Source of the DNA: Methanobacteriaceae archaeon
GTDB lineage: Archaea > Methanobacteriota > Methanobacteria > Methanobacteriales > Methanobacteriaceae
Assembly (NCBI GenBank): GCA_029219465.1
Contig: JAQXTL010000007.1
Coordinates: 62,001-126,000, forward strand
Reading direction: 5' to 3'
Length of the DNA: 64,000 bases
Part shown: in pieces, positions 1 through 64,000 of the stretch
Numbering within the stretch: position 1 is the first letter of the stretch
Layout of the letters: the number at the start of each line of letters is the position of its first letter
The notes under the pieces: generated by a model
What the model was told of the DNA's origin: nothing
The model's input: only the letters and a program-made list of their open reading frames with translations
Database searches by the model: none
Made by a program: the position numbers and the translations under genes

Positions 1-113
1 CCATCATGACTAACAGTGCTGTTTTTTAAATCAACTGCACTTACACTATTTACACCGACTAAAAAAAGACCTACTGCTGCTATGAGCAGAATAATTTTTA
101 ATTTATCTCTCAT
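1..113 (-). CDS. Secreted or surface protein, N-terminal fragment
   Basis: The reading frame starts at ATG 113 and runs off the left edge, so only about 37 residues are visible. They form a textbook signal peptide: MRDKLK, a hydrophobic core (IILLIAAVGLFLVG), then VNSVSA as a likely cleavage region, followed by VDLKNSTVSHD. The mature protein lies outside the window, so no function can be given. A GGTG ribosome-binding site precedes the ATG. Upstream lie a TATA-like element and a perfect 16-bp palindrome at 167-182, which suggests metal- or ligand-dependent control. Export across the membrane is well supported; the rest is unknown. Confidence 0.7.
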   Translation of the reverse strand, partial: MRDKLKIILLIAAVGLFLVGVNSVSAVDLKNSTVSHD

Positions 114-154
114 TAATACACCTATTTATAATTAAATTATATTTTGTAATTAAT

Positions 155-182
155 TCTATATAAATATTTAGGTATACCTAAA
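155..182 (-). promoter_or_regulatory. TATA element with perfect 16-bp palindromic operator
   Basis: On the minus strand TTTAGGTATACCTAAA (167-182) is followed directly by ATTTATATA, an archaeal TATA box, about 40 bp before the start of the secreted-protein gene at 113. The palindrome is perfect. Its TTTAGG/CCTAAA arms resemble operators of DtxR/MntR-type metalloregulators, but the assignment rests on sequence resemblance only. A near-identical module recurs at 57863-57890. A repressor bound here would overlap the TATA/BRE region. Confidence 0.6.
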
Positions 183-212
183 AATTAATTTTAATAAAAA
201 AAATAAGTAAAG

Positions 213-755
213 CTATTTTTTAAGTGATGGTGTCCACAACTCAAACTCTTTAATTTGCGGTGGAATTCCAGAATCATGATAAGAATCAAGATAACCTTCA
301 GATGACACATAATCCTCATCACTTGCAAAAGAAGAATTAAAAAACTCTAAAATTCCTCTGTTTCTAATAATAGTGTGTTTAGGCTTAAAAGTAGATGACC
401 AGATGTAAAATACCTTAAAAACAGTATCAGGATGATATCCTCCACCTAAATCAATAGATAATATATCACATTTTTGCACTTTCTTAAATACTTCAAGTAA
501 AGTTTCATGAAGTCTTACATCTGCTTTGATAAATTCAAGATTAGAACAAGTTAACTTATTCATTTCACATACAGCTTCAGGAGAGTTGTCAATAGCTATT
601 ATTTTTGAATCATTGAAATTGTCAAGTAAAATTTTTGTTGTATTTCCCACATGACAACCAAGTTCTATTATAACGTCTCCGTTTTTTGTCAAATCAAGGA
701 TTTGTTTTCTGTAGTGTGAAATATCATAACTAAGTTTAATCATAAACAATACCAT
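213..755 (-). CDS. Class I SAM-dependent methyltransferase-like protein
   Basis: A 180-residue protein with a Rossmann-type SAM-binding signature: IIELGCHVGN at about residues 29-38 (motif I) and IIAIDNS at about 52-58, whose Asp would bind the SAM ribose. The substrate cannot be read from the sequence. The gene lies downstream of pantoate kinase and overlaps its 3' end, so the two are probably co-transcribed and translationally coupled. A second ATG at 743, just after GATGGT, is an equally likely start and gives MIKLSYDISHY. Length and fold suit a small soluble cytoplasmic enzyme. Methyltransferase fold: fairly sure; role: unknown. Confidence 0.7.
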   Translation of the reverse strand: MVLFMIKLSYDISHYRKQILDLTKNGDVIIELGCHVGNTTKILLDNFNDSKIIAIDNSPEAVCEMNKLTCSNLEFIKADVRLHETLLEVFKKVQKCDILSIDLGGGYHPDTVFKVFYIWSSTFKPKHTIIRNRGILEFFNSSFASDEDYVSSEGYLDSYHDSGIPPQIKEFELWTPSLKK

Positions 756-1578
756 CGTTGTTAAGTTTATCTACATGTAAGTTGTCAATTCCAAGGTTTT
801 TAAAAGTGCTTTTATTATATGACAAAGCAAACACAGTATTTCCAAGCATTGCCATTGAACTACCTAAAATATCATCGATAGAATTAAAATAATCAATTTC
901 TCTTTGGACGTCCTCACAAATCAATTTTGTTTCACTGGAAAATTTTTTAGAAAATTCCAAAAACTTATCCAAAGTAGGTTCCTGCTTAAATAAATCCAAA
1001 TACTTCAAACCAGCCTCAGAAATGACTTTTTTGTGATGAGGATCACATATTATATTCGAAGTTTCAATTGATCCAAATGTTTTATATCCAATATAAGCCC
1101 CGCATTCATATGATTCTATCTCACCAATTCCAGGTGCTCCAGGTTTTGTTCTTAAAACCAGTCCTTTTCCTGTTTGAGCTATTACATCACCAAGACCTGC
1201 ACCAAGATTAACCTCAGCCATATGTGCAATTTGTCCACATAGCTCTTCTGGATAATTTAAATCTAAAAATTCGTTTAAAGCAAGTGTTAAACTTAAAGCT
1301 GACGCAGCAGATGTTCCAAATCCGGCACCAATCGGCAGTTCAATATCCTGAATAACTTTAAAATTAGTTTCTTTTAAATTCAAAATATCTAAAACAGCAC
1401 GAATTACAGTATCATCACCACTTGTAACTTCAAAATCAAAACTGTCTGAATCACAAATAGTGGTTTTAACACCTTTATCTAGTAAAAATCCGGCACCACA
1501 AGACCCGTTTTTAAGTTTGGACTCATGGTTTTCAATATTAAAAAAGCCAGTAACATGGCCTGGAACAAAAACACTCAT
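736..1578 (-). CDS. Pantoate kinase (archaeal CoA biosynthesis)
   Basis: A 280-residue GHMP-superfamily kinase starting MSVFVPGHVTGFF, with the ATP-binding GHMP loop PIGAGFGTSAAS at about residues 82-93. The N-terminus and loop match archaeal pantoate kinase (COG1829 family), which phosphorylates pantoate. The product is joined to beta-alanine by phosphopantothenate synthetase; this is the archaeal replacement for bacterial PanC/PanK. A second CoA gene, the GTP-dependent dephospho-CoA kinase at 60799-61305, is also in the window, though not adjacent. The methyltransferase gene overlaps its end. Other GHMP kinases (mevalonate or homoserine type) are less likely given the PGHVTGFF start. Confidence 0.85.
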   Translation of the reverse strand: MSVFVPGHVTGFFNIENHESKLKNGSCGAGFLLDKGVKTTICDSDSFDFEVTSGDDTVIRAVLDILNLKETNFKVIQDIELPIGAGFGTSAASALSLTLALNEFLDLNYPEELCGQIAHMAEVNLGAGLGDVIAQTGKGLVLRTKPGAPGIGEIESYECGAYIGYKTFGSIETSNIICDPHHKKVISEAGLKYLDLFKQEPTLDKFLEFSKKFSSETKLICEDVQREIDYFNSIDDILGSSMAMLGNTVFALSYNKSTFKNLGIDNLHVDKLNNDGIVYD

Positions 1579-1634
1579 AATAAATAATTGTTAATTTGAT
1601 ATAATTAAAATTTATCATTAAAAAAAAGAAAGTT

Positions 1635-1652
1635 TAGGGGAAAAATCCCCTA
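1635..1652 (-). terminator. Hairpin terminator after the helicase pseudogene
   Basis: A 7-bp perfect stem, TAGGGGA-AAAA-TCCCCTA, lies just past the stop codon at 1654. On the minus strand it is followed within a few bases by CTTTCTTTTTTT. It would end transcripts of the helicase pseudogene before pantoate kinase. Confidence 0.6.
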
Positions 1653-1653
1653 T

Positions 1654-4600
1654 CTATTTACAAATCATTTGATAAGGACAGTCAGTACAGTCCTCGTGAT
1701 TTGGTTTAAATTCCTTGTTTTTAATTTTCTTAGCAGTAGTTTTAAGTTCTTCTTTTAATTCTTCAATATAATCATCATCTATTTCAAATGAGAATAATCT
1801 ATCTCCTTTTTTATATTTGATAGCATATATTTGAATTTCTTCAATTTCACGTCCTTTAAACTCATTGTTTTCATCTCTGAGTGCCATTACATAAAAGTGA
1901 AGCTGTTTTTTATATTTATCCAAATATTTCTGTCCAACAAGAGATGTGTTTTTATAATCAAGAATACCTAATTTACCGTCTTTTTCATAGATTAAATCAA
2001 CAATACCTGAAAATGCATAGTCTTTATCTTTAATATAGAATGGATATTCACTGTCAAAGATTTCTAAATCACATCCAACTTCATTATAATATCTAAGAAC
2101 GTCTTTTGTAATTGTTTCTAATTTGACTTCATATTTTTCAGGTTTTTCTTCTTTGAATTTTAAATTAGCTTTCTCAAATAACAATTCAACTGTTTTTATT
2201 ACTTCTTCATCACCAATATACTCATTATTGTTAGCTATTATCTTTTTATTTATGATTTCCAAAGCAGAATGTATGAAAATACCATCATCAATCTCCTTTT
2301 TGGATTTTATTGTAAATCCTAATTCATTTGATAATTTGTATTTGAAAGGACATTCGTTATAGTTTTCAAGTGCTGTAAAACTTAAATTAACTACTTCCTC
2401 ATCATTATCATCATGTTTTGGATCAAGAAGATTAATTTCAATGTTTTTAGGATTGATTAATTTAGAATAATGCAAGTTTTCATCAATTACATCATTAATA
2501 CGCTCAGGAGCTTTATTAATAGCTTTAATGTTTTCTAAAGTATTATCCTCTAAAGCCACATTAACACTCTCAGAACTACCTTTAACAATACTTGATAAAA
2601 TCAACTCATCTTCAGCTCTTGTTTTAGCTACGTACAATATTCTTTCTTCTTCTTGGATATGTGAAGTTTTGCATCGCCATCATATCTATCATAGCCTAAA
2701 AACTCATCAGGAATATATACAACAGAATCCATATCATTTTCTTTAAATTTAGTCGGGAATCCTTTATCACGAAGAGATGCAAGAATTACTACCGGAAACT
2801 CAAGACCTTTTGATTTGTGAACAGTCATTATCTGTACTGCATCTTCATCTGATTTGTATGCATCAAGACCAGATATTGAGTCTTTAATAAACCATAATGC
2901 ACCTCTTAGGCCTCTGTCATACATCATTTCACTATAAATTGATATTGAAGGAACAATAGCTGCAAGATTACGTATAGCTTCTTCATCAGACATAATTAAG
3001 TCCTGAGTTAAATATCCTGTTATATTACACAATATTTCAAGATAAACCTCACCAATTAAAGGTCTGTCATAATATTCTTCTGAATTGACCCTTCTTTTTA
3101 ATTCGTTAAGTGATTTGAAAAATTCTATGTCTTTTTCATCAGTAATACCATATTTAATTACGTTTTCATCAGAAAGTATTGGTTTTTCAACACGGCTGAA
3201 TACTTCATCTTTACGTTTGTTTTTTTACCCTTGAACATTCCTGGGAATCCCTTAATTCCATTTCCCCATCCATTTTCACGACATACAATTTTATCCATTT
3301 CAATTACTTCTTTTTCAAATTTATCCTGTAAGTCATTTAGGATTTTCTTTGTATCATCAGATAATTCAAACAGTACTTTGTTATCATTTGCACCAGTTAG
3401 TGTTTTTAGATTTAGCCATGTAGCAACATCTCCAGGAACAACAGTGTAATACGGATCGTCTTCCTGTATTAAATGATACATCAATGTTAAAACATATTTA
3501 AGTTCATCGTTGTCTTTTAAATCATCGGCCCCTCTTATATTATAATTAATGTTATTTTTTTCAAGTAATTCAATTAATGTATTAAAACATGAAGTAGAGG
3601 CTTTTAATGAACGGAATAATATTCCAATATCAGATAAATTCATTTTGTCATCTGCTTGGACATATTTAATAATTTCAAGTATATTTTCAGCTTCGCGCTC
3701 ATTATCCTCACTTACCATGAAATAAACATCATTGTTCTTTTTGCTTCCGCATTTTGCAGGCATTAAATCATCTGCTGAGTCATAATGAGCTGCAATGAAA
3801 TCCTGTGAAATATCAATAATTTCTTCAGTTGAACGGTAATTGGTTGAAAGATAGACTTCTTCGAATTTATCTGAATATTTATCAGTTAATTCTTTGAAAT
3901 AATTTTTGCTTGAGCCTCTAAAAGCATAATACTTTGGTTAATATCTCCAACAACTGTAAATGATTCAGTTTTTGGATATTCAATGAATTTTTTAAATATT
4001 TCCATTTGAATAGGGTCAGTATCCTGAAACTCATCAATTAAGATATTGGTATATGGGGGCGTATCCTTCATTCATCTTTTCAAGTGATTTTATCTGCATT
4101 TGATTATAATCAATGGAATTTTCTTTTTCAAGCAATTCAAGATAAATTGGATATGATTTTGCCATTTGTATATATTTTGCATTTTTATAGGATTCTTTAA
4201 ACACTTTATCATTTGCATCATCAATAGGAAATTCACCATCGTTTTCTTCCATGTATTTATGGACAAATTCCACATATTCTTTATCAACAGGAAATGTCTT
4301 TTCAAGATATTCAACTAAACCTTCAGTGTCAACATTAAATTTTGAAAAATCATCATATTTTTCAATTACCTTACCAATCCAGTAATTACCCCTAAGATAA
4401 AATTCATTATCAAATCCTAAGTCAGATATGTGTTTTTTAATAAATAAGCCTAATTTACCATCATCAGCAACTACGTCAAGACCTACTGTTCCTGTTTTTT
4501 CAAGAATATCCAAACAAAAAGAGTGAATAGTTGAAATGTGCATTTTTTGAACATCACTTGCAGGAATATTGCCGTCAATTAATCTTTCTTTAAGCTCATC

Positions 4601-4790
4601 AGCTGCTTTTGTAGAAAAAGTAATTATTAAAAAGCTCTCAGGTTTAACACCTAATGTATTAACCATGTATTTTACTTTTTCAACTACTACACGTGTTTTT
4701 TCCAGAACCTGGTCCTGCCTAAACACTTAAAAATTTATCCCATTCATATTGAACAATTTTACTTTGTTCTTCGTTAAGTATTATACTCAT
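1654..4790 (-). pseudogene. UvrD/Rep-type helicase with C-terminal Fe-S PD-(D/E)XK nuclease, multiply disrupted
   Basis: Read through its breaks, this would be a protein of roughly 1040 residues. It starts MSIILNEEQSKIV at 4790, with a Walker A region AGPGSGKTRVVVEKV, motif II ILIDEFQDTD, motif III VVGDINQSI and a late helicase motif LYVAKTRAEDE. The C-terminal part has the nuclease motif GILDYKN and four Cys (NECPFKY and CTDCPYQMIC) that would hold an Fe-S cluster, as in AddB/Cas4-type nucleases. Lesions: an in-frame TAG at 4719-4721 before Walker A; +1 in a six-A run (4696-4701); +1 in a five-C run (4055-4059); -1 near 3925-3932; -1 in a seven-A run (3220-3226); a frame change near 2653-2662. 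Between breaks the frames are fully open and family-like, which points to recent inactivation or poor local sequence. The family acts in end resection and repair. Confidence 0.85.
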
Positions 4791-4881
4791 TATTTAGCCC
4801 CATATTTTATTGATAATACTTTGTTAACAATTAGATAAAAATATTTACATATGAGTCTAAAATAAAAAAGAAATAAAAAAA

Positions 4882-5088
4882 TTATTGTTTAATAAAAGAT
4901 ATTACAAGAGATATCACACCAGCTGCTAAACATGCAAATGATACCTGTATTAAAAAGAAATATTCATGAAGAATACCTGCTGCATCAACATAATCTCCAG
5001 TAAATCCTTTAATACAAAGCAATATAATTCCAATAGCCATTAATACTAGAGCTAATAACTTAGTTTTGTTTTTTACTAGATTATCCAT
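4882..5088 (-). CDS. Small two-helix membrane protein, hypothetical
   Basis: A 68-residue protein with two predicted transmembrane segments, at about residues 12-27 (LALVLMAIGIILLCIKG) and 45-65 (FLIQVSFACLAAGVISLVI), and a charged N-terminus, MDNLVKNKTK. An AGG-containing ribosome-binding site (GGAGGTATACTA) precedes the ATG. It stands alone between the broken helicase gene and the acyl-CoA ligase gene, both on the same strand. I do not recognise a family. The codon pattern and good RBS suggest a real gene. Confidence 0.55.
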   Translation of the reverse strand: MDNLVKNKTKLLALVLMAIGIILLCIKGFTGDYVDAAGILHEYFFLIQVSFACLAAGVISLVISFIKQ

Positions 5089-5192
5089 TAGTATACCTCC
5101 AAAAATATCAGTTGGATATTATAGTATAGAAAAAATGTTATTTATATTTTTGGACAAGGTATGGACTTTATTTTTAAAAAAAAGTAAATTGT

Positions 5193-5214
5193 GAGGAGTT
5201 TTATAATTCTCCTC
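5193..5214 (-). terminator. Terminator hairpin of the acyl-CoA ligase operon
   Basis: GAGGAG and CTCCTC form a 6-bp stem with a 10-nt loop spanning the ligase stop codon. On the minus strand a run of eight T follows about 11 nt later. Confidence 0.5.
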
Positions 5215-6865
5215 TTTCGCGTCTTTCATCTAATAATTTAAGACCGATGTCACCTAATTTGTATTTTTGGATTTTTCCACTGGTTGTAAGTGGGAATTCA
5301 TCTACAAAGAATACGTATTTAGGTACTTTGTATCTTGCAATAGATCCTATACAGAAATCACGGATATCTGCTTCTGTTATATCATCAAAGCCGTCTTCTC
5401 TTATGATAAATGCTCCAACGATTTCCCCGTATTTTTCATCTGGAATTCCTGCTACCTGAACGTCACGTACACAATCGTGGGTAAATAAGAATTCTTCGAT
5501 TTCACGTGGGTAGATGTTTTCCCCACCACGGATAATCATATCTTTAATACGTCCTACAATGGAGTAGTATCCGTCTTCATCGATTTTTGCAAGGTCTCCT
5601 GAGTGTAACCATCCATCCGGTTCAATAGCTTCAGCAGTTTTCTCAGGCATGTTGTAGTATCCTTTCATTACGTTGAATCCTCTACACATGATTTCTCCAG
5701 TTTCTCCAACACCCACTTCTTCACCAGTTTCAGGATCTACAATTTTTACTTCAATGTTTGGGAATTTACGTCCAACAGTATTGATTTTTTTCTCAAATGA
5801 ATCTGCAGCATTAGTTTGTGTAAAACCAGGTGCTGCTTCAGTAAGACCATATACACTGGTAATTTCCTTCATGTTCATTTTTTCGATTGCATCTTTCATG
5901 GTTTCAACAGGACAGGTAGAACCTGCCATAATACCAGTACGTAATGAGGACATGTCAAACATGTCAAACATTGGGTGGTTCATCATACCGATAAACATTG
6001 TTGGTACTCCGTAAATAGAAGTACATTTTTCTTTTTGGATTGATGAAATAGCAAGTAACGGATCGTATTCTTCAAGAACAACCATAGTACATCCATGAGT
6101 AATTACTGCCATTACACCTAAAACAGTTCCAAAACAATGGAAAAGAGGAACTTGTAAGAGTAAACGGTCATCTTTTGTGTAGTTCATGTTTTCTCCGATG
6201 TAGTAACCGTCGTTTACAATGTTACGGCTGGTAAGCATTACACCTTTAGGAAAACCCTCAGTTCCTGATGTGTATTGCATGTTGATTACATCGTTTTGGC
6301 TAACTGAGTCTTTGATTTGTTGATATTTTTCATCATCATAACTCATACCAAGTAATAATAATTCATTGGTATTGTACATTCCACGGTGTTTTTCCTGTCC
6401 TACGTGGAAGATGAATTTTAATTTTGGGAATTTTTCAGATACTAAATGACCTCTTGCACAGGTTTTAAGTTCAGGTACAAGTTCATTGATGATATCAAAG
6501 TAACTGGTGTCTCTAAATGCATCAGTCATAGCTAATGCTTTCATATCAGACTGTCCAAGTACGTATTCTAATTCGTGGGATTGGTAAGCTGTGTTAACAG
6601 TAACGATGGTTGCACCGATTTTTGCAGTTGCAAACATGTATGTTAACCATTCTGGGACGTTTTTAGCCCAAATACCTACGTGGTCACCTTTTTCAATTCC
6701 GATAGCTAAAAGTCCTTTAGCTAAATTGTCAACTCTTTCATCAAATTCTTTGTATGTAAATCTTAAATTCCTGTCCGGATAAACGATAAATTCATGGTCT
6801 GGTTGTTTTTCAACCATTGTTTCGAAAAATTTCCCTAGCGGGAGTTCTGTAAATAATTCACTCAT
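5201..6865 (-). CDS. AMP-forming acyl-CoA synthetase
   Basis: A 554-residue member of the ANL adenylate-forming family. The AMP-binding P-loop-like motif [11 protein letters not shown] lies at about residues 198-208, [11 protein letters not shown] carries the conserved ribose-binding Asp, and the C-terminal catalytic Lys region [10 protein letters not shown] is at about 525-534. Such enzymes activate a carboxylic acid with ATP and transfer it to CoA. The overall pattern fits medium-chain or short-chain acyl-CoA ligases, but the substrate cannot be told. It is the last gene of an operon with an XRE-cupin regulator; its ATG overlaps the stop of the small ORF 6865-6990 (TAATG), with an RBS GGAGG inside that ORF. 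Cytoplasmic. Confidence 0.85.
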
Positions 6866-6990
6866 TATAAAGCCTCCATTTTTTTACTTGTAAAATATTC
6901 TTGCAAACCCAACAACAAATAGCGCAAACCCAAATTACGAGTGAAAAATCTGATTATCTCATATTGTTGTCTTAATACTATCTCAAACAT
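6865..6990 (-). CDS. Small 41-residue ORF coupled to the acyl-CoA ligase
   Basis: In the gap between the XRE-cupin gene and the ligase an ORF starts at ATG 6990 behind AGGAG (10-nt spacing). It encodes [13 protein letters not shown], then a region rich in Phe, Arg and Leu, ending KKMEAL. Its TAA overlaps the ligase ATG by one base, and its last codons carry the ligase RBS, so translation would be coupled. No family is recognised. It could be a small protein, a regulatory leader peptide, or a chance frame. The RBS and the exact stop-start overlap are the reasons to list it. Confidence 0.45.
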
Positions 6991-7016
6991 TTTATCAAGT
7001 CTCCTAATTTCTCTGT

Positions 7017-7589
7017 TTAGTATGGAGTGTATAATACAGCGAGTATTTTAGCGCTGTTTTCGCCACTAGCGTGGAGGTGGTGAGGAACTACTGAATCGTA
7101 GAATATGGAATCTCCTTTACCTACAATGAAAGAGTCTTTACCATAAACAACTTCGATTTCACCTTCTAATACGTAGATGAATTCTTCACCTTCGTGAGAA
7201 GATAATTCTTTTTCTCCTTCTTCAAATTCAATATCAATTATGAAAGGGTCAATGTTTCTATCAATTTTACCTGCACCTAAGGAGTGGAACTCTAAGTTAG
7301 TAGCGTTGGTAACGTCTTCTCTACCTGAGAAGTAAAGAGAGTTTTGGGTTACACCGTTTCTGGTTACAACCGGTCCAAGTTCTGGAGTGTCATCTAAGAA
7401 AGTACCTAAACGTACACCAAGAGCTCTAGCCATTTTAGTTAATGGAGTAAGGGAAGGAATAACTTCACCAGCTTCCATAGCTTCTAAAACTTCAAGTTTT
7501 ACTCCACTTCTCTCAGCGAGATCTTCGATAGTCATGTCTTGTCTATTTCTTATATCTTTAATTTTCTTTGCAAAATTTTCGTTTGTCAT
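7017..7589 (-). CDS. XRE-family regulator with C-terminal cupin domain
   Basis: A 190-residue protein with an N-terminal HTH_3 domain at about residues 5-58 (IRNRQDMTIEDLAERSGVKL, then LTKMARALGV) and a C-terminal cupin_2 fold at about 110-188 (SSHEGEEFIYVLEGEIEV and DSVVPHHLHASG, with His and Glu positions for a metal or ligand). Family members sense small metabolites and control the operon they head. Here the operon contains the small ORF and the acyl-CoA ligase, so the cupin probably senses a carboxylate or its CoA ester. A TATA-like TTATAAATA lies about 50 bp upstream of the ATG. The fold assignment is sure; the ligand is inference. Confidence 0.85.
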   Translation of the reverse strand: MTNENFAKKIKDIRNRQDMTIEDLAERSGVKLEVLEAMEAGEVIPSLTPLTKMARALGVRLGTFLDDTPELGPVVTRNGVTQNSLYFSGREDVTNATNLEFHSLGAGKIDRNIDPFIIDIEFEEGEKELSSHEGEEFIYVLEGEIEVVYGKDSFIVGKGDSIFYDSVVPHHLHASGENSAKILAVLYTPY

Positions 7590-7805
7590 ATTTTTTCACA
7601 TCTAAATTTGGATTTACTTAAAAAGATTTAAGTATTTATAACTATATTTAAAATAATATATAAGTTTAACTCAAAAGAGGGATTTAGAGGCAATTAAGAA
7701 AATTTTTAAGAAAAATAAAAAATTTATGGAAGAAATTCTATGAAAAATAAGGAATTTGATGATTTTGTTGATTGTAATTGGTGAAATGAGCATACTTTGA
7801 AAAAT
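7590..7805. promoter_or_regulatory. XRE promoter region and CRISPR trailer flank
   Basis: The first 90 bp hold the leftward promoter of the XRE-cupin gene (TATA-like elements near 7633-7665). The rest, up to the degenerate last CRISPR repeat, is AT-rich, with no ORF or strong inverted repeat that I can see. This is the leader-distal, oldest end of the array. Confidence 0.4.
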
Positions 7806-10043
7806 ATTCCAATCCCATCATAGATCTGATTTTAACTAATCTTTACAAATCCATTATTTTTTACTGAGGAGAATTTCAATCCCATTATAGGTCTGATTTT
7901 AACTAAGTATATTGCTAGGAGAATGAAAGAAGATGGTTATTTCAATCCCATTATAGGTCTGATTTTAACTTATTATAGTGGGTGGGGTGCTATTGAGTAC
8001 GTAATTTCAATCCCATTATAGGTCTGATTTTAACCAGCGCATATCCCATTCATTAATTGATACCATATTATTTCAATCCCATTATAGGTCTGATTTTAAC
8101 CATGTTCAGTTGTTTCCATAAACCCATAACTAACTTTATTTCAATCCCATTATAGGTCTGATTTTAACCTGGTTTTAATTCAACAGCAGGTTCATTTTTA
8201 CTATTTCAATCCCATTATAGGTCTGATTTTAACATTGAAAGAGATTAAGAAGCAAGTTAAGATGCGTGAATTTCAATCCCATTATAGGTCTGATTTTAAC
8301 ATGAGTTTTTGCATAAAGACTATGCACGAGTAATGTATTTCAATCCCATTATAGGTCTGATTTTAACACAGTACATTGTAATCACCTTAAAATTGCTTCT
8401 GTTATTTCAATCCCATTATAGGTCTGATTTTAACCTGGAAGTTCTTCGGCAACTATGGCATTGCCTGACATTTCAATCCCATTATAGGTCTGATTTTAAC
8501 ACGTATCTGGCGTATAATATAAACTATAATAAGTAATTTCAATCCCATTATAGGTCTGATTTTAACAAGGATAATGCTCAACATACTTCTTCAAAAGAAT
8601 TTTATTTCAATCCCATTATAGGTCTGATTTTAACTCATCTTCATTCTGCAAATCTTGAATAATATAATTAATTTCAATCCCATTATAGGTCTGATTTTAA
8701 CCTTCACACTACCCTTCACTATTTCATCATTAATACATTTCAATCCCATTATAGGTCTGATTTTAACTTGCAGAAAAAGACTATAGAGATGAAATCTTAC
8801 ATAATTTCAATCCCATTATAGGTCTGATTTTAACTGGCACAATAAAAACATTAAGTTTTAAGCAAGAGATATTTCAATCCCATTATAGGTCTGATTTTAA
8901 CTCTCTTATTTGTGTTTCATCTTTTACGTGTTTTTTAATTTCAATCCCATTATAGGTCTGATTTTAACCTGTGGAATTGCCAAAATATGTTTATAAATCA
9001 AAGAAATTTCAATCCCATTATAGGTCTGATTTTAACTTGATGAAGATTATTTGATTAAGATGAGTGATATTAATTTCAATCCCATTATAGGTCTGATTTT
9101 AACAAAAGTACCAGTAACTGTTGATTTCCCAACAAAAGAATTTCAATCCCATTATAGGTCTGATTTTAACTTGAAGGATTCATAATCAATATTTATCTTG
9201 GACTGTATTTCAATCCCATTATAGGTCTGATTTTAACGATTTATCGTGACCCTGCGTGTGTTTTATCAGATAAATTTCAATCCCATTATAGGTCTGATTT
9301 TAACCTGTGACAGATTCTCGGATAACTACAGTCAATCGCATATTTCAATCCCATTATAGGTCTGATTTTAACTCGCAATCAAATTGCGAAAGTAACCCAA
9401 AAGACTCATATTTCAATCCCATTATAGGTCTGATTTTAACTTTATTTTTTATAAGAGTTGTTGAATATGGAATTAAATTTCAATCCCATTATAGGTCTGA
9501 TTTTAACTATTTTAAATGATATATATAGTTTCCTCGTGTATAATTTCAATCCCATTATAGGTCTGATTTTAACGAAGCCGACAGAAGCCGACAGAAGCAC
9601 AAAAGACATATTTCAATCCCATTATAGGTCTGATTTTAACGTGCTTGTGTGCTTTGTGGTGATAAGGATAGTCAATATTTCAATCCCATTATAGGTCTGA
9701 TTTTAACATGATATGAGAGATGCAACAAAAAGGTTAAATGAATATTTCAATCCCATTATAGGTCTGATTTTAACATGCTTTACCATCAGATCCCTCTTCA
9801 AAAGTATATTCATTTCAATCCCATTATAGGTCTGATTTTAACAAGAATATAGATACAAAAGAACAAGGAGTGTTACAGAATTTCAATCCCATTATAGGTC
9901 TGATTTTAACCTTTAATTTTCGCTAATGCTTCAGTTAATTTACTGGATTTCAATCCCATTATAGGTCTGATTTTAACCTAATAATATAAAAAAGTATTAC
10001 TACTTCTAAAAAATTTCAATCCCATTATAGGTCTGATTTTAAC
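7806..10043 (-). CRISPR. Type I-B CRISPR array, 34 repeats and 33 spacers
   Basis: A 31-bp repeat occurs 34 times. In the transcribed (minus) sense it begins GTTAAAATCAGACC and ends GGGATTGAAAT, the ATTGAAA-type 3' end that becomes the 5' handle of type I-B crRNAs. Spacers measure 34-37 bp, mostly 36. All repeats look identical except the leftmost (7806-7836), which has at least three changes (TTCC, ATCATAGA). That marks the leader-distal end, so transcription and spacer entry run from the right. Two spacers stand out: 9373-9409 contains TCGCAAT-CAA-ATTGCGA, and 9574-9609 contains two copies of GAAGCCGACA. The adjacent cas operon lies on the same strand, with Cas6 expected to cut the transcript. 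Confidence 0.98.
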
Positions 10044-10386
10044 AGGGCCAAAAATATCTTATTTTGACCAAATACATATTAAAATCTATTAATCAAACTA
10101 CTTAAAATTGTCTATCACACATATTGCAATTGTTTTATAATAACAACAAAATAAATAAAATATATTTAAACTTAAAAAAATAACATATGTGCAATTTATT
10201 TACTCAAATAATAATTATTAAAAGGTATTTAAAAAAATAATATATTTTAATATGTTTTTTAATAAAAAAAAATAGAATTAATTCAAACCAATGAAAAAAA
10301 TTATTTTAAAAATTATTTGATAAAAATCCTGCAAATAACAATTAAAATCCCATAATTAAATGAAAAATTAAGTAAAATATAATTTA
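10044..10386 (-). promoter_or_regulatory. CRISPR leader
   Basis: This 343-bp non-coding, extremely AT-rich stretch sits between cas2 and the first repeat, as expected for a leader read leftward. A TATA-like TTTAAATATATTTT lies near 10158-10172. Two related motifs, ACATATTGCAATT (10119-10131) and ACATATGTGCAATT (10183-10196), are spaced about 65 bp apart. They could be docking sites for adaptation proteins or a regulator; that reading is inference. Confidence 0.75.
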
Positions 10387-10650
10387 TTAAAGTATTTCCT
10401 CGATAGGAGATTTTTCAATACCTAAAACTTCCCTATCCAATAATTCAGACATTCTTAATTTATAAATGATAATAGAATCTACGTCTTGATCAATTATATT
10501 CATTAACCCATTATAAATTATCTTGAATTCACTTTCAGTTACTTCTCCTTCGAAAACTGAATTTTGAATCCAAAAAAGATATTGTCTTAAAAATGATTTT
10601 ACTTTATTAACTCTATCTACATTAATATCATAAACAATTATAACATACAT
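10387..10650 (-). CDS. cas2: Cas2 endoribonuclease-fold adaptation protein
   Basis: An 87-residue protein starting MYVIIVYDINVDRVNKV, with a ferredoxin-like fold and the conserved catalytic-position Asp8 at the end of the first strand. Cas2 bridges two Cas1 dimers in the spacer-integration complex. ATG 10650 is chosen because GGTGG lies just upstream; the four residues before it would come from a TTG inside the cas1 stop region. It is the last cas gene, three bases after cas1, and is followed by the leader. Confidence 0.95.
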   Translation of the reverse strand: MYVIIVYDINVDRVNKVKSFLRQYLFWIQNSVFEGEVTESEFKIIYNGLMNIIDQDVDSIIIYKLRMSELLDREVLGIEKSPIEEIL

Positions 10651-10652
10651 TA

Positions 10653-11621
10653 TTACCACCAAATTACAAATGGATCATATTTCTTGACACCTAAGATATG
10701 TTTTTTAAGTTTATATGCTTCAAGTCTAATTAAACGCTGATATGAGACATTTTTCTTCAAATCTTTATGTTTAATTGTTTTTTCTAAACGTTTATTATAT
10801 TCTTTAATGAACTTATTTCTCCCATTATCATTTAATAAACAACAGTTTAATTCCTGATTAAAATCTTTTTCAGTAATCATTTTTTTGTTAACTAAATAAA
10901 ATATCAAACGATCAACAAAAATAGGTTTAAATATTTCACTTAAATCTAGAGAAAGTGAGAATCTTCTCTCAGAAGGTTCATGAAGATATGATATGGTTGG
11001 ATTTAGTTGAGTATTATATAATTCAGTTAAAACAGTGGAGTACATCATTGAATTACCAAAACTAATTAAAGAATTTATCATGTTTTTTGGAGGCTGTCTT
11101 GATCTTCCTTCCATTTTAAAATTGTCCGGCAATATCTCATCAAATTTCGTATAATATTCTGCTCGAATTCTTCCTTCAATATTTAATATTTCAGTAATTT
11201 TAGATGTTTTATCTAATTCTTGAAGTGTATTTTCAATATTACTATCAATTTTATAATATTTTAAAACTTTTAAAATATTTTTAGCAGCTCCTTCAACAAA
11301 AAGTTTAGCCAATTCTATTCTTTTTGAATTTTCTAAATAAAAACTTGATTGTTTTACTACTAAGTCACCAGACAGTAAGGTTTCTCTTGGATAATATGAA
11401 CCATTATAAAATCCATAATAATTAAAAAAATGAATAGGAATTCCATTTTTAGAAAGTAAACTCATTACCTGTGAAGAAAAAGTAATTTGACCATAAGTAT
11501 GGATTGAATAAACCTTATTAATTGGAATTGGTTTTTTACCTTTTTTATTATGAAAATAAAGTGTATTCTCTTTTCTTTTTAAAATTCCCTCAGACAATAT
11601 ATAATAATTCTTTTTATTCAT
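10653..11621 (-). CDS. cas1: Cas1 spacer integrase
   Basis: A 322-residue Cas1 with an N-terminal beta domain (NKKNYYILSEGILKRKENTLYF) and a C-terminal helical catalytic domain. Metal-ligand regions are visible as GRIRAEYY, SYLHEPSERR and LDLSEIFKP, giving the expected Glu-His-Glu/Asp set. The start at 11621 follows GGTG and gives MNKKNYYIL. A longer in-frame extension to 11729 would run back into the cas4 coding sequence and has no Cas1 similarity. It integrates prespacers with Cas2, probably after Cas4 trimming and PAM selection. The gene sits between cas4 (10-bp gap) and cas2. Confidence 0.95.
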   Translation of the reverse strand: MNKKNYYILSEGILKRKENTLYFHNKKGKKPIPINKVYSIHTYGQITFSSQVMSLLSKNGIPIHFFNYYGFYNGSYYPRETLLSGDLVVKQSSFYLENSKRIELAKLFVEGAAKNILKVLKYYKIDSNIENTLQELDKTSKITEILNIEGRIRAEYYTKFDEILPDNFKMEGRSRQPPKNMINSLISFGNSMMYSTVLTELYNTQLNPTISYLHEPSERRFSLSLDLSEIFKPIFVDRLIFYLVNKKMITEKDFNQELNCCLLNDNGRNKFIKEYNKRLEKTIKHKDLKKNVSYQRLIRLEAYKLKKHILGVKKYDPFVIWW

Positions 11622-11631
11622 TTTAACACCA

Positions 11632-12138
11632 TTATGAAAAACAAAATTCAAAATATGCACATTTCCTGCAAATTTTAGATTTTTTAGGTTTAGGCATGTT
11701 ATTTTTAATAATATTATCAATATCTTCAATAATTTTTACCAATTCATCCTCTTTTTCTTTAGTAAGAAAAACTTCTTTCTTTTTTCTATTCTTCGGATAA
11801 TCCAAAAAACCCCTAATATTATCAATGTCTTTTTCATTTTTAAGATAAAACATATAATACAATAATTGAAACTCATGAGAGTTATCCATTTTTTCTGTCT
11901 TTTTTACTTCATGGATTTCAATTGAATCACTAATTTTAATGAAATCCACATTAATTAAATTATCAATTAAATAATCTTTTTCTCGCTTAAATGAATCTTC
12001 ATGCAATAGTTTACCTAATTTAACATTTTCAGATTCATGTTCCAATTGAATATTATGAGAAAATAACCAAAGTTTTGTCTTACATATAAAATAATAATTT
12101 ATTTGAGTACCATTAATTTTATACAACATACGCATCAT
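11632..12138 (-). CDS. cas4: Cas4 Fe-S exonuclease
   Basis: A 168-residue PD-(D/E)XK nuclease of the Cas4/RecB type. Cys19 (YYFICK) plus the C-terminal CRKCAYFEFC (Cys157, 160, 166) form the four-Cys Fe-S cluster set, and IHEVKK supplies the catalytic Glu-x-Lys. Cas4 trims prespacers and helps choose PAM-proximal ends. Its ATG overlaps the cas3 stop (ATGA), so translation is coupled. The exact start among ATGs at 12138, 12135 and 12129 is uncertain. It is short but within the family range. Confidence 0.93.
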   Translation of the reverse strand: MMRMLYKINGTQINYYFICKTKLWLFSHNIQLEHESENVKLGKLLHEDSFKREKDYLIDNLINVDFIKISDSIEIHEVKKTEKMDNSHEFQLLYYMFYLKNEKDIDNIRGFLDYPKNRKKKEVFLTKEKEDELVKIIEDIDNIIKNNMPKPKKSKICRKCAYFEFCFS

Positions 12139-14312
12139 AAGAGTGTAGATTCTTCATCAGACAATAATAAACCTAAACTAGAATCATAAGGAACACTGAT
12201 AAAAAATGTATCCCGTATCTTTTCAATATTATTTAAAGAATTTTGTTTATGGAATTGTCCCACAGTAATATTTAAGCAATAACCCATTGCTTCAAAGAAC
12301 TCTTTATTATCAACTTTTTCAAAATATTCCTCACAATATTTAAATGGAACAACTTCAATTGAGTTAAATAATTTATAAAAACTAAGATTAGAAGAATTTT
12401 TAAAAGGAATTAAATTAGTTGTTACACTTTCAAAAGAATCTTTAACCTCATCAAAAGTTTCTTGATCTTTATCAGAAAAACCATCACCATAAATATCGTC
12501 CAATATTCCTTGGATAATGCTCTCTTTTAATAAATCAACATCTTTTAATTTATCTAATGTCTTTTTAACAATTTCTTGATTGTAAATAAATTTATCATTA
12601 TCTGACCCATATGTAAAAATATTAACTGGTTTGACAATATTTTCTGACCATCCTCTACGATTAACTCTACCAAATCTTTGAATTAATGCATCAAAAGGAG
12701 CAGGTTCAGTATATACTACATCATAATCAATATCCAATGAAACCTCAATAGCTTGAGTACCAATAAGTAAATCTAAATCATTGAGTTTTCTTTCAATTTC
12801 TTCCCTATCTTTTAATATGAATTTACCATGTAATAGAGCAGAATTTTCAATATTTTTTTCTCTAAACCATTTAAAAATCTTTTGAGATTTATCAACAGTA
12901 TTGCATACAATTAAAACTTTTTTACCATCATTAATGTCATTTAATATAACATCACAATAATTTTCAATATGATTCTCAATAACATTAACTTTATGCCGTG
13001 TGAAGGTATCTAATTCATTATTAGATAACTGTATCATATTATTAATTGATAATTCCTCTTCAAATAAATTTTTTAGAAAAGTAGGTAATGTAGCAGACAT
13101 TATAAAAATGTCAGCATTTAAATTTTCTTTTAAAAATTTACATGACTCTAAAAGCAAGCATGTAGTTCTAGAATCATATGCATGAACTTCGTCAATAATT
13201 ATTAATGAATTAGTTAACTCTGAGAGTCCCATTTCAAAACCTTTAACACCAAATAAATATTTGATAATTTGAAATGGAGTTAAAATTTTATATGGCCTAT
13301 AAATTTTCTTTGTTAAATTTTTTATTTTTTTAACATCCCCAATATCATTTGTTAATAATTTATAAATAAAATAAGAAGATTTCCCATGAATTAACCCTAC
13401 TAAATTTTCATTTTCTAAAAGTTGAGATAATCTTTCATACATCGCATTAATACTTGCTGTATACGGCAACATATAAAATAGTCTTTTTGAATAAATATCA
13501 TTTTGATTATTTTCAGCCCACAATAATGATGCTTCTGTTTTACCACTTCCTGTTGGAGCAATTAAAAATGCACTTCCTTTGGTTTTTGAAGATATTTCTT
13601 GTGTTGTTCTTAAATTAGTGAAATTTAATAAGTTTGCTATAGAAACACCATTTAAAACTTCATATTGACCACCTGAAGCTAAGTGATCACATGCATTCAT
13701 AAAACCTTTTAAAAAAATTCCATAAATACCCTGTAATCTACTATAATTACCATCATCAATATCATCTTCATAATCATAAATTACATTATCGAATGGGTTA
13801 ATCAACTCATTAAATGTAATTTTTTTTGGAATTTTTAATTCATAACCAAGATATTTTTTACTTAATGAAGGAATTAACTCCATATATTCAATTAATTCAT
13901 CAAAATTAGGCTTTAATTCATCTAATTTTTCTATATATGATTCTAAATTTACATTTTTATATGTATCATACCTAGATAAATCATTTAAATCTTTATGATG
14001 TGTAATTATACACATTCCAATAGATTTAATATCTTCTTCAGAAAAAATGTCGTCTAAAGAAGAAATAAATGAAGCAGATAAAATTTCATGGCGATAATTC
14101 CAATAATTCCCATCTTTTAATGCATTTTGAAAACCAGAAGCTCCTTTTCCAAAATCATGAAAAAATAAAGAATAAAAAAGATGTTCCCAAAAGTTAGGAA
14201 CACTACAAATTTCAGGTACCTCAAAATAAGCATTTTTAATACTACTAAACACTTTCAAAGTATTTTCAGTATGTTGCATTAAATATTCATCAGGTTTAGC
14301 TAATAAAACCAT
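12135..14312 (-). CDS. cas3: Cas3 nuclease-helicase (HD plus DEVH helicase)
   Basis: A 725-residue fused Cas3. The N-terminal HD nuclease shows FHDFGKG (His52-Asp53) and a THH motif at about 104-106. The superfamily 2 helicase has Walker A APTGSGKT at about 252-259, motif II DEVH at about 374-377, MSATLP at about 405-410 and the arginine-rich QRFGRVNRRG. Once Cascade binds a target, Cas3 is recruited to nick and degrade it processively. All motifs look intact, so interference is probably functional. An RBS GAGGG lies ahead of the ATG, four bases after cas5. Confidence 0.96.
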   Translation of the reverse strand: MVLLAKPDEYLMQHTENTLKVFSSIKNAYFEVPEICSVPNFWEHLFYSLFFHDFGKGASGFQNALKDGNYWNYRHEILSASFISSLDDIFSEEDIKSIGMCIITHHKDLNDLSRYDTYKNVNLESYIEKLDELKPNFDELIEYMELIPSLSKKYLGYELKIPKKITFNELINPFDNVIYDYEDDIDDGNYSRLQGIYGIFLKGFMNACDHLASGGQYEVLNGVSIANLLNFTNLRTTQEISSKTKGSAFLIAPTGSGKTEASLLWAENNQNDIYSKRLFYMLPYTASINAMYERLSQLLENENLVGLIHGKSSYFIYKLLTNDIGDVKKIKNLTKKIYRPYKILTPFQIIKYLFGVKGFEMGLSELTNSLIIIDEVHAYDSRTTCLLLESCKFLKENLNADIFIMSATLPTFLKNLFEEELSINNMIQLSNNELDTFTRHKVNVIENHIENYCDVILNDINDGKKVLIVCNTVDKSQKIFKWFREKNIENSALLHGKFILKDREEIERKLNDLDLLIGTQAIEVSLDIDYDVVYTEPAPFDALIQRFGRVNRRGWSENIVKPVNIFTYGSDNDKFIYNQEIVKKTLDKLKDVDLLKESIIQGILDDIYGDGFSDKDQETFDEVKDSFESVTTNLIPFKNSSNLSFYKLFNSIEVVPFKYCEEYFEKVDNKEFFEAMGYCLNITVGQFHKQNSLNNIEKIRDTFFISVPYDSSLGLLLSDEESTLL

Positions 14313-14315
14313 GAT

Positions 14316-14942
14316 TTATCCCTCATTATGCATCCAAATTCCCCAATTTAACTCTTCATCAAAAAAACATTCACCAGAATATTTATAAAATTGATTCATT
14401 AAAATATAAGGTTTTGTCCCAATTGCTTTTCTAGGAATATCTTCAGAAAAATGAGTAGGTAATGCTTGTATTACTCCAAAAGCCCCTTCAGTTCCAAAAG
14501 GAAGAATTGTTTTACCTAAATTAATATCAGATTTTTTACCCATGTCAATTTCCTTAATTTCACTAACATAAGCCAAATCAGAAGACCTACCAAGTAATAA
14601 TGGATAATGTGGTCTTTCAAAAAATTTTTTAAACTCTAAATTATCCAAATATAAATATAATTTAGGATTAAATAAAAATTCCCTTTTAACAACATTAGAT
14701 TTATTTCCTTTCAAACCTTTTATTTCATATATAAACTCTAAATCTACATTTTTTGCTTCAGAATCAAAAACAAACCCAACATTAACATCTTTAGGAGTGA
14801 CAAATTCACCTTTAACTGCAGACAACAATCCATAAATTGTACTTAAAGGTGGAACTGGTAAAGTAGGTTGAAACCCACTTATAAAAGTAGGATATCTAAA
14901 TGAAGCAGTCCAACCTTCAATTATAATCCTTAAACATTTCAT
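14316..14942 (-). CDS. cas5: Cas5 Cascade subunit
   Basis: A 208-residue RAMP-fold protein. MKCLRIIIEGWTASFRYPTF and the loop LPVPPLSTIYGLLSAVKGE are typical of the Cas5 N-terminal family of I-B systems (Cas5t-like). Cas5 caps the 5' handle of the crRNA and contacts Cas8 and the first Cas7. Its ATG follows the cas7 stop with no gap, inside the strictly ordered cas8-cas7-cas5 block. It is slightly short compared with other Cas5 proteins, but the ends look natural. Confidence 0.93.
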   Translation of the reverse strand: MKCLRIIIEGWTASFRYPTFISGFQPTLPVPPLSTIYGLLSAVKGEFVTPKDVNVGFVFDSEAKNVDLEFIYEIKGLKGNKSNVVKREFLFNPKLYLYLDNLEFKKFFERPHYPLLLGRSSDLAYVSEIKEIDMGKKSDINLGKTILPFGTEGAFGVIQALPTHFSEDIPRKAIGTKPYILMNQFYKYSGECFFDEELNWGIWMHNEG

Positions 14943-15932
14943 TTAAATCAACTTTGGAATTTCCTCAGAGAATTTATCTATCATTTCCTTAATAGTTCCA
15001 ACATGAACATTATCGTTATTTTTAGCATATTCAATAATACAATCCTGTGTTTCATTTAAGAAACCCTTTCTAAGACCAATATAAATATCAGTTCTTAAAA
15101 TATCTTTATATTCTGAAATAACTTCATTTAAAGCATCAATATCAAATACTGTTTCATCATTTTCTTCACGAATTATATTCATAAAAATGTGATTTCCACC
15201 ATCAATAGCTGCAAGAACTAAAATTTTTGGAGTAACATCAGTTAAATGAGAAGTATTTTTTGCACCACCGGACAAATATGGTAATGCACTAATTATATCA
15301 GTGGCACGTTTAATTCTTGTTTCATCATCAAGTAACCAGCAATCATCTTTATGAACCAAACCTTTTTCTTCAGCTAATTTAACTAAATTTGGATACATAT
15401 TCCTATATCCAGTTTTTTCAATCTCACTAAAAACTCCTAAAGAACCTAAATCAATGGAAAAAATACCTTTAAAAATTGTTGAATAAAATTCATGCTCATA
15501 AGGTACTGGATCACCATTTTCTTGACGAGCCATGACTCCAAAATCATTAGTAGGATTTTGACCAACAACAGAAACTAATGGAGAATTTTTAAAAGGAGAA
15601 ATTCTTGTAACAGTACCACCATCTTTTTTCTTTAGTGCTCTCATATACCCAAAAACATCATCATCAGGATATTCTATTGGGTTTGCTTCAGTAAATGCAA
15701 TTTTAGATTCACGACTAATCGGTGACATATTCCAATTAAATTTATCTTCTAAAGTTTCCCTTAACCAATATCTAAATGCTTGACCAGAAACATATGGATA
15801 TCTTACTCTTCCTTTTCTAATTGTTTTTACTCTTACAATATTATCTGTTCTATCTCCTGCATCAGAGCCTGCATTGTTAAGTGCAGAATGAGGAGCATCA
15901 ATTAACATTAAACCAACAACATTATTTGACAT
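14943..15932 (-). CDS. cas7: Cas7 Cascade backbone (Cst2/DevR family)
   Basis: A 329-residue protein starting with LMLIDAPHSALNNAG, with VKTIRKGRVRYPYVSGQAFRYW following, the signature of the DevR/Cst2 group of Cas7. Several copies coat the spacer part of the crRNA in Cascade. The start codon abuts the cas8 stop (TAAATG) and has GGAGG within the end of cas8, so expression is coupled. This family, with Cst1-like Cas8, places the system in the Tneap branch of type I-B. Confidence 0.94.
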   Translation of the reverse strand: MSNNVVGLMLIDAPHSALNNAGSDAGDRTDNIVRVKTIRKGRVRYPYVSGQAFRYWLRETLEDKFNWNMSPISRESKIAFTEANPIEYPDDDVFGYMRALKKKDGGTVTRISPFKNSPLVSVVGQNPTNDFGVMARQENGDPVPYEHEFYSTIFKGIFSIDLGSLGVFSEIEKTGYRNMYPNLVKLAEEKGLVHKDDCWLLDDETRIKRATDIISALPYLSGGAKNTSHLTDVTPKILVLAAIDGGNHIFMNIIREENDETVFDIDALNEVISEYKDILRTDIYIGLRKGFLNETQDCIIEYAKNNDNVHVGTIKEMIDKFSEEIPKLI

Positions 15933-17285
15933 TTAATCTTCCTCCAATATTTCATCTTCAGTAACTTCAACAACATATTCTTTTTCAATTAACCAATCAT
16001 GTAAATTTTCATAAATTCTAAACAATAATAAATCCTGTGTTTCTCTCCAAGTCATATTACCCTCAGGGAATAAATAATTTACATAATCATCATATGTAAA
16101 TAATAATTCATTATCACCCTTACTAATTTTATTTTTTAATATTTTTCTTAATATATTTCTAAAATTATTATAATTAGATGCACGTTCCAAATTATTTAAG
16201 GACTTAGGATCATCATTATTTTTAATATAATCTGATAATCTATCTCCAACATCTTTAATAACTTCAATTCTTTTTTTATCCATATTCCAAACCTCTTTCA
16301 TATATGATTCAACTAATTTCCAAGAACAGTACGTTTTTTTAAATTTAATATTATAAAATAGCCTTAAAATTGATTTTCCTTCCATTAAATTATTATAAAC
16401 AGTATTTGGATTATTTTTATAGTCATCATCAGATTCAACTTTATCCCATTTTACAAATTTATAAGATTTCTTAATAATAAAATTCCAATTAATCCTATCA
16501 TCAATAGGTATTTCAGTTAGAAACTTAAAAACTGATGTGGGTAATGTGAAAATATCCAATTCAGGATTTTGATTATAATTAGTAAAATAATAAAAATTAA
16601 AAGAAGGAGTTTCATTCCTCCATTTTCTTCCAGAATCAATAACTTGAGAGATTATGTTAAATATAGCATTAGTTGGTCTTGTAATCCCCTTATTATAACA
16701 ACCCTCAAACTCTCCAGATGATTTTTGAACCTCAATATTACGTATTGCTTTTTTAGCCCAAAATTTCATGACTTTTTGAGAATTTGAATGCAATACAATC
16801 ATTTTTCCACCACAATGATACATAATCAATGGTGAAAATTGAACTAACAATGCACATAGTGAACAATAATCCGCACCAGAATTCCCGAAAGAAAAAAAGT
16901 TAACTAAAGAATTAGAACCCGTTAGTGGAATTACATCCTTACGAAAAACCTCTTCTACATTACGTCTACCACAACCCATACAAGAGCCACTTTCTTGTAC
17001 ATCACCAATTGAATTAATAAGATCATTTAATTTTTCTAAATATATCTCATTTAAATCAGACTTATTAGTTGAAGCAGGATTAGTTAAAACATTATTTGGA
17101 AATATAGTATACATATCTTTTTTCCAAGATGATTCAGTATATAATCTAGAAAGTTTTTCAGATTCAATTTTAATATCTTCAAGAGTAATATCTGAAATAT
17201 TTTTATCTAATTTAGTAGCGAGAGCATAGATACCTGAATCTATAAATGGATTACCCGTAATAACAATATTTAAATCATCACTCAT
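15933..17285 (-). CDS. cas8: Cas8 large subunit (Cst1-type)
   Basis: About 450 residues. A zinc-binding set is visible as CMGCGRRN and, about 45 residues later, DYCSLC, as in Cst1/Cas8 proteins. Cas8 recognises the PAM and gates Cas3 recruitment in I-B Cascade. ATG 17285 is preferred to the GTG four codons earlier because GGTGG lies at the right distance. It is the first gene of the leftward cas operon. The C-terminus is acidic (TEDEILEED). Family divergence is high, so identification leans on the Cys motif, the size and the position before cas7. Confidence 0.88.
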   Translation of the reverse strand: MSDDLNIVITGNPFIDSGIYALATKLDKNISDITLEDIKIESEKLSRLYTESSWKKDMYTIFPNNVLTNPASTNKSDLNEIYLEKLNDLINSIGDVQESGSCMGCGRRNVEEVFRKDVIPLTGSNSLVNFFSFGNSGADYCSLCALLVQFSPLIMYHCGGKMIVLHSNSQKVMKFWAKKAIRNIEVQKSSGEFEGCYNKGITRPTNAIFNIISQVIDSGRKWRNETPSFNFYYFTNYNQNPELDIFTLPTSVFKFLTEIPIDDRINWNFIIKKSYKFVKWDKVESDDDYKNNPNTVYNNLMEGKSILRLFYNIKFKKTYCSWKLVESYMKEVWNMDKKRIEVIKDVGDRLSDYIKNNDDPKSLNNLERASNYNNFRNILRKILKNKISKGDNELLFTYDDYVNYLFPEGNMTWRETQDLLLFRIYENLHDWLIEKEYVVEVTEDEILEED

Positions 17286-17386
17286 TTTAACCACCACTTA
17301 ATTAAATTAAAAAAGTGTTTATACTAAATCCATTAGATTTATAATTACTATTATGTTAATAACTTATTAATAAAATTAGTGATAAT
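17286..17386. promoter_or_regulatory. Divergent cas promoter region
   Basis: About 100 bp separate the leftward cas8 operon from rightward cas6. TATA-like elements appear for both directions (AGTATAAAC and TTATAAATC on the minus strand; GTTTATACT and ATTTATAATTA on the plus strand). No clear operator palindrome is seen. Confidence 0.5.
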
Positions 17387-18124
17387 ATGAGACTCAAAAT
17401 CAACCTCAAATCTGAAAACAATTTTAAAGTACCTTTTAATTATAATCATATCCTATCTTCAATTATTTATAATAAAATAGCTGATTTAGACCTTGCAAAT
17501 AAAATACATGATTCTAATTCCTTTAAATTCTTTAATTTTTCACAAATCAATATTAAAAAAAGAAAGCTAGTAAAAGATGGAATCATTGCACGTGATGGAA
17601 GAATTAGTTTTTATTTATCTTCTCCAGATGATTTATTAGTTAAAAATCTTGTTAGCGGTTTTGTTGATGATTTAGAAATTAACTTTAAGAATGACAAATT
17701 GATTGTAGAAAAAATTGAAGCATTAAAAACACCTGATTTTAGAGAAATTTCAGAATTTAAAACTTTATCCCCAATTAACATCAGGGATTCAAAAGAAATT
17801 GACGGGAAAGTTAAAAGGATTGATCTTGCACCGTCTGATAAATTTTTTAAAGGTATTGAGAATAACTTAATTAAAAAGTATTGTATTTTTAATAATATTG
17901 AAAATACTGATAAAAAAATTAGTGCTTATTCAGAGATGGCTCATGTTAAAAGAAAAAGAATAACAATCCCCAAAGGTCCTAACACTACATATCACAGAGC
18001 ATATATGATGGATTTAATTCTAGAGGGTGATACTGACTTGATTAAATTTGCATATGATGTTGGAGTTGGAGAAAAAAATTCAATGGGCTTTGGAATGCTA
18101 AGATACATTGAAACTGAAAACTAA
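17387..18124 (+). CDS. cas6: Cas6 crRNA-processing endoribonuclease
   Basis: A 245-residue double-ferredoxin RAMP protein. The N-terminus (MRLKINLKSENNFKVPFNYNHILSSIIYNKI) is typical of Cas6, and the C-terminus carries the glycine-rich loop GVGEKNSMGFGML. His34 in the first domain is a candidate catalytic residue by position. Cas6 cuts each repeat upstream of the 8-nt ATTGAAAT handle. It is the only cas gene on the plus strand and is divergent from cas8. A GTGAT ribosome site precedes the ATG. Catalytic residue assignment is inference. Confidence 0.92.
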   Translation: MRLKINLKSENNFKVPFNYNHILSSIIYNKIADLDLANKIHDSNSFKFFNFSQINIKKRKLVKDGIIARDGRISFYLSSPDDLLVKNLVSGFVDDLEINFKNDKLIVEKIEALKTPDFREISEFKTLSPINIRDSKEIDGKVKRIDLAPSDKFFKGIENNLIKKYCIFNNIENTDKKISAYSEMAHVKRKRITIPKGPNTTYHRAYMMDLILEGDTDLIKFAYDVGVGEKNSMGFGMLRYIETEN

Positions 18125-18175
18125 TTTTATATAATTTAAAAAACAAAAATATATTAGAATTAAGGACTTGATATT

Positions 18176-18874
18176 ATGCTTACTATTAATCAATGTTATT
18201 TGGATTTTGTGGATAAGGTTTTAAGTAAAGGTAGTGAAACTTACAAGGATTCCAATCATCACTTAGTTGAAAGTTTAGGAAACTTTTACATCATAGATGA
18301 TCCTTTTAATTTAAAATTCAGGGCTAAATATCAAAATTACACTACTGATATGCTTTTAGCAGACATTAAGTCAGGAAAATTTGATATTGAAGGATGTCCT
18401 ATTAAAAGTGATGCTCTTTATGAGTATGTAAAGTCTGCTGAAAATCCTGATGATCAGGGTTTTGTTTATACTTATCCTAATCGTATTTTCGCACATTTTG
18501 ATATTGACCAGTTCAATACTATGAAACAGAGAATTTTAACTGCTACCGGTTCCAATCGTGCAGTTGCAGTTACTATTGATCCACAGCTTGATGCCAAAAG
18601 AGAAGATATTCCTTGTCTTCAGTTTTTACAATGCATTGTTCGTGATAATGAATTAACAATCCACTGTTTATTCAGAAGTAATGATATTTTTGGTGCATTT
18701 TACTCAAATATGTTTTTCATAGCATATTTAGGTCTTAAAATGAAAGAAGAAGTCAACAAAGAAATTGTTGGTGAAAAATTAAACTTTGGTGGAGTTCACT
18801 ACCACTCAACTTCTGGCCACATTTACAATACTGACTTAAAAGCAGCACGTAAATTAATAAAAACAAATAAATAA
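18176..18874 (+). CDS. thyA: Thymidylate synthase, methanogen type
   Basis: A 232-residue protein. The catalytic-Cys segment and the dUMP-binding segment are recognisable as DIPCLQFLQCIV and LTIHCLFRSNDIFGAFYSN, the ThyA pattern of a catalytic Cys with a downstream RSxD-like motif and Asn. The sequence is shorter than bacterial ThyA and matches the methanogen-type family, which is thought to use methylene-tetrahydromethanopterin. It makes dTMP from dUMP. It is convergent with the adhesin gene, with which it shares a bidirectional terminator. RBS AAGGACT precedes the ATG. Confidence 0.85.
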   Translation: MLTINQCYLDFVDKVLSKGSETYKDSNHHLVESLGNFYIIDDPFNLKFRAKYQNYTTDMLLADIKSGKFDIEGCPIKSDALYEYVKSAENPDDQGFVYTYPNRIFAHFDIDQFNTMKQRILTATGSNRAVAVTIDPQLDAKREDIPCLQFLQCIVRDNELTIHCLFRSNDIFGAFYSNMFFIAYLGLKMKEEVNKEIVGEKLNFGGVHYHSTSGHIYNTDLKAARKLIKTNK

Positions 18875-18890
18875 GGTTATTTAACCTTAT
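18871..18890. terminator. Bidirectional terminator between thyA and the adhesin
   Basis: ATAAGGTTA-TT-TAACCTTAT is a perfect 9-bp inverted repeat. It contains the stop codons of both convergent genes and is flanked by T-rich tracts, as expected for a terminator used in both directions. Confidence 0.7.
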
Positions 18891-21800
18891 TTTACAATAC
18901 TTATTGTATTTTTAACTGTTTCTCTACCATAAGTAGTAGTTATGGAATATTTAGTAATTTTAGTCTTTTTAGCTATCTTTAAAGTAGCAACACCATATTT
19001 GTTGGTTTTAACCTTGTAGGTTTTACCTCTAAATTTAAATGTGACTATTTTATATTTTAAAATATTACCTTTACTATCCACTATTTTTGCTGTGAATTTA
19101 CCTGTTTTTCCTTTTTTAATGGCCATATCTTTAGTTATAACATTATGTTTTACAGTTATTTTATTAGATACTTTGAATCCATTATAAGTGGCAGTTATTG
19201 TATATTTTCCAGCTTTTAAGGATGAAATTTTTAATGAAACATATCCATGTGAATCAGTGTATTTATAATAGGTCTTACCATTCAATTTAATAGTAACTTT
19301 AAGGTTTTTCTTAATTTTTCCATTATCATCTACTACTTTAACCTTATAATAGCTTACTACACTGAAATATTTGGTTATGTCTTTATTTCCAGTCATTCTT
19401 GAGACAACCTTAATGTTTTGGATTGATTTACCTCCAGTTTCAGGATTAATAACTGTTATTGAATAAGATCCTGGGCTCAACTCAATATTATAGTTAAGAA
19501 CACCTTCATCATCAGTGCCCAAATATTCAGTTATACCATTAACAATGATTTCTACATTGCAATTTGATAACCGTTTACCATAATTATCCAAAAGAATTAC
19601 CTTATAATTGGAATTATAAGCATATACTTCATTTGCAAGTGTTGTAATAGAAGATTTGAGTGTAATTTTTTTAGTTAAATTGTATCCTTCATTATTTATA
19701 ACATCATTAAATCCAATCTCAATATTATAACTACCAAATGCTAATTTAAGAGATACTTTTGCAATTCCATTACTATCTGTGCTAACGACATAAACTTTAT
19801 CATTAATCTTAAATTTGATTTCCTTATTTGCCACAGGGTTTGAATCATCATCAATCAAACGAATTGAATAATAAAAAGTCCCATTATGACATGAAACCAT
19901 ATCATTTGCAACTATTGAAACCTGTTTTGAATGAATAGTTATGTTTGAAGAAGAACCAGTATATTTATCACTGTTAAATGAAACTTTAATTAATTTGACA
20001 CCACTATTTTTAAAGATATAATTCAATTTTGAAATTCCATTTATAATATCAACAGTGTATTCATTTCCTTCAATGTTAAAAATGACTTGGCCTGAATTAA
20101 CTGGATTTCCATACTGATTTAAAACTGTCGCAATTATTTCAACTGGATTACACTCATCATTAATGGTTAAAGTGACAGTAGAATTAATTTTATTTAAAAC
20201 TGTAAACGCTTTAATACATGCAACCTGTGATTTATAAGAATGATTATGATATGTCCAAGTTAAATTAAATAAATCATTCCAGTTTTCACCATCATAGCTA
20301 ATATATGAAATATTTTCCCCATAAAACAGATTATTAAGTGAAATTATTTCAGATATCGGAACACCTGCATTGCCTTCAACAGTTATTTTAAATACAACTT
20401 CAAAATCATCTCCAATTTTAAGAGGTATAAATTGATTTAATTCAATTGTTGAGTAACTTGCAACTGCATTACCAGACTGAATTAATTTAAGTTCATCATT
20501 TACATAAATATATAAATCCCAAGTTGTATCTTTTTGGAAATATGTTGAAACTGCAGTTAAATATTCATCATCGGTTGCCGTGAATTTATTTTTATACCAG
20601 ACAGAACTAGATGAATTCAATAAGTAATCAGTTTGACCCGGAATATCATATTGATAATTTTTATCATATTTAATTGAATCTGCTAAGACGAATGTATAAG
20701 TAGAAGATGGATTGTTAAGGGGTGCTAAACGTACATCATAATATGAAACATAATAATATCCATTTTCACCACCAGAAGTCCCCCAACTATTTTTGATTAT
20801 CCAAGCACCATCACCCGGAGCGATTTTCTTAAAATTAGTTTTAGAATAATTATTATCCCATCCAACAATAACTACTGCATGGTTAGCACTAGAAGTATGG
20901 TCATAATTATAATAATTTTTTCCATTTGCATAACTATTTTTATCCCAATAAATACTGGTTGAAACAGCCCCCTGTTCAATAATAGCTCTTTTTATTTCAT
21001 TATTATCCGTGTAACTAGTTCTTTTCAAGAATAATATATTTTGAACATGTATAAAACTATTAAGTACTGGAGATAATGCTGATGAACCATAGTAACTGTC
21101 ATCACTTTCATTTACCGGACCTAACCAAGAAGTAAGATATCCTATACCCATTGCAATGTATCCTCCATCATTCGGAGTAATGTCCCATCCATACTCTGAG
21201 TATAATGACATTAAATTTTTCATGTTTTCTTCAGAAAGATCATATGCATTGCCTGTTGCCTTTAATATACAGGATTCCAAACTAGCCAATGCTGCAAATG
21301 ACCAGCAGTTTCCACCGTTTCCCTGATTTTTTACTGAAGTTACTTGGTTTAGAGTTCTTAAATCATAACTACTTGGAAGATCACCATCATATGATTGATT
21401 ATAATAAATTAAAATATAATCTCCATTACCAATTGTTAAATTAGGTAATATAGTTTCATAAATATCATTATTAATGCTAGCAGAATTATTTAAAAATGAA
21501 ATATTTAAAATTACATAAGTTTCATTTGATATTATATAAACTCCTCCACCAACATTTAAAGCACTATTATTGATGAATTTATTTGAGGATACTGTAAGTA
21601 AATCAGGAGAATCAACAAATATTGCTCCACCATCTGAAGCAACATTATTTTCAAATGTGGAATTTACAATCGTATAATCTCCGTAAACAGAGTATATTGA
21701 TCCACCACGATATTTTGCTTTATTGTCACGAGCATCAATATTAGTTAAATTCAAATTTGTATTAAGTGCAGTTATTGCACCGCCGAAAGTAGCTGAAGAA

Positions 21801-22534
21801 TTTGAGAAACTTACATAATTGGCAATAATTTCAGAATCTCTACCATATATTACTCCACCAGCATCGTTTTTTGCTTGATTATTGGTGAAATTAGTGTTTG
21901 AAATAGTTACTTTTGAATTTTTATCACAATAAATAACACCAGCATAATAATTAGCATAATTTCCACTGAAAACAGAATCTGCAATATTCAAATTAGAATT
22001 TGTTGCATAAATAACACCTGCATAATTTGTTGCATGAATATTTGTAAATGTACAGTTAGTTATATTTACAGAAGAATTTGAAGAAGATAAAAATCCACCA
22101 ATTGAAGCATATGAGTCCTTAAAGATTGAATTTATTAAAGTGATGCTACCACCATTTGTTATTCTTGAATTCATGAAAGTAACATTACAAATAACAAGTG
22201 AACCATCAACATCAATATTCATATTTTTAATTATAGTGTTTTCACTGCTTTTACCAATTATAGTTATATTATTAACCTCAATAGAATATCCTGAATAAAT
22301 ACCTTCATTTAAATAAATTACAGAATCATCATGAACATTATTTCTTAAAGTTTTATAAGGAGAATTTAATGATCCATTACCTGAAACATCAACATTAGCA
22401 TCGAAATAATAAGAATCAGATAAAATATTATCATTTAATTCAAAATCTGTTTGATTATTGCTTGCATATGCTGTTGGAATAACAACGAGCAATGCAATCA
22501 GACATATGATGATAACCTTTTTAATATTATACAA
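18887..22534 (-). CDS. Secreted adhesin-like protein with papain-type (C1) protease domain
   Basis: About 1215 residues. After a signal peptide (IIICLIALLVVIPTAYA) come parallel beta-helix repeats of the NNTF-x-NNxA style to about residue 370. Next is a C1A-type protease domain with NQGNGGNCWSF (catalytic Cys at about 410), ANHAVVIVGW (His) and IIKNSWG (Asn), then several Ig-like or carboxypeptidase-regulatory-like beta repeats ending in basic KTYKVKTNKYG motifs. All three catalytic residues are present. TTG at 22534 is the preferred start because GGAGG lies eight bases upstream; a GTG at 22567 is in frame but precedes the RBS. It is likely displayed on the pseudomurein wall. Substrate unknown; gut proteins or neighbouring cells are plausible targets. 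Confidence 0.85.
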   Translation of the reverse strand: MYNIKKVIIICLIALLVVIPTAYASNNQTDFELNDNILSDSYYFDANVDVSGNGSLNSPYKTLRNNVHDDSVIYLNEGIYSGYSIEVNNITIIGKSSENTIIKNMNIDVDGSLVICNVTFMNSRITNGGSITLINSIFKDSYASIGGFLSSSNSSVNITNCTFTNIHATNYAGVIYATNSNLNIADSVFSGNYANYYAGVIYCDKNSKVTISNTNFTNNQAKNDAGGVIYGRDSEIIANYVSFSNSSATFGGAITALNTNLNLTNIDARDNKAKYRGGSIYSVYGDYTIVNSTFENNVASDGGAIFVDSPDLLTVSSNKFINNSALNVGGGVYIISNETYVILNISFLNNSASINNDIYETILPNLTIGNGDYILIYYNQSYDGDLPSSYDLRTLNQVTSVKNQGNGGNCWSFAALASLESCILKATGNAYDLSEENMKNLMSLYSEYGWDITPNDGGYIAMGIGYLTSWLGPVNESDDSYYGSSALSPVLNSFIHVQNILFLKRTSYTDNNEIKRAIIEQGAVSTSIYWDKNSYANGKNYYNYDHTSSANHAVVIVGWDNNYSKTNFKKIAPGDGAWIIKNSWGTSGGENGYYYVSYYDVRLAPLNNPSSTYTFVLADSIKYDKNYQYDIPGQTDYLLNSSSSVWYKNKFTATDDEYLTAVSTYFQKDTTWDLYIYVNDELKLIQSGNAVASYSTIELNQFIPLKIGDDFEVVFKITVEGNAGVPISEIISLNNLFYGENISYISYDGENWNDLFNLTWTYHNHSYKSQVACIKAFTVLNKINSTVTLTINDECNPVEIIATVLNQYGNPVNSGQVIFNIEGNEYTVDIINGISKLNYIFKNSGVKLIKVSFNSDKYTGSSSNITIHSKQVSIVANDMVSCHNGTFYYSIRLIDDDSNPVANKEIKFKINDKVYVVSTDSNGIAKVSLKLAFGSYNIEIGFNDVINNEGYNLTKKITLKSSITTLANEVYAYNSNYKVILLDNYGKRLSNCNVEIIVNGITEYLGTDDEGVLNYNIELSPGSYSITVINPETGGKSIQNIKVVSRMTGNKDITKYFSVVSYYKVKVVDDNGKIKKNLKVTIKLNGKTYYKYTDSHGYVSLKISSLKAGKYTITATYNGFKVSNKITVKHNVITKDMAIKKGKTGKFTAKIVDSKGNILKYKIVTFKFRGKTYKVKTNKYGVATLKIAKKTKITKYSITTTYGRETVKNTISIVK

Positions 22535-22674
22535 CAAAAATTCCTCCTTTTTAAACAAGATAATCACAAAACTAATGAAAATTATCTAGTATAATAATAT
22601 TTAAGGAAATTATAGTATAAATAATCTATTTAATTTTAAAAAAAATAAGATAAAAATTAAAAAAAAAGAAAAAA

Positions 22675-23655
22675 TTAATTAATGAAATTGATTTGTTCTT
22701 CATTAATTAAAGGATAATTTATCAAATTATCTGAGTCTAAATCTTCATTATTTAGACTTACAGCAGTTATTTGAGCATTTTTATATGTTCTGTAATACAA
22801 TCTCGCTTCATCCGTATTGTAACATGATGAATAAACTGTATATTCATATAAATCAGGATCATCTATAAATGTACATCCGTTTTGCTGTTCAATAGAGCCC
22901 AAAATATGGAAAAATTGACCAACACTGCTTGCTTCATCACTATCAGAATAGGAATTAGCACGTGTAAATGCTGCTTTTGCAAATCTTGAAGAAGAAGATA
23001 AGTCCCCAGGAAGTCCTATTGCACCCATACCTCTTGAATATTCATCTAAATCAAAATCTTTGGAAAATGTGTTTTCAGGATTTTTAATAGATAAACTTCT
23101 AAAATTATTTAATGAAAATAACTGTTTATCAAAAGGAGGATTATTTGTCAAAACACCGACAGGATTGTCATAAATTTTTAATCCTTCTTCCAATGGTTCA
23201 ACTACAATGCATTTCCCACTTGGATCAGACAACATCCAATGAAGAGTAGCTAAAGGCAATTCTTCTGCAAAATTAATATTCACAAGATTAATTTTCTTAA
23301 ATAGTCCAATTGCTTCATCAAGGTTGCTTGCACAGCCAAGTATATATGGAATCAATTCAAATGGTGCAACATTTAACATGTCATCATTTATTTCTTTATA
23401 TACTGCATTTCCTGGAAAGTTTAGTCCAGCTATTGACAATCCTTTTTCATTGCATGCATCATAATATAATGGATATCCATCAATACCTGCTGCAATTCCA
23501 ATTATTGCATAATGTGATTTAATATCATCAATTTTTCTAAATTTAAATTCATAGTTTCTTGGAGTAATTGTTACTCTTTCATTATATGAAATTTCATAAT
23601 CAAAGTTACGACCAAAATAATTCTTATCTGTAATATAATTACTTGCAGTACACAT
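22675..23655 (-). CDS. bsh: Choloylglycine (bile salt) hydrolase
   Basis: A 326-residue Ntn-hydrolase. The nucleophile is Cys2, exposed after Met removal (MCTASNY). GRNFDYE carries the conserved Arg and Asp, LNFPGNA and TNNPPF carry the Asn residues, and SSSRFAKA the late Arg. The enzyme cleaves the glycine or taurine amide of conjugated bile salts, although penicillin V acylases share the fold. No signal peptide is present, so it acts in the cytoplasm. The gene starts only nine bases after nadV and probably shares its transcript. The family is mainly bacterial, so horizontal acquisition in a gut archaeon is the usual explanation. Confidence 0.9.
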   Translation of the reverse strand: MCTASNYITDKNYFGRNFDYEISYNERVTITPRNYEFKFRKIDDIKSHYAIIGIAAGIDGYPLYYDACNEKGLSIAGLNFPGNAVYKEINDDMLNVAPFELIPYILGCASNLDEAIGLFKKINLVNINFAEELPLATLHWMLSDPSGKCIVVEPLEEGLKIYDNPVGVLTNNPPFDKQLFSLNNFRSLSIKNPENTFSKDFDLDEYSRGMGAIGLPGDLSSSSRFAKAAFTRANSYSDSDEASSVGQFFHILGSIEQQNGCTFIDDPDLYEYTVYSSCYNTDEARLYYRTYKNAQITAVSLNNEDLDSDNLINYPLINEEQINFIN

Positions 23656-23664
23656 AATACCACC

Positions 23665-25074
23665 TTATATAAAATTTGAATATTTTAACGCTCTTGATTT
23701 GATATCACCGAAAGTGTCTTCGATTAACAATTCACCATTTTTAAATACAGTTTGAAGACAATCTTCACCACATGCATCGATTGGTATTGTTTTAAAAAAA
23801 TTATTTTCATTAATTAATTTAAATCTACCTGTTTTGGATTTTTTACTGGAATCCAATGGATTTTTATAGATATCAATCCACTTACCATTACGTAATTGTG
23901 CAGAACATTTAAATGCATTTCTCTGTGTATCACGATTTACAGAGGTGTGAAGGCCTCCACCCATACCAAAGATAATATTTTCAGCTGCCCATCCATTAGA
24001 TTTCATTGCAAATAAGATATCTCTGATTTTATGATAGTTTAAACCGTCACCCCATAAAAGGCCAATATTTGAGTCAAATACCTTATATCCCTTATCTGTC
24101 AGATAAGATCCAAAACCTTTCTCAAGGATATTCAAACAATCAATTGTTGTTGCTACGGGTTCACCACTATCAGGTCTAAATACAACTTTATTTCCTTCAA
24201 TAGCTAAAAAATCTGTAATTGCGTTATTTAATCTAGAATTTGATTTTCCAGCTTCGGTTAAAAAGTTTTTATAGTTATATGAGTCTATAACCATAGACAA
24301 TATTCCATTTTTAGCATTATCAATAACATTCAAAATTTGGTCAAATTCACCTTCAGGACCTAATGATGTCATCACACTGTGTTCAGTTGCCTGAACTGAA
24401 AAACCATATAGATTTGAATCGTTGTAATAATTTTCAGGAATGGTCAATGAAGGAATAGTGTCTGTTCCAGAAAAGCTAAGCAAATGCGCTGATCCAGATA
24501 GCATTGAAGATTCAGTTGAACTAGCTCCACGATATCCAAAGTCATGTAACATGAAATCCAAATTATCCTTTGAAGAACCAGTGACTTCAAGGTAAAATTT
24601 TGATAATTTCCTTACCTCAGCAGATAATGTTGCAACAGTTGAAGGGTACCAAACTTGTAAAAGTAGAGATTCAAGATAATTTACCAACCAGAAAGATTTT
24701 TTATCAGTGTTTTCAACAGTCATTAAGACATTGTTAACATTTACAGGTGTTCCTTCCGGTACTGATTTTATTTCTATTGGAAGATATCCATCATATTCAT
24801 CTAAAATATAATACCAACCCTTTTTGTTGAATATATCTTCACCAATATGATTAGAAATAAGTTTATCGGCTTCTTCAATTTTTTGCTGATTTACGACTTG
24901 ACCTTCCAAATATTTTTTTATGATATATTGCAGGCCGTAAAAAATAGTTTTATTAAATTCAGCACCTAATCTGCTTTCAAGGTATGAATAGATTTTTTCT
25001 GTCCCTTTTGGGTAAAAATAATGATGAGTTACTTTATAACTGTCTGTTAATAAACATATGTTGTTTTCAATCAT
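23665..25074 (-). CDS. nadV: Nicotinamide phosphoribosyltransferase
   Basis: A 469-residue NAMPT/NAPRT-family enzyme. LLTDSYKVTHHYFYPKGT matches the NAMPT N-terminus; GYRGASSTES, SVMTSLGPEGE and FGMGGGLHTSVNRDT are conserved PRPP- and substrate-binding blocks. It joins nicotinamide to PRPP to make NMN for NAD salvage. It heads a two-gene unit with bsh. A motif TTAGTAACTTG upstream of the start recalls one arm of the inverted repeat before rubrerythrin 1. NAMPT-type salvage is unusual in methanogens and may have been acquired together with bsh. Nicotinate specificity cannot be fully excluded. Confidence 0.85.
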   Translation of the reverse strand: MIENNICLLTDSYKVTHHYFYPKGTEKIYSYLESRLGAEFNKTIFYGLQYIIKKYLEGQVVNQQKIEEADKLISNHIGEDIFNKKGWYYILDEYDGYLPIEIKSVPEGTPVNVNNVLMTVENTDKKSFWLVNYLESLLLQVWYPSTVATLSAEVRKLSKFYLEVTGSSKDNLDFMLHDFGYRGASSTESSMLSGSAHLLSFSGTDTIPSLTIPENYYNDSNLYGFSVQATEHSVMTSLGPEGEFDQILNVIDNAKNGILSMVIDSYNYKNFLTEAGKSNSRLNNAITDFLAIEGNKVVFRPDSGEPVATTIDCLNILEKGFGSYLTDKGYKVFDSNIGLLWGDGLNYHKIRDILFAMKSNGWAAENIIFGMGGGLHTSVNRDTQRNAFKCSAQLRNGKWIDIYKNPLDSSKKSKTGRFKLINENNFFKTIPIDACGEDCLQTVFKNGELLIEDTFGDIKSRALKYSNFI

Positions 25075-25125
25075 AATATCAAGTCAATAACTAACAAGTT
25101 ACTAAATTGTTATTATAAAAAGGTT

Positions 25126-25142
25126 GGAGTTGTAAAAACTCC
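25126..25142 (-). terminator. Terminator of rubrerythrin 1
   Basis: GGAGTT-N5-AACTCC forms a 6-bp stem. On the minus strand it is followed by AACCTTTTTAT, right after the rubrerythrin stop. Confidence 0.55.
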
Positions 25143-25152
25143 GGTTTTTAAT

Positions 25153-25698
25153 TTAGATATAACTAGTATCTTGTTTTCTGAAATGTGCTTGTGGGTGATC
25201 ACATAATGGACATACTTCAGGAGCATCGGTTCCATAATGGATGTAACCACAGTTGTTACATTTCCATGCGATTTCTTCATCTTTTTTAAATACTTTACCT
25301 GCTTTGATTTTGTCAGCTACAGCATTGTATCTATCTTCATGAGCTTTTTCAGTAGCAGCTGCTGCATCAAATAATTCTGCAATATCATCTAAACCTTCTT
25401 CACGTGCGGTTGCAGCGAATTCTTTGTACATTGAAGTCCATTCTTCATGTTCTCCAGCTGCTGCATCTGCGAGATTGGTTTCAGTATCAGGTACTTTACC
25501 ACCGTTTAAAAGTTTAAACCAGATTTTTGCATGTTCTTTTTCGTTGTCAGATGATTCTTGGAAAATATCTTTAATTTCAACATAACCATCTTTTTTAGCT
25601 TGGGATGCGTAAAATTCGTATTTTACACGTGCTTGAGATTCACCAGCGAGTGCTGCTTTTAAGTTTTCTTCAGTTTTGGTTCCTTTTAAATCTACCAT
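25153..25698 (-). CDS. rbr: Rubrerythrin 1
   Basis: A 181-residue protein with a ferritin-like di-iron domain (EENLKAALAGESQARVKYEFYA, EKEHAKIW, EKAHEDRY supply the Glu/His ligands) and a C-terminal rubredoxin domain (WKCNNCGYIHYG and CPLCDHPQAHF). It reduces hydrogen peroxide with electrons from the rubredoxin centre, protecting a strict anaerobe. A strong GGAGG RBS lies upstream, and a TTAGTAA-N5-TTACTAA repeat lies near the promoter. A paralog follows upstream at 25795-26340, about 100 bp away, with its own leader, so this is a tandem duplication with separate promoters. Confidence 0.95.
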   Translation of the reverse strand: MVDLKGTKTEENLKAALAGESQARVKYEFYASQAKKDGYVEIKDIFQESSDNEKEHAKIWFKLLNGGKVPDTETNLADAAAGEHEEWTSMYKEFAATAREEGLDDIAELFDAAAATEKAHEDRYNAVADKIKAGKVFKKDEEIAWKCNNCGYIHYGTDAPEVCPLCDHPQAHFRKQDTSYI

Positions 25699-25742
25699 AA
25701 TTTTTCCTCCTTAAAATAAGATATAAAAATAGAAAATGAATT

Positions 25743-25761
25743 TTAGTAATCAAGTTACTAA
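25743..25761. promoter_or_regulatory. Inverted repeat upstream of rubrerythrin 1
   Basis: TTAGTAA-N5-TTACTAA is a perfect 7-bp inverted repeat, 45-63 bp before the rubrerythrin 1 ATG, just upstream of a TATA-like TTTTTATATC. This is a typical place for an operator. A half-site occurs upstream of nadV near 25095-25105. Confidence 0.5.
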
Positions 25762-25794
25762 CTTAAAATTAAAAAAAATAAAAAAGTAGAAAAA

Positions 25795-26340
25795 CTATTT
25801 AAAGTTAGTAGCTCTTTCTTCAAAGTGTGCTTTTGGAAGTCCGCAAACAGGACATTTTTCAGGTGCATTAGGACCTGAGAAAATAAATCCACAGTTTTCA
25901 CATTTCCATTCAATATCTTCTGCTTTGTTAAATACAGTTTCGTTTTCAACATTAGCGAGTAAAGTTCTGTATCTTTCTTCGTGTTCTTTTTCAATTGCAC
26001 CTACTTTTTCAAATAAGAATGCAATCATTGGGAAACCTTCTTCTTTAGCGGTTTCAGCGAATTCTTTGTACATTGAAGTCCATTCTTCGTTTTCACCATC
26101 AGCTGCACCGTTGAGGTTTGCAATAGTGTCAGGAATAACTTCATCATTTAAGAGTTTATACCAAATTTTAGCGTGTTCTCTTTCGTTTTTGGAAGTTTCC
26201 ATGAAAATATCATGGATTTGAACATAGCCTTCTTCTTTAGCTTTAGCTGCGAAGTATTGATATTTAGTGTGTGCTTGAGATTCACCAGCAAATGCTGCTT
26301 TTAAATTTTCTTCAGTTTTAGTACCTTTTAAATCAGACAT
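25795..26340 (-). CDS. rbr: Rubrerythrin 2
   Basis: About 181 residues with the same architecture as its neighbour: a ferritin-like di-iron domain ([37 protein letters not shown]) followed by a rubredoxin domain ([23 protein letters not shown]). ATG 26340 ([12 protein letters not shown]) is chosen because GGAGATG precedes it and it aligns with the start of the paralog. The longer frame to 26376 adds hydrophobic residues with no family match. Its role is peroxide reduction. Confidence 0.94.
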
Positions 26341-26604
26341 AATATACATCTCCAATAATATAAAATATATTCTCATTAAATAAAAAGTTTTTCATAACCA
26401 CAATACAATAATTTTTCTATATATTAATAAAAAAAGCAATAATGTTAAATGAAAAATAAATAATTTGAATAAAATTAAATAAAAATAAATATTAATGAAT
26501 ATTTTTTAAAATAAACTCATTTTACAAAATACCATTAATAAAAAATATAATAAAATTAAGTTATGTCAAATATATTTTATACAGACATATAAAAAACATA
26601 CTTA

Positions 26605-27597
<993 letters not shown>

Positions 27598-27791
27598 TGT
27601 TCTTCAACATAATTACATTATATGAAATTTGATAAAGTTCAAAAAATTCTTCACTAATGGATTAAAAATTCACACACCATCAAAAAAATAATTTTTTAAT
27701 TCAAATTAAGTTTACAATAATTATCAATTCCACAATAAAATAATCTATTATTTAAATAATTTAAAGTTTATTAAAATTTAATCTGAAAAAT

Positions 27792-27810
27792 AGAACTGGA
27801 ATCAAGTTCT
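27792..27810 (-). terminator. Terminator of the DUF4013 gene
   Basis: AGAACT-N7-AGTTCT forms a 6-bp stem followed on the minus strand by ATTTTTC. The remaining intergenic stretch (27598-27865) is AT-rich and holds the hisG promoter; I see no gene in it. Confidence 0.4.
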
Positions 27811-27865
27811 TAGAATATAACTTTTGGATAAAAAAGTAAAAAATAGGAAAATAAAAGTTATTTTC

Positions 27866-28696
27866 CTAAGCTATATCAGAATATAATAATCCATATGCTC
27901 TTTGGGTAAAGAAAATCAAGTATGGAGTTATTACAACTGAAATAATTGAGATTTGTGGGATTTGATTGGTAAGATATCCTACAATTCCTTGAATAACTAC
28001 ACCAATTACAACAACTAAAATAATAAGAGCAAGTACTTTAGCCACTCCAATTCTTGGAATGTCTTTTGCTGCTTCAATAACATTAAGAGCATTGCCAAGA
28101 CTGCCTGTGTTTGCTAATCTTGCTTGACCCATTGTTTCAATAAATCCAAAGATTATAAACAAAATAAGTGCAACAATTGCAGTAATAGCAATAGAATTAA
28201 ATAAGGAAGCCCAAGCAGCATCAGATACAACAGGCATAGCAGTTGCAGTTGAGTTAGCAACAGCAGTTGCATTTATATTTGCAGTGTATTCTTCAATTAT
28301 TTGCATAAAACTACCCGGAACATTTGCAATAATTGCAACAATTCCAGTAATAATAGCAGGAATAATAAAGTATACAATATTAACAATTAATAGTTTAATA
28401 CCATTTATTCCATCATTTATCCAATCAAATGCAGGAGCGTTTTCATCAAAATCAATACCTGACTTCATGATTCCTAGTTGATAACCCATCATTACCAATG
28501 ATACAATGAATGAAGCAATGAATAAGATTATACCAAGAATTACAAGAGCAGTATTTTCATTACTAAATGCACAAGAAAATACCCCACCAACCATTAAAAT
28601 TGCAATTACAAATGTTAAAGCTATGTAAATTGCAAGTTTTTCTATATTTTGTGATGGAAAAATAAATGCCTCTTTAATAATATCCATAATTTCCAT
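27866..28696 (-). CDS. DUF4013-type membrane protein
   Basis: About 276 residues with five or six hydrophobic helices and the small-residue-rich pattern (SLGNALNVIEAAKDIPRIG) found in DUF4013 proteins common in Methanobrevibacter. The function of the family is unknown. ATG 28696 is preferred because GGTG precedes it; the listed GTG three codons earlier is part of that RBS. It stands alone on its transcript, between hisG and mch. Confidence 0.65.
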   Translation of the reverse strand: MEIMDIIKEAFIFPSQNIEKLAIYIALTFVIAILMVGGVFSCAFSNENTALVILGIILFIASFIVSLVMMGYQLGIMKSGIDFDENAPAFDWINDGINGIKLLIVNIVYFIIPAIITGIVAIIANVPGSFMQIIEEYTANINATAVANSTATAMPVVSDAAWASLFNSIAITAIVALILFIIFGFIETMGQARLANTGSLGNALNVIEAAKDIPRIGVAKVLALIILVVVIGVVIQGIVGYLTNQIPQISIISVVITPYLIFFTQRAYGLLYSDIA

Positions 28697-28834
28697 TATT
28701 AACACCTTTTTTAATTAATCAACACTCAAAGAGTAGTTAGTATTATTTTAAAAATGATATTATTTAAAATTAATTGAAAATTAGAATATAAATACTAAGA
28801 ATATAAAAAAAGAAAAGAAAAAAGATGAATAAAT

Positions 28835-29806
28835 TTATTCATCTAAACCGAAGGATTTTTTGAGTAAATCTACGTTTACATATCCTTCTTTGTAAATTTT
28901 ACCAGTAGTTAAGTCGTTAATTACAACTTCAGCAGGAGCGAACATTCCTTTGTCGATTTTGTAGAAGTCGAATTCAGCTTCTTTGAATACATCGAAGAAT
29001 GGTTTACCATATCCATCAGCTGCGGAAGATGGTAATTTAGCTGCAACATCAGCAATGTCATCGTTTTCATCAGATTCAACGTAGTAGTAGGTTCTTCCAC
29101 CGAATAATACTGCATCGTTGGTTTTACCCATAGCTTTAAGTCCATCTGGGTCAATAGGTGCAATAGGTGCAATACCTGCTGCGTGTTTTACTTTAGTTAC
29201 ATCGAATTTAATAGCTTCTAACATTTTGTAGGTTCCGTTTTCAACTACTCTACCAGAAATTTGAATAGATCCAACAAGAGAAGAAGTAGGAGCTACAAGT
29301 AAGTATACATTTTTAACATCAACGTTACATTCATCAGCAATGTATTGAGCAACATCTTCACCAGGTAATACGTCAGCTTCTAAAGTTAAAATAGCTAAGT
29401 CAGCTTCTTTGTCTTCGTAACCGATTTCTTCATAAGTTTCAGCTGGTTTTAATGCAATTGCTCTTGCAGGACCAGAACCAAGTGCAAAGAAATCTCCAAC
29501 AGATACAGACCAACCTGCTTTTTGAGAACCTAAGGTTGAAATGGAAGGTGAGTCAGTTTTAATTTTTACTGAAGGAAGAGCGAATTTTTCAGATAAATCT
29601 CCAGGAATGGAAATTCCAACATCTGCAAGTCCACCGAGACAAACTTTAGTATAAAGTTCACCCGCTTTAAAACTTCCATCTACATTTACACCACAATCTA
29701 AAACGGTAGCACCATTTTCTAAGGTTTCTACAGCGATGTTTAATGCATCTGCTTTTTCAATCATTACATCTACGGTCTTTTTTGCTTCTATGTTTACACT
29801 TACCAT
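28835..29806 (-). CDS. mch: Methenyltetrahydromethanopterin cyclohydrolase
   Basis: A 323-residue protein matching Mch throughout, for example VCLGGLADVGISIPG, KAGWSVSVGDFFALGSGPARA and HAAGIAPIAPIDPDG. It interconverts formyl- and methenyl-tetrahydromethanopterin in the hydrogenotrophic path from CO2 to methane, in the cytoplasm. It is transcribed alone and is divergent from the SDR gene. Its codon choice is more uniform than that of its neighbours, as expected for a highly expressed gene. Confidence 0.97.
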   Translation of the reverse strand: MVSVNIEAKKTVDVMIEKADALNIAVETLENGATVLDCGVNVDGSFKAGELYTKVCLGGLADVGISIPGDLSEKFALPSVKIKTDSPSISTLGSQKAGWSVSVGDFFALGSGPARAIALKPAETYEEIGYEDKEADLAILTLEADVLPGEDVAQYIADECNVDVKNVYLLVAPTSSLVGSIQISGRVVENGTYKMLEAIKFDVTKVKHAAGIAPIAPIDPDGLKAMGKTNDAVLFGGRTYYYVESDENDDIADVAAKLPSSAADGYGKPFFDVFKEAEFDFYKIDKGMFAPAEVVINDLTTGKIYKEGYVNVDLLKKSFGLDE

Positions 29807-30055
29807 AGTTTAACCTCTATTTAAAAAATATCAACTTAAATCATTTTAAGTTATCGTTTAGAATTTTATTGTTATTATTATTTATATTTGACTAAATGAT
29901 TTTAGCAAATGCACAATTATCCATTAACCACAGAATATTATTCAGACAAATAACCAAAAAATCGAACAACATCCAAATCGATTAATTAATATAATAGCCA
30001 ATTACATATACTTATGCAGTGTTTTGATACACTTTATTTTAAGGAGGAGATGTTC

Positions 30056-30859
30056 ATGGATAGATTAAAAGACAAAGTAGCTATTGTTACTGGTTCTACA
30101 AGTGGTATCGGAATCGGCATTGCTAGATTATTTGCTGCAGAAGGTGCTAAAGTAGTTATTTGTGGACGTAGAGAAGAAAAAGGACAAGCAGTTGTTGATA
30201 GTATCACAAAAGAAGGAGGAGAAGCTTCTTACCACTTCTTTGATATTACCGACACCGACAGTATTAAAAAATTAATTGACGATACTGTAGAAAAATATGG
30301 AAAAATAGACATTTTAGTAAATAACGCAGCTAATGTAGCTCTAAAAGACGGAAGCATTGGAGAGTTAACCATTGATATGTGGGATGCTATCTTTGAGAGC
30401 GATTTACGTGGTACATTTTATGCTACAAAATGTGTAATTCCATACTTGCAAAAAAATGAAAATGGTGGATCTATTATAAACATTGGATCAATGGCATCAT
30501 GTGGTGGAGATTTAGGTTCTACTGCTTATGCATGTGCTAAATCCGGTGTTGACATGCTTACACAATACACCGCACTCCAATATGGTAAAGATAATATCCG
30601 TTGTAACTGTGTACGTCCTGGATTAATAGTAACTCCAGAAAATGAAGCAAATGTACCTGAAGTCTTAAGAAACATTTTCTTAAGTAACATCATGGTAAAC
30701 CGTTATGGTGGTCCAGAAGATATCGGTCATATGTGTGTATATTTCGCATCTGACGAAAGTGAATACGTAACTGGACAAATAATCAATGTAGATGGTGGTC
30801 TTAACTCCCATGTATCTACATCAGCACAATTTAGAGAGTTAAACTCTCGTACATGGTAA
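30056..30859 (+). CDS. Short-chain dehydrogenase/reductase
   Basis: About 267 residues. The dinucleotide-binding TGSTSGIGIGIA, the NNAAN motif (LVNNAANVA) and the catalytic Ser-Tyr-Lys (GSMASCGGD and STAYACAKSG) are all present, so this is a classical NAD(P)H SDR. Family relatives include 3-oxoacyl-ACP reductases and hydroxysteroid dehydrogenases; the substrate cannot be decided. ATG 30056 follows GGAGG at 30043-30047. The longer frame from 30014 starts before the RBS. AGTGT-N6-ACACT at 30018-30033 could be an operator. With bsh 6 kb away, a bile-acid role is possible but unproven. Confidence 0.85.
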   Translation: MDRLKDKVAIVTGSTSGIGIGIARLFAAEGAKVVICGRREEKGQAVVDSITKEGGEASYHFFDITDTDSIKKLIDDTVEKYGKIDILVNNAANVALKDGSIGELTIDMWDAIFESDLRGTFYATKCVIPYLQKNENGGSIINIGSMASCGGDLGSTAYACAKSGVDMLTQYTALQYGKDNIRCNCVRPGLIVTPENEANVPEVLRNIFLSNIMVNRYGGPEDIGHMCVYFASDESEYVTGQIINVDGGLNSHVSTSAQFRELNSRTW

Positions 30860-30881
30860 TTAGTACTTTTTAGTACTAATT
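30858..30881 (+). terminator. Strong terminator after the SDR gene
   Basis: AATTAGTACT-TTTT-AGTACTAATT is a 10-bp perfect stem followed by TTTTTATTTTTTT. It overlaps the stop codon of the SDR gene. Confidence 0.75.
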
Positions 30882-30934
30882 TTTTTATTTTTTTAAAAAA
30901 AAAAGAAAAATAAATGAAATAAATCATTTATTGT

Positions 30935-31639
30935 TTATTTTTTCCTACGTGAAATAGGAACTAAAGCTACAACAATCAATACTAAAACCAAAACAGCAAT
31001 TGGAAGACCAGTTTGTCTTAATTGTTTTTTAGTCACATTATTGTTTTGTTTTAAAACTTTATTTTGTTTTACAATTTTGTTTTTTAATGGAGCATTTTTA
31101 TCAACATTCAATGAATCATCATTTCCATTAGTTCCGTTTAAATCACTGTCCCCATCATCATCGTCAGTGGAATTATCATCATCTACAATATCAGAATCAT
31201 CATCGTCTGTAGAATTATCATCATCTACAATATCAGAATCATCATCAGTATCATTTTCAGGTGTGTCATCAACATCCTGACCATCATTTGAGTAAACTAC
31301 ATTAAATGAGTCACCGTTTTGACTTATTTCTTTTGAATATGATGCTACATCATCAATAGATATACTGTAGTCTCCACCAGTTGCTGATAAAGAATCCTGC
31401 CATCCATTAGCTTGTGATAAAGTTAAAGTACCAATAACCTTACCGCCGGATTTAATAGTTACAGAAATACTTGAAGGTCTATTATCAGTATTACCATCAT
31501 CATTCCAGGAAACGGATACTTTAACCTTTGAGTTTTCAACTTGAGTATCATCATTAGCATTTTCTTCAGCAGAAATAACTCCTACTGAAACCACTAAAAC
31601 TAATAAAATACCAAGTATTGCAAATAGTTTTTTTGACAT
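30935..31639 (-). CDS. Cell-surface protein with Cna_B-like domain and acidic repeat stalk
   Basis: 234 residues: a signal peptide (LFAILGILLVLVVSVGVISA), then a Cna_B-like beta domain (VSVSWNDDGNTDNRPSSISV to NGWQDSL). Next is a stalk rich in Asp, Ser and Thr with tandem DDNSTDDDDSDIVD units (a 39-bp DNA repeat near 31160-31240), then LRQTGLP, a hydrophobic helix and a RRKK tail. The tail looks like a sortase-type sorting signal (xxTG, membrane helix, basic end), but it is not a strict LPxTG, so wall linkage is inference. Cna_B domains act as stalks for surface adhesins. Repeat number may vary between strains. Confidence 0.75.
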   Translation of the reverse strand: MSKKLFAILGILLVLVVSVGVISAEENANDDTQVENSKVKVSVSWNDDGNTDNRPSSISVTIKSGGKVIGTLTLSQANGWQDSLSATGGDYSISIDDVASYSKEISQNGDSFNVVYSNDGQDVDDTPENDTDDDSDIVDDDNSTDDDDSDIVDDDNSTDDDDGDSDLNGTNGNDDSLNVDKNAPLKNKIVKQNKVLKQNNNVTKKQLRQTGLPIAVLVLVLIVVALVPISRRKK

Positions 31640-31666
31640 ACTAATAGTTCTAAAATTAATAATAAA

Positions 31667-32167
31667 TTAATATTTATCAAAGTGAACTTTGGATTTATCA
31701 TACCTTAAATTTACTTCACTTTCCTCTTCAGGATAACCAATACAGATTACTGAAAAAGGAATGCAGAAGTCTGGAATATTTAAATATTGTTTTAATTTTA
31801 AGGTTCTATCTTCAATCGGGTGAAATCCAAGCCATACACTGCCCAAGCCTTCATGAGTGGCCTGAAGAAGAATATTTTCATTACATGCCCCCAAATCCTG
31901 TTCAATCATTCTTATTACTTTTGCATTATTTAGATTTCCAAGTGTAACAATAAGATGTGATGCACCGGCAGCAGGTTTTGCAAATTTATGCATTTTAGAA
32001 ATTGCAAGTTTATCTTCATCATCTGATACAACAATAAACTCCCATGGCTGTGAATTACATGAAGAAGGTGCCTGCATAGCTGCTTTTAGTAGATTTTCGA
32101 TTTTTTCATCACTGACTTTTTCATCTCTAAATTTACGAACACTTTTTCTTTTAAAAATTAAACTCAT
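31667..32167 (-). CDS. Nitroreductase-family FMN oxidoreductase 1
   Basis: 166 residues with the family start FKRKSVRKFRDEKVSDEKIENLLKAAMQAPSSCNSQPWEFIVV and the late GLGSVWLGFHP block, both FMN-binding. Members reduce nitro groups, quinones or flavins with NAD(P)H; the substrate here is unknown. The ATG abuts the stop of the ClC gene, so the pair is an operon. A second, different nitroreductase gene lies at 43272-43790. Confidence 0.88.
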   Translation of the reverse strand: MSLIFKRKSVRKFRDEKVSDEKIENLLKAAMQAPSSCNSQPWEFIVVSDDEDKLAISKMHKFAKPAAGASHLIVTLGNLNNAKVIRMIEQDLGACNENILLQATHEGLGSVWLGFHPIEDRTLKLKQYLNIPDFCIPFSVICIGYPEEESEVNLRYDKSKVHFDKY

Positions 32168-33724
32168 CTAACCACCAAATAATTCTTCAATTTCTTCACG
32201 TACATACGGATAATCATTTACATCAGTTAAAATCTGAACCTGATCGCTGTATTTAATGTTAAAGTCTTCAGTTGGAATTATATATTTACCATTACGAATA
32301 ACTGATACTACAATTGCATTTTTTGGAAATGGAATGTCCTTAATTTTAAAATTGATATAGTCACAGTCAAGTGGCACAACATATTCTGATAACACATGCC
32401 TTGAAGGCTTTTTAACAAATTCTCTGTTTTTGTTTAAAAGTAATCTATCATATAATGACTCATATATCGGTTCATTTCCTAAAATTGTTGGAACAACGTA
32501 AGCTATTAGAGATACAATAATCATTGCAACTAAAGACTCTGTAGAACCGCACATTTCAGCTATTAAGACAATTCCAGTTATTGGAGATCTTACAGTAGCT
32601 GCAAAAAATCCTGCCATTGAAATAACAATGAATTTATAGATTAAAACATGCTCCATACCCAAGGCTGGAACTACAACAGATCCAAATATTGCTCCAATAT
32701 ATGCTCCCAATACTAAGATTGGTAAAAATATTCCACCAGGTGCTCCTGATGAGAATGAAAACATTGAAAACAAGTATTTTAAGACTAAAAGAAGGACTAA
32801 AACACCTAAAGATGGAATAGCTACACCTAACATGTCCATCATGAAGTGTCCACCATCACTGATTTGTGGAATTGTAAGTGCTACAACACCAGAAATAATA
32901 AAAACAGCTACAAATTTAAGCTGAGAAGGTATTTTAAGACTGTTTACAAAATCACTTGACTTTATCATTCCAATATTATACACATATCCTATAACACCAA
33001 TGACAATTCCTAAAACAATTAAAATCCAGTAGTTTTCCAAAGGAATGTTGTTTATTGGAAATGTTAAAACAGTAGACTGGCCAAAAATAGATTTTGAGAT
33101 AAAATCAGATACAATAGCAGATACTAAAGCTATAAAAATTAATGTTTTATCAAAACCATGATTGATTTCTTCCATAACAAATAATACTCCAGCTAGTGGA
33201 GCATTAAATGCTGCAGTAATACCAACAGCAGAACCAACAAGTATTAATCTTAATTCATCGGTTTTTGATCCTTTAAAAAGACGTGCAACACCTTTTCCAG
33301 CCATACCACCAATTTGAACTGATGGACCTTCAGGACCTAATGATAAACCACCAAGAGCAGTCATTACCCCTGCAACAATTTTAGAAAACAGCACTTTTGC
33401 CCAATTAGCTTCCATATGCCCTTTTACTTCAGCATAAACCTGAGGTATTCCACTACCTGAAGAGTCAACTTCCCACTTGGTTATCCAATCGATTAAAAGT
33501 CCTAAAACAGCTAAAAAAACAAAAAATAGCACAATATAAACTACATTAGTTTGAATTATAGTTAAATAATTTCTTAAAATATGTTCTGATTCAGAAAGTA
33601 AAAAACGATACAAACACACCATTAATCCTGCAAATATACCTACCATTACTCCCTGAACAGATAAACGGAAGATATATTTTGGATTTTCAACAATTGATTT
33701 TAATGTTTTTTCAAGGTTTTTCAT
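32168..33724 (-). CDS. ClC-type chloride channel or chloride/proton antiporter with TrkA-C domain
   Basis: A 518-residue membrane protein with about ten helices. The ClC signatures GSGIPQ (about 90-95) and GPEGPS (about 130-135, with the gating Glu) are present, so a transporter with proton coupling is plausible. The last 90 residues form a cytosolic RCK/TrkA-C-like domain (DYINFKIKDIPFP to QVQILTD) that could bind a nucleotide or ion. It may help cells cope with acid or salt in the gut. It is followed directly by a nitroreductase gene. Confidence 0.9.
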   Translation of the reverse strand: MKNLEKTLKSIVENPKYIFRLSVQGVMVGIFAGLMVCLYRFLLSESEHILRNYLTIIQTNVVYIVLFFVFLAVLGLLIDWITKWEVDSSGSGIPQVYAEVKGHMEANWAKVLFSKIVAGVMTALGGLSLGPEGPSVQIGGMAGKGVARLFKGSKTDELRLILVGSAVGITAAFNAPLAGVLFVMEEINHGFDKTLIFIALVSAIVSDFISKSIFGQSTVLTFPINNIPLENYWILIVLGIVIGVIGYVYNIGMIKSSDFVNSLKIPSQLKFVAVFIISGVVALTIPQISDGGHFMMDMLGVAIPSLGVLVLLLVLKYLFSMFSFSSGAPGGIFLPILVLGAYIGAIFGSVVVPALGMEHVLIYKFIVISMAGFFAATVRSPITGIVLIAEMCGSTESLVAMIIVSLIAYVVPTILGNEPIYESLYDRLLLNKNREFVKKPSRHVLSEYVVPLDCDYINFKIKDIPFPKNAIVVSVIRNGKYIIPTEDFNIKYSDQVQILTDVNDYPYVREEIEELFGG

Positions 33725-33802
33725 TAATTATTGATTTAAATCAAATAATATAAAATAATATTGTTTTTAAGTTTAAGTAATTTTATCTAAACTAAAACAA
33801 TA

Positions 33803-34285
33803 TTAAAAAATACAAGGCCAAATCATCATTAACCCAATCATTATCATTACAAAATGAGGTAAATATTCTGCAACAGCCTCAGGAACATATTTCATGACGT
33901 TACTACCTTCTGTAGAACCTAATGTGATTGCAATAGCTTCAAAAACAGTCAAAATAGGAATATAAATCCAGCTTAGAGTAGCAAATATTACAAGACTGTC
34001 TGAACCAAGCAATAATGCATTGACTTTTTCAGGGAATTTAACACCACTTATTCCAATAATCTGGATAATTATAATTAATACTCCACAAAAACATTTAAAG
34101 AAATCTTTGGATACAAAAAATAGCACAATACTTCCAATTAGTACTCCAAAAATACTGAATAATGTTTCAATTCCTAAATAAGAACGAATATTTTCCTTAA
34201 GAGTGCATCCATTTACACTTGTTATGATAAATGTGTCAATAACAAGACCAGATAATAATATAATTGTTTCTAATAGACTATGCAT
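33803..34285 (-). CDS. Integral membrane protein, hypothetical
   Basis: 160 residues with about five hydrophobic segments, beginning LLETIILLSGLVIDTFIITSVNG and ending LPHFVMIMIGLMMIWPCIF. Short charged loops contain KENIRSYLGIE and STEGSNVMKYVPEAVAEY. I cannot assign a family; small exporters of the MntP or LysE type have comparable size, but no signature is seen. It lies between ClC and TFS on the same strand, with gaps that suggest separate promoters. Confidence 0.55.
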   Translation of the reverse strand: MHSLLETIILLSGLVIDTFIITSVNGCTLKENIRSYLGIETLFSIFGVLIGSIVLFFVSKDFFKCFCGVLIIIIQIIGISGVKFPEKVNALLLGSDSLVIFATLSWIYIPILTVFEAIAITLGSTEGSNVMKYVPEAVAEYLPHFVMIMIGLMMIWPCIF

Positions 34286-34324
34286 ACATTCTAGAATTAT
34301 ATTTCTAAGATATTATAAAATTAA

Positions 34325-34642
34325 CTAATTAGAACTTCTCCAGGTGTTTCCGCATTTTGCACATCTGATGAAATTAGTTGGTGCCTCATCAGCAGATCTT
34401 GTCTGTACAGTCCACCAGTATCCTTTTGTTCCACCACATTTATAGCAGGTTATTCTTGTGGTTGGAAGTGCTACATTGTTGTTGTCTGTTACAATTACCT
34501 TGGTTTCAGGTTTGGTTTCTCCTTTCATATGATATTGTTGTTCTAAATCATCATTTGTTAAGGATTTTTCATAACCACAGCTACATTTAATTGTACCATT
34601 TTTAGGCATTAGCATTGCACCACATTCAGGACAGAATTCCAT
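34325..34642 (-). CDS. tfs: Transcription factor S (archaeal TFIIS-like cleavage factor)
   Basis: 105 residues with two zinc ribbons: MEFCPECG with CSCGYEK at the N-terminus, and CYKCGG with CAKCGNTW at the C-terminus. The tip of the second carries SADEAPT, whose Asp-Glu pair enters the RNA polymerase channel to stimulate cleavage of backtracked RNA, so the factor looks active. ATG 34642 is used; a GTG four codons earlier is part of the RBS region. It rescues stalled RNA polymerase. Confidence 0.93.
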   Translation of the reverse strand: MEFCPECGAMLMPKNGTIKCSCGYEKSLTNDDLEQQYHMKGETKPETKVIVTDNNNVALPTTRITCYKCGGTKGYWWTVQTRSADEAPTNFIRCAKCGNTWRSSN

Positions 34643-34729
34643 ATAATTAAACACCCATAAAAAGTTGTAAGTATTAATTTAATAAAAATAGTTTATAAAT
34701 ATTTGTTTTTTAAAAAAAAAGTTTGAATG

Positions 34730-34748
34730 TGGAAGGTTTAACCCTCCA
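34730..34748 (-). terminator. Terminator of the ExbB/DUF2149 operon
   Basis: TGGAAGG-N5-CCCTCCA pairs over 7 bp with one G-U. It overlaps the DUF2149 stop codon and is followed on the minus strand by a nine-T run. Confidence 0.6.
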
Positions 34749-35058
34749 CCATAATCAGCTTACCGGTAGCAGGGTCTTTGTATACCTTACCCATTTCGGT
34801 ATATCCTTGACCAGAACTGTTTGAAGTGTCTGGAGTTTCGTTTAATTGCTGGCCTTGGTCTACTTCAGTAGTTTGTTGTTGCATAGCTTCCTGCATACTT
34901 TGGTCAGGATCAATCATAGCCTGCATATTCCAGCTTATGATTACAAAAACAAGAAAACCAACAGCAATAACAAGCATTGCATCTACAAGGTTAGCAATAC
35001 CAGTCATCGGGTCTTCTTCTACTCTTTTTGACCTACGCCTACCATTTTTCCTTACCAT
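34738..35058 (-). CDS. DUF2149 protein (ExbD-like partner)
   Basis: 106 residues: a basic N-terminus (KNGRRRSKRVEEDP), one transmembrane helix (LVDAMLVIAVGFLVFVIISW) preceded by an Asp, then an outward-facing Gln-rich region and KVYKDPATGKLIMVEG. This topology matches ExbD/TolR, with an Asp near the helix start that could conduct protons. It sits eight bases downstream of the MotA/TolQ/ExbB gene, a pairing seen in many methanogens. The driven partner is unknown. Confidence 0.75.
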   Translation of the reverse strand: MVRKNGRRRSKRVEEDPMTGIANLVDAMLVIAVGFLVFVIISWNMQAMIDPDQSMQEAMQQQTTEVDQGQQLNETPDTSNSSGQGYTEMGKVYKDPATGKLIMVEG

Positions 35059-35065
35059 AAAACCA

Positions 35066-35710
35066 CTATTTATTCATATAATCAAGAACTGCATCAATTA
35101 AAGCATCTAAATCAGATAAATATCTGTCATACCATGAAGATCTAAGTTTACCAATGAAATAACATAATGCACTAGAACCAATACCAACAATAGTTGTGTT
35201 AAATGCAACAGTTAAGGAACTTGCAAGAGTATTGATGTCTCCTGCACCTAATGCTGCAAGACCTGGACCCATAGGGATTAAAGTACCCATTAAACCGATA
35301 GTTGGACCAAGACGAGTAATAATATCTGTTTTTCTTAATGATTCGATAGTTTTTTCTTCTTCAAATTCGAATAATTTACGAGCAAGAGCTTCTCTTGAAG
35401 AGTCACCTAATGATTCAGAAGATGCAATTTCAGTTAAAACCTTTTTTTGAGATTTTGGAATATCAGCATTTGAAATTACACTTTTTAACTCATCAACAGA
35501 TTGTGAAGCATTAATATCATAAATTAAATCTCTAATTACTCCAACAGGAACCTTTTTTCTGGATGTATATTCTGAAATAGCTCCACCTAATGTAATAATT
35601 GTAATAATAACAATTACAAGTAAAATAACCAATACAGGAATAGTTAAGCTTTGAGAAATAACATCAAGAGAACCTGTTAAAAATTCTCCCCCAGGAATGC
35701 TTAAAACCAT
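35066..35710 (-). CDS. MotA/TolQ/ExbB-family proton channel protein
   Basis: 214 residues with three membrane segments: an N-terminal one (LTIPVLVILLVIVIITIITLGG), a long cytosolic region, then LGPTIGLMGTLIPMGPGLAALG and TIVGIGSSALCYFIGKL, the classic ExbB TM2/TM3 block. With an ExbD-like partner it would form an ion-powered motor. In bacteria such motors energise outer-membrane receptors, but this organism has no outer membrane. The RBS AGGTGA and the following DUF2149 gene indicate an operon headed by the DUF2162 gene. Confidence 0.85.
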   Translation of the reverse strand: MVLSIPGGEFLTGSLDVISQSLTIPVLVILLVIVIITIITLGGAISEYTSRKKVPVGVIRDLIYDINASQSVDELKSVISNADIPKSQKKVLTEIASSESLGDSSREALARKLFEFEEEKTIESLRKTDIITRLGPTIGLMGTLIPMGPGLAALGAGDINTLASSLTVAFNTTIVGIGSSALCYFIGKLRSSWYDRYLSDLDALIDAVLDYMNK

Positions 35711-35725
35711 ATTTTTTCACCTAAA

Positions 35726-36436
35726 TTATTTTAAAATGTTTCTGCCTCTTTTATTCAAGACCATACCTCCAAATAATAAAATTGCAAATGCAATTATAAT
35801 CATAAGGATGTCTTGAGGAGAAGCAATTGTAATGGAAAGAGAAGTTTTGGTAAGAGCTGCTGCAATATTTGGAATTACAATAGCTGAAAGTAAGAAATAC
35901 GCACCTAAAAACAACATGAAATTACCTAAAACAACAGGATAAGGTTTATCAATGAATTTTATAATTGTATTTGATGCAAAATAAGTTACAATCATTACTC
36001 CAACCAATGCTACTGCTGCATAACAGCTTAAATCAAATGTAGCAATGTTTATACTTGGTGCAACGATTAAAACGCTAGCAACAATTGAACCAAAACAGCA
36101 TGGACAAGGAGCGATAATAGCTAAGGAAGTTGCAGTTGATGTGTTTTTGTCGTGTATTTTCCATTCTCTTATTGTAAAAAGACCGGCAATAATCATGATT
36201 GAAGCCATAATAATATAAAACATTGTATTATAACCATAAATTGCCTGAACAAGTTGATCTGTGAAAAATGAAGCAATATAAGAAATAATAATTATTCCTG
36301 CACCATATGATATACAGATTCCTGCAAACAATTTTTTTGACAAATCAGCCAAACCAGATGCAAGTCCTATTTTTATTCCAAAAATAACAACAGATGCGAA
36401 AATTCCAAACTGCCATAAAACACTCATAATATCCAT
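35726..36436 (-). CDS. DUF2162-type membrane transporter-like protein
   Basis: 236 residues with about seven transmembrane helices. A conserved CPCCFG lies mid-protein (IIAPCPCCFGSIVASVLI), and another potential metal or redox site is absent. It heads the operon with the ExbB- and ExbD-like genes (RBS GAGGAAATTAAT). Families with a CPCC motif in a helix are often linked to metal or thiol transport, so coupling to the ion motor is an attractive reading, but the substrate is unknown. Confidence 0.7.
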   Translation of the reverse strand: MDIMSVLWQFGIFASVVIFGIKIGLASGLADLSKKLFAGICISYGAGIIIISYIASFFTDQLVQAIYGYNTMFYIIMASIMIIAGLFTIREWKIHDKNTSTATSLAIIAPCPCCFGSIVASVLIVAPSINIATFDLSCYAAVALVGVMIVTYFASNTIIKFIDKPYPVVLGNFMLFLGAYFLLSAIVIPNIAAALTKTSLSITIASPQDILMIIIAFAILLFGGMVLNKRGRNILK

Positions 36437-36595
36437 ATTAATTTCCTCTTTATCAATTTAAATTTAATAAACTGCAAATTAATATTACTAATTTATTATA
36501 TATAAAATTTTATAGGAAAATTTATTTTAAATGAGTAAGTTTTAAGGTGCTTAAAATATAATATTTATAATATTAATAAAAAAATGAGGCAAAAT

Positions 36596-37897
36596 ATGTT
36601 TTGGAACGAAGAAATTGAGACAATGCCAAGGCAAGACCTTGAAGAATTACAGTTAAAAAAACTCCAAGCAACTGTAAAAAGAGCTTTTGATAAAATTCCT
36701 TACTATAACAAAAGATATAGTGAAGCAGAAGTTTATCCGGAAGATATTGAAACATTAAAAGATATCGAAAAACTTCCATTCATCACAAAAGACGACTTAA
36801 GAGAAAGCTACCCTTACGGACTTTTTGCAGTAGATCTTAAAGATATTAAAGAATTACATTCATCATCAGGAACAACCGGAAAACCAGTAGTTTCAGGATA
36901 CACCAGAAAAGACTTGGATACCTGGGCAGAAACTACAGCACGTGGACTTACCATGATGGGACTTGGTGAAGACGACATTATTCAAAATACTCACGGATAC
37001 GGAATGTTTACTGGTGGATTTGGAGTTCATTACGGATCTCACAAAATCGGTGCAACAATTATCCCAATTTCAACAGGACAAACAAGAAGACAAATCGAAA
37101 TTATGAGCGATTTTGGAACTACCGGACTTATTTTCACACCATCTTATGGTATTCACATTGGAGAAGTTGCTCTTGAAGATGGAATTGACCCAAAAGACCT
37201 TGGAATCAAAGCTATTGGATTTGGAGCTGAAATGTGGACTGAAGAAATCAGACAAAAAGTCGAAGAACTCTTTGGTGCAAAAGCATACAACATCTACGGA
37301 TTAACAGAACTTATGGGTCCGGGAGTTGGTGTAGAATGTAGTGCACAGCAAGGTTTACACATTGCAGAAGACATCTACTATCCTGAAATCATAAACCCAG
37401 ATACTGGAAAAGTGATTGGTGGAGGAAAAACCGGAGAATTAGTTTTAACCAATCTTGAAAGAGAAGGAATGCCAATCATAAGGTTTAGAACCAAAGATTT
37501 AACCACAATTACTTATGATAAATGTGATTGTGGAAGAACTCATGCAAGAATGAGCAGAATAACCGGTAGATCTGACGATATGATTAAAGTTAAAGGAGTA
37601 GCTATTTTCCCATCACAAATTGAAAAAGCATTGCTTAAAGTTGGTGATGTAGAGCCTCATTACATGATTATAGTTACAAGACCTGGAACATTAGATGAAA
37701 TCGAAGTAAAAGTAGAAGCATCAAAAGATCTTTTCTTTGACGGTGTAAAAGAAATGATGGACATCCAGACTAAAATTGGAAAATCCATTGAAAACGAAAC
37801 CGGAATTAGAGTTAAAGTAACACTTGTTGAACCAAAAACTTTACCAAGATTTGAAGGAAAAGCAAAAAGAGTAATTGATAAGAGAAACTTACACTAG
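36596..37897 (+). CDS. PaaK-like AMP-forming ligase (coenzyme F390 synthetase/phenylacetate-CoA ligase family)
   Basis: About 433 residues. LHSSSGTTGKPVVSGYT is the adenylate-forming loop, NIYGLTELMGPGVGVEC the substrate region, and IIRFRTKDLTTI plus GRSDDMIKVKG the hinge motifs. The family includes aryl-CoA ligases and methanogen F390 synthetase, which adenylylates F420; this sequence alone cannot separate them. ATG 36596 follows GAGG; an ATG at 36584 lies before it. The downstream ACT protein gene is 10 bp away, an arrangement known in aromatic amino-acid metabolism. Confidence 0.85.
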   Translation: MFWNEEIETMPRQDLEELQLKKLQATVKRAFDKIPYYNKRYSEAEVYPEDIETLKDIEKLPFITKDDLRESYPYGLFAVDLKDIKELHSSSGTTGKPVVSGYTRKDLDTWAETTARGLTMMGLGEDDIIQNTHGYGMFTGGFGVHYGSHKIGATIIPISTGQTRRQIEIMSDFGTTGLIFTPSYGIHIGEVALEDGIDPKDLGIKAIGFGAEMWTEEIRQKVEELFGAKAYNIYGLTELMGPGVGVECSAQQGLHIAEDIYYPEIINPDTGKVIGGGKTGELVLTNLEREGMPIIRFRTKDLTTITYDKCDCGRTHARMSRITGRSDDMIKVKGVAIFPSQIEKALLKVGDVEPHYMIIVTRPGTLDEIEVKVEASKDLFFDGVKEMMDIQTKIGKSIENETGIRVKVTLVEPKTLPRFEGKAKRVIDKRNLH

Positions 37898-37907
37898 GTG
37901 AAAAACA

Positions 37908-38339
37908 ATGAAAATTCAACAATTATCCATATTTTTACAAAACAGAGTTGGAAATCTCTCCAAACCATTAGAATTACTTTCACAAAATAATGTAAACATA
38001 AGAGCATTATGTATGGCGGATACATCTGAGTTTGGTATTTTAAGACTTGTTGTAGATAGTCCACAAAAAGGAAAAGAAATCTTAGAAGAAAACAATTTCC
38101 TTGTTAAGATTACAGACATCATTGGTGTTGAAATGACTGACACTCCAGGTGGTCTTACTTCAGTTTTAAAAGTCATTAGAGAAAATGATGTTGATTTAGA
38201 ATATCTTTATGCATTTACCCACGATAAAGTTGGTAAAGCTATTTTATTATTGCACTCAGATGACCTTGAAGGTTTAATATCTGCATTGCAAAAAAACAAT
38301 GTTCCTATTGTTCCGTCAAAAGAAGTTTACAATTTATAA
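37908..38339 (+). CDS. Tandem ACT-domain protein
   Basis: 143 residues made of two ACT domains: MKIQQLSIFLQNRVGNLSKPLELL opens the first, and DTPGGLTSVLKVIRENDVDLEYLYAF opens the second. Such stand-alone proteins bind amino acids or related ligands. It follows the PaaK-like ligase by 10 bp, so it may sense its product or an aromatic amino acid. No enzyme domain is present. A T-rich stretch follows the stop and probably terminates the operon. Confidence 0.85.
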   Translation: MKIQQLSIFLQNRVGNLSKPLELLSQNNVNIRALCMADTSEFGILRLVVDSPQKGKEILEENNFLVKITDIIGVEMTDTPGGLTSVLKVIRENDVDLEYLYAFTHDKVGKAILLLHSDDLEGLISALQKNNVPIVPSKEVYNL

Positions 38340-38502
38340 TTACTTCTTTTTCTTCTTTTTTTAATTTTTTAATAATTTAAACTGATTTTAAACTTCTCAA
38401 ATTCAAAAGGTTTAAAATTGATGTTAATTAAAATATATGATGTTAATAATTTTTTTTAACTTTTTAATAGGAAGAAAAATATGAATTTAAAAAAATCAGT
38501 GT

Positions 38503-39609
38503 ATGACGGAACAAAGCGTATTTTTTTATTTAGATGCTTTACGTGTAATGGCTATTGCATGTGTTATTATGATACATGTATATACCAGAATGAGAGGATT
38601 TATCCTTACTGAATATGCTTTTCCACCTTCATTTAACTGGCTTATGACACTATTTTTCGGAAATGTACCTAGGATTGGTGTAGATTTATTCCTGATATTG
38701 TCTGGAGCATTGTCTCTTGGTCGTGTTTGGGATATTAAATCGTTTTTAGGTAAAAGAATACCTAGAATTATTTCACCATTCGTATTTTGGAGTGTTTGTA
38801 TAGTACTTTCTGTTATGATTGTTTCTGTAACAATTCCAGGCGTATTTAAATTACCTGAACAAGGATTTACTATTAGCGGATTTTTAAACTTGTTTTATGC
38901 TTACATTATGGCTGCTAAACCATATGCGCATCAAAACTGGTTCTTCTGGATGATTTTAGGAACTTATTTGATCATGCCAATATTCAACAAATGGATATTG
39001 CACGCTGATTTTAGTGAAATCGAATATTTCTTGGTATTCTGGTTAGTTACCTGCTTTTTCGACTACACATTAATGACAGCTTGTCCAATTAAATTATCCT
39101 ACTTTACAAGTCCAATAGGTTTAGTTGTTTTAGGGTATTATCTAAGACATACTGAAAGAAAACTTCTAAACAATGCTTACTTTGGAATTGGATTAATTAT
39201 AATTTCTATTATCTTAACAATGATTTTAGGATATTATTTATCTGACGTACATGAAATTTATACTTTCAACAGATATTCCATTTTAAACTCCATTACTGTT
39301 ATTGGAGTATTCGTATTGTTTAAAACTTACAATCAGTTAAGAATTTACAAATTTTTAACTAAATTCAAAGACAGTTTTATTAGTGTAGTATATCACAATT
39401 CAGTATTTTCAATTGCAAAATACAGTTACGGAATTTACTTAATTCACTTAGTTATACTTCACGTACTTATCCCAATTGTTGTTGGATTTGCAAATTCATA
39501 TAAAGTAAGTTTTATGTTATGCTTCGTTTTATGTTTAGGTATTTCCTGGGCAATTATGGCTATATTAAACAGAGTTCCTAAGGTAAACAACGTTATTGGT
39601 GCTAAATAA
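38503..39609 (+). CDS. Acyltransferase-3 family membrane protein
   Basis: 368 residues with ten or so transmembrane helices. The first carries YLDALRVMAIACVIMIHVYTR, including the family His. These enzymes O-acylate surface sugars or lipids. The frame from ATG 38503 is open but has no clear RBS. A second start at 38481, behind AGGAAG, reads MNLKKSVYDGTKRIF and would run into YLDALR if the seven-T run at 38521-38527 had one T fewer. The longer N-terminus may be the ancestral one. Substrate unknown. Confidence 0.8.
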   Translation: MTEQSVFFYLDALRVMAIACVIMIHVYTRMRGFILTEYAFPPSFNWLMTLFFGNVPRIGVDLFLILSGALSLGRVWDIKSFLGKRIPRIISPFVFWSVCIVLSVMIVSVTIPGVFKLPEQGFTISGFLNLFYAYIMAAKPYAHQNWFFWMILGTYLIMPIFNKWILHADFSEIEYFLVFWLVTCFFDYTLMTACPIKLSYFTSPIGLVVLGYYLRHTERKLLNNAYFGIGLIIISIILTMILGYYLSDVHEIYTFNRYSILNSITVIGVFVLFKTYNQLRIYKFLTKFKDSFISVVYHNSVFSIAKYSYGIYLIHLVILHVLIPIVVGFANSYKVSFMLCFVLCLGISWAIMAILNRVPKVNNVIGAK

Positions 39610-39633
39610 GTCAATTTTAAAATTTAAAACAAG

Positions 39634-39658
39634 ATTATAAATCAAAATGATTTATAAT
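39634..39658 (+). terminator. Terminator of the acyltransferase gene
   Basis: ATTATAAATC-N5-GATTTATAAT is a 10-bp perfect stem, followed by TAATTTTCTTTTTTT. Confidence 0.65.
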
Positions 39659-39715
39659 TAATTTTCTTTTTTTGGTAAAATGGTGATGAAGTACTGAAAT
39701 TCAATAGAATAACAA

Positions 39716-40699
39716 CTATTTTTCAATGGTAAATCCGTGATTTTGTGCTTTGGTTACAAAAACAGTACCATTTTCTCCGATGATTTCTTTGGTTTTTTCT
39801 ACGATTTCTTCATTTGATTCGTCAAATACTGTGTATAAAACTGGTCCAAATGAGGAAATACCTACACCATATGCTCCAGCTTTTTCAATAGCTTTCATTA
39901 ATGGTAAGTAACTGTCATCAAGAGAATGTTCTAATTTGTTGAAACCAACTTTTTGAAGCTCACTTACAGCCCATCCAAAGTTTTTAATATCTTTTTCAAG
40001 CATGAATGGAATGAGGTTCATTAAAATCAAGTGAGATACCTGTTCTACTTCTTCTTTTGGAATAGGACAATATGTTTGGAAAACATCTACCTCATCGTCA
40101 CCTTCCATATGCTTTTCAATTCTTGGAATAGCTATTAAAATATTCCATTCTTCAGGAAAATCATATCTAGCGATTAATGTTGCAGGTTTTGCCTTTGATG
40201 CACCAGAAGGTAAGAATAATGGTTTTTCTTCTTTACTGTGTCCACCATCAACAATAAATCCACCTAAATCGTGTGTGTATGTTCCAATTCCAGAAGTACC
40301 TCCCCTTCCAACAATACTACTGAGAGTTCTGCTTTCAACTTCAATACCCATTGTTTCAGTTATTAAATGAGCAGTTGAGATAGAAATTTGAGTTCCACTA
40401 CCAAATCCGGAATGTGGAGGGTAAGTGTTGTGAACAGTAAATTTGAAACCAGAATCAATGTCGAAGTGTTCAATAGTCTTTTTAGCTGCATCAGGGATTT
40501 TTTCTCTACATTCTTCAATAGCTTCAACGTCATCTACAGTATCTGCAAATTCAAGTTCAATCCCGCTTTCAATTTGTTCAATTTCCAATACAAATTGAGG
40601 GTCAGCTAATGCAAGACCAATACCACCATCAACTCTCCTATATGATCCGTTTAAATCAATAAGAGACATGTGTATTCTTGAAGGTGCTCTAATAATCAT
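39716..40699 (-). CDS. mptG: Beta-ribofuranosylaminobenzene 5'-phosphate synthase
   Basis: 327 residues of the GHMP-like beta-RFAP synthase family: IIRAPSRIHMSLIDLNGSYRRVDGGIGLAL at the start and HSGFGSGTQISISTA as the phosphate-binding loop. It condenses p-hydroxybenzoate (or p-aminobenzoate in older work) with PRPP in methanopterin synthesis, the C1 carrier used by Mch and ThyA. This links it functionally to mch at 28.8-29.8 kb. It lies upstream of nothing obvious in its pathway. Confidence 0.92.
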   Translation of the reverse strand: MIIRAPSRIHMSLIDLNGSYRRVDGGIGLALADPQFVLEIEQIESGIELEFADTVDDVEAIEECREKIPDAAKKTIEHFDIDSGFKFTVHNTYPPHSGFGSGTQISISTAHLITETMGIEVESRTLSSIVGRGGTSGIGTYTHDLGGFIVDGGHSKEEKPLFLPSGASKAKPATLIARYDFPEEWNILIAIPRIEKHMEGDDEVDVFQTYCPIPKEEVEQVSHLILMNLIPFMLEKDIKNFGWAVSELQKVGFNKLEHSLDDSYLPLMKAIEKAGAYGVGISSFGPVLYTVFDESNEEIVEKTKEIIGENGTVFVTKAQNHGFTIEK

Positions 40700-40749
40700 T
40701 TTTTCACTTCCGATAAACCTTAAAAAAATAAGTTAAAGACTAGAAAGAT

Positions 40750-41250
40750 CTAGTCTTGAGTTGGTACACGAGTAGCCAATTCTTTGTTTAATTCGTAAAT
40801 TAATCTGTTGTCGCCATCAGCTAATTTAGCTTTTGCAACTAATTCCATTGCGTTTTCTTCTTCTTCAACTTGTTCTTCAACAAACCATTGTAAGAAGTTG
40901 TTGGTTGCGTGATCTTTTTCTTCGATAGCGATATTTACTAAATCATTAATAAGACCAGTTACCATTTTTTCATGTTCTAAAACATGTTCAAATGCAGCAA
41001 GAGGGCTTTCCCATTCAGTTTGTGGTCCTTCAATAGCAGTTAAGGTTACAGAAGCTCCTCTTCTGATAATGTAATCATAGAATTTAATTCCATGTTCTAA
41101 TTCCTCATTTGCTTGAACTCTCATCCAGTTAGCAAATCCGGATAAATCTTCATCTTCAAAATAAGCTGCCATAGATAAGTACAAATAACCTGAGTAAATT
41201 TCAGCATTTAATTGAGCATTTAATGCTTTTTCCATATTTTCTGATACCAT
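40750..41250 (-). CDS. ftn: Ferritin
   Basis: 166 residues with a four-helix bundle: [40 protein letters not shown] and [16 protein letters not shown] supply the ferroxidase Glu/His residues of bacterial-type FtnA. It oxidises and stores iron, and also limits peroxide damage, as the rubrerythrins do. It is monocistronic and divergent from nudC. No clear metal box is visible in the 73-bp upstream gap. Confidence 0.95.
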
Positions 41251-41323
41251 AATATCACCATTTTTAACTTTTGTTTTTAATTTAATATAAATTTTAAGTA
41301 ATTAAAAAGTTAAATTATTAAAT

Positions 41324-42115
41324 ATGATTGAAAAGTCCCTTTATGAAAATTATGAGATTGATTTTAGTGAAAATATCACTCCAAATGATGATGATTACTT
41401 ATTTATTTTTAATAACGAAAGAGAATTATTCTTAGATTCAAATAAACAATTACCAAAATCCCTAGATGGTTTTGATGTTAATTTCCATTTATATATTGGA
41501 CAATACAATGGTAAAAAAGCATTTGCAATTAATGTTAACACTAAAGATTCATTTTACAATTTAAGAGATGTTTATGAAATTGATGCTGATTTATATCATA
41601 TTGCATCCAGAGCGGTTTTAGTTAGTGACTGGTATATGACATTCCAGTTTTGTGGAAGATGTGGTGCTAAAACACAATTAGATGAAAAAGACATGATGTT
41701 AAAATGCCCTAAGTGTGGTCAAATGCATTATCCTCGCATCGCTCCTGCAATTATTGTAGCTATTAGAAAAGGTGATGAATTGCTTATGGCAAAACACAGT
41801 TATCATAAGAAAATAAGATATGCTCTAATAGCTGGTTTTGTTGAACCTGGAGAAACCATTGAAGAAGCAGTTCACAGAGAAGTTTTAGAAGAAGTAGGAA
41901 TTAAAATTAAAAATCTCCAATACAAAAGAAGTCAAACATGGCCATTTCCAAACTCACTTATGTTCGGATTTAGCGCAGAATATGAATCCGGTGATATAAA
42001 AGTTGATGGTGATGAGATTTTAACTGCAAAATGGATTAAAAAAGAAGATGTGGAACCACCAGAAACCGATATCAGTATCGCATCCTGGTTAATTGAAGAA
42101 TTTTTAAAATCATAA
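41324..42115 (+). CDS. nudC: NADH pyrophosphatase (NudC)
   Basis: 263 residues: an N-terminal domain, a four-Cys zinc ribbon (FCGRCGAKT and LKCPKCGQMHYPR), a Nudix box (GFVEPGETIEEAVHREVLEEVGI, with the GX5EX7REUXEEXGU pattern) and the NADH-specific SQTWPFPNS. It hydrolyses NAD(H) to NMN and AMP and may also decap NAD-RNA. NMN production connects it with NadV. It overlaps by six bases, tail to tail, with the PatB-type gene. Confidence 0.93.
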   Translation: MIEKSLYENYEIDFSENITPNDDDYLFIFNNERELFLDSNKQLPKSLDGFDVNFHLYIGQYNGKKAFAINVNTKDSFYNLRDVYEIDADLYHIASRAVLVSDWYMTFQFCGRCGAKTQLDEKDMMLKCPKCGQMHYPRIAPAIIVAIRKGDELLMAKHSYHKKIRYALIAGFVEPGETIEEAVHREVLEEVGIKIKNLQYKRSQTWPFPNSLMFGFSAEYESGDIKVDGDEILTAKWIKKEDVEPPETDISIASWLIEEFLKS

Positions 42116-43285
42116 CCCCTGGTTAATAATGGTTAAAGCATGAATTCCTGCTTTTAACCTTCCCAAACCTTCTTTTAATAATTTTTGAGGACATGCAATA
42201 TTCATTCTTAAAAATCTGTCCCCACATTTACCAAAATCAACACCTGCTGATAAAAACAAGCCCTGATTGGTTCTTAAAAATCCTGATAATACTTTAGAAG
42301 AAACATTTAACTTAGAACAGTCAAGCCATAAAAGATATGTTGCATCACACTCAACCAATTTAATTATTGGCAATTCCTCTTCAAGATACTTTTTAACAAT
42401 CTGTTTATTTTCAAATATTACTTCTCTTAGCTCATCCAACCATTCTTCAGACTCATTATATGCAGCCATTACAGCACATGCCGCAAATACATTACAGGAA
42501 CTTGAATCATCAATATGTAACTGTTTATGTATTTTTTCATGTAAATCATTATTTTTTGTATGAACAATAGAACTTTTAAATCCTGCAATATTAAATGATT
42601 TTGAAGGGGATAAACAAGTTATTGCATTTTTATAATCATAAGATGCCTCAAATGGATTGTATTTAACACCAGGATTAGTTAAATCACAGTGAATTTCATC
42701 AGATATTAATATAACATCATATTTATCACATAACTCACCAATTCTTTTTAACTCATCCTCAGACCATATTTTACCGATTGGATTGTGAGGATTACATAAA
42801 AGCATCATTTTAACATCTGATAATTTATCTTCCAAATCATCAAAGTCAATTGAATACTGTCCATTTTCATAAACCAGTTCATTTTCAACAACCTGACGGT
42901 TATTATCCTCAATTACATGGAAAAATACATGATAAACTGGAGACTGGATTAATATTTTATCTCCAACTTCTGTTAAGCATCTAATCATTGAAGATATTGA
43001 TGGCATTACCCCAATTGAGTAAAGCATATCATCACGAGACATTTTAAAGTTATAACGTCTATCCCACCAGCCAATATATGATTCAAATAGCTCATCTGGA
43101 ACAATTGTATAACCAAATACTGGATGATTTGCTCTTTTTGATATTGCATCGTTAATTGCAGGTGCAACCTTAAAATCCATATCTGCTACCCACATTGGAA
43201 GATCATCATCAAAAAGATCCCATTTTAGACATTGTGTGTTTTTTCTCTCAATTACACTTTCAAAATCATATTTAGTATTTTTCAT
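42110..43285 (-). CDS. PatB/MalY-type PLP aminotransferase (cystathionine beta-lyase family)
   Basis: 391 residues starting MKNTKYDFESVIERK. The family motif LPMWVADMDFKVAP, the PLP-binding NPHNPIGKIW and ISDEIHCDL, and SPSKSFNIAG with the Schiff-base Lys are all present. MalY/PatB proteins mostly cleave C-S bonds (cystathionine beta-lyase), which would suit the sulfur gene metY nearby. ATG 43285 lies inside the end of the preceding nitroreductase gene and follows GAGAG, so the two are translationally coupled. A longer frame to 43336 has no RBS. Confidence 0.88.
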   Translation of the reverse strand: MKNTKYDFESVIERKNTQCLKWDLFDDDLPMWVADMDFKVAPAINDAISKRANHPVFGYTIVPDELFESYIGWWDRRYNFKMSRDDMLYSIGVMPSISSMIRCLTEVGDKILIQSPVYHVFFHVIEDNNRQVVENELVYENGQYSIDFDDLEDKLSDVKMMLLCNPHNPIGKIWSEDELKRIGELCDKYDVILISDEIHCDLTNPGVKYNPFEASYDYKNAITCLSPSKSFNIAGFKSSIVHTKNNDLHEKIHKQLHIDDSSSCNVFAACAVMAAYNESEEWLDELREVIFENKQIVKKYLEEELPIIKLVECDATYLLWLDCSKLNVSSKVLSGFLRTNQGLFLSAGVDFGKCGDRFLRMNIACPQKLLKEGLGRLKAGIHALTIINQGL

Positions 43286-43790
43286 AGTGAATTCTCTCTT
43301 CATCAAATTTATCCATAAATTTATTTTCAAAACCATCTGCAGGATATCCTAATGTAATAATACAGTATGGTTTTAATTCTTCAATATCATCAATTCCAAT
43401 GATTTTTCCTATTTTGGACATTCTTTCTTCTTCCGGCGCTACTCCATTCCAAAGTCCACCTAAACCAATGTTAACTGCTTCAAGCAACATATTCTCAGCA
43501 GCTGCCCCCATATCCTGTTGCCAGACTGTTTTATAGAATGCTCTTTTAATGTTTGCAACTAAAACAATAGCAACCGGAGCATCACTTACACGAGGTTTTA
43601 TTTCACCTAACTGTTTTAGTGTTTGTTTATCTTTAACTACAACAAACTCCCATGGTTCTGCACCAAGTCTAGATCCTGGAGCTTGCATACCTGCTTTTAA
43701 TATTTTTAAAATCAATTCATCGTCAACATCTTTGTCTTGATATTCACGAATACTTCTTCTTGTGTTTATAATTTCTTCAAATTCCACCAT
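43272..43790 (-). CDS. Nitroreductase-family FMN oxidoreductase 2
   Basis: About 172 residues: MVEFEEIINTRRSIREYQ, the FMN block KAGMQAPGSRLGAEPWEFVVV, and GLGGLWNGVAPEEERM. The start at 43790 is set by homology to the family N-terminus; the frame extends to 43853 but adds an unrelated hydrophobic stretch. The gene overlaps the PatB-type gene by 14 bp. The substrate is unknown. It is distinct in sequence from the nitroreductase at 31.7 kb. Confidence 0.87.
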   Translation of the reverse strand: MVEFEEIINTRRSIREYQDKDVDDELILKILKAGMQAPGSRLGAEPWEFVVVKDKQTLKQLGEIKPRVSDAPVAIVLVANIKRAFYKTVWQQDMGAAAENMLLEAVNIGLGGLWNGVAPEEERMSKIGKIIGIDDIEELKPYCIITLGYPADGFENKFMDKFDEERIHYEKY

Positions 43791-43851
43791 ACTTATAAAT
43801 AACAATTCAATCATATAAATAATTAATTTTAATATAAAATGAGGTGTACAC

Positions 43852-44337
43852 ATGGAAACTGGAAAAATTGCTGGTATTGTAAGTATTGTACTTGGTTTAA
43901 TGTTTATTGTATTCCCAATGTTTTCTTCTGAATTAGTTTCAGCTATTGTTGGAGTGAGTTTAATATTCCTAGGTATTTCAATATTTTTAATGGGAATGAC
44001 TATGCACAGTTATGAAATGCCATTTTCAATAGTTGCTTTTGCAATTGGAGCTATAACAGTACTTCTAGGTATAGGATTTATCTTCTTCTTTGATGCTCTT
44101 TCATTCTTAGTAGGATTCCAATTCTATATTATTGGATTTATTATGATTGCATTCGGAATTACTGGATTAATCTCTAGATTCAGTAAAATTTCTGCATTTT
44201 CTTCAATTATTGTTTTAATAATGGGAGTAGTATTAATTGCTCTTGGAGCATTTGCAGTTAAAGAACCAATATTTATTGCAATCATTATTGGTGTTGTTTT
44301 AATCATAGAAGGTGTATCTTTCCTTTTACATAGTTAA
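43852..44337 (+). CDS. DUF308/HdeD-like membrane protein
   Basis: 161 residues with six hydrophobic helices in three similar pairs, e.g. GKIAGIVSIVLGLMFIVFP and SSIIVLIMGVVLIALGAF. The repeated pattern and length suit the HdeD/DUF308 group, linked in bacteria to acid stress. No catalytic motif. An RBS GAGGTG lies ahead of the ATG. Divergent from the nitroreductase gene. Confidence 0.65.
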   Translation: METGKIAGIVSIVLGLMFIVFPMFSSELVSAIVGVSLIFLGISIFLMGMTMHSYEMPFSIVAFAIGAITVLLGIGFIFFFDALSFLVGFQFYIIGFIMIAFGITGLISRFSKISAFSSIIVLIMGVVLIALGAFAVKEPIFIAIIIGVVLIIEGVSFLLHS

Positions 44338-44559
44338 GACTTGGCCAATAACATTATTGAACACTAACCATCACCATATCCACTTATTAACCAAGCCTTT
44401 GGGTTAAACCCGATTTAATAATCTGATTTTAAAAATAAATAAAAATATTTGAAGTGTGAAAAAACACACATACACATTTAAAAATAAATTAAATAATACT
44501 TCTTATGCATTACTTTTAAATAGTTTAAACACAAATTGTACATATACAAAGGTGATAAC
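44338..44559. other. Intergenic stretch with short inverted repeats
   Basis: No gene is seen. Inverted repeats occur at 44401-44411 (GGGTT-A-AACCC) and 44454-44469 (GTGTG-AAAAAA-CACAC). The first could end the DUF308 transcript; the second could lie in the promoter of the small ORF that follows. Confidence 0.35.
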
Positions 44560-44724
44560 ATGATAATGGAAAACCTAAAGTATATAGCAATTGTAGTATC
44601 AGTGATTTGATTAGTTTTTTCAGCTTATGTAACCTATAAACGTAATTTTGATAAAAATGATATGATAATTACATTTTTATGGCTTACAATAGTTATTAAA
44701 GACTTAACCATCTTATTAAACTAA
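44560..44724 (+). pseudogene. Small membrane protein ORF interrupted by TGA
   Basis: A 54-codon frame starts at ATG 44560 behind a strong GGTGATAAC and ends at TAA 44724. Codon 17 is TGA (44608-44610). On both sides the frame encodes hydrophobic helices (NLKYIAIVVSVI, then LVFSAYVTYKRNFDKND and IITFLWLTIVI), which fits a two-helix small membrane protein. The stop replaces what was probably a Trp or Gly codon. It could also be a 16-residue peptide gene followed by chance open frame. No family recognised. Confidence 0.5.
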
Positions 44725-44737
44725 GTTATAAAAAAAG

Positions 44738-44760
44738 GGCATTAATCAAATATTAATGCC
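44738..44760. terminator. Strong terminator hairpin
   Basis: GGCATTAAT-N5-ATTAATGCC is a perfect 9-bp stem followed on the minus strand by CTTTTTT. It lies between convergent genes and serves at least the flavodoxin-like gene. Confidence 0.75.
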
Positions 44761-44768
44761 TGAAATAT

Positions 44769-45404
44769 TTATTTTGAGGATAATTTAGCACCAATCTCAA
44801 AAGCTTTTTCCAAATCTTTTGGGAATTGTAAAATCCACTGTTTTTCTTTTGCTTCCTGTGAAAATCCAGCCATATTGAATTTAGAATAATCACTTACCTG
44901 TATAGTGTCACAAACAGGATAAGTAACAACCTCACCATTTAAAAATGAGAATAAAAATTCAGTACTTGATAAGCTTTCTTTCATTGACTGTTCGTAAAAG
45001 TCTAAAGGAGCATTCATTGTGTAGAAAATTCCTACATTTAATTTGCCAGTATAATAACTTGATCCATCATCATAGGACATTATACAAAAGATTAATCTTT
45101 CAACTAATGCTCTAAATTCACTTGTAGGCTGTCCAAAGTAGATAGGTGAGCCGATAAGTAGTGCATCTGCATCTAATATTTTTTCAATAACATCAGTTAA
45201 GTCATCTCTCCAGTAGCATTTTCCTTTGGTATTTTGTTTTAATTTACATTTAAGACAACTTCTACATCCTGTAAAAACCAAATCGTATAAATTAAAGTAC
45301 TCTACTTCAGCACCAACTGATTCTGCACCTTTTTGAGCAGATTGCATTATCTCAGCAGTATTCCATTTTTTTCTTGGACTTGCATTAATAACAATAGTTT
45401 TCAT
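44769..45404 (-). CDS. Flavodoxin-fold NADPH-dependent FMN reductase/iron-sulfur flavoprotein
   Basis: About 211 residues. MKTIVINASPRKKWNTAEIM is the FMN-binding start, and GSPIYFGQPTSEFRALVERL the flavin loop. A Cys cluster CRSCLKCKLKQ with a later KCYWRDD is like the compact 4Fe-4S motif of archaeal Isf proteins, which reduce O2 or H2O2. ATG 45404 is chosen because GGTG lies upstream. It fits the other oxidative-stress genes (rubrerythrins, ferritin). Confidence 0.82.
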   Translation of the reverse strand: MKTIVINASPRKKWNTAEIMQSAQKGAESVGAEVEYFNLYDLVFTGCRSCLKCKLKQNTKGKCYWRDDLTDVIEKILDADALLIGSPIYFGQPTSEFRALVERLIFCIMSYDDGSSYYTGKLNVGIFYTMNAPLDFYEQSMKESLSSTEFLFSFLNGEVVTYPVCDTIQVSDYSKFNMAGFSQEAKEKQWILQFPKDLEKAFEIGAKLSSK

Positions 45405-45464
45405 AAAAAACACCTAAGATTAATACATTTAAAATAAATTTTAAAAAAAAAATAAGAAAAGAAG

Positions 45465-46742
45465 CTAGTATTTAGCTTCAATTACAGTTTTTCCATTCAT
45501 GTAAGGGACTAACACTTCAGGAATTTTAATACTACCGTCTTTTTGTTGGTAGTTTTCTAAAATACAACACATTGTTCTTTCAGTTGCAATAGCTGTACTG
45601 TTTAATGTGTGTAAAGTTTGAGCATCTCCAGAACCTGCTCTTCCATAACGTGTTTTGGTTTTACGTGCTTGGTAATCTTTACAGTTAGTACAGGATACTA
45701 ATTCCCTAAATGCTTTGGAACCAGGGAACCAAGCTTCTAAATCGTATTTAATAGCTGCATTATCATTTAAAGCAGATGATACAATAGCGATAACCTGATA
45801 TGGAATTCCTAATTTTTGATAGATTCTTTCAGTTACTTCCATTAAGTGATCATGTTGATTTCTTGAGTCTTCAGGAGTGGAGTAGATGAATTGTTCAATT
45901 TTTTCAAATTGGTGAACTCTAAAAATTCCTAAGGTATCTTTTCCGTGAGAACCTGCTTCTTTTCTAAAACAGGTTGAAAATGCACAGTATCTTAATGGTA
46001 ATTCTTCAGGAGGGATGATTTCATCTCTGTGAAGTGCTGCTAAGGTTTGTTCAGCAGTTGCAATTAAGTACATGTCTTCGTTTTCTACTTTGTATAAAGT
46101 TTCTTCAAATTCACCAAGCTCAGAAGTTTCTGCTGCAACTGCTCCTTTTACGAAGAATGGAGTTTGCATTGGAATGTAACCTTCTTCTTCAAGTTCTGCT
46201 AAAGCAAATTGAATTAAAGCTAAGTTTAAGTGTAAAATATCTCTTTTCAAGTAGTAGAAACGAGCTCCTGCAATTTCTGATGCAGTTTCAAGGTCTGCCC
46301 CATCAATTTTTTTAATTAAATCTACGTGATTTAATAATTCAAACTCAGGTTCTGGGATTTCACCATAGGTTCTAACAACCACATTGTCATCTTCAGTATC
46401 AGAAATTGGAACATCTTCATCAATAAGGTTTCCAACTTTATATCTGTGGCGTTCTCTGAGTTTTAAGTATTCATCATTTTTAGCAGTTAATTCTTTGATG
46501 TCATTTGCTACCTGTTTGGATTTAGCAACGACTTCTTCAAAGTTTCCTTCTTCTTTTGCTTTTTTAAATGATTTGGATAATTTATTTTTCTCAGATCTTA
46601 AGGCGTTGAGTTTTTTCTCACCTTCTCTCCATAAATTATCATATTCAATTACTTTTTCGACATTCTCAGTGTCTCTAAATCTTTTCTTTTCAGAGTCTAT
46701 AATTATTTCTGGATTTTCTCTGAATAATTTTATATCTAACAA
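45465..46742 (-). CDS. serS: Seryl-tRNA synthetase, common type
   Basis: 425 residues: an N-terminal coiled-coil tRNA-binding arm (about 30-105), then a class II catalytic core with TAEQTLAALHRDEI (motif 2 area), FRKEAGSHGKDTLGIFRVHQFEKIEQ and the C-terminal GSGDAQTLHTLNSTAIATERTMCCILEN (motif 3). This is the bacterial/eukaryotic-like SerRS, not the divergent form known in several methanogens. The start is TTG at 46742 behind AGGGGACGAAAA. It is essential for charging tRNA-Ser and probably tRNA-Sec where present. Confidence 0.95.
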   Translation of the reverse strand: MLDIKLFRENPEIIIDSEKKRFRDTENVEKVIEYDNLWREGEKKLNALRSEKNKLSKSFKKAKEEGNFEEVVAKSKQVANDIKELTAKNDEYLKLRERHRYKVGNLIDEDVPISDTEDDNVVVRTYGEIPEPEFELLNHVDLIKKIDGADLETASEIAGARFYYLKRDILHLNLALIQFALAELEEEGYIPMQTPFFVKGAVAAETSELGEFEETLYKVENEDMYLIATAEQTLAALHRDEIIPPEELPLRYCAFSTCFRKEAGSHGKDTLGIFRVHQFEKIEQFIYSTPEDSRNQHDHLMEVTERIYQKLGIPYQVIAIVSSALNDNAAIKYDLEAWFPGSKAFRELVSCTNCKDYQARKTKTRYGRAGSGDAQTLHTLNSTAIATERTMCCILENYQQKDGSIKIPEVLVPYMNGKTVIEAKY

Positions 46743-46874
46743 TTTTCGTCCCCTAATTTGTTAATCATTATATTGTATGATTTTTTTATTTCTTAAATGT
46801 AATGTTTAAATTGGTAAAAATCTCTAAAAAATAAGTTGAAAATAAAAAATAGGATATAAAAAAATTAAGAAAAA

Positions 46875-47246
46875 TTATAATAATTTTTCTTTGAATACTG
46901 ATTTTAACTCAGTTTTGGTTTTGTCAGTGTAGTTTTCACTATCCACACTAAAGATTGCCATTTCATAAATAATTTTATTTAATGACTGACCTTTATCTGT
47001 CAAGTAATACCGGACATTCTTTTTGTCGTATTTGTCAACAATACGCTTAATTAAACCGTTATCCTCCATATCTTTAAGACAACTGCTTAAAACTCTATTG
47101 GATAATTTTGGTTTATTTTCCTTAAATTCATTAAATCGTGTTTTACCAAAAAATAAATCGTTTATAATTTGAACAACCCATTTTTTCCTGATTAATTGAA
47201 TTACATTATCTATTGGGAAATTCATTAGTTGAGCATTTGCGTTCAC
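46875..47246 (-). CDS. HxlR-family winged-helix regulator
   Basis: About 123 residues with the HxlR pattern: LIRKKWVVQIINDLFFGKTRFNEFKENKPKLSNRVLSSCLKDMEDNGLIKR, then the wing VRYYLTDKG. Such proteins often respond to electrophiles, quinones or drugs. GTG 47246 is the likely start, eight bases after GGAGG; the TTG at 47261 is part of that RBS. It is divergent from the ABC exporter pair and probably controls it. Palindromes at 47319-47330 and 47365-47389 are candidate operators. No conserved N-terminal Cys is visible. Confidence 0.88.
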   Translation of the reverse strand: MNANAQLMNFPIDNVIQLIRKKWVVQIINDLFFGKTRFNEFKENKPKLSNRVLSSCLKDMEDNGLIKRIVDKYDKKNVRYYLTDKGQSLNKIIYEMAIFSVDSENYTDKTKTELKSVFKEKLL

Positions 47247-47364
47247 AATAAAAACCTCCAATAAAAGTATTATATAATGATTATTTTAGAAACATATAAA
47301 GTTATCTATCAAAGTGAGTAAATGGTTACCAAAAACTTTTAAATATTACTTACCTATGTTTAAT

Positions 47365-47389
47365 TGAAAGTACATTATTAGTACTTTCA
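47365..47389. promoter_or_regulatory. Candidate HxlR operator palindrome
   Basis: TGAAAGTAC-N7-GTACTTTCA is a perfect 9-bp inverted repeat between the HxlR gene and the ABC exporter genes. A second, smaller one, GTAA-N4-TTAC, lies at 47319-47330. The link to HxlR is positional. Confidence 0.55.
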
Positions 47390-47392
47390 GAG

Positions 47393-47560
47393 ATGGCGAA
47401 AATCAAAATCAAAAATTTAATGAATAATGAACGTGATGGTAAAAATTTTCCTCCAATAGAAAATAAAGCGGTATATCATGGGATTTTAAACAAATTTTTG
47501 ATAGGGCATTACGCTGTGATCAACTTCAAAAAAATATTTCCTATACATAAATTTAATTAA
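47393..47560 (+). CDS. Short ORF of uncertain reality
   Basis: A 55-residue frame starts four bases after the palindrome and ends at 47560. It is basic and polar (MAKIKIKNLMNNERDGKNF), with no family recognised and no good RBS. The rest of the 395-bp gap holds the exporter promoter: a TATA-like TTTATATTA about 25-30 bp before the ABC start implies a nearly leaderless exporter mRNA. This ORF may be a gene remnant or chance. Confidence 0.25.
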   Translation: MAKIKIKNLMNNERDGKNFPPIENKAVYHGILNKFLIGHYAVINFKKIFPIHKFN

Positions 47561-47641
47561 TAAAAAATTAAAAAACACCATCTCTATTTTTTTCTATTTT
47601 TTTATAAAACTTTTATTTATATTAAAAATCTATAACACTAT

Positions 47642-49348
47642 ATGAAAAAGTTATTAGCACCAATGAAAAATAAAATTCCATCAATTTTATCTATATTCTT
47701 ATTTTTAATTATTCAGGTATACTGTGATTTGACATTACCACAATACACTTCAGATATCGTTGATATTGGTATTCAAAATGCAAATCTTCAGTTTATTATA
47801 AATACAGGAGCAATAATGCTTTTAATGGTTGGAATTTCAGCACTTGCTACTGTAGGAGTATCTTACTTTTCAAGTAGAGTCTCATCAGGCTATGCAAAGG
47901 ATTTAAGAAAGATTGTTTATGAAAAAATCCTTAAATTTTCCAATCACGAATTAAATACAATATCCAGATCTTCTTTAATTACCCGTACAACAAATGATGT
48001 AAATCAGCTTCAAAATGTATTAGGTATGATTTTTACAACATTATTGTTTGCACCCCTTTTGGGAATTGGAAGTATTATAAAAGCATTTGAACTTGGAACA
48101 AATTTATCATGGATTATTCTTGTAACATTTATCGCAGTAACACTTCTTTTAATTATTGTTACTCTAAGAGTTCTTCCTTACTTTAAAATAACTCAGGAAA
48201 TCATTGATAAAATTAATAGAATTACAAGAGAAGTATTAATTGGAATTCCTGTTATCAAGGCATTTGTAAGACAAGACTATGAAACAGAAAAGTTTAGAGC
48301 AACAAATCAGGAATTTTATGATGTTAATATCTTTGTATTTAGAACAATGCTAATAATGATGCCACTTATGACTTTAATTATGAATATTATGGTTGTTTTA
48401 ATCTTATACTTTGGTGCTCATGAAGCTATAAACGGTGGAATCCTTACAGGAGACATAATAGCTTTTATTCAGTATTCTACTCAGATTGTAACTTCATTTT
48501 TAATGATTGGTGCATTTATGATTATTCTTCCAAGAATTCTTGTTTCAGGAAGACGTATTAATGAAGTTTTAACAACTAAAATCACAATTACTGACGGCGA
48601 GATTAAAAAAATCAATGAAAAACCAACTCTTGAGTTTAAAAATGTCTATTATCAGTATCCTGGAAGTGAAAAGGAAACTCTTAGGGATATTAACTTTAAA
48701 TTGGAATCTGGAAAAACCACAGCAATTATTGGTGGTACTGGAAGTGGAAAATCAACTATTCTTAATTTGATTCCAAGACTTCAAGATCCAAGTTCCGGTG
48801 AGATATTACTTGACGGTGAAAACATTAAAAACTTTAATTTAACCACCCTAAGAGATGCTATCAGTTTTACTCCGCAAAAAGCTATTTTATTCCAGGGCGA
48901 TATTAAATCAAACCTTAAAGTTGGAAAACAGGACGCTAGTGACGAGGAAATTGAAAATGCACTAAAAATAGCTCAGGCAGATTTTGTTGAAGATTTAAAT
49001 GAAGAAGTTACACAAGGCGGTTCCAATTACTCCGGAGGACAAAAACAACATCTATCTATTGCAAGAGCAATTATAGGTGCTCATGACTTTTATTTGTTTG
49101 ATGACTGTTTTTCTGCTCTTGATATGAATACAGAACGTGTAATTAAAAATAATTTAAAAAATCTAAAAGATTCCTCAATTTTAATTATCTCACAAAGAGT
49201 TTCAACTATTATGGATGCTGATGAGATACTTGTAATTGACAATGGAGAAATTATTGCAAAAGGAAAACATGATATGTTGGTTGAAGATTGTGAGGTATAC
49301 AGAGAAATCGTAAACACTCAGATTGATAAAATGGATGTGGGATTATGA
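47642..49348 (+). CDS. ABC exporter half-transporter A (degenerate Walker B)
   Basis: 568 residues: six transmembrane helices (about 1-300), then an ATPase domain with GGTGSGKSTIL (Walker A), NYSGGQKQ (signature) and FYLFDDCFSALD (Walker B). The catalytic Glu after Walker B is Asp here, a hallmark of one half of asymmetric heterodimeric exporters such as TM287/288. It overlaps its partner gene by four bases. The pair probably exports drugs, lipids or peptides; the adjoining HxlR and MATE genes favour drug efflux. Confidence 0.92.
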   Translation: MKKLLAPMKNKIPSILSIFLFLIIQVYCDLTLPQYTSDIVDIGIQNANLQFIINTGAIMLLMVGISALATVGVSYFSSRVSSGYAKDLRKIVYEKILKFSNHELNTISRSSLITRTTNDVNQLQNVLGMIFTTLLFAPLLGIGSIIKAFELGTNLSWIILVTFIAVTLLLIIVTLRVLPYFKITQEIIDKINRITREVLIGIPVIKAFVRQDYETEKFRATNQEFYDVNIFVFRTMLIMMPLMTLIMNIMVVLILYFGAHEAINGGILTGDIIAFIQYSTQIVTSFLMIGAFMIILPRILVSGRRINEVLTTKITITDGEIKKINEKPTLEFKNVYYQYPGSEKETLRDINFKLESGKTTAIIGGTGSGKSTILNLIPRLQDPSSGEILLDGENIKNFNLTTLRDAISFTPQKAILFQGDIKSNLKVGKQDASDEEIENALKIAQADFVEDLNEEVTQGGSNYSGGQKQHLSIARAIIGAHDFYLFDDCFSALDMNTERVIKNNLKNLKDSSILIISQRVSTIMDADEILVIDNGEIIAKGKHDMLVEDCEVYREIVNTQIDKMDVGL

Positions 49349-51141
49349 GTCCAAAACCACTTAAAAGAAAACCACCTGAAAAGCCAGTGGACAATAAAAA
49401 AGCTATTAAAAACATTTTAACACTTTTAAAAGACCATAAGGCTAAATTAATCATAACAATAGTGTGTGCGATTATCTCAACTGCATTTACTATAATAGCT
49501 CCACTTTTAATTGGTAAATCAACTACAATAATCTATGAAGGAACAACAAAAATCATAAATCATACTGGAACTATTGATTTAAACTCACTTATTAATCTTT
49601 TAATAATTGTAGTTGTTTTATATGTTGTTAGTGCGCTATTTTCATATTTACAAAGCTATTTTATTATTGAGTTATCAACAAAAATCAGTTTTGATTTAAG
49701 GCAAAGAATAATGGATAAAATTCTTTATTTACCTATGGAAAAGATTGGAGAAAACAAAAGAGGAGATATTTTATCCAGAATGACAAATGATATTGATTCA
49801 CTTCAGCATGGAATATCCCAGTCATTTATTCAGCTAACAACAGCAGTAATTACTCTTGTTGGTGTATTTATTATGATGTTATCTATTAATGTCATAATGG
49901 CTCTTGCAACCATTGTTCTTGTGCCTATTGCATTTTTAGTAATTAAATTCATTACAAAACACTCACAAAGTTATTTCTTAAAACAATTAGAGTTTAAAGG
50001 TAGTTTAAATGGTCAAATTGAAGAAACATTCACAGGCCATGACATTATACGTGCATTTAACCAGGAAGAAATTTCAATGGAAAAATTTGAAAAAGACAAC
50101 AATAGCTGGTTTAACAATGAATGGAAATCACAGTTCTTTTCCAGTTTAAATGGTCCTTTGATGAATTTCATTTCAAATTTCACCTATGTTGTAATTGCAG
50201 TTTTAGGTGCTGTATTTGTTCTTCAAAAAGCAATAGCTGTTGGAGATATTTTAGCATTCTTCCAGTACTCACAAAGCTTTACAAGACCAATTCAGCAAAT
50301 TACAAGAGTTATGAATCAAATTCAAACTGCAATGGCTGCTAGTGAGCGTATCTTTGAGTTTTTAGATTTGGATGATGAGGAAAATCCATCAACAAGAAAA
50401 CTTGATACAATAAATGATAACATCACTTTTGAAGATGTAAGTTTTGGATACAGTCCTAATGAAAAAATTATTAAAAATTTAACATTTGAAGTTAAAAAAG
50501 GACAAAAAATAGCAATTATCGGAGAAACTGGAGCTGGAAAAACAACTATTGTTAAATTGCTTATGAGATTTTATGATATTGATTCAGGATCAATTAAAAT
50601 CGACGGTGTTGACATTGATGAATATGACAAGCACTCACTTAGATCACACGTCGGAATGGTTTTACAAGACTCCTGGCTGTTTTCAGATACCATTAAAAGT
50701 AATATTCGCTATGGAAACCTCGAAGTCAGCGATGATGAAATCGTTGATGCATCTAAACAGGTTTATATTGACAATTTCATAAGACAGCTTCCAGATGGAT
50801 ATGAAACAACACTAAATGAAGACAGTGACAATATATCCCACGGACAAAAGCAGTTATTGACAATAGCTAGAACAATTCTCTCATCAAAAGAAATCTTAAT
50901 TTTAGATGAAGCAACTTCAAGTGTTGATACAAGAACTGAAAAGTTAATTCAAAAAGCTATTGATAAATTAATGGAAAATAAAACAAGTTTTATTATTGCT
51001 CATAGATTATCAACAATTAGAAATGCAGATAAGATTATTGTTATTGAAAATGGTGAGATAATCGAGCAGGGAACACACGAAGAGCTTCTTGATTTAAAAG
51101 GATATTATTACAATACTTTAAATTCTCAAAGTAGGGAATAA
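49345..51141 (+). CDS. ABC exporter half-transporter B
   Basis: 598 residues with a long N-terminal tail, six transmembrane helices (about 35-335) and an ATPase domain with GETGAGKTTIV (Walker A), NISHGQKQ (signature with His in place of the second Gly-side residue) and ILILDEATSSVD (Walker B with catalytic Glu). So this half keeps the catalytic Glu but has a degenerate signature, and its partner the reverse. Together they leave one consensus ATP site. ATG overlaps the partner stop. Confidence 0.93.
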   Translation: MSPKPLKRKPPEKPVDNKKAIKNILTLLKDHKAKLIITIVCAIISTAFTIIAPLLIGKSTTIIYEGTTKIINHTGTIDLNSLINLLIIVVVLYVVSALFSYLQSYFIIELSTKISFDLRQRIMDKILYLPMEKIGENKRGDILSRMTNDIDSLQHGISQSFIQLTTAVITLVGVFIMMLSINVIMALATIVLVPIAFLVIKFITKHSQSYFLKQLEFKGSLNGQIEETFTGHDIIRAFNQEEISMEKFEKDNNSWFNNEWKSQFFSSLNGPLMNFISNFTYVVIAVLGAVFVLQKAIAVGDILAFFQYSQSFTRPIQQITRVMNQIQTAMAASERIFEFLDLDDEENPSTRKLDTINDNITFEDVSFGYSPNEKIIKNLTFEVKKGQKIAIIGETGAGKTTIVKLLMRFYDIDSGSIKIDGVDIDEYDKHSLRSHVGMVLQDSWLFSDTIKSNIRYGNLEVSDDEIVDASKQVYIDNFIRQLPDGYETTLNEDSDNISHGQKQLLTIARTILSSKEILILDEATSSVDTRTEKLIQKAIDKLMENKTSFIIAHRLSTIRNADKIIVIENGEIIEQGTHEELLDLKGYYYNTLNSQSRE

Positions 51142-51149
51142 TAAGTATT

Positions 51150-52514
51150 TTAATTAATACACCTTTTTTTAAATTTTAAATTAAATATCCAGATAAATAC
51201 AAAGCCAATAAGTGAACCAATATTCATTCCAATTATTGTTCCAAGATATACTCCAAATATTCCCATATTTAATGTGATTCCAAATAAATAAGCAAGTCCC
51301 ATACTTAAAATCAGTTCTCTAAGTATGGTTAGTGCAAGTGATTTAAATCCAGACCCTACTGCCTGATAAACGTATGCTGCAGTAGCACCAAATGGAATCA
51401 TAAAATTATAAAATACAAGTAGCTGCAATATCTCAGCTGAACGTGTGATTAAATAAGGATCATTTGCGGTAAATGTAAATATATCACACAAAGGATATGC
51501 AAAAAAGAAAAATACAACACTAAAGATTAATGTGATAATCAAACTTAAGAATGTTGAATATTTTATTGTTAAATCAAAGTTTTCACTATTTCTAGCACCA
51601 TATGCCACACCTGAAACTGTTATTGTTGCAATACCAATTCCCATACACGGTAAAAATGCCATTGATATAAATCTCCAAGCTATTGTAAATGCTGCAACTT
51701 CACTGATTCCTGATGTAATTATAATTAAATAATTTAGAATTATTGCAACAAGTGAAAAGATTATTTCTTCTGTTCCTGCAGGAAGTGATACTACAAGGAT
51801 ATTTTTATATATATCCCATTTAGACTTATAAGAAGCAAGTTTAAAACTGAAATATGAATCTTTTTTTACAAAAATCCAGTATAACATCCATAAAAGTCCA
51901 ATAAATGAAGCCAATACTGTTGCAAATCCTGCTCCAAAAATGCCCAATTTGAATACATAAATAAAAATCGGGTCTAAAACCATATTCAATACGTAAGTTA
52001 ACACCAATGGAGAGGTTGCTCTTTTTACATTTCCTTCAGCTCTAAAAATACTTGCAAGAACATTAGGAAGTAGAAATACAATATTCAAAAAGAATATGAT
52101 TTCACCATAGTCTAAGCAATATGTACTTACACTGCTTGCACCAAGCAATATAACCAAATCCTTTAAAAAGAAAATACCTATAATTAAAACAATAGCTGAA
52201 ACAATAAGTGTCAAAATAATTGAGTGAATAATTGCATTATTTACATCTTCACGCCTATCTGCTCCAAGATATCTGGAAATCAGTGAATTAGTACCTGCAC
52301 CAAGACCAGTTCCAAGACCAATTATAACAAGATAAAGTGGAGAAATAAAACCTAAAGCTGCAAGAGCATCAGCATTAATTCCAGCAACCCAGAAACTATC
52401 AATTAAATTATTCAAAAACATTAAAAGAATTGAAAAAATTGTTGGAAAAGCCAGTTTGTTAATTGCCTTTACAGGGTTTCCAAAAATAGATTCGATATTT
52501 TCACTAGATTGCAT
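51150..52514 (-). CDS. MATE-family efflux pump
   Basis: 454 residues with twelve predicted helices. The start AINKLAFPTIFSILLMFLNNLIDSFWVAG and GLGTGLGAGTNSLISRYLGADRREDV are typical of MATE Na+/H+-driven antiporters (NorM/DinF relatives). It is convergent with the ABC pair, eight bases from its end, and could work alongside it in drug or metabolite efflux. GTATT-TTAATT-AATAC at the junction may be a weak shared terminator. Confidence 0.9.
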   Translation of the reverse strand: MQSSENIESIFGNPVKAINKLAFPTIFSILLMFLNNLIDSFWVAGINADALAALGFISPLYLVIIGLGTGLGAGTNSLISRYLGADRREDVNNAIIHSIILTLIVSAIVLIIGIFFLKDLVILLGASSVSTYCLDYGEIIFFLNIVFLLPNVLASIFRAEGNVKRATSPLVLTYVLNMVLDPIFIYVFKLGIFGAGFATVLASFIGLLWMLYWIFVKKDSYFSFKLASYKSKWDIYKNILVVSLPAGTEEIIFSLVAIILNYLIIITSGISEVAAFTIAWRFISMAFLPCMGIGIATITVSGVAYGARNSENFDLTIKYSTFLSLIITLIFSVVFFFFAYPLCDIFTFTANDPYLITRSAEILQLLVFYNFMIPFGATAAYVYQAVGSGFKSLALTILRELILSMGLAYLFGITLNMGIFGVYLGTIIGMNIGSLIGFVFIWIFNLKFKKRCIN

Positions 52515-52581
52515 AACTAGTATATATTGAATTTTAAGTTTAAACAGTTATCTAAAATGATTAGAGAAAAAAAGAGGAGGT

Positions 52582-52601
52582 TGAAAGTTAAAAAACTTTC
52601 A
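52582..52601 (-). terminator. Terminator of metY
   Basis: TGAAAGTT-N4-AACTTTCA is an 8-bp perfect stem followed on the minus strand by ACCTCCTCTTTTTTT. Confidence 0.7.
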
Positions 52602-52603
52602 GT

Positions 52604-53887
52604 TTAAATTTTATCCAAAGCTTGGTCTACATCAGCTAAGATATCTTCAATATCTTCAATACCAACAGAGAACCTGATTAAGTCTGGAGTTACACCAGTA
52701 GCTTTTTGTTGTTCTGGGGTAAGTTGGGAGTGGGTAGTTGATGCAGGGTGGATAACTAATGACTTAGCATCTCCGATGTTTGCTAATAATGAGAGTAATT
52801 CAACGTTTTCGATGAATTTAATAGCACCATCGTATCCAGCTTTAAGACCGAATGAAACGATTCCACCATAACCTTTTTCAGCATATTTTTTAGCTACTTC
52901 GTGGTTTGGAGAGGATTCTAATCCGGAATAAGTTACCCAAGCAACTTTTGGATGTGCTTCTAAATGTTTTGCAACAGCTAATGCATTTGAAGCATGCTTT
53001 TCAATTCTAAGACCTAAAGTTTCTAAACCTTGTAATAACAAGAATGATCCAAATGGAGAAGGTACAGCACCAGTGTCTCTTCCGATAACTGCTCTGATTC
53101 TAGTAGTAAATGCAGCTCCTTCGAGTTCTCCAAATACTAAACCGTTGTAGGTTTCATCAGGATCAGATAAGGTTGGGAAGTTACCGTTTAACCAGTCAAA
53201 GTCACCTTTTTCGATGATAATTCCACCAAGAGTAGTACCGTGACCACCGATGTATTTGGTTGCAGAGGAGGAAATAATATCTGCACCATGGTCAAATGGT
53301 CTTACAGATCCAATACCAACAGTGTTATCAGCAATTAATGGAATTCCGTGAGAGTGAGCAATTTCTGCAATCTTCTCAAAGTCAGGAATATCGAGTTTTG
53401 GATTTCCAATAGATTCCACGTAAATTGCTTTTGTTTTATCATCAATAGCTTCTTCGAATAATTCTGGAGATTGTGAGTCCACAAAGGTTACGTCACGTCC
53501 TAATTCTTTTAAGGTATTTTCAAATAACTCAAAGGTTCCACCATACAAGTTATCTGCAGAAACGATGTTATCTCCAACTTGGGTTAAATTGATAATAGTG
53601 TAAAAGATTGCGGACATTCCACTAGCTGTAGCGTATGCTGCACTTCCACCTTCAATTGCAGCCATCCTTTTCTCAAATGCTTCAGTAGTAGGATTAGTAA
53701 GTCTTGTGTATATGTTTCCGCCTTCTGCAAGAGCAAATCTGTTTGCAGCTTGTTCAGGAGAGTCGAATACATAAGAAGTTGTTTGATAGATTGGTACAGC
53801 ACGTGAACCAGTTTCGTCAACTTCTTCTTGACCCGCATGAAGGCCAATAGTTGAAATATTTTTTTTATTTTTTATTTCATATGCCAT
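52604..53887 (-). CDS. metY: O-acetylhomoserine sulfhydrylase (MetY type)
   Basis: About 427 residues of the Cys/Met-metabolism PLP family. STIGLHAGQ, YTRLTNPTTEAFEKRMAAIEGG and SSATKYIGGHGTTLGG (Schiff-base Lys) match O-acetylhomoserine/O-acetylserine sulfhydrylases rather than cystathionine gamma-synthases. It makes homocysteine (or cysteine) from sulfide. ATG 53887 follows GTGATTAAT. A TATA-like TTATATATA lies about 60 bp upstream, and the palindrome array starts just beyond it, so regulation is likely elaborate. Confidence 0.9.
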   Translation of the reverse strand: MAYEIKNKKNISTIGLHAGQEEVDETGSRAVPIYQTTSYVFDSPEQAANRFALAEGGNIYTRLTNPTTEAFEKRMAAIEGGSAAYATASGMSAIFYTIINLTQVGDNIVSADNLYGGTFELFENTLKELGRDVTFVDSQSPELFEEAIDDKTKAIYVESIGNPKLDIPDFEKIAEIAHSHGIPLIADNTVGIGSVRPFDHGADIISSSATKYIGGHGTTLGGIIIEKGDFDWLNGNFPTLSDPDETYNGLVFGELEGAAFTTRIRAVIGRDTGAVPSPFGSFLLLQGLETLGLRIEKHASNALAVAKHLEAHPKVAWVTYSGLESSPNHEVAKKYAEKGYGGIVSFGLKAGYDGAIKFIENVELLSLLANIGDAKSLVIHPASTTHSQLTPEQQKATGVTPDLIRFSVGIEDIEDILADVDQALDKI

Positions 53888-53958
53888 ATTAATCACATAA
53901 TTTATTTTGTAAACGTAAATATAAGAATATACCTATTTTTGGTATATATAATTTTTTT

Positions 53959-54323
53959 ATAACAATAGTTATATTTAATTTTATAGAGAATAATAAAATT
54001 TCCTCTACAATATAACAATTGTTATTATTAGTATATAAATATTTTGGAGACTATAACTAAAACATATCTGCAATATAACAATTGTTATTTAATAGTATAT
54101 AAAAATATTGTAGAATGTATTGAAATTACATCTACAATATAACAATTATTTTTTTGTACATGAATAGTTTGTAGAAAGTACATCTACAATATAACAATTG
54201 TTATTTTTAGTATACAAATATTATGGAGAATAATACTTAAAAGTCACATGAAAATATAACAATTGTTATTATTAAATGTGTATAGAATATAATAGAAATA
54301 ATTCTATATATAACAATTGTTAT
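53959..54323. repeat. Array of seven phased palindromic repeats upstream of metY
   Basis: ATAACAATTGTTAT occurs exactly at 54012, 54075, 54191, 54256 and 54310, and in diverged form at 53959 (ATAACAATAGTTAT) and 54139 (right half lost). Centre spacings are 53, 63, 64, 52, 65 and 54 bp, near five or six turns of B-DNA. Most units also carry TCTACAAT before the palindrome and a TATA-like AGTATATAAAT 6-7 bp after it. The first copy abuts the metY TATA region. The array fills the metY upstream gap, 53888-54367. It could be a tandemly amplified promoter-operator, a binding platform for an oligomeric regulator (Lrp-like, for example), or a nucleoid or segregation site. Confidence 0.85.
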
Positions 54324-54367
54324 TATTAGTATATAAACGTTTTGGCTAAATATAGTTAAAATACAAT

Positions 54368-55519
54368 TTACAAATCAAAAAGATCTTTAATATCCATCAT
54401 CAAATCAACAATATCAACATTAAATGGACATCTTTCTTCACAATCACCACATGAAATACAGTCACCTGCATGATATTTTAAATCTGAATAATGTTGTTTG
54501 ATACTTTCAGGAACCTCATCATGATTTTTTGCAAGATCATAGAATTTAATCGCCATTGCAATGTTAATTTGAGAAGAACAAGGAGCACAGTGTCCACAAT
54601 AAGTACACTGACCTTCAAATGAATGTTTAGGAGCGTTTTTTAACACATGAGTATAATCTTTTTCATCATCTGTTGCATCACAGTATTTTATAGAATCCTC
54701 AAGTTCACTAACATTATCAACACCAACAAAGATACTGGAGACTCCTTTTTGTTCTAAAGCATAATGAATACATTGAATAGGAGTTAATGCAACACCAAAT
54801 GGAGATATTTCATCACTTAATAAATTACCACCGGCAAATCCTTTCATTGCTGTTAGAGCAGTACCAGTTTTTTCACACAATTCATAAAGTTCTACTCTTT
54901 TAGGATTAATGGAAGATAAACTATCATCATCAAAAACACCCTCTTTTCTATATTCCCAAATATCCTCCATTGTACCGAACATATCAAAAGCAGGATTCAT
55001 AGAAAACATTATTGATTCAATTTCAGGGTTTTTAGCAGCTAGAATACCAATATCAGGATTGTGAGTACTAAGTCCAATGTGTTTAATTGTTCCTTCTTGT
55101 TTTAATTTGCGAACATACTCCATAAAAGGACCGTTCATAATTTCATTATAATCATCAATTTGATCAACATAATGAATCATTCCAAAATCAAGAGTATCTA
55201 TTTGAAATCTTTGCATAAAGTCTTCAAAAGCAGGAATTACCTTATCCATATCACGTGATTTAACATACTGGTTGTTTTGCCATGTAGCACCGATATGACC
55301 CTGGATAACCCAAAAATCACGATTAGGAGCTATTGCTTTTCCAAGGTGTGAGCGTACATCAGGTTCACTCATCCAGCAGTCAACAAAATTAATCCCATTT
55401 TCCTCACAAGCCTTAATTAAAGCTTCACTATCTTCATAAGGCCTTTCAACCATATACTCAGCACCAAAAGCTATTTTTGATACTTCAATTCCTGTGTTTC
55501 CTAATTTTTTATATTCCAT
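54368..55519 (-). CDS. Aldo/keto reductase with C-terminal 4Fe-4S domain
   Basis: 383 residues. The N-terminal TIM barrel has the family Asp, Lys and His regions (YKKLGNTGIEVSKIAFG, GMIHYVDQ, IKHIGLSTH). The C-terminus has CTYCGHCAPC and CISCGDCEERCPFNVDI, giving ferredoxin-like clusters. Family members reduce aldehydes or ketones with electrons from ferredoxin or NADPH; the substrate is unknown. It lies upstream of metY on the same strand, but the 480-bp repeat array separates the two transcripts. Confidence 0.85.
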   Translation of the reverse strand: MEYKKLGNTGIEVSKIAFGAEYMVERPYEDSEALIKACEENGINFVDCWMSEPDVRSHLGKAIAPNRDFWVIQGHIGATWQNNQYVKSRDMDKVIPAFEDFMQRFQIDTLDFGMIHYVDQIDDYNEIMNGPFMEYVRKLKQEGTIKHIGLSTHNPDIGILAAKNPEIESIMFSMNPAFDMFGTMEDIWEYRKEGVFDDDSLSSINPKRVELYELCEKTGTALTAMKGFAGGNLLSDEISPFGVALTPIQCIHYALEQKGVSSIFVGVDNVSELEDSIKYCDATDDEKDYTHVLKNAPKHSFEGQCTYCGHCAPCSSQINIAMAIKFYDLAKNHDEVPESIKQHYSDLKYHAGDCISCGDCEERCPFNVDIVDLMMDIKDLFDL

Positions 55520-55747
55520 TAAATTCCCTCAAAAATATCTCATATAAATTTTTATTAATTATGATAAAAGAATTTATTGAAAAATGACCTATATCCACTA
55601 AAAAGTTTATATTATTTTATATACTATATTTTCAATATCCTTTTTTTGAATAATCTTATAAAAAACATCAATTAAAAAAAAGCGAAAAATACTCCGTAAT
55701 AATTTTTAACATATTAAGATTATATAAAAAATGAAAAAAGAGCATAG

Positions 55748-56125
55748 TTAATCTAAAAATTTTTTAGATTCAATTAAAAATAGTTCAGCCTGATTTATTT
55801 TATTTAAAGCAACACTTCCAGTAATAGTATCAATATCACTATAATCTGCTTCTTCTCTTATAGATTGTGTCTCTGCAAGGAATTTATAAATATTATAATC
55901 AAAAATGTCTTCTTTAACATACTTTAAACTAAATTGTTTAATTAATCCAACATGAGTCTTTCCTACATTACAACCTTTCTTAATTAATAATGCCTTTGCA
56001 GCAAGAAACATACAGTAATACGATGCACTAACACTTATAGCCTACTGGTCCGCATCATATAATATTTTACTAGATATTAGTTTGTCTTCAGCTTTTTTAA
56101 TAAAATTTTCAACTTCACTAGTCAT
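55748..56125 (-). pseudogene. HEPN-domain protein (UPF0332 type), copy 1, with in-frame TAG
   Basis: The frame starts at ATG 56125, overlapping the MNT1 stop (ATGA). After MTSEVENFIKKAEDKLISS it meets TAG at codon 28 (56042-56044), then continues as AISVSASYYCMFLAAKALL to the end at 55748. The downstream part matches UPF0332 HEPN proteins (KTHVGLIKQF, REEADY). Only an internal ATG at 56011 would allow translation of the rest, losing helix 1. HEPN proteins are RNase toxins paired with MNT nucleotidyltransferases. The usual HEPN RNase motif RX4-6H is not seen. Confidence 0.8.
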
Positions 56126-56424
56126 ATTACAACACCATCATTTAAAACATTAGTTAAAAAAGAATGGTCTCTTGTTGAATTAAACTGATCTTCACTAATT
56201 ACATGAGCTGAAACTACTTCTTGTTTATCATAGACAAACCATGCAATTTCATCAGCAATTTTAGACCAAATTTCATCACGATAATTAGAAACAATTAAAA
56301 TATCAATATCTGAATCTTCATAATCATCACCACGAGCAACAGAACCAAATAATATGATTTTTTCAATTTTGTCACAATTAATAGCTTCTGCAAACTCACG
56401 AGCAACTTCTATTCTATTATTCAT
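56122..56424 (-). CDS. MNT-type minimal nucleotidyltransferase, copy 1 (antitoxin-like)
   Basis: 100 residues. IILFGSVARGDDYEDSDIDILIV is the nucleotidyltransferase GS-X10-DxD signature with a full catalytic set. In MNT-HEPN systems this protein neutralises HEPN by AMPylating a Tyr. It is intact although its HEPN partner gene downstream carries a stop. It is about as similar to copy 2 at 58313-58618 as the two HEPNs are to each other, so the module was duplicated. Start MNNRIEVAREF. Confidence 0.88.
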   Translation of the reverse strand: MNNRIEVAREFAEAINCDKIEKIILFGSVARGDDYEDSDIDILIVSNYRDEIWSKIADEIAWFVYDKQEVVSAHVISEDQFNSTRDHSFLTNVLNDGVVI

Positions 56425-56562
56425 AAATAATCACCGATTAGAAAGATAATAATAAATTTCAGCCTCATTAATAATAAATATTTGACAACTACACAAATGT
56501 GAAAAAATATAATTCCCCCATGTAGAAAACTAATTAAATGACTTAGTTAATATTTAAAAATA

Positions 56563-57579
56563 ATGTATACAAAAGAATTCATTTTAAAAGAAGTTAATAC
56601 CATAAGAGATGAAATTGGCCACGATAAAGTAAACATATTTATCGAAGAGCTTTATTTTAACGAAACAACCAATGAATTATGGATTATTACCGAAGACAGA
56701 CCTGATAAATCCGCAATTATTGGAAAAGGTGGATGGGTTGTTGGAAAACTTAGAGAAAAATTAGGTCTTGAAAGTATCCATGTTGAGTCTTACGGTGATT
56801 TTTTAAACAAAAACTACAAATTAAAATTGTCAAAAAAGACCATTAATAATTTAAATTCCGATTTAATTGGGCTTAAAAATTTACAACAAGCTATTGAAGA
56901 TAAATTGGTCAATATTTACAGTTTTAACTTCGAAAATTATCTAAATGAAAATGAATTTGAAAAAGCACAAAATACAGAAGCAGTTGTTGCACTTTCCGGT
57001 GGTGTTGACAGTAGTTTTTCATTAATTTTAGCTAAAAAACTTGGTTTTAATCCTATTGCTGTTACTGTTGATCCTGGAACAATAATACTTCCAAAACAGT
57101 TTAAAAACAATATTGAAAAATTATGCTCTGCATTAGATGTATCTCACGAATATATTAAAACTGATTATTCTGATGTTGTAGAAGAATCATTTACAGGAAA
57201 TGTTCACCCATGTGGGAGATGTTCAAAAAATACTGGTGAGCTTGTAAAAGAATATGCAAAATCAAAAGAAATCCCAATAATTATCTTTGGTGATATGCTT
57301 GCAACTGGTAGCCAATGCATAAATTTACAAGAGGATTCATTATATCGCTTGAACCTTCCAGCAAGTTTAAGCACAGGCAAACAAGAGATAAAATCCTTAA
57401 TCAGAAAATATGATTTAAGCACATTCAAAGGTTTCGGTTGTCCACTGCTTTATGAAGTTCACAGGAAATTCCCACACATGAAGAAATTCTCAATACAAAG
57501 AATCCTTAGGGAAACCCGTTCAGGCGCATTAGAACCTGGTGAAGCACTAGATTTAATATGGAGCTTTTATAAGATTTGA
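56563..57579 (+). CDS. PP-loop ATPase, COG1365-type
   Basis: 338 residues. The N-terminal 90 residues have a KH-like GKGGWVVGKLREKL motif, suggesting nucleic-acid contact. The ATP pyrophosphatase domain has VVALSGGVDSSFSLIL (PP-loop, about 140-155). Cys residues in HPCGRCSKN and GFGCPLL may carry sulfur or a metal. The family resembles tRNA thiolation enzymes, but the reaction is unproven. A zinc-ribbon gene follows four bases after the stop. The MNT-HEPN modules on both sides do not share its strand. Confidence 0.78.
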   Translation: MYTKEFILKEVNTIRDEIGHDKVNIFIEELYFNETTNELWIITEDRPDKSAIIGKGGWVVGKLREKLGLESIHVESYGDFLNKNYKLKLSKKTINNLNSDLIGLKNLQQAIEDKLVNIYSFNFENYLNENEFEKAQNTEAVVALSGGVDSSFSLILAKKLGFNPIAVTVDPGTIILPKQFKNNIEKLCSALDVSHEYIKTDYSDVVEESFTGNVHPCGRCSKNTGELVKEYAKSKEIPIIIFGDMLATGSQCINLQEDSLYRLNLPASLSTGKQEIKSLIRKYDLSTFKGFGCPLLYEVHRKFPHMKKFSIQRILRETRSGALEPGEALDLIWSFYKI

Positions 57580-57583
57580 TACT

Positions 57584-57760
57584 ATGATGCATAAAATATG
57601 TCCAAGATGCGGATCAAGAAAAGTAAAATGGATTATACCTCAAAACTGGTCTCAATGGGTTTGTTATGAGTGTGATTATACCGGACCTATTATTGAAGGT
57701 AATGATGAAATGGCTGAAGAAATCCGTGAAAGCTATTTAGAATCAATTAAAGAAGAATAG
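57584..57760 (+). CDS. 58-residue zinc-ribbon protein
   Basis: The ORF begins MMHKICPRCGSRKVKW and has a second Cys pair in VCYECDYTG, so it is a single zinc ribbon, with a Glu-rich tail (EEIRESYLESIKEE). It starts four bases after the PP-loop ATPase gene and is too short for most ORF lists. Such small ribbons often accompany RNA-modifying or translation proteins. A partnership with the ATPase is inferred from the tight spacing. Confidence 0.75.
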   Translation: MMHKICPRCGSRKVKWIIPQNWSQWVCYECDYTGPIIEGNDEMAEEIRESYLESIKEE

Positions 57761-57862
57761 AGATAAAAATAGAAGCTGAGCACTACCAAATAATCGGTAT
57801 TCTATTAATATCCCCATCCAAGAGATAATGAAACATCATCCCATTAATAGTTTATTAAAATA

Positions 57863-57890
57863 AGTATATAAATATTTAGGAATACCTAAA
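57863..57890 (-). promoter_or_regulatory. Orphan operator-TATA module
   Basis: ATTTAGG-AATA-CCTAAAT (57874-57891) is followed on the minus strand by ATTTATATA, the same module as at 155-182. It would fire leftward between two convergent genes. A GGGATG RBS and a 17-codon frame (MFHYLLDGDINRIPI) lie about 60 bp downstream, ending near 57774. This may be the remnant of a deleted gene, or drive a small RNA. Confidence 0.45.
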
Positions 57891-57945
57891 TTAATAATAA
57901 ATTTTAAACATATTATCAAATTAGAAATACTTATAAAAAAAAAGA

Positions 57946-58320
57946 TTATAAAAATTTTTTAGCTTCTTTTAAGAATTCTTCAGCATGATTAATTCTTCTT
58001 TTTGCAATTCTCTCATCAATATTATCCCTTGCGCCATAATCTGCAGATTCTCTATCCGATTGAGAACTAGATAAATAATTATAAACATTATAATTAAAAT
58101 CATCTTCATGAACATATTTTAGACTAAACAACTGTATAAGACCCCGATGAGATTTTGGAATTTTACAATTCTTCTTAACTAATAATGCCTTAGCACATAA
58201 AAACATACAATAATATGATAAAGAAACAGAATCAGAATATCCTCAAACTTCAAATAAAACTTTACTATTTTTTAATTTAGTTTCAGCTTTATCAATGAAA
58301 GAACAAATCTCATCATCCAA
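57946..58320 (-). pseudogene. HEPN-domain protein (UPF0332 type), copy 2, with in-frame TGA
   Basis: Starting at TTG 58320 (or TTG 58326) behind GAGGGTG and overlapping MNT2, the frame reads LDDEICSFIDKAETKLKNS, meets TGA at 58243-58245, and goes on as GYSDSVSLSYYCMFLCAKALL to 57946. Alignment with copy 1 puts the two stops two codons apart, in the short loop before helix 2. The rest is intact (KSHRGLIQLF, DRESADYG). Independent inactivation by different codons (TAG, TGA) is the simplest explanation. Confidence 0.8.
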
Positions 58321-58618
58321 TGACAACACCCTCTTTTAATACAGAACTTAAAAATGAGAAATTCTTTGTTTGATTGAAAAATTCTTCATCCATTATATGA
58401 GCAGAAATCAATTCCTGCTTGTCATACATAATACGAGCAATTTCATCATCAACTACTTGCTCAATATTTTCTCTTTGATTAGATAATATTAAAATATCAA
58501 TATCTGAATCATCATGATCATCCCCACGAGCCACAGAACCAAAAACAATTATTTTAATGATTTTATCAGAATTTATAGCATCTGCAAACTCACGAGCAAT
58601 CTCCAATCTATTATTCAT
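58313..58618 (-). CDS. MNT-type minimal nucleotidyltransferase, copy 2 (antitoxin-like)
   Basis: 101 residues. IIVFGSVARGDDHDDSDIDILIL has the intact GS-X10-DxD active site. It starts MNNRLEIAREFADAIN and is very close in sequence to copy 1 (both start MNNR and share DIDILI and SAHI/V). It overlaps the HEPN copy 2 gene. As with copy 1, the antitoxin frame is intact while the HEPN frame is broken. Confidence 0.88.
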   Translation of the reverse strand: MNNRLEIAREFADAINSDKIIKIIVFGSVARGDDHDDSDIDILILSNQRENIEQVVDDEIARIMYDKQELISAHIMDEEFFNQTKNFSFLSSVLKEGVVIG

Positions 58619-58792
58619 CTAATCACCAAAAGTATTAGTTAATAAAATATTATTAATATCTTTAATATAAATACTTTGGAAGTGCACATTAACACAAAAA
58701 CATAAAACTAAACTATTCAACAATATTTAAAAGCTTAAAAAAAAGTATTTAAATTCCAAAAAATATGAAATTCTGTAAAATAAAAAAATATA

Positions 58793-58810
58793 GGGATTTA
58801 ATTAAATCCC
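58793..58810 (-). terminator. Terminator of argH
   Basis: GGGATTT-AATT-AAATCCC is a perfect 7-bp stem around the argH stop, followed on the minus strand by TATATTTTTTTATTTT. Confidence 0.7.
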
Positions 58811-60223
58811 AAGCTTTTCAAATTCAACATTTAAAAAGTCTTTAATATTATCACGTGCAATTTCAACCATTTCCGGTGCAGGACCACCAGGAACAGCTCT
58901 AATTCTTACGTTTTCAACAGGATTTAAAGCTCTTTGAATCAATTCATCATCTAAATTCAATTCATCAAAACCTAACTCAACTGCAATATCATCAATGAAT
59001 TTAGAAGTAATGTCTTCTTCAGCCATGTCTTTAGCAGTAGCTTCATTTACAATTCTTCCAACAATTTTATGAGCAGTTCTGAAAGGAATTTGTTTTTCAC
59101 GAACCATAATATCTGCTAAATCAGTTGCAGTAGCGAAGTTTTTACCTGCAAGCTCAGCACATCTTTCAGTTTTAAATTCAACAGACAATAACATTTTAGT
59201 AACAATAGATAAAGTTTCTTTAGTTACTTTAATGGAATTCCATAAATGTGGAGTGATTTCTTGTAAATCTCTGTTATAAGTATAAGCAATTGCTTTTAAT
59301 ATGGTTAAAATAGTGACCAATTCACCGTTAACGATTGCACATTTACCTCTTGCAAGCTCTGCAACGTCAGGGTTTTTCTTTTGAGGCATAATAGAAGAAG
59401 TTGATGAATATTCATCTGCCATTTCAATAACACCAAATTCATAGGTACTCCATAAAACCAATTCTTCACAGATTTTAGATAAAGTAGTACATAATGATAC
59501 AAAGTCAAAAACACTCTCAGCAATGAAATCTCTTGCAGAGACACCGTCCATTGAGTTTTCCAAGTATGCATCAAAACCAAGTAAATCAGTTGTTAATTGT
59601 CTATTAATTGGAAAACTGGTAGTTGCCATTGCAGCAGAGCCTAAAGGGTTTAAGTTAACACGTTTATAAGTGTCAGCTAAACGTTCATAGTCTCTTTTAA
59701 GAGCTTGAACATGTGCCATTAAATGATGTGCAATAGTAATTGGTTGAGCATGTTGTAAGTGAGTAAATCCAATGAATACATCTTCCATGTGATTTCCTGC
59801 CATTTCAACAAGACCTTCCATAAATTCTAAAATACCAATTTGAATATTGATAATTTCTTCTCTTAAAACCAATCTTACATCACAAGCTACTTGGTCATTA
59901 CGGGACTTTGCAGTGTGCATAAAACCAGCATCAGGGCCGATTTTAGAAGTAACATAATTTTCAATAGCCATGTGAACATCTTCAACAGAATGGTCAAATA
60001 CTAATGCATCATAACCTTCTTGTTTAAGAGAATCAAGAGCACATAAAATTTTATCTGCAATTTCCTCATCAACAATTCCTTCATGTTTTAACATTGAAGT
60101 ATGAGCAAAATTAGTTTTAATATCCGCTTCAAAAAGAAGTTTATCTGCTTCAAGTGATGAAGTATACAAGGTAGCTTCATCAGTCATTCCAGTTTTAAAA
60201 CGACCATTTCTAATATTATCCAA
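58802..60223 (-). CDS. argH: Argininosuccinate lyase
   Basis: 473 residues of the fumarase/ASL superfamily. The signature [15 protein letters not shown] holds the catalytic Ser loop; [12 protein letters not shown] and [13 protein letters not shown] are the other substrate motifs. It splits argininosuccinate to arginine and fumarate. It is separated from the S27ae gene by 80 bp, so it may be read through from the ribosomal operon, and it ends in its own terminator. Confidence 0.97.
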
Positions 60224-60303
60224 AAGAATCCCTTCTTAAAAATGATTAAAATAAATTAAAAGTAAAAATAAATAAAAAAAAGAAAATAAAGATTTTAAAA
60301 ATC

Positions 60304-60456
60304 TTATTTTTTCATTTCAGTGTATCCGCATTTACCACAAGCGAATCTGTCGCCGTGATTAGCCATGAATACACCTTCACCACAACGAGGACAAATTGGG
60401 TTTTTTCTTTCAATTTTGTCGCCATCTACTTTGTAAAGATCAGATTTTTTTACCAT
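60304..60456 (-). CDS. rps27ae: Ribosomal protein S27ae
   Basis: A 50-residue zinc-ribbon protein beginning [18 protein letters not shown], with CPRCG and [11 protein letters not shown] supplying four Cys. It is a small-subunit protein, without the ubiquitin fusion found in eukaryotes. It lies 10 bp after S24e in the conserved archaeal block and is too short for the usual ORF cut-off. Confidence 0.93.
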
Positions 60457-60465
60457 TCAAATCAC

Positions 60466-60780
60466 CTATTCTTCGTCTTCTGCATCTTCAGCAGGTTCTT
60501 CAGGTTCTTCGTTTTTAGCTAATACGTGATTAGTTTCAATGTATTTTAAGTCATCTACAGTTTCGTAAACTTTAGCATAACCTAATGCTTTAGGTTCACC
60601 GTAGTGAGGTTGTACATTGTCAACTACAAGTAATTCTTTTTTAGTATTTAATAAAGCAACTAATTTAGATTTGATATCTAAGATTTTAGGAGTTGCTTCT
60701 CCGTCGTAATCAACGTAAAATTTAATTTCTTTTCTGTTAAATAATTTATTTTCTTTTTCTTCAATAAATTCGATTTCCAT
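60466..60780 (-). CDS. rps24e: Ribosomal protein S24e
   Basis: 104 residues; MEIEFIEEKENKLFNRKEIKFYV and KELLVVDNVQPHYGEPKALGYAKVY are typical of S24e. The Glu-rich C-terminus (EEPEEPAEDAEDEE) is a lineage feature. GAGG precedes the ATG. It is part of the operon S6e, aIF2-gamma, PIN, E', E'', DPCK, S24e, S27ae. Confidence 0.95.
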   Translation of the reverse strand: MEIEFIEEKENKLFNRKEIKFYVDYDGEATPKILDIKSKLVALLNTKKELLVVDNVQPHYGEPKALGYAKVYETVDDLKYIETNHVLAKNEEPEEPAEDAEDEE

Positions 60781-60798
60781 AATAAAACCTCATTCAAT

Positions 60799-61305
60799 TT
60801 ATTCTTTAATAAATCCATCAATAAGCTTTTGAGCTTTATCTTTTAAATCAGAAACTTTTAAAAGCACTAAACCTTCATTTGGCTGACCATATAATATGGT
60901 AGTTTCTGGTTGAGCCATTAAGATGCAAGGAAGAACTGCAAGATCTTCTTCCCCTGCTACTTCAATTACATAACATTCGCCAGAGTTAGATAATTCAAGA
61001 GCTTGGCCTATGGTTTCCCATAGATCATCTGTAATAGTTCCAGCAGGATTATTCGCTTTTAAAATGTGATCTGCACGTATAATTTCATGAGCATGAGTTT
61101 TTCTCTGAATTACATTATCAATTATACCTATATTAGGATATAATTCATATTTAGTAAGATTGCCAAAAGTTGCATCACCAACAGAAATCAAAAACTCAGA
61201 AGATTTAATCTCATCAATAGCATCTTCAAAGTCAGGATATAATTTACCTAAAGGTCTTTTAAGTTCACAAATTATATCTTTATTTTCTGTATCTAAACGT
61301 AACAC
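60799..61305 (-). CDS. GTP-dependent dephospho-CoA kinase (DUF359)
   Basis: 168 residues of the DUF359 family, recently recognised as the archaeal GTP-dependent dephospho-CoA kinase, the last step to CoA. Characteristic blocks are LISVGDATFGNL, GIIDNVIQRKTH, ANNPAGTIT and VAGEEDLAVLPCI with ILYGQPNEGLV. It sits in the ribosomal/RNA-polymerase operon as in other archaea. Pantoate kinase at 736-1578 is the other CoA gene in this window. Confidence 0.88.
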   Translation of the reverse strand: MLRLDTENKDIICELKRPLGKLYPDFEDAIDEIKSSEFLISVGDATFGNLTKYELYPNIGIIDNVIQRKTHAHEIIRADHILKANNPAGTITDDLWETIGQALELSNSGECYVIEVAGEEDLAVLPCILMAQPETTILYGQPNEGLVLLKVSDLKDKAQKLIDGFIKE

Positions 61306-61315
61306 AATAAAACCT

Positions 61316-61492
61316 CTATCTTACTCTTAAACAGTATTCGCCCGCAACATCAATATTTAATTCACGAGCAACAGTAGATTCACTAGGATCAGTAATAATT
61401 AAAAGTCCACTCCAGTTATCGGAAGTTGGATTTCCACAGTTAGGACAGTGATCTTTATTTGAAATTAATTTACAAACAGTACAAGCTTTCAT
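61316..61492 (-). CDS. rpoE2: RNA polymerase subunit E'' (Spt4)
   Basis: A 58-residue Spt4 homolog: [11 protein letters not shown] and DHCPNCGNP make the zinc finger, then [14 protein letters not shown]. Spt4 binds Spt5 to raise elongation processivity. The start overlaps rpoE1 by four bases (ATGA). Too short for the ORF list. Position and motif make the call secure. Confidence 0.93.
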
Positions 61493-62073
61493 TCTTTAAC
61501 CTTCTTAGTTTTTTGTTTAGCTTCTTCAATCCATTCGAATCTGCCTAAATTAGGTTGTCTCATAGTAAGTGGAATTTTAGAATTCCTACTATTTTCAATA
61601 TTGTTATTTGATTCATCTTTAATTGAAACACTTACAGCTCTAGCTCTAACTAAGTCTCCTTCTTCTAAAACTTTGTTAGATTCTTTTGCAAGTAAAGCAC
61701 CTCTTTTAGCATCATAAGTAATATAATCATCAGTTACTTGAGAGACATGTATTAAACCATCCATAGGTCCAATTCTCACAAAAGCTCCGTACTCAACGAT
61801 ATCAATTACTTCACCATCATAAAGTTCATGTTGTTCTGGTTTAAAGAAAATTGCTTCGAAAACAACATTATGGTAGGTAGCTCCATCACCAATAATGAGT
61901 TTACCTTCACCAATTTCGAGAATATCATTAACACAAATGAGTAAACCTAATTTTTTATCTAAACGACCACTGTATTGTTCGTTTAAAGTTTCAATAGCAA
62001 CTTCATCGATAGGATATTCAAAATTGTAAGGAGATATTCTTACAGTATCCCTAATTTTTGTTCTATAATACAA
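61489..62073 (-). CDS. rpoE1: RNA polymerase subunit E' (Rpo7)
   Basis: 194 residues: an N-terminal RNP-like domain ([18 protein letters not shown]) and a C-terminal S1 domain ([29 protein letters not shown]). With Rpo4 it forms the polymerase stalk that binds emerging RNA. It is followed by spt4 with a four-base overlap and preceded by the PIN-domain gene. Confidence 0.95.
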
Positions 62074-62109
62074 AATAATCCCTCATTTCATTAATAAGTA
62101 TAATTAATA

Positions 62110-62502
62110 TTATATTTTACCTTCAACAGTAATATAACTTTTTTGTCTTAAATATGCAACGGTTATGCCTTTGTCCTTTGCACGATTTTTTAATTCAACA
62201 TCATTCGTAGCTAAAACTTCTGAAACCCTAAGTAATGCATCATCCACAGTTTCATTTTCAAGTAATGAAATATCCTTTATTTCAACTTTTGAAGAATTAG
62301 CTAATTTTAAAGCTAAATTTGCATTTAACCTTATTTTTGTGTTTTTATTTCTTTTCAAACCCTTCAATTCATTGATAACAAAGCTTGGAGTTGTTAATTT
62401 ATAAGAAGGTAATAATTTTTCAAGTTCAGTGATGATATCAACATTGAACTGAAAAGGAACCATAAAAAAATTGGTATCAATTACAACTTCTTTAGAGTTC
62501 AT
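62110..62502 (-). CDS. PIN-domain RNase, Fcf1/Utp24-like
   Basis: 130 residues with the PIN acidic residues in VVIDTNFFMVPF, SFVINELKGL, DDALLR and VLATNDVELK. The Fcf1-like arrangement and the location between aIF2-gamma and Rpo7 are conserved in euryarchaea. In eukaryotes Fcf1 cuts 18S pre-rRNA, so a role in rRNA maturation is likely. VapC toxins have the same fold but not this context. Confidence 0.85.
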   Translation of the reverse strand: MNSKEVVIDTNFFMVPFQFNVDIITELEKLLPSYKLTTPSFVINELKGLKRNKNTKIRLNANLALKLANSSKVEIKDISLLENETVDDALLRVSEVLATNDVELKNRAKDKGITVAYLRQKSYITVEGKI

Positions 62503-62512
62503 TATTTTCCCT

Positions 62513-63727
62513 CTATTTAATAATACCGTAACCGATTAATCTCCAACGAGCACCAACTCTACGACTTAAAGCAACCCTATCACCTGGACTTGCACAGACA
62601 GGCAATTTAAGAACAACTTCAACTTCATTTTTCTTAGTAGATGTTACAACACCAATTGTAGTTGTAGTACCACAATTAATCATTAAAGGCTCTTTAAGTT
62701 TAATTGGAGCAACATCACGTTCTTCTTTAGTACCGACAACACGATCAAGTAAATTAGCATCCATTACGAATCTTTCTAATACATCAGGTAAAGAACCTTC
62801 TTCACCAGCAACTGTACCAGATAATGAATCTGATTTAGTTAAAGATGGATCTAATTTAGTTGCAATACCAACAAGACCTCCAGGACCAATTTCATCAACT
62901 TGCTCACCATTAGCTTCAAGTCCGATAATTTCTGATTTTAAGATCATCCTTTTACCATCATTAGTAGGACCTGGTCTAATTTCAATGGTGTCACCAAGTT
63001 TGAATTTACCTTGAATTAAAGTACCTCCAATGACTCCGCCCTTAATTTTATTAGCGCCGGAACCAGGTTTATTAATATCAAAGGATCTTGCTACATGCAT
63101 TAATGCAGTATCATCAAGATTCCTTTCAGGAGGTTGAATTTGTTTAAGCATTGCTTCAATCAAGATATCTACATTAGCTCCTTGTTGAGCAGAAACAGGG
63201 ATTATTAAAGCGTCTTCAGCACAAGTACCTTTAACAAATTCCTTAATTTCATTATAACTTTCAATAGCTCTTTCTTTTGAAACAATATCAATTTTGTTTT
63301 GAACTACAATAACATCTTTAACACCGATAACATCAAGTGCCATGAGATGCTCTTTAGTTTGTGGTTGTGGACAAGTTTCATTTGCAGCAATAACTAATAC
63401 TGCACCATCCATAATTGCAGCACCAGATAACATAGTCGCCATAAGGGTTTCGTGACCTGGAGCATCAACAAAGGATACTTTCCTAATTAATTCAGTTTCA
63501 CTCCCACAAATTGGACATTTATCAGCAGTAGTGTAACACTCAGGTTCACCACAATCTGGACATTTTCTAAATTCGATATCTGCATATCCTAAACGGATAG
63601 AAATACCTCTTTTAGTTTCCTCACTGTGAGTATCAGTCCAAATTCCAGATAATGCTTTTGTAAGAGTGGTTTTACCATGATCTACGTGACCAACTAAACC
63701 TATGTTAACATCTGATTGTACGTTCAC
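62513..63727 (-). CDS. eif2g: Translation initiation factor aIF2, gamma subunit
   Basis: 404 residues: a GTPase domain with [17 protein letters not shown] (G1), DAPGHE (G3) and NKID (G4), a zinc knuckle (CPDCGEPEC and CPICGS), then two EF-Tu-like beta-barrels. With alpha and beta subunits it brings initiator Met-tRNA to the ribosome. It lies 11 bp ahead of the PIN gene and follows S6e. Confidence 0.97.
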
Positions 63728-63789
63728 AGATAACCACCTTTTTTATAATTTTAATTCAACTTAAAAGTAAAATAAGAAAAATAGTATAA

Positions 63790-64000
63790 CTATTCTTCCT
63801 CTTCTTCACCAGCACCAAGAATATCAGCTATTGATTTACTTCCAGCTTGAGTAACTACAGTGTTGATTTGTACGATATCTTCAGCAATAGTGTTTCCTCT
63901 TACGGTTTTTCTTTTTTTAACACCATCAGCTTTAGGATGGTAACCGATACCGCCAGTTAATAAACTTTTGATTCTTCTAGTACCTGAAACATCTTTTTTC
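63790..64000 (-). CDS. rps6e: Ribosomal protein S6e, C-terminal part
   Basis: About 70 residues to the stop at 63790, with KSLLTGGIGYHPKADG and KKRKTVRGNTIAEDIVQINT, the S6e signature, and an acidic GAGEEEEE tail. The 5' end lies beyond the right edge of the window. It heads the operon whose next gene is aIF2-gamma. Confidence 0.93.
   Translation of the reverse strand, partial: KKDVSGTRRIKSLLTGGIGYHPKADGVKKRKTVRGNTIAEDIVQINTVVTQAGSKSIADILGAGEEEEE

Follow-up and report, generated by a model that had tools for sequence, protein, structure and literature searches.

The operon and its three proteins

What would a motor of the ExbB/ExbD kind, which in bacteria passes energy to an outer membrane, be doing in a gut methanogen that has no such membrane? 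The question is raised by three genes of the window (the whole 64,000-nucleotide stretch of DNA that was analysed), all of them intact, which lie on the minus strand at 34738-36436 with intergenic gaps of 15 and 7 bases. Gene T (35726..36436, minus strand, 236 aa) encodes a DUF2162 membrane protein and candidate metal permease (Pfam PF09930, E 8.8e-66), U (35066..35710, minus strand, 214 aa) a proton channel of the MotA/TolQ/ExbB type (PF01618, E 1.8e-9), and V (34738..35058, minus strand, 106 aa) an ExbD-like single-span DUF2149 protein (PF09919, E 3.8e-24). The curated Pfam cut-offs were exceeded by all three, in the case of U with 37.9 bits against a cut-off of 22.9. A sequence-only reading of this DNA had described these genes as one operon containing an ExbB/ExbD-like pair, and their coordinates, strand and family matches were confirmed here.

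The pairing of U and V with ExbB and ExbD is supported at the level of residues. The profile of U matched MotA structures (E 7e-5), and its GLMGTLIPMGPG and AFxTT regions are conserved. In V, the candidate proton-carrying residue is Asp26 (codon at 34981..34983, minus strand), which is invariant among 26 archaeal V proteins and coincides with the transmembrane Asp of ExbD in an alignment of nine V proteins with a Trichlorobacter ExbD. A weak structural model of V (pLDDT 62.1) places a helix at residues 19-45. In Pfam, V had no ExbD match up to E 1, DUF2149 and one sub-threshold family being its only matches.

Protein T was modelled by AlphaFold2 with nine helices (mean pLDDT 75.9). The CPCC motif ascribed to it is indeed present, at residues 111-114 (36095..36106, minus strand, read from the sequence), and would suit metal or thiol chemistry. 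Among 26 aligned DUF2162-type proteins it occurs in 14, with CPCY in three more and neither form in nine. This clue is a weak one, because the motif is gone from T of some loci linked to the cobalt/nickel transport gene cbiM (L093, L112, L135 and L138) and retained in window-type T proteins that adjoin CbiM (L079, L086 and L095). Fold comparison gave no clear relative: Foldseek returned no match under E 0.26, with TM scores of at most 0.40 in the rows listed, and VIA-align gave half-MFS-like matches with a best Z of 11.1, a value possible for mere helical arrangements. Nothing convincing was found when the profiles of T and V were compared with PDB sequences, and an NCBIfam scan yielded no match above cut-off.

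The region upstream of the operon (36437..36583, minus strand) contains a TATA-like stretch. Of 17 window-type operons, 12 have a dyad of the form TGAT(G/A)-N9-16-(C/T)ATCG in the 150 bases that precede T, against 0.025 expected after simple shuffling, the 17 sequences being related to one another; the window's own upstream region (36437-36583) has no such dyad.

Other genes surround the operon. Directly downstream of V lies a TFIIS/RPB9-type zinc-ribbon gene (34325-34654), and a similar gene was seen by eye at the same position in two other genomes, G041 and G066. Next, at 33803-34285, comes the gene of a small membrane protein whose match to TauE is weak and does not reach the cut-off, and a similar small protein also adjoins the operon in G066 (by eye). 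A ferritin-like gene, named from reading its sequence, lies at 40750-41250, about 4.3 kb from the operon, and such a gene is near the operon in G041 and G066 too.

Conservation and genomic contexts

Conservation was then evaluated in 151 genomes of Methanobacteriota, the phylum to which all surveys of archaea reported here refer. DUF2149 was found in 135 of them, DUF2162 in 129 and CobN in 118. DUF2149 and DUF2162 occur together in 128 genomes, DUF2149 alone in seven, DUF2162 alone in one and neither in 15, two of these last having been deduced from the DUF2162 total rather than from per-genome rows. Genome G106, which is 97% complete, lacks DUF2149, DUF2162 and CobN. The sequence-only reading had named the absence of DUF2162 from all occurrences of the ExbB/ExbD-like pair as one outcome that would speak against it, and the co-occurrence in 128 of 151 genomes is the opposite of that outcome.

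The neighbourhood scan covered the best 80 of 582 relatives, mostly from Methanobrevibacter, and U was present in the open reading frame list for 79 of these 80 loci. Among the matches listed, T stands beside U in 61 of the 79 loci, so that the neighbourhood is conserved; lack of such conservation was the other outcome that would have counted against the sequence-only reading. DUF2162 is thus the usual partner of the pair, but it is not always needed, since by this search 17 of the 79 loci listed carry U-V without T. Examples of the latter are L105, L109, L113, L115, L147 and L150. In L105 and L109 the pair lies behind adhesin-like proteins of 2187 and 2034 aa with PKD, propeller and beta-helix domains, in L150 behind a protein of no known domain that carries the C-terminal tail described below, and in L147 behind no surface protein.

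What stands upstream of the operon is informative as to its purpose. Among the matches listed, T-U-V immediately follows a CobN-type gene in 28 of 79 loci, and T follows CbiM and a small gene in the position of CbiN in seven of 79, Pfam confirming CbiM in all seven; none of these 35 loci lacks T. Moreover, 25 of the listed loci contain a U of the window type (79-89% identical). Their T-U-V stands behind CobN in six (L088-L092 and L094, U 79-83% identical), behind FmdE/CbiM in three (L079, L086 and L095, U 85-87% identical), and apart from both CobN and CbiM in sixteen, which are window-like, some of these loci being incomplete. The window's own module therefore moves between genomic contexts. 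In the window, neither CobN nor CbiM adjoins the operon.

Links to metal acquisition

Further links to metals were found in the window's genome and beyond it. The same genome has a second set of genes, in which two exported proteins, one with an FmdE domain and one small, are encoded together with a divergent DUF2162 protein (E 2.3e-11), U and V; CbiM (E 1.6e-39) adjoins this set on the opposite strand. In G139, a single same-strand run consists of CbiM (E 3.4e-42), a gene in the position of CbiN, two CobN genes, T, U and V. In G146, presumably a Methanothermobacter, an exported CobN with the same tail precedes FeoB, an order consistent with PMC3087415, where one CobN and FeoAB bear neighbouring locus numbers. 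In the bacterium Runella, CobN-U-V lies inside the hyp maturation cluster of a nickel hydrogenase, and the place of T is taken by a protein with weak matches to NicO and DsbD_2, below the Pfam cut-offs; in Azospirillum, CobN-U-V lies near NikR and an iron-type ABC transporter.

In the window's genome, an exact TGTATTCA-N16-TGAATACA dyad was also noticed at L159:13928-13959 (G000:C4), where it precedes the FmdE gene of the second set by 68 bases. Its spacing is like that of NikR operators. As a scan of the other loci revealed no such dyad ahead of FmdE, it was not used as evidence of a NikR-like operator.

These links to CobN/HmuS, CbiM and FeoB, which the sequence-only reading had missed, likely reveal the purpose of the motor. 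That reading had proposed that the motor energises either a transporter or a cell-wall process: transport is now the most likely of the two, while a pure cell-wall role found no direct support, adhesin-like clients keeping such a role possible.

If transport is the purpose, T-U-V could itself be the transporter, U-V energising T for the passage of a metal or metal-tetrapyrrole, with CobN and FmdE merely capturing or preparing the substrate outside. The frequent position of T beside U, its presence in every listed locus linked to CobN or CbiM, the replacement of T by the NicO/DsbD_2-like protein in Runella and a CPCC that could bind metal are all consistent with this, and the authors of PMC13227078 presume that heme crosses the inner membrane by way of HmuTUV. 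However, the 17 of 79 listed loci with U-V without T, some of them behind adhesin-like proteins, the lack of CPC in nine of 26 T proteins and a fold comparison that gave no clear relative all count against it, and we consider it a somewhat doubtful explanation that still carries real weight.

Exported CobN-type chelatases

We then focused on the CobN-type proteins. The window's genome has a single CobN (G000:C4:415068-418325), which is not linked to T-U-V. As read from its sequence, this protein of 1594 aa carries a hydrophobic export signal at its N-terminus and a helix at its C-terminus, and its CobN domain spans residues 296-1381. In M. curvatus (L130) and Methanoflexus (L106), T-U-V directly follows an orthologue of this unlinked CobN, and in G049 such an orthologue lies upstream of T and of a U cut by the contig end. 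Within the genus, 67 genomes were compared using thresholds of at least 70% identity for U and at least 54% for CobN, fragments included. Both window-type U and this CobN are present in 53 genomes, U without this CobN in six, CobN without U in three and neither in five (Fisher p 0.002); a 48% CobN fragment of G065 was left out, and G049 was scored as CobN alone, its U being at the contig end. Of the six genomes with window-type U and without this CobN, one is 96% and one 94% complete. Moreover, G064, G066 and G070 each carry a single T-U-V and a single CobN, located on different contigs. Beside the unlinked CobN of the window's genome, an exported DUF1002 protein is encoded divergently (L160:13375-14205), and DUF1002-like neighbours resembling it were seen by eye in several genomes of the genus. 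In another locus (L178, G150:C1), the CobN linked to T-U-V is broken by several stop codons.

The loci encode 82 distinct CobN-type proteins that reach 900 aa or more. A hydrophobic segment at the N-terminus is combined with a C-terminal helix in 58 of them; 15, cut and broken copies included, stay under the threshold of 1.8 used for the C-terminal helix, among them the Azospirillum CobN with 1.71, and nine are mixed. Both anchor and tail match are missing from ten cytosolic archaeal CobN proteins (1120-1236 aa), of which two (L052 and L055, with flanks of only about 1.5 kb) adjoin a Mg-chelatase ATPase of the ChlI/VWA type. The exported kind of CobN is often found with T-U-V. These data suggest that U-V may take the place of the chelatase ATPase.

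Whether the exported archaeal CobN works like HmuS, the CobN-like chelatase of Bacteroidota, was addressed through motifs and a tree. In the window-genome CobN, the first His of HFGTHG is replaced by Ser, GTHG being kept, and the histidine of the HmuS motif LSLDHxxEFMGG is absent, its place being taken by Asp in each of the 15 aligned exported CobN proteins of archaea, the window genome's included. Because of these two replacements, the substrate and the direction of the reaction may differ from those of HmuS. In a quick tree of 38 rows, with SH-aLRT as its sole support measure, nine bacterial exported proteins form one side of a branch and seven cytosolic archaeal proteins split off on another; one archaeal exported group is nearest to the bacterial proteins, and the window-genome CobN falls in a different group. 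The tree thus does not group it with HmuS. The window-genome CobN may work like HmuS, but neither tree nor motifs identify it as HmuS.

A C-terminal tail shared by proteins beside U-V

CobN, FmdE-domain and adhesin-like exported proteins encoded beside U-V have in common a juxtamembrane (A/S)YE(V/I/L) box (the YE box) and an anchor: about 10-16 residues separate the box from a membrane helix, whose last residues are mostly GY or GF, and the protein closes with a short charged stretch. The box is present in 19 of 20 aligned ends, and its Glu is invariant. In a first test with a narrow pattern on the fetched loci, the box was found in 26 of 47 CobN, 11 of 12 FmdE and seven of 24 other proteins within 2.5 kb of U, and in none of 28 proteins farther away or without U on that strand. 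This test was weak, with missed variants and few true controls, most non-adjacent proteins looking polytopic, and it was superseded by a whole-genome profile search.

The latter covered 55 distinct genomes of the 151, namely all 16 without DUF2149 and 39 with it, the 39 chosen non-randomly for completeness and spread, and counted matches at E <=1e-4. Of the 39 genomes with DUF2149, 34 have the tail, against two of the 16 without (p 2.5e-7). Once the profile contributors G000, G041, G146 and G118 were left out, the figures were 30 of 35 against two of 16 (p 8e-7); both p values overstate the association, the genomes being related and non-independent, and G106 was counted once. The genomes with DUF2149 that missed the threshold are G113 (0.0019), G010 (2.1e-4), G114 (1.8e-4), G131 (1.4e-3) and G123 (0.034). 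The two matches without DUF2149 are G009 (8e-18), a fragmented assembly in which a tailed CobN and a CbiM-like gene were seen by eye, and G065 (9e-6), which carries T-like and U genes on L251. A match in G067 (1.5e-4) spans the helix only. The co-occurrence of tail and DUF2149 partly reflects the co-occurrence, or joint loss, of CobN itself.

In the window's genome, five proteins match the tail profile at E <1e-9: the FmdE protein, CobN and, far from both U-V pairs, three proteins of 663, 525 and 394 aa. The sequence-only reading had cast DUF2162 as the handler of the cargo; a tailed surface protein such as CobN or FmdE is the more likely one.

Several tailed proteins are adhesin-like or of no known domain and show no metal link, so it could be argued that U-V moves, folds or presents any tailed protein, adhesins included, with metal proteins as one class of clients. 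This would fit the occurrence of the same tail beside U-V on adhesin-like proteins (with PKD or beta-helix domains, or none known) and the three additional tailed proteins of the window's genome. Nevertheless, CobN or CbiM stands directly upstream in 35 of the 79 listed loci, and U lies with CobN in one cluster in all eight annotated plasmid loci opened; so general a function appears unlikely to us.

Two beta-helix proteins (L242:5230-7263 and L251:5373-7217) have other juxtamembrane stretches before the C-terminal helix, KQIVIEDD and KAINLDD, and are perhaps a second class of clients. In bacteria, the tail profile matched none of the five exported CobN proteins scanned, HmuS included, nor did it match the CobN of the archaeal G113. 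By eye, most bacterial exported CobN proteins have a G-x-x-(M/L/V)-like stretch at the position of the box. As the profile misses the five bacterial proteins scanned, the link of the tail across domains is weak.

Proposed mechanism and significance

Altogether, the motor probably powers surface proteins that take scarce metals from extracellular molecules. The explanation we prefer, to which we give about an even chance, is that T-U-V is a motor driven by the proton motive force, that it works in trans on surface proteins with the tail, for the most part metal scavengers, and that T is a permease. U and V, with the membrane Asp of the latter, would form an ion-driven stator, and T would most likely be a permease of the cytoplasmic membrane. 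The motor would act in trans on exported proteins that have a single C-terminal helix and an (A/S)YE(V/I/L) box, this box presumably being bound by V or U. In the window's genome, the clients would include the sole CobN/HmuS-type chelatase and the FmdE-domain protein next to CbiM, and the most likely work would be the acquisition of Co, Ni or Fe. The simplest account of the lone operon of the window is that its motor serves tailed clients in trans.

Cytosolic chelatases draw their energy from ATP-driven subunits, ChlI/ChlD or CobS/CobT. In the exported chelatase, motor energy may stand in for these subunits, so that Co, Ni or Fe would be removed from (or inserted into) an external tetrapyrrole or other chelate, the freed metal then entering via T, CbiM or FeoB.

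TonB pulls on a TonB box. A more specific version of the proposal, which we put forward as tentative and well short of an even chance, is a Ton-like system without an outer membrane: the ExbB-DUF2149 pair would pull on the YE box, drive an extracellular chelatase by the proton motive force and serve several unlinked clients, and HmuUV of Bacteroidota would likewise act on HmuS and not on the receptor.

Co, Ni and Fe are needed by methane-forming enzymes. If the preferred explanation holds, methanogens own an active scavenging route for Co, Ni or Fe, and a docking tail marks motor-driven surface proteins. Work of this kind is known in bacteria with an outer membrane. Hmu-like ExbB-DUF2149 systems are already known, and the proposed docking tail is possibly a new principle. 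In the openly licensed literature searched, nothing was found tying archaeal CobN to ExbB-DUF2149, and no paper was found on "DUF2162", while DUF2149 does occur there.

Comparison with known systems

The window-genome CobN shares with the chelatases ChlH-ChlI-ChlD and CobN-CobS-CobT the catalytic part of the CobN superfamily, with GTHG, but differs from them in being exported. With the CbiMNQO/NikMNQO cobalt and nickel ECF transporters, the archaeal loci share CbiM, directly upstream of T-U-V in the seven loci among the matches listed; these transporters are not known to have an ExbB-type motor.

As in ExbB-ExbD-TonB and MotA-MotB, U belongs to the ExbB/MotA family and V spans the membrane once with a membrane Asp; in contrast, V has no ExbD match in Pfam and a short outer part, and no TonB was seen adjoining. 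The resemblance of U and V to ExbB and ExbD could mean that they drive a Ton-like route through the pseudomurein wall or S-layer, and a figure legend of PMC12583661 depicts HmuU/HmuV of B. theta as powering the outer-membrane receptor HmuR. However, reading of the archaeal neighbours by eye and by Pfam scans revealed neither TonB nor a TonB-dependent receptor, and Trichlorobacter retains a separate ExbB-ExbD-TonB set; we regard such a route as very improbable.

The closest described system is hmuYRSTUV of Bacteroidota, which comprises HmuY, a TonB receptor, HmuS, which resembles CobN, a hypothetical protein, a channel of the ExbB family and a protein with DUF2149 (PMC10434189). The archaeal loci that have CobN upstream share with hmuSTUV the order chelatase, membrane protein, ExbB and DUF2149, a chelatase with an N-terminal hydrophobic segment and a C-terminal anchor, and a tandem of ExbB and DUF2149 homologous to U-V. 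They differ in that the archaeal T is a DUF2162 protein not detectably related to HmuT, that no HmuY or TonB receptor was recognised in the loci read, that they are linked to CbiM and FeoB, that their exported CobN lacks the LSLDH histidine, and that HmuS does not match the archaeal tail profile. Homology of T with HmuT was looked for and not detected (hhalign probability 0.6%, E 0.096, with an HmuT profile of only three sequences). According to PMC12583661, HmuS is a membrane-bound heme de-chelatase that strips iron with NADH and without ATP, and the purified protein is active in vitro without U and V; the motor may therefore be dispensable for de-chelation itself. The same paper calls the use of the archaeal homologues unclear.

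Plasmids extend the comparison. Eight annotated loci were opened, a P. piscicida match being left out and Pseudoalteromonas NC201 being read as open reading frames. U clusters with CobN in all eight, the Diaphorobacter locus having no annotated DUF2149, and three Bacteroidota plasmids carry a TonB receptor and HmuY-CobN-x-U-V. In Trichlorobacter (Geobacter) lovleyi, one cluster of plasmid pSZ77 comprises T-U-V-CobN and, separately, an ExbB-ExbD-TonB set. It has all four components of the archaeal loci, DUF2162 included (Pfam E 1.5e-63), and its CobN shows by eye a box-like GFEMKE before the C-terminal helix; it differs from them in its TonB receptors, its separate ExbB-ExbD-TonB set and the cobalamin genes in its flanks (PMC3403914). 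Since Trichlorobacter keeps this separate set, U-V need not be the energiser of TonB, and, together with the receptor-less S-T-U-V loci of archaea, this suggests that U-V serves the chelatase or an inner-membrane step and not the receptor. The archaeal operons take the outer membrane out of the problem, and the two jobs proposed for HmuUV thereby become separable and testable.

Follow-up and report, generated by a model that had tools for sequence, protein, structure and literature searches.

Seven palindromes in the metY promoter region of a Methanobacteriaceae archaeon, most likely an amplified promoter-operator of a sulfur regulon

Tandem promoters and homotypic operator clusters line up several promoters or operators ahead of a single gene. 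In Methanothermobacter thermautotrophicus, the repressor TrpY acts on TRP boxes in overlapping promoters and also controls its own gene (PMC6737238). As a repressor of amino-acid biosynthesis in a related methanogen, acting through operator boxes, it resembles the system described here (PMC6737238), but, compared by description, it serves another pathway through another operator, and that source reports no seven-unit promoter-operator array. MsvR is a methanogen-specific regulator whose DNA binding is modulated by cysteines (PMC3729527). The present archaeal locus differs from tandem promoters and operator clusters in general in that its repeat unit, present up to seven times, is an entire BRE-TATA-operator module; a separate genus shows the same. 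A literature search covering few subscription journals found no paper on the palindrome operator or its regulon.

We analyzed a 64,000-nucleotide stretch of contig JAQXTL010000007.1 (the window), from a gut methanogen assembly of 21 contigs, and report repeat copy numbers as assembled. The sulfur-assimilation gene metY (52604..53887, minus strand, ATG at 53887) encodes a member of the O-acetylhomoserine sulfhydrylase family (TIGR01326, above cut-off) and is the gene that the array would control. The spacer between it and an aldo/keto-reductase-like gene (54368-55519, minus strand) had a GC content of 17% and contained seven copies of the palindrome ATAACAATTGTTAT, five exact and two diverged, spaced 53, 63, 64, 52, 65 and 54 bp apart. 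These positions and distances were identical to those given in an earlier note on this DNA. Markov models trained on the metY spacer itself predicted 0.0005-0.001 exact copies and 0.08-0.17 near copies (up to two mismatches) per 471 bp, against five and seven seen. The copy nearest metY, U1 (ATAACAATAGTTAT, one mismatch; 53959..53972), stands just upstream of a proximal TATA-like ATTATATATA recognized by inspection (53943..53952, minus strand). Beyond it lie the exact operators U2 (54012..54025) and U3 (54075..54088), the diverged U4 (ATAACAATTATTTT, two mismatches; 54139..54152), and the exact U5 (54191..54204), U6 (54256..54269) and U7 (54310..54323), the last being farthest from metY.

On the metY strand, a TATA box was located 6-7 bp ahead of the palindrome in four of the seven units. 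The earlier note had described a TATA-like motif after most copies and a recurrent sequence before them; the former held for the copies at 54012, 54075, 54191 and 54310, and the latter, TCTACAAT or TCTGCAAT, stood ahead of four copies. In U7 and U2, the order was a BRE-like CCAAAA(T/C)(A/G) (CCAAAATA in U2), the TATA box TTTATATA (54330..54337 and 54032..54039, respectively, minus strand), six bases and the palindrome. The arrangement of ATAACNATNGTTAT 6 bp after TTTATATA was therefore exact in these two units, while U5 carried one TATA mismatch (TTTGTATA; 54211..54218, minus strand) and the TTTATATA of U3 (54096..54103, minus strand) lay 7 bp ahead of its operator. This arrangement was absent from U6, U4 and U1; the TATA was degenerate in all three, and promoter function may therefore not extend to every copy. 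Judging from general archaeal promoter geometry, the palindrome would lie between the TATA box and the expected transcription start, with the start just past the palindrome end, and the units would thus form a tandem promoter-operator. The exception is U1, which is upstream of the proximal TATA ATTATATATA and not downstream of a TATA. The presence of several copies with a putative promoter of their own suggests that the metY switch was built by multiplying one module. The linkers following the operators (ATTGTAGATGTA and variants) were mutually related, and the array therefore probably grew through duplication, most operators staying exact. Intervals measured 63-65 bp ahead of the TATA-bearing U5, U3 and U2 and 52-54 bp ahead of the TATA-poor U6, U4 and U1. 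Across the units, a long interval went with an intact TATA and a short one with a degenerate TATA. U4, the sole diverged internal operator and one with a degenerate TATA, also had the shortest interval (52 bp).

Elsewhere in the same genome, exact copies of the palindrome were rare: five of the six were in the metY array. In a reading of the regulon locus by locus, near copies preceded the cysK-cysE-HTH genes (two sites), nifS-nifU, comA with a methanogenesis-marker-16 gene, and pdxS, and certain copies preceded genes with no clear sulfur link. Of these genes, cysK, cysE, nifS and comA, like metY, serve sulfur or cysteine metabolism. A random scatter of the repeats over the genome was rejected, because the exact copies cluster at metY and several near copies precede sulfur genes. 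Within the genus, TTTATATA-N6-ATAACNATNGTTAT (at most one mismatch) was found in 53 of 67 genomes, compared with 0 for the control. The palindrome preceded cysK-cysE, metY paralogs, nifS and a tusA-like gene across the family; operator pairs were located ahead of cysK, metY, nifS and the tusA-like gene in other genera, and single operators and 20-bp pairs were found at other sulfur genes. Of 137 gene-oriented contexts, among which orthologs are not independent, 38 had a TATA starting 14 bp ahead of the operator, against a mean of 0.6 per position. Methanobacteriaceae genomes commonly contained 3-18 palindromes versus 0-4 for the control, and a single match was found among 12 genomes of two other families. 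These sequence associations suggest that a sulfur/cysteine regulon of Methanobacteriaceae has the palindrome as its operator. An Rfam search of the metY leader gave no riboswitch or leader RNA match up to E 1, and that reading of the leader was rejected.

In the sampled loci, the genus motif was mostly ahead of metY2, a second paralog about 60% identical to metY. Close orthologs of the window metY (about 90% identical) lacked operators, and metY2 carried them in most such genomes. A metY2 was not found in the genome of the window; the operator here thus stands at the paralog where it is usually missing. Among 42 related metY loci scanned, a copy within 900 bp was present in only five: those of RUG020, three Methanosphaera records and an unclassified record of the Methanobacteriaceae. 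At the ortholog of the window metY, one or two copies were found in RUG020 and in some of the Methanosphaera records. Conservation of the array at orthologous metY was therefore rejected. The earlier note had proposed conservation in relatives as a test, and the outcome was divided: the operator is conserved, but the seven-copy array is not, with no operator at the close metY orthologs. In another genus (g12), the metY of G088 was preceded by three BRE-TATA-operator modules 116 and 127 bp apart, with a fourth operator 77 bp further on, and that of G091 by a similar module set interrupted by an assembly gap. In neither did the linkers resemble those of the window; the arrays therefore look independent, and amplification seems to recur. 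The nifS promoter of G091 (L205) was a two-module repeat, each module combining a TATA with two operators spaced by 19 bp.

The best candidate, and the most likely binder of the palindrome, is a 124-aa HTH protein whose gene (L017:5615-5986, minus strand) belongs to the cysK-cysE operon and has operators of its own in front, as co-distribution and gene neighbourhood suggest. The protein was present in 125 of 151 Methanobacteriales genomes and absent from the two other families sampled, and a search beyond the family with a 25-sequence profile gave weak matches only. Both the protein and the motif are essentially limited to Methanobacteriaceae. Clusters of cysK-cysE, the regulator gene and cysS with operators ahead recurred in several genera. 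Counting against the assignment, Methanosphaera-type genomes retained the regulator with no cysK-cysE nearby, and two genomes (G021 and G012) had the regulator and zero ATAACNATNGTTAT matches; their operator may have diverged. The score against HTH_3 was 23.1 bits, a marginal pass of the Pfam gathering cut-off of 23. The HTH, a stretch ITQPA-SQY--DKRG and five cysteines (C5, C89, C92, C115 and C118) were invariant among 25 relatives. Attempts to name the protein by sequence failed, with no match in NCBIfam or among PDB sequences. The AlphaFold model was all-helical (pLDDT 82), and its PDB fold matches were weak (best E 0.34). The top weak folds included Cop, ClgR, C.BclI, DdrO and lambda repressor, which, with the marginal HTH_3 score, gives the protein a likeness to XRE/HTH_3 (lambda-repressor-like) regulators; it differs from them in a cysteine-rich C-terminal part that lacks a solved or named relative. 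Like MsvR, set beside it by description, it would be a methanogen regulator with cysteines, but MsvR is described for the redox response (PMC3729527).

The array most likely represents a promoter of a sulfur regulon, amplified and under repressor control. In our main reading, with a probability of roughly 0.7, it is a tandemly amplified promoter-operator that drives metY, the palindrome is the operator of the sulfur/cysteine regulon, and the 124-aa HTH protein probably binds it. An amplified promoter-operator had been one suggestion of the earlier note and is well supported by the TATA-6 bp-palindrome modules that read toward metY, and further by the module ahead of sulfur genes family-wide and the parallel array in the other genus. 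A full module runs from a BRE-like sequence through a TATA box and a gap of 6-7 bp to the palindrome. The five invariant cysteines could form an Fe-S or other thiol-sensing site, and the protein would repress when the supply of cysteine, sulfide or Fe-S is sufficient and release the operators when it falls. The multiplied modules would then offer several metY promoters once released and near-complete shut-off under repression. More broadly, and only tentatively, we propose that Methanobacteriaceae may regulate sulfur assimilation with an undescribed cysteine-rich HTH repressor and may repeatedly have gained stronger and steeper metY control through multiplication of the entire module (seven sites here, four in the other genus), copy number setting output and cooperativity. 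For sulfur control in the main gut methanogens, this work puts forward an operator, a candidate regulator and a list of genes. It further provides a natural example of promoter-operators multiplied repeatedly, where direct tests of copy number, phasing and output are possible.

The same operator and array might instead serve an activator, or a protein other than the HTH protein of the cysK-cysE operon. The placement of U1, upstream of the proximal TATA, is one that archaeal activators also use, and the HTH protein, whose binding is predicted, is without a solved or named relative. We consider this alternative unlikely, since the commonest operator placement, between TATA and start, is typical of repressors and the HTH gene lies within the regulated operon and shares the taxonomic range of the motif. 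A recent tandem duplication with no selected function, too young to have been lost, would fit the absence of the array at close metY orthologs and the degenerate TATA in three units; yet the linkers have diverged while five operators are still exact, and another genus carries a metY array of its own, which makes it quite improbable.

Phasing on the DNA helix bears on a further explanation, in which a cooperative oligomer bends or wraps the phased operators into one repression complex and the distal TATA boxes are duplication leftovers. This is compatible with the amplified promoter-operator, but phasing, and not promoter number, would be decisive. The earlier note had placed all sites on one DNA face, which held at a pitch near 10.6 bp/turn (R 0.92) but not at exactly 10.5, where the sites drift (R 0.66). 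At free pitch, p was 0.003-0.01, a value valid only if the six spacings are independent; they fall into just two classes, which are linked by duplication. The classes are 11 bp apart, as are the two steps in G088 (116 and 127 bp). For 35 representative spacings of the family, picked by hand, the mean cosine was 0.34 at 10.6 bp/turn (p 0.0025; 0.008 minus the window array), and p was 0.007 at 10.5 (0.022 minus the window array). Orthologous metY2 pairs varied, at 63-70 and 85-91 bp, and G091 had a step of 121 bp. These findings suggest a modest phasing tendency in the family and not a rule. With spacing tolerated at metY2 and only two classes here, the oligomer wrapping phased DNA that the earlier note had suggested is possible but weakly supported, and we regard it as rather unlikely to be the deciding feature. 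The repeat of 52-65 bp might also reflect archaeal histone particles and no regulator, as the DNA protected by an archaeal histone tetramer is about 60 bp long (PMC3691661). However, nucleosomes are depleted in A/T-rich sequences and intergenic regions (PMC3691661), which does not suit an intergenic spacer of such low GC content, and the single operators and 20-bp pairs at other sulfur genes also argue against histones, making this explanation highly improbable.

Two genomes carried the palindrome in a different setting. About 14 pairs or triplets were found in G145 (L295-L299) and about five in G146 (L300). Those inspected were 23-24 bp apart, within a repeated element starting CTCTGTCAAAAATTTGG and often near contig ends, which looks like an insertion element with the operator at its edge.
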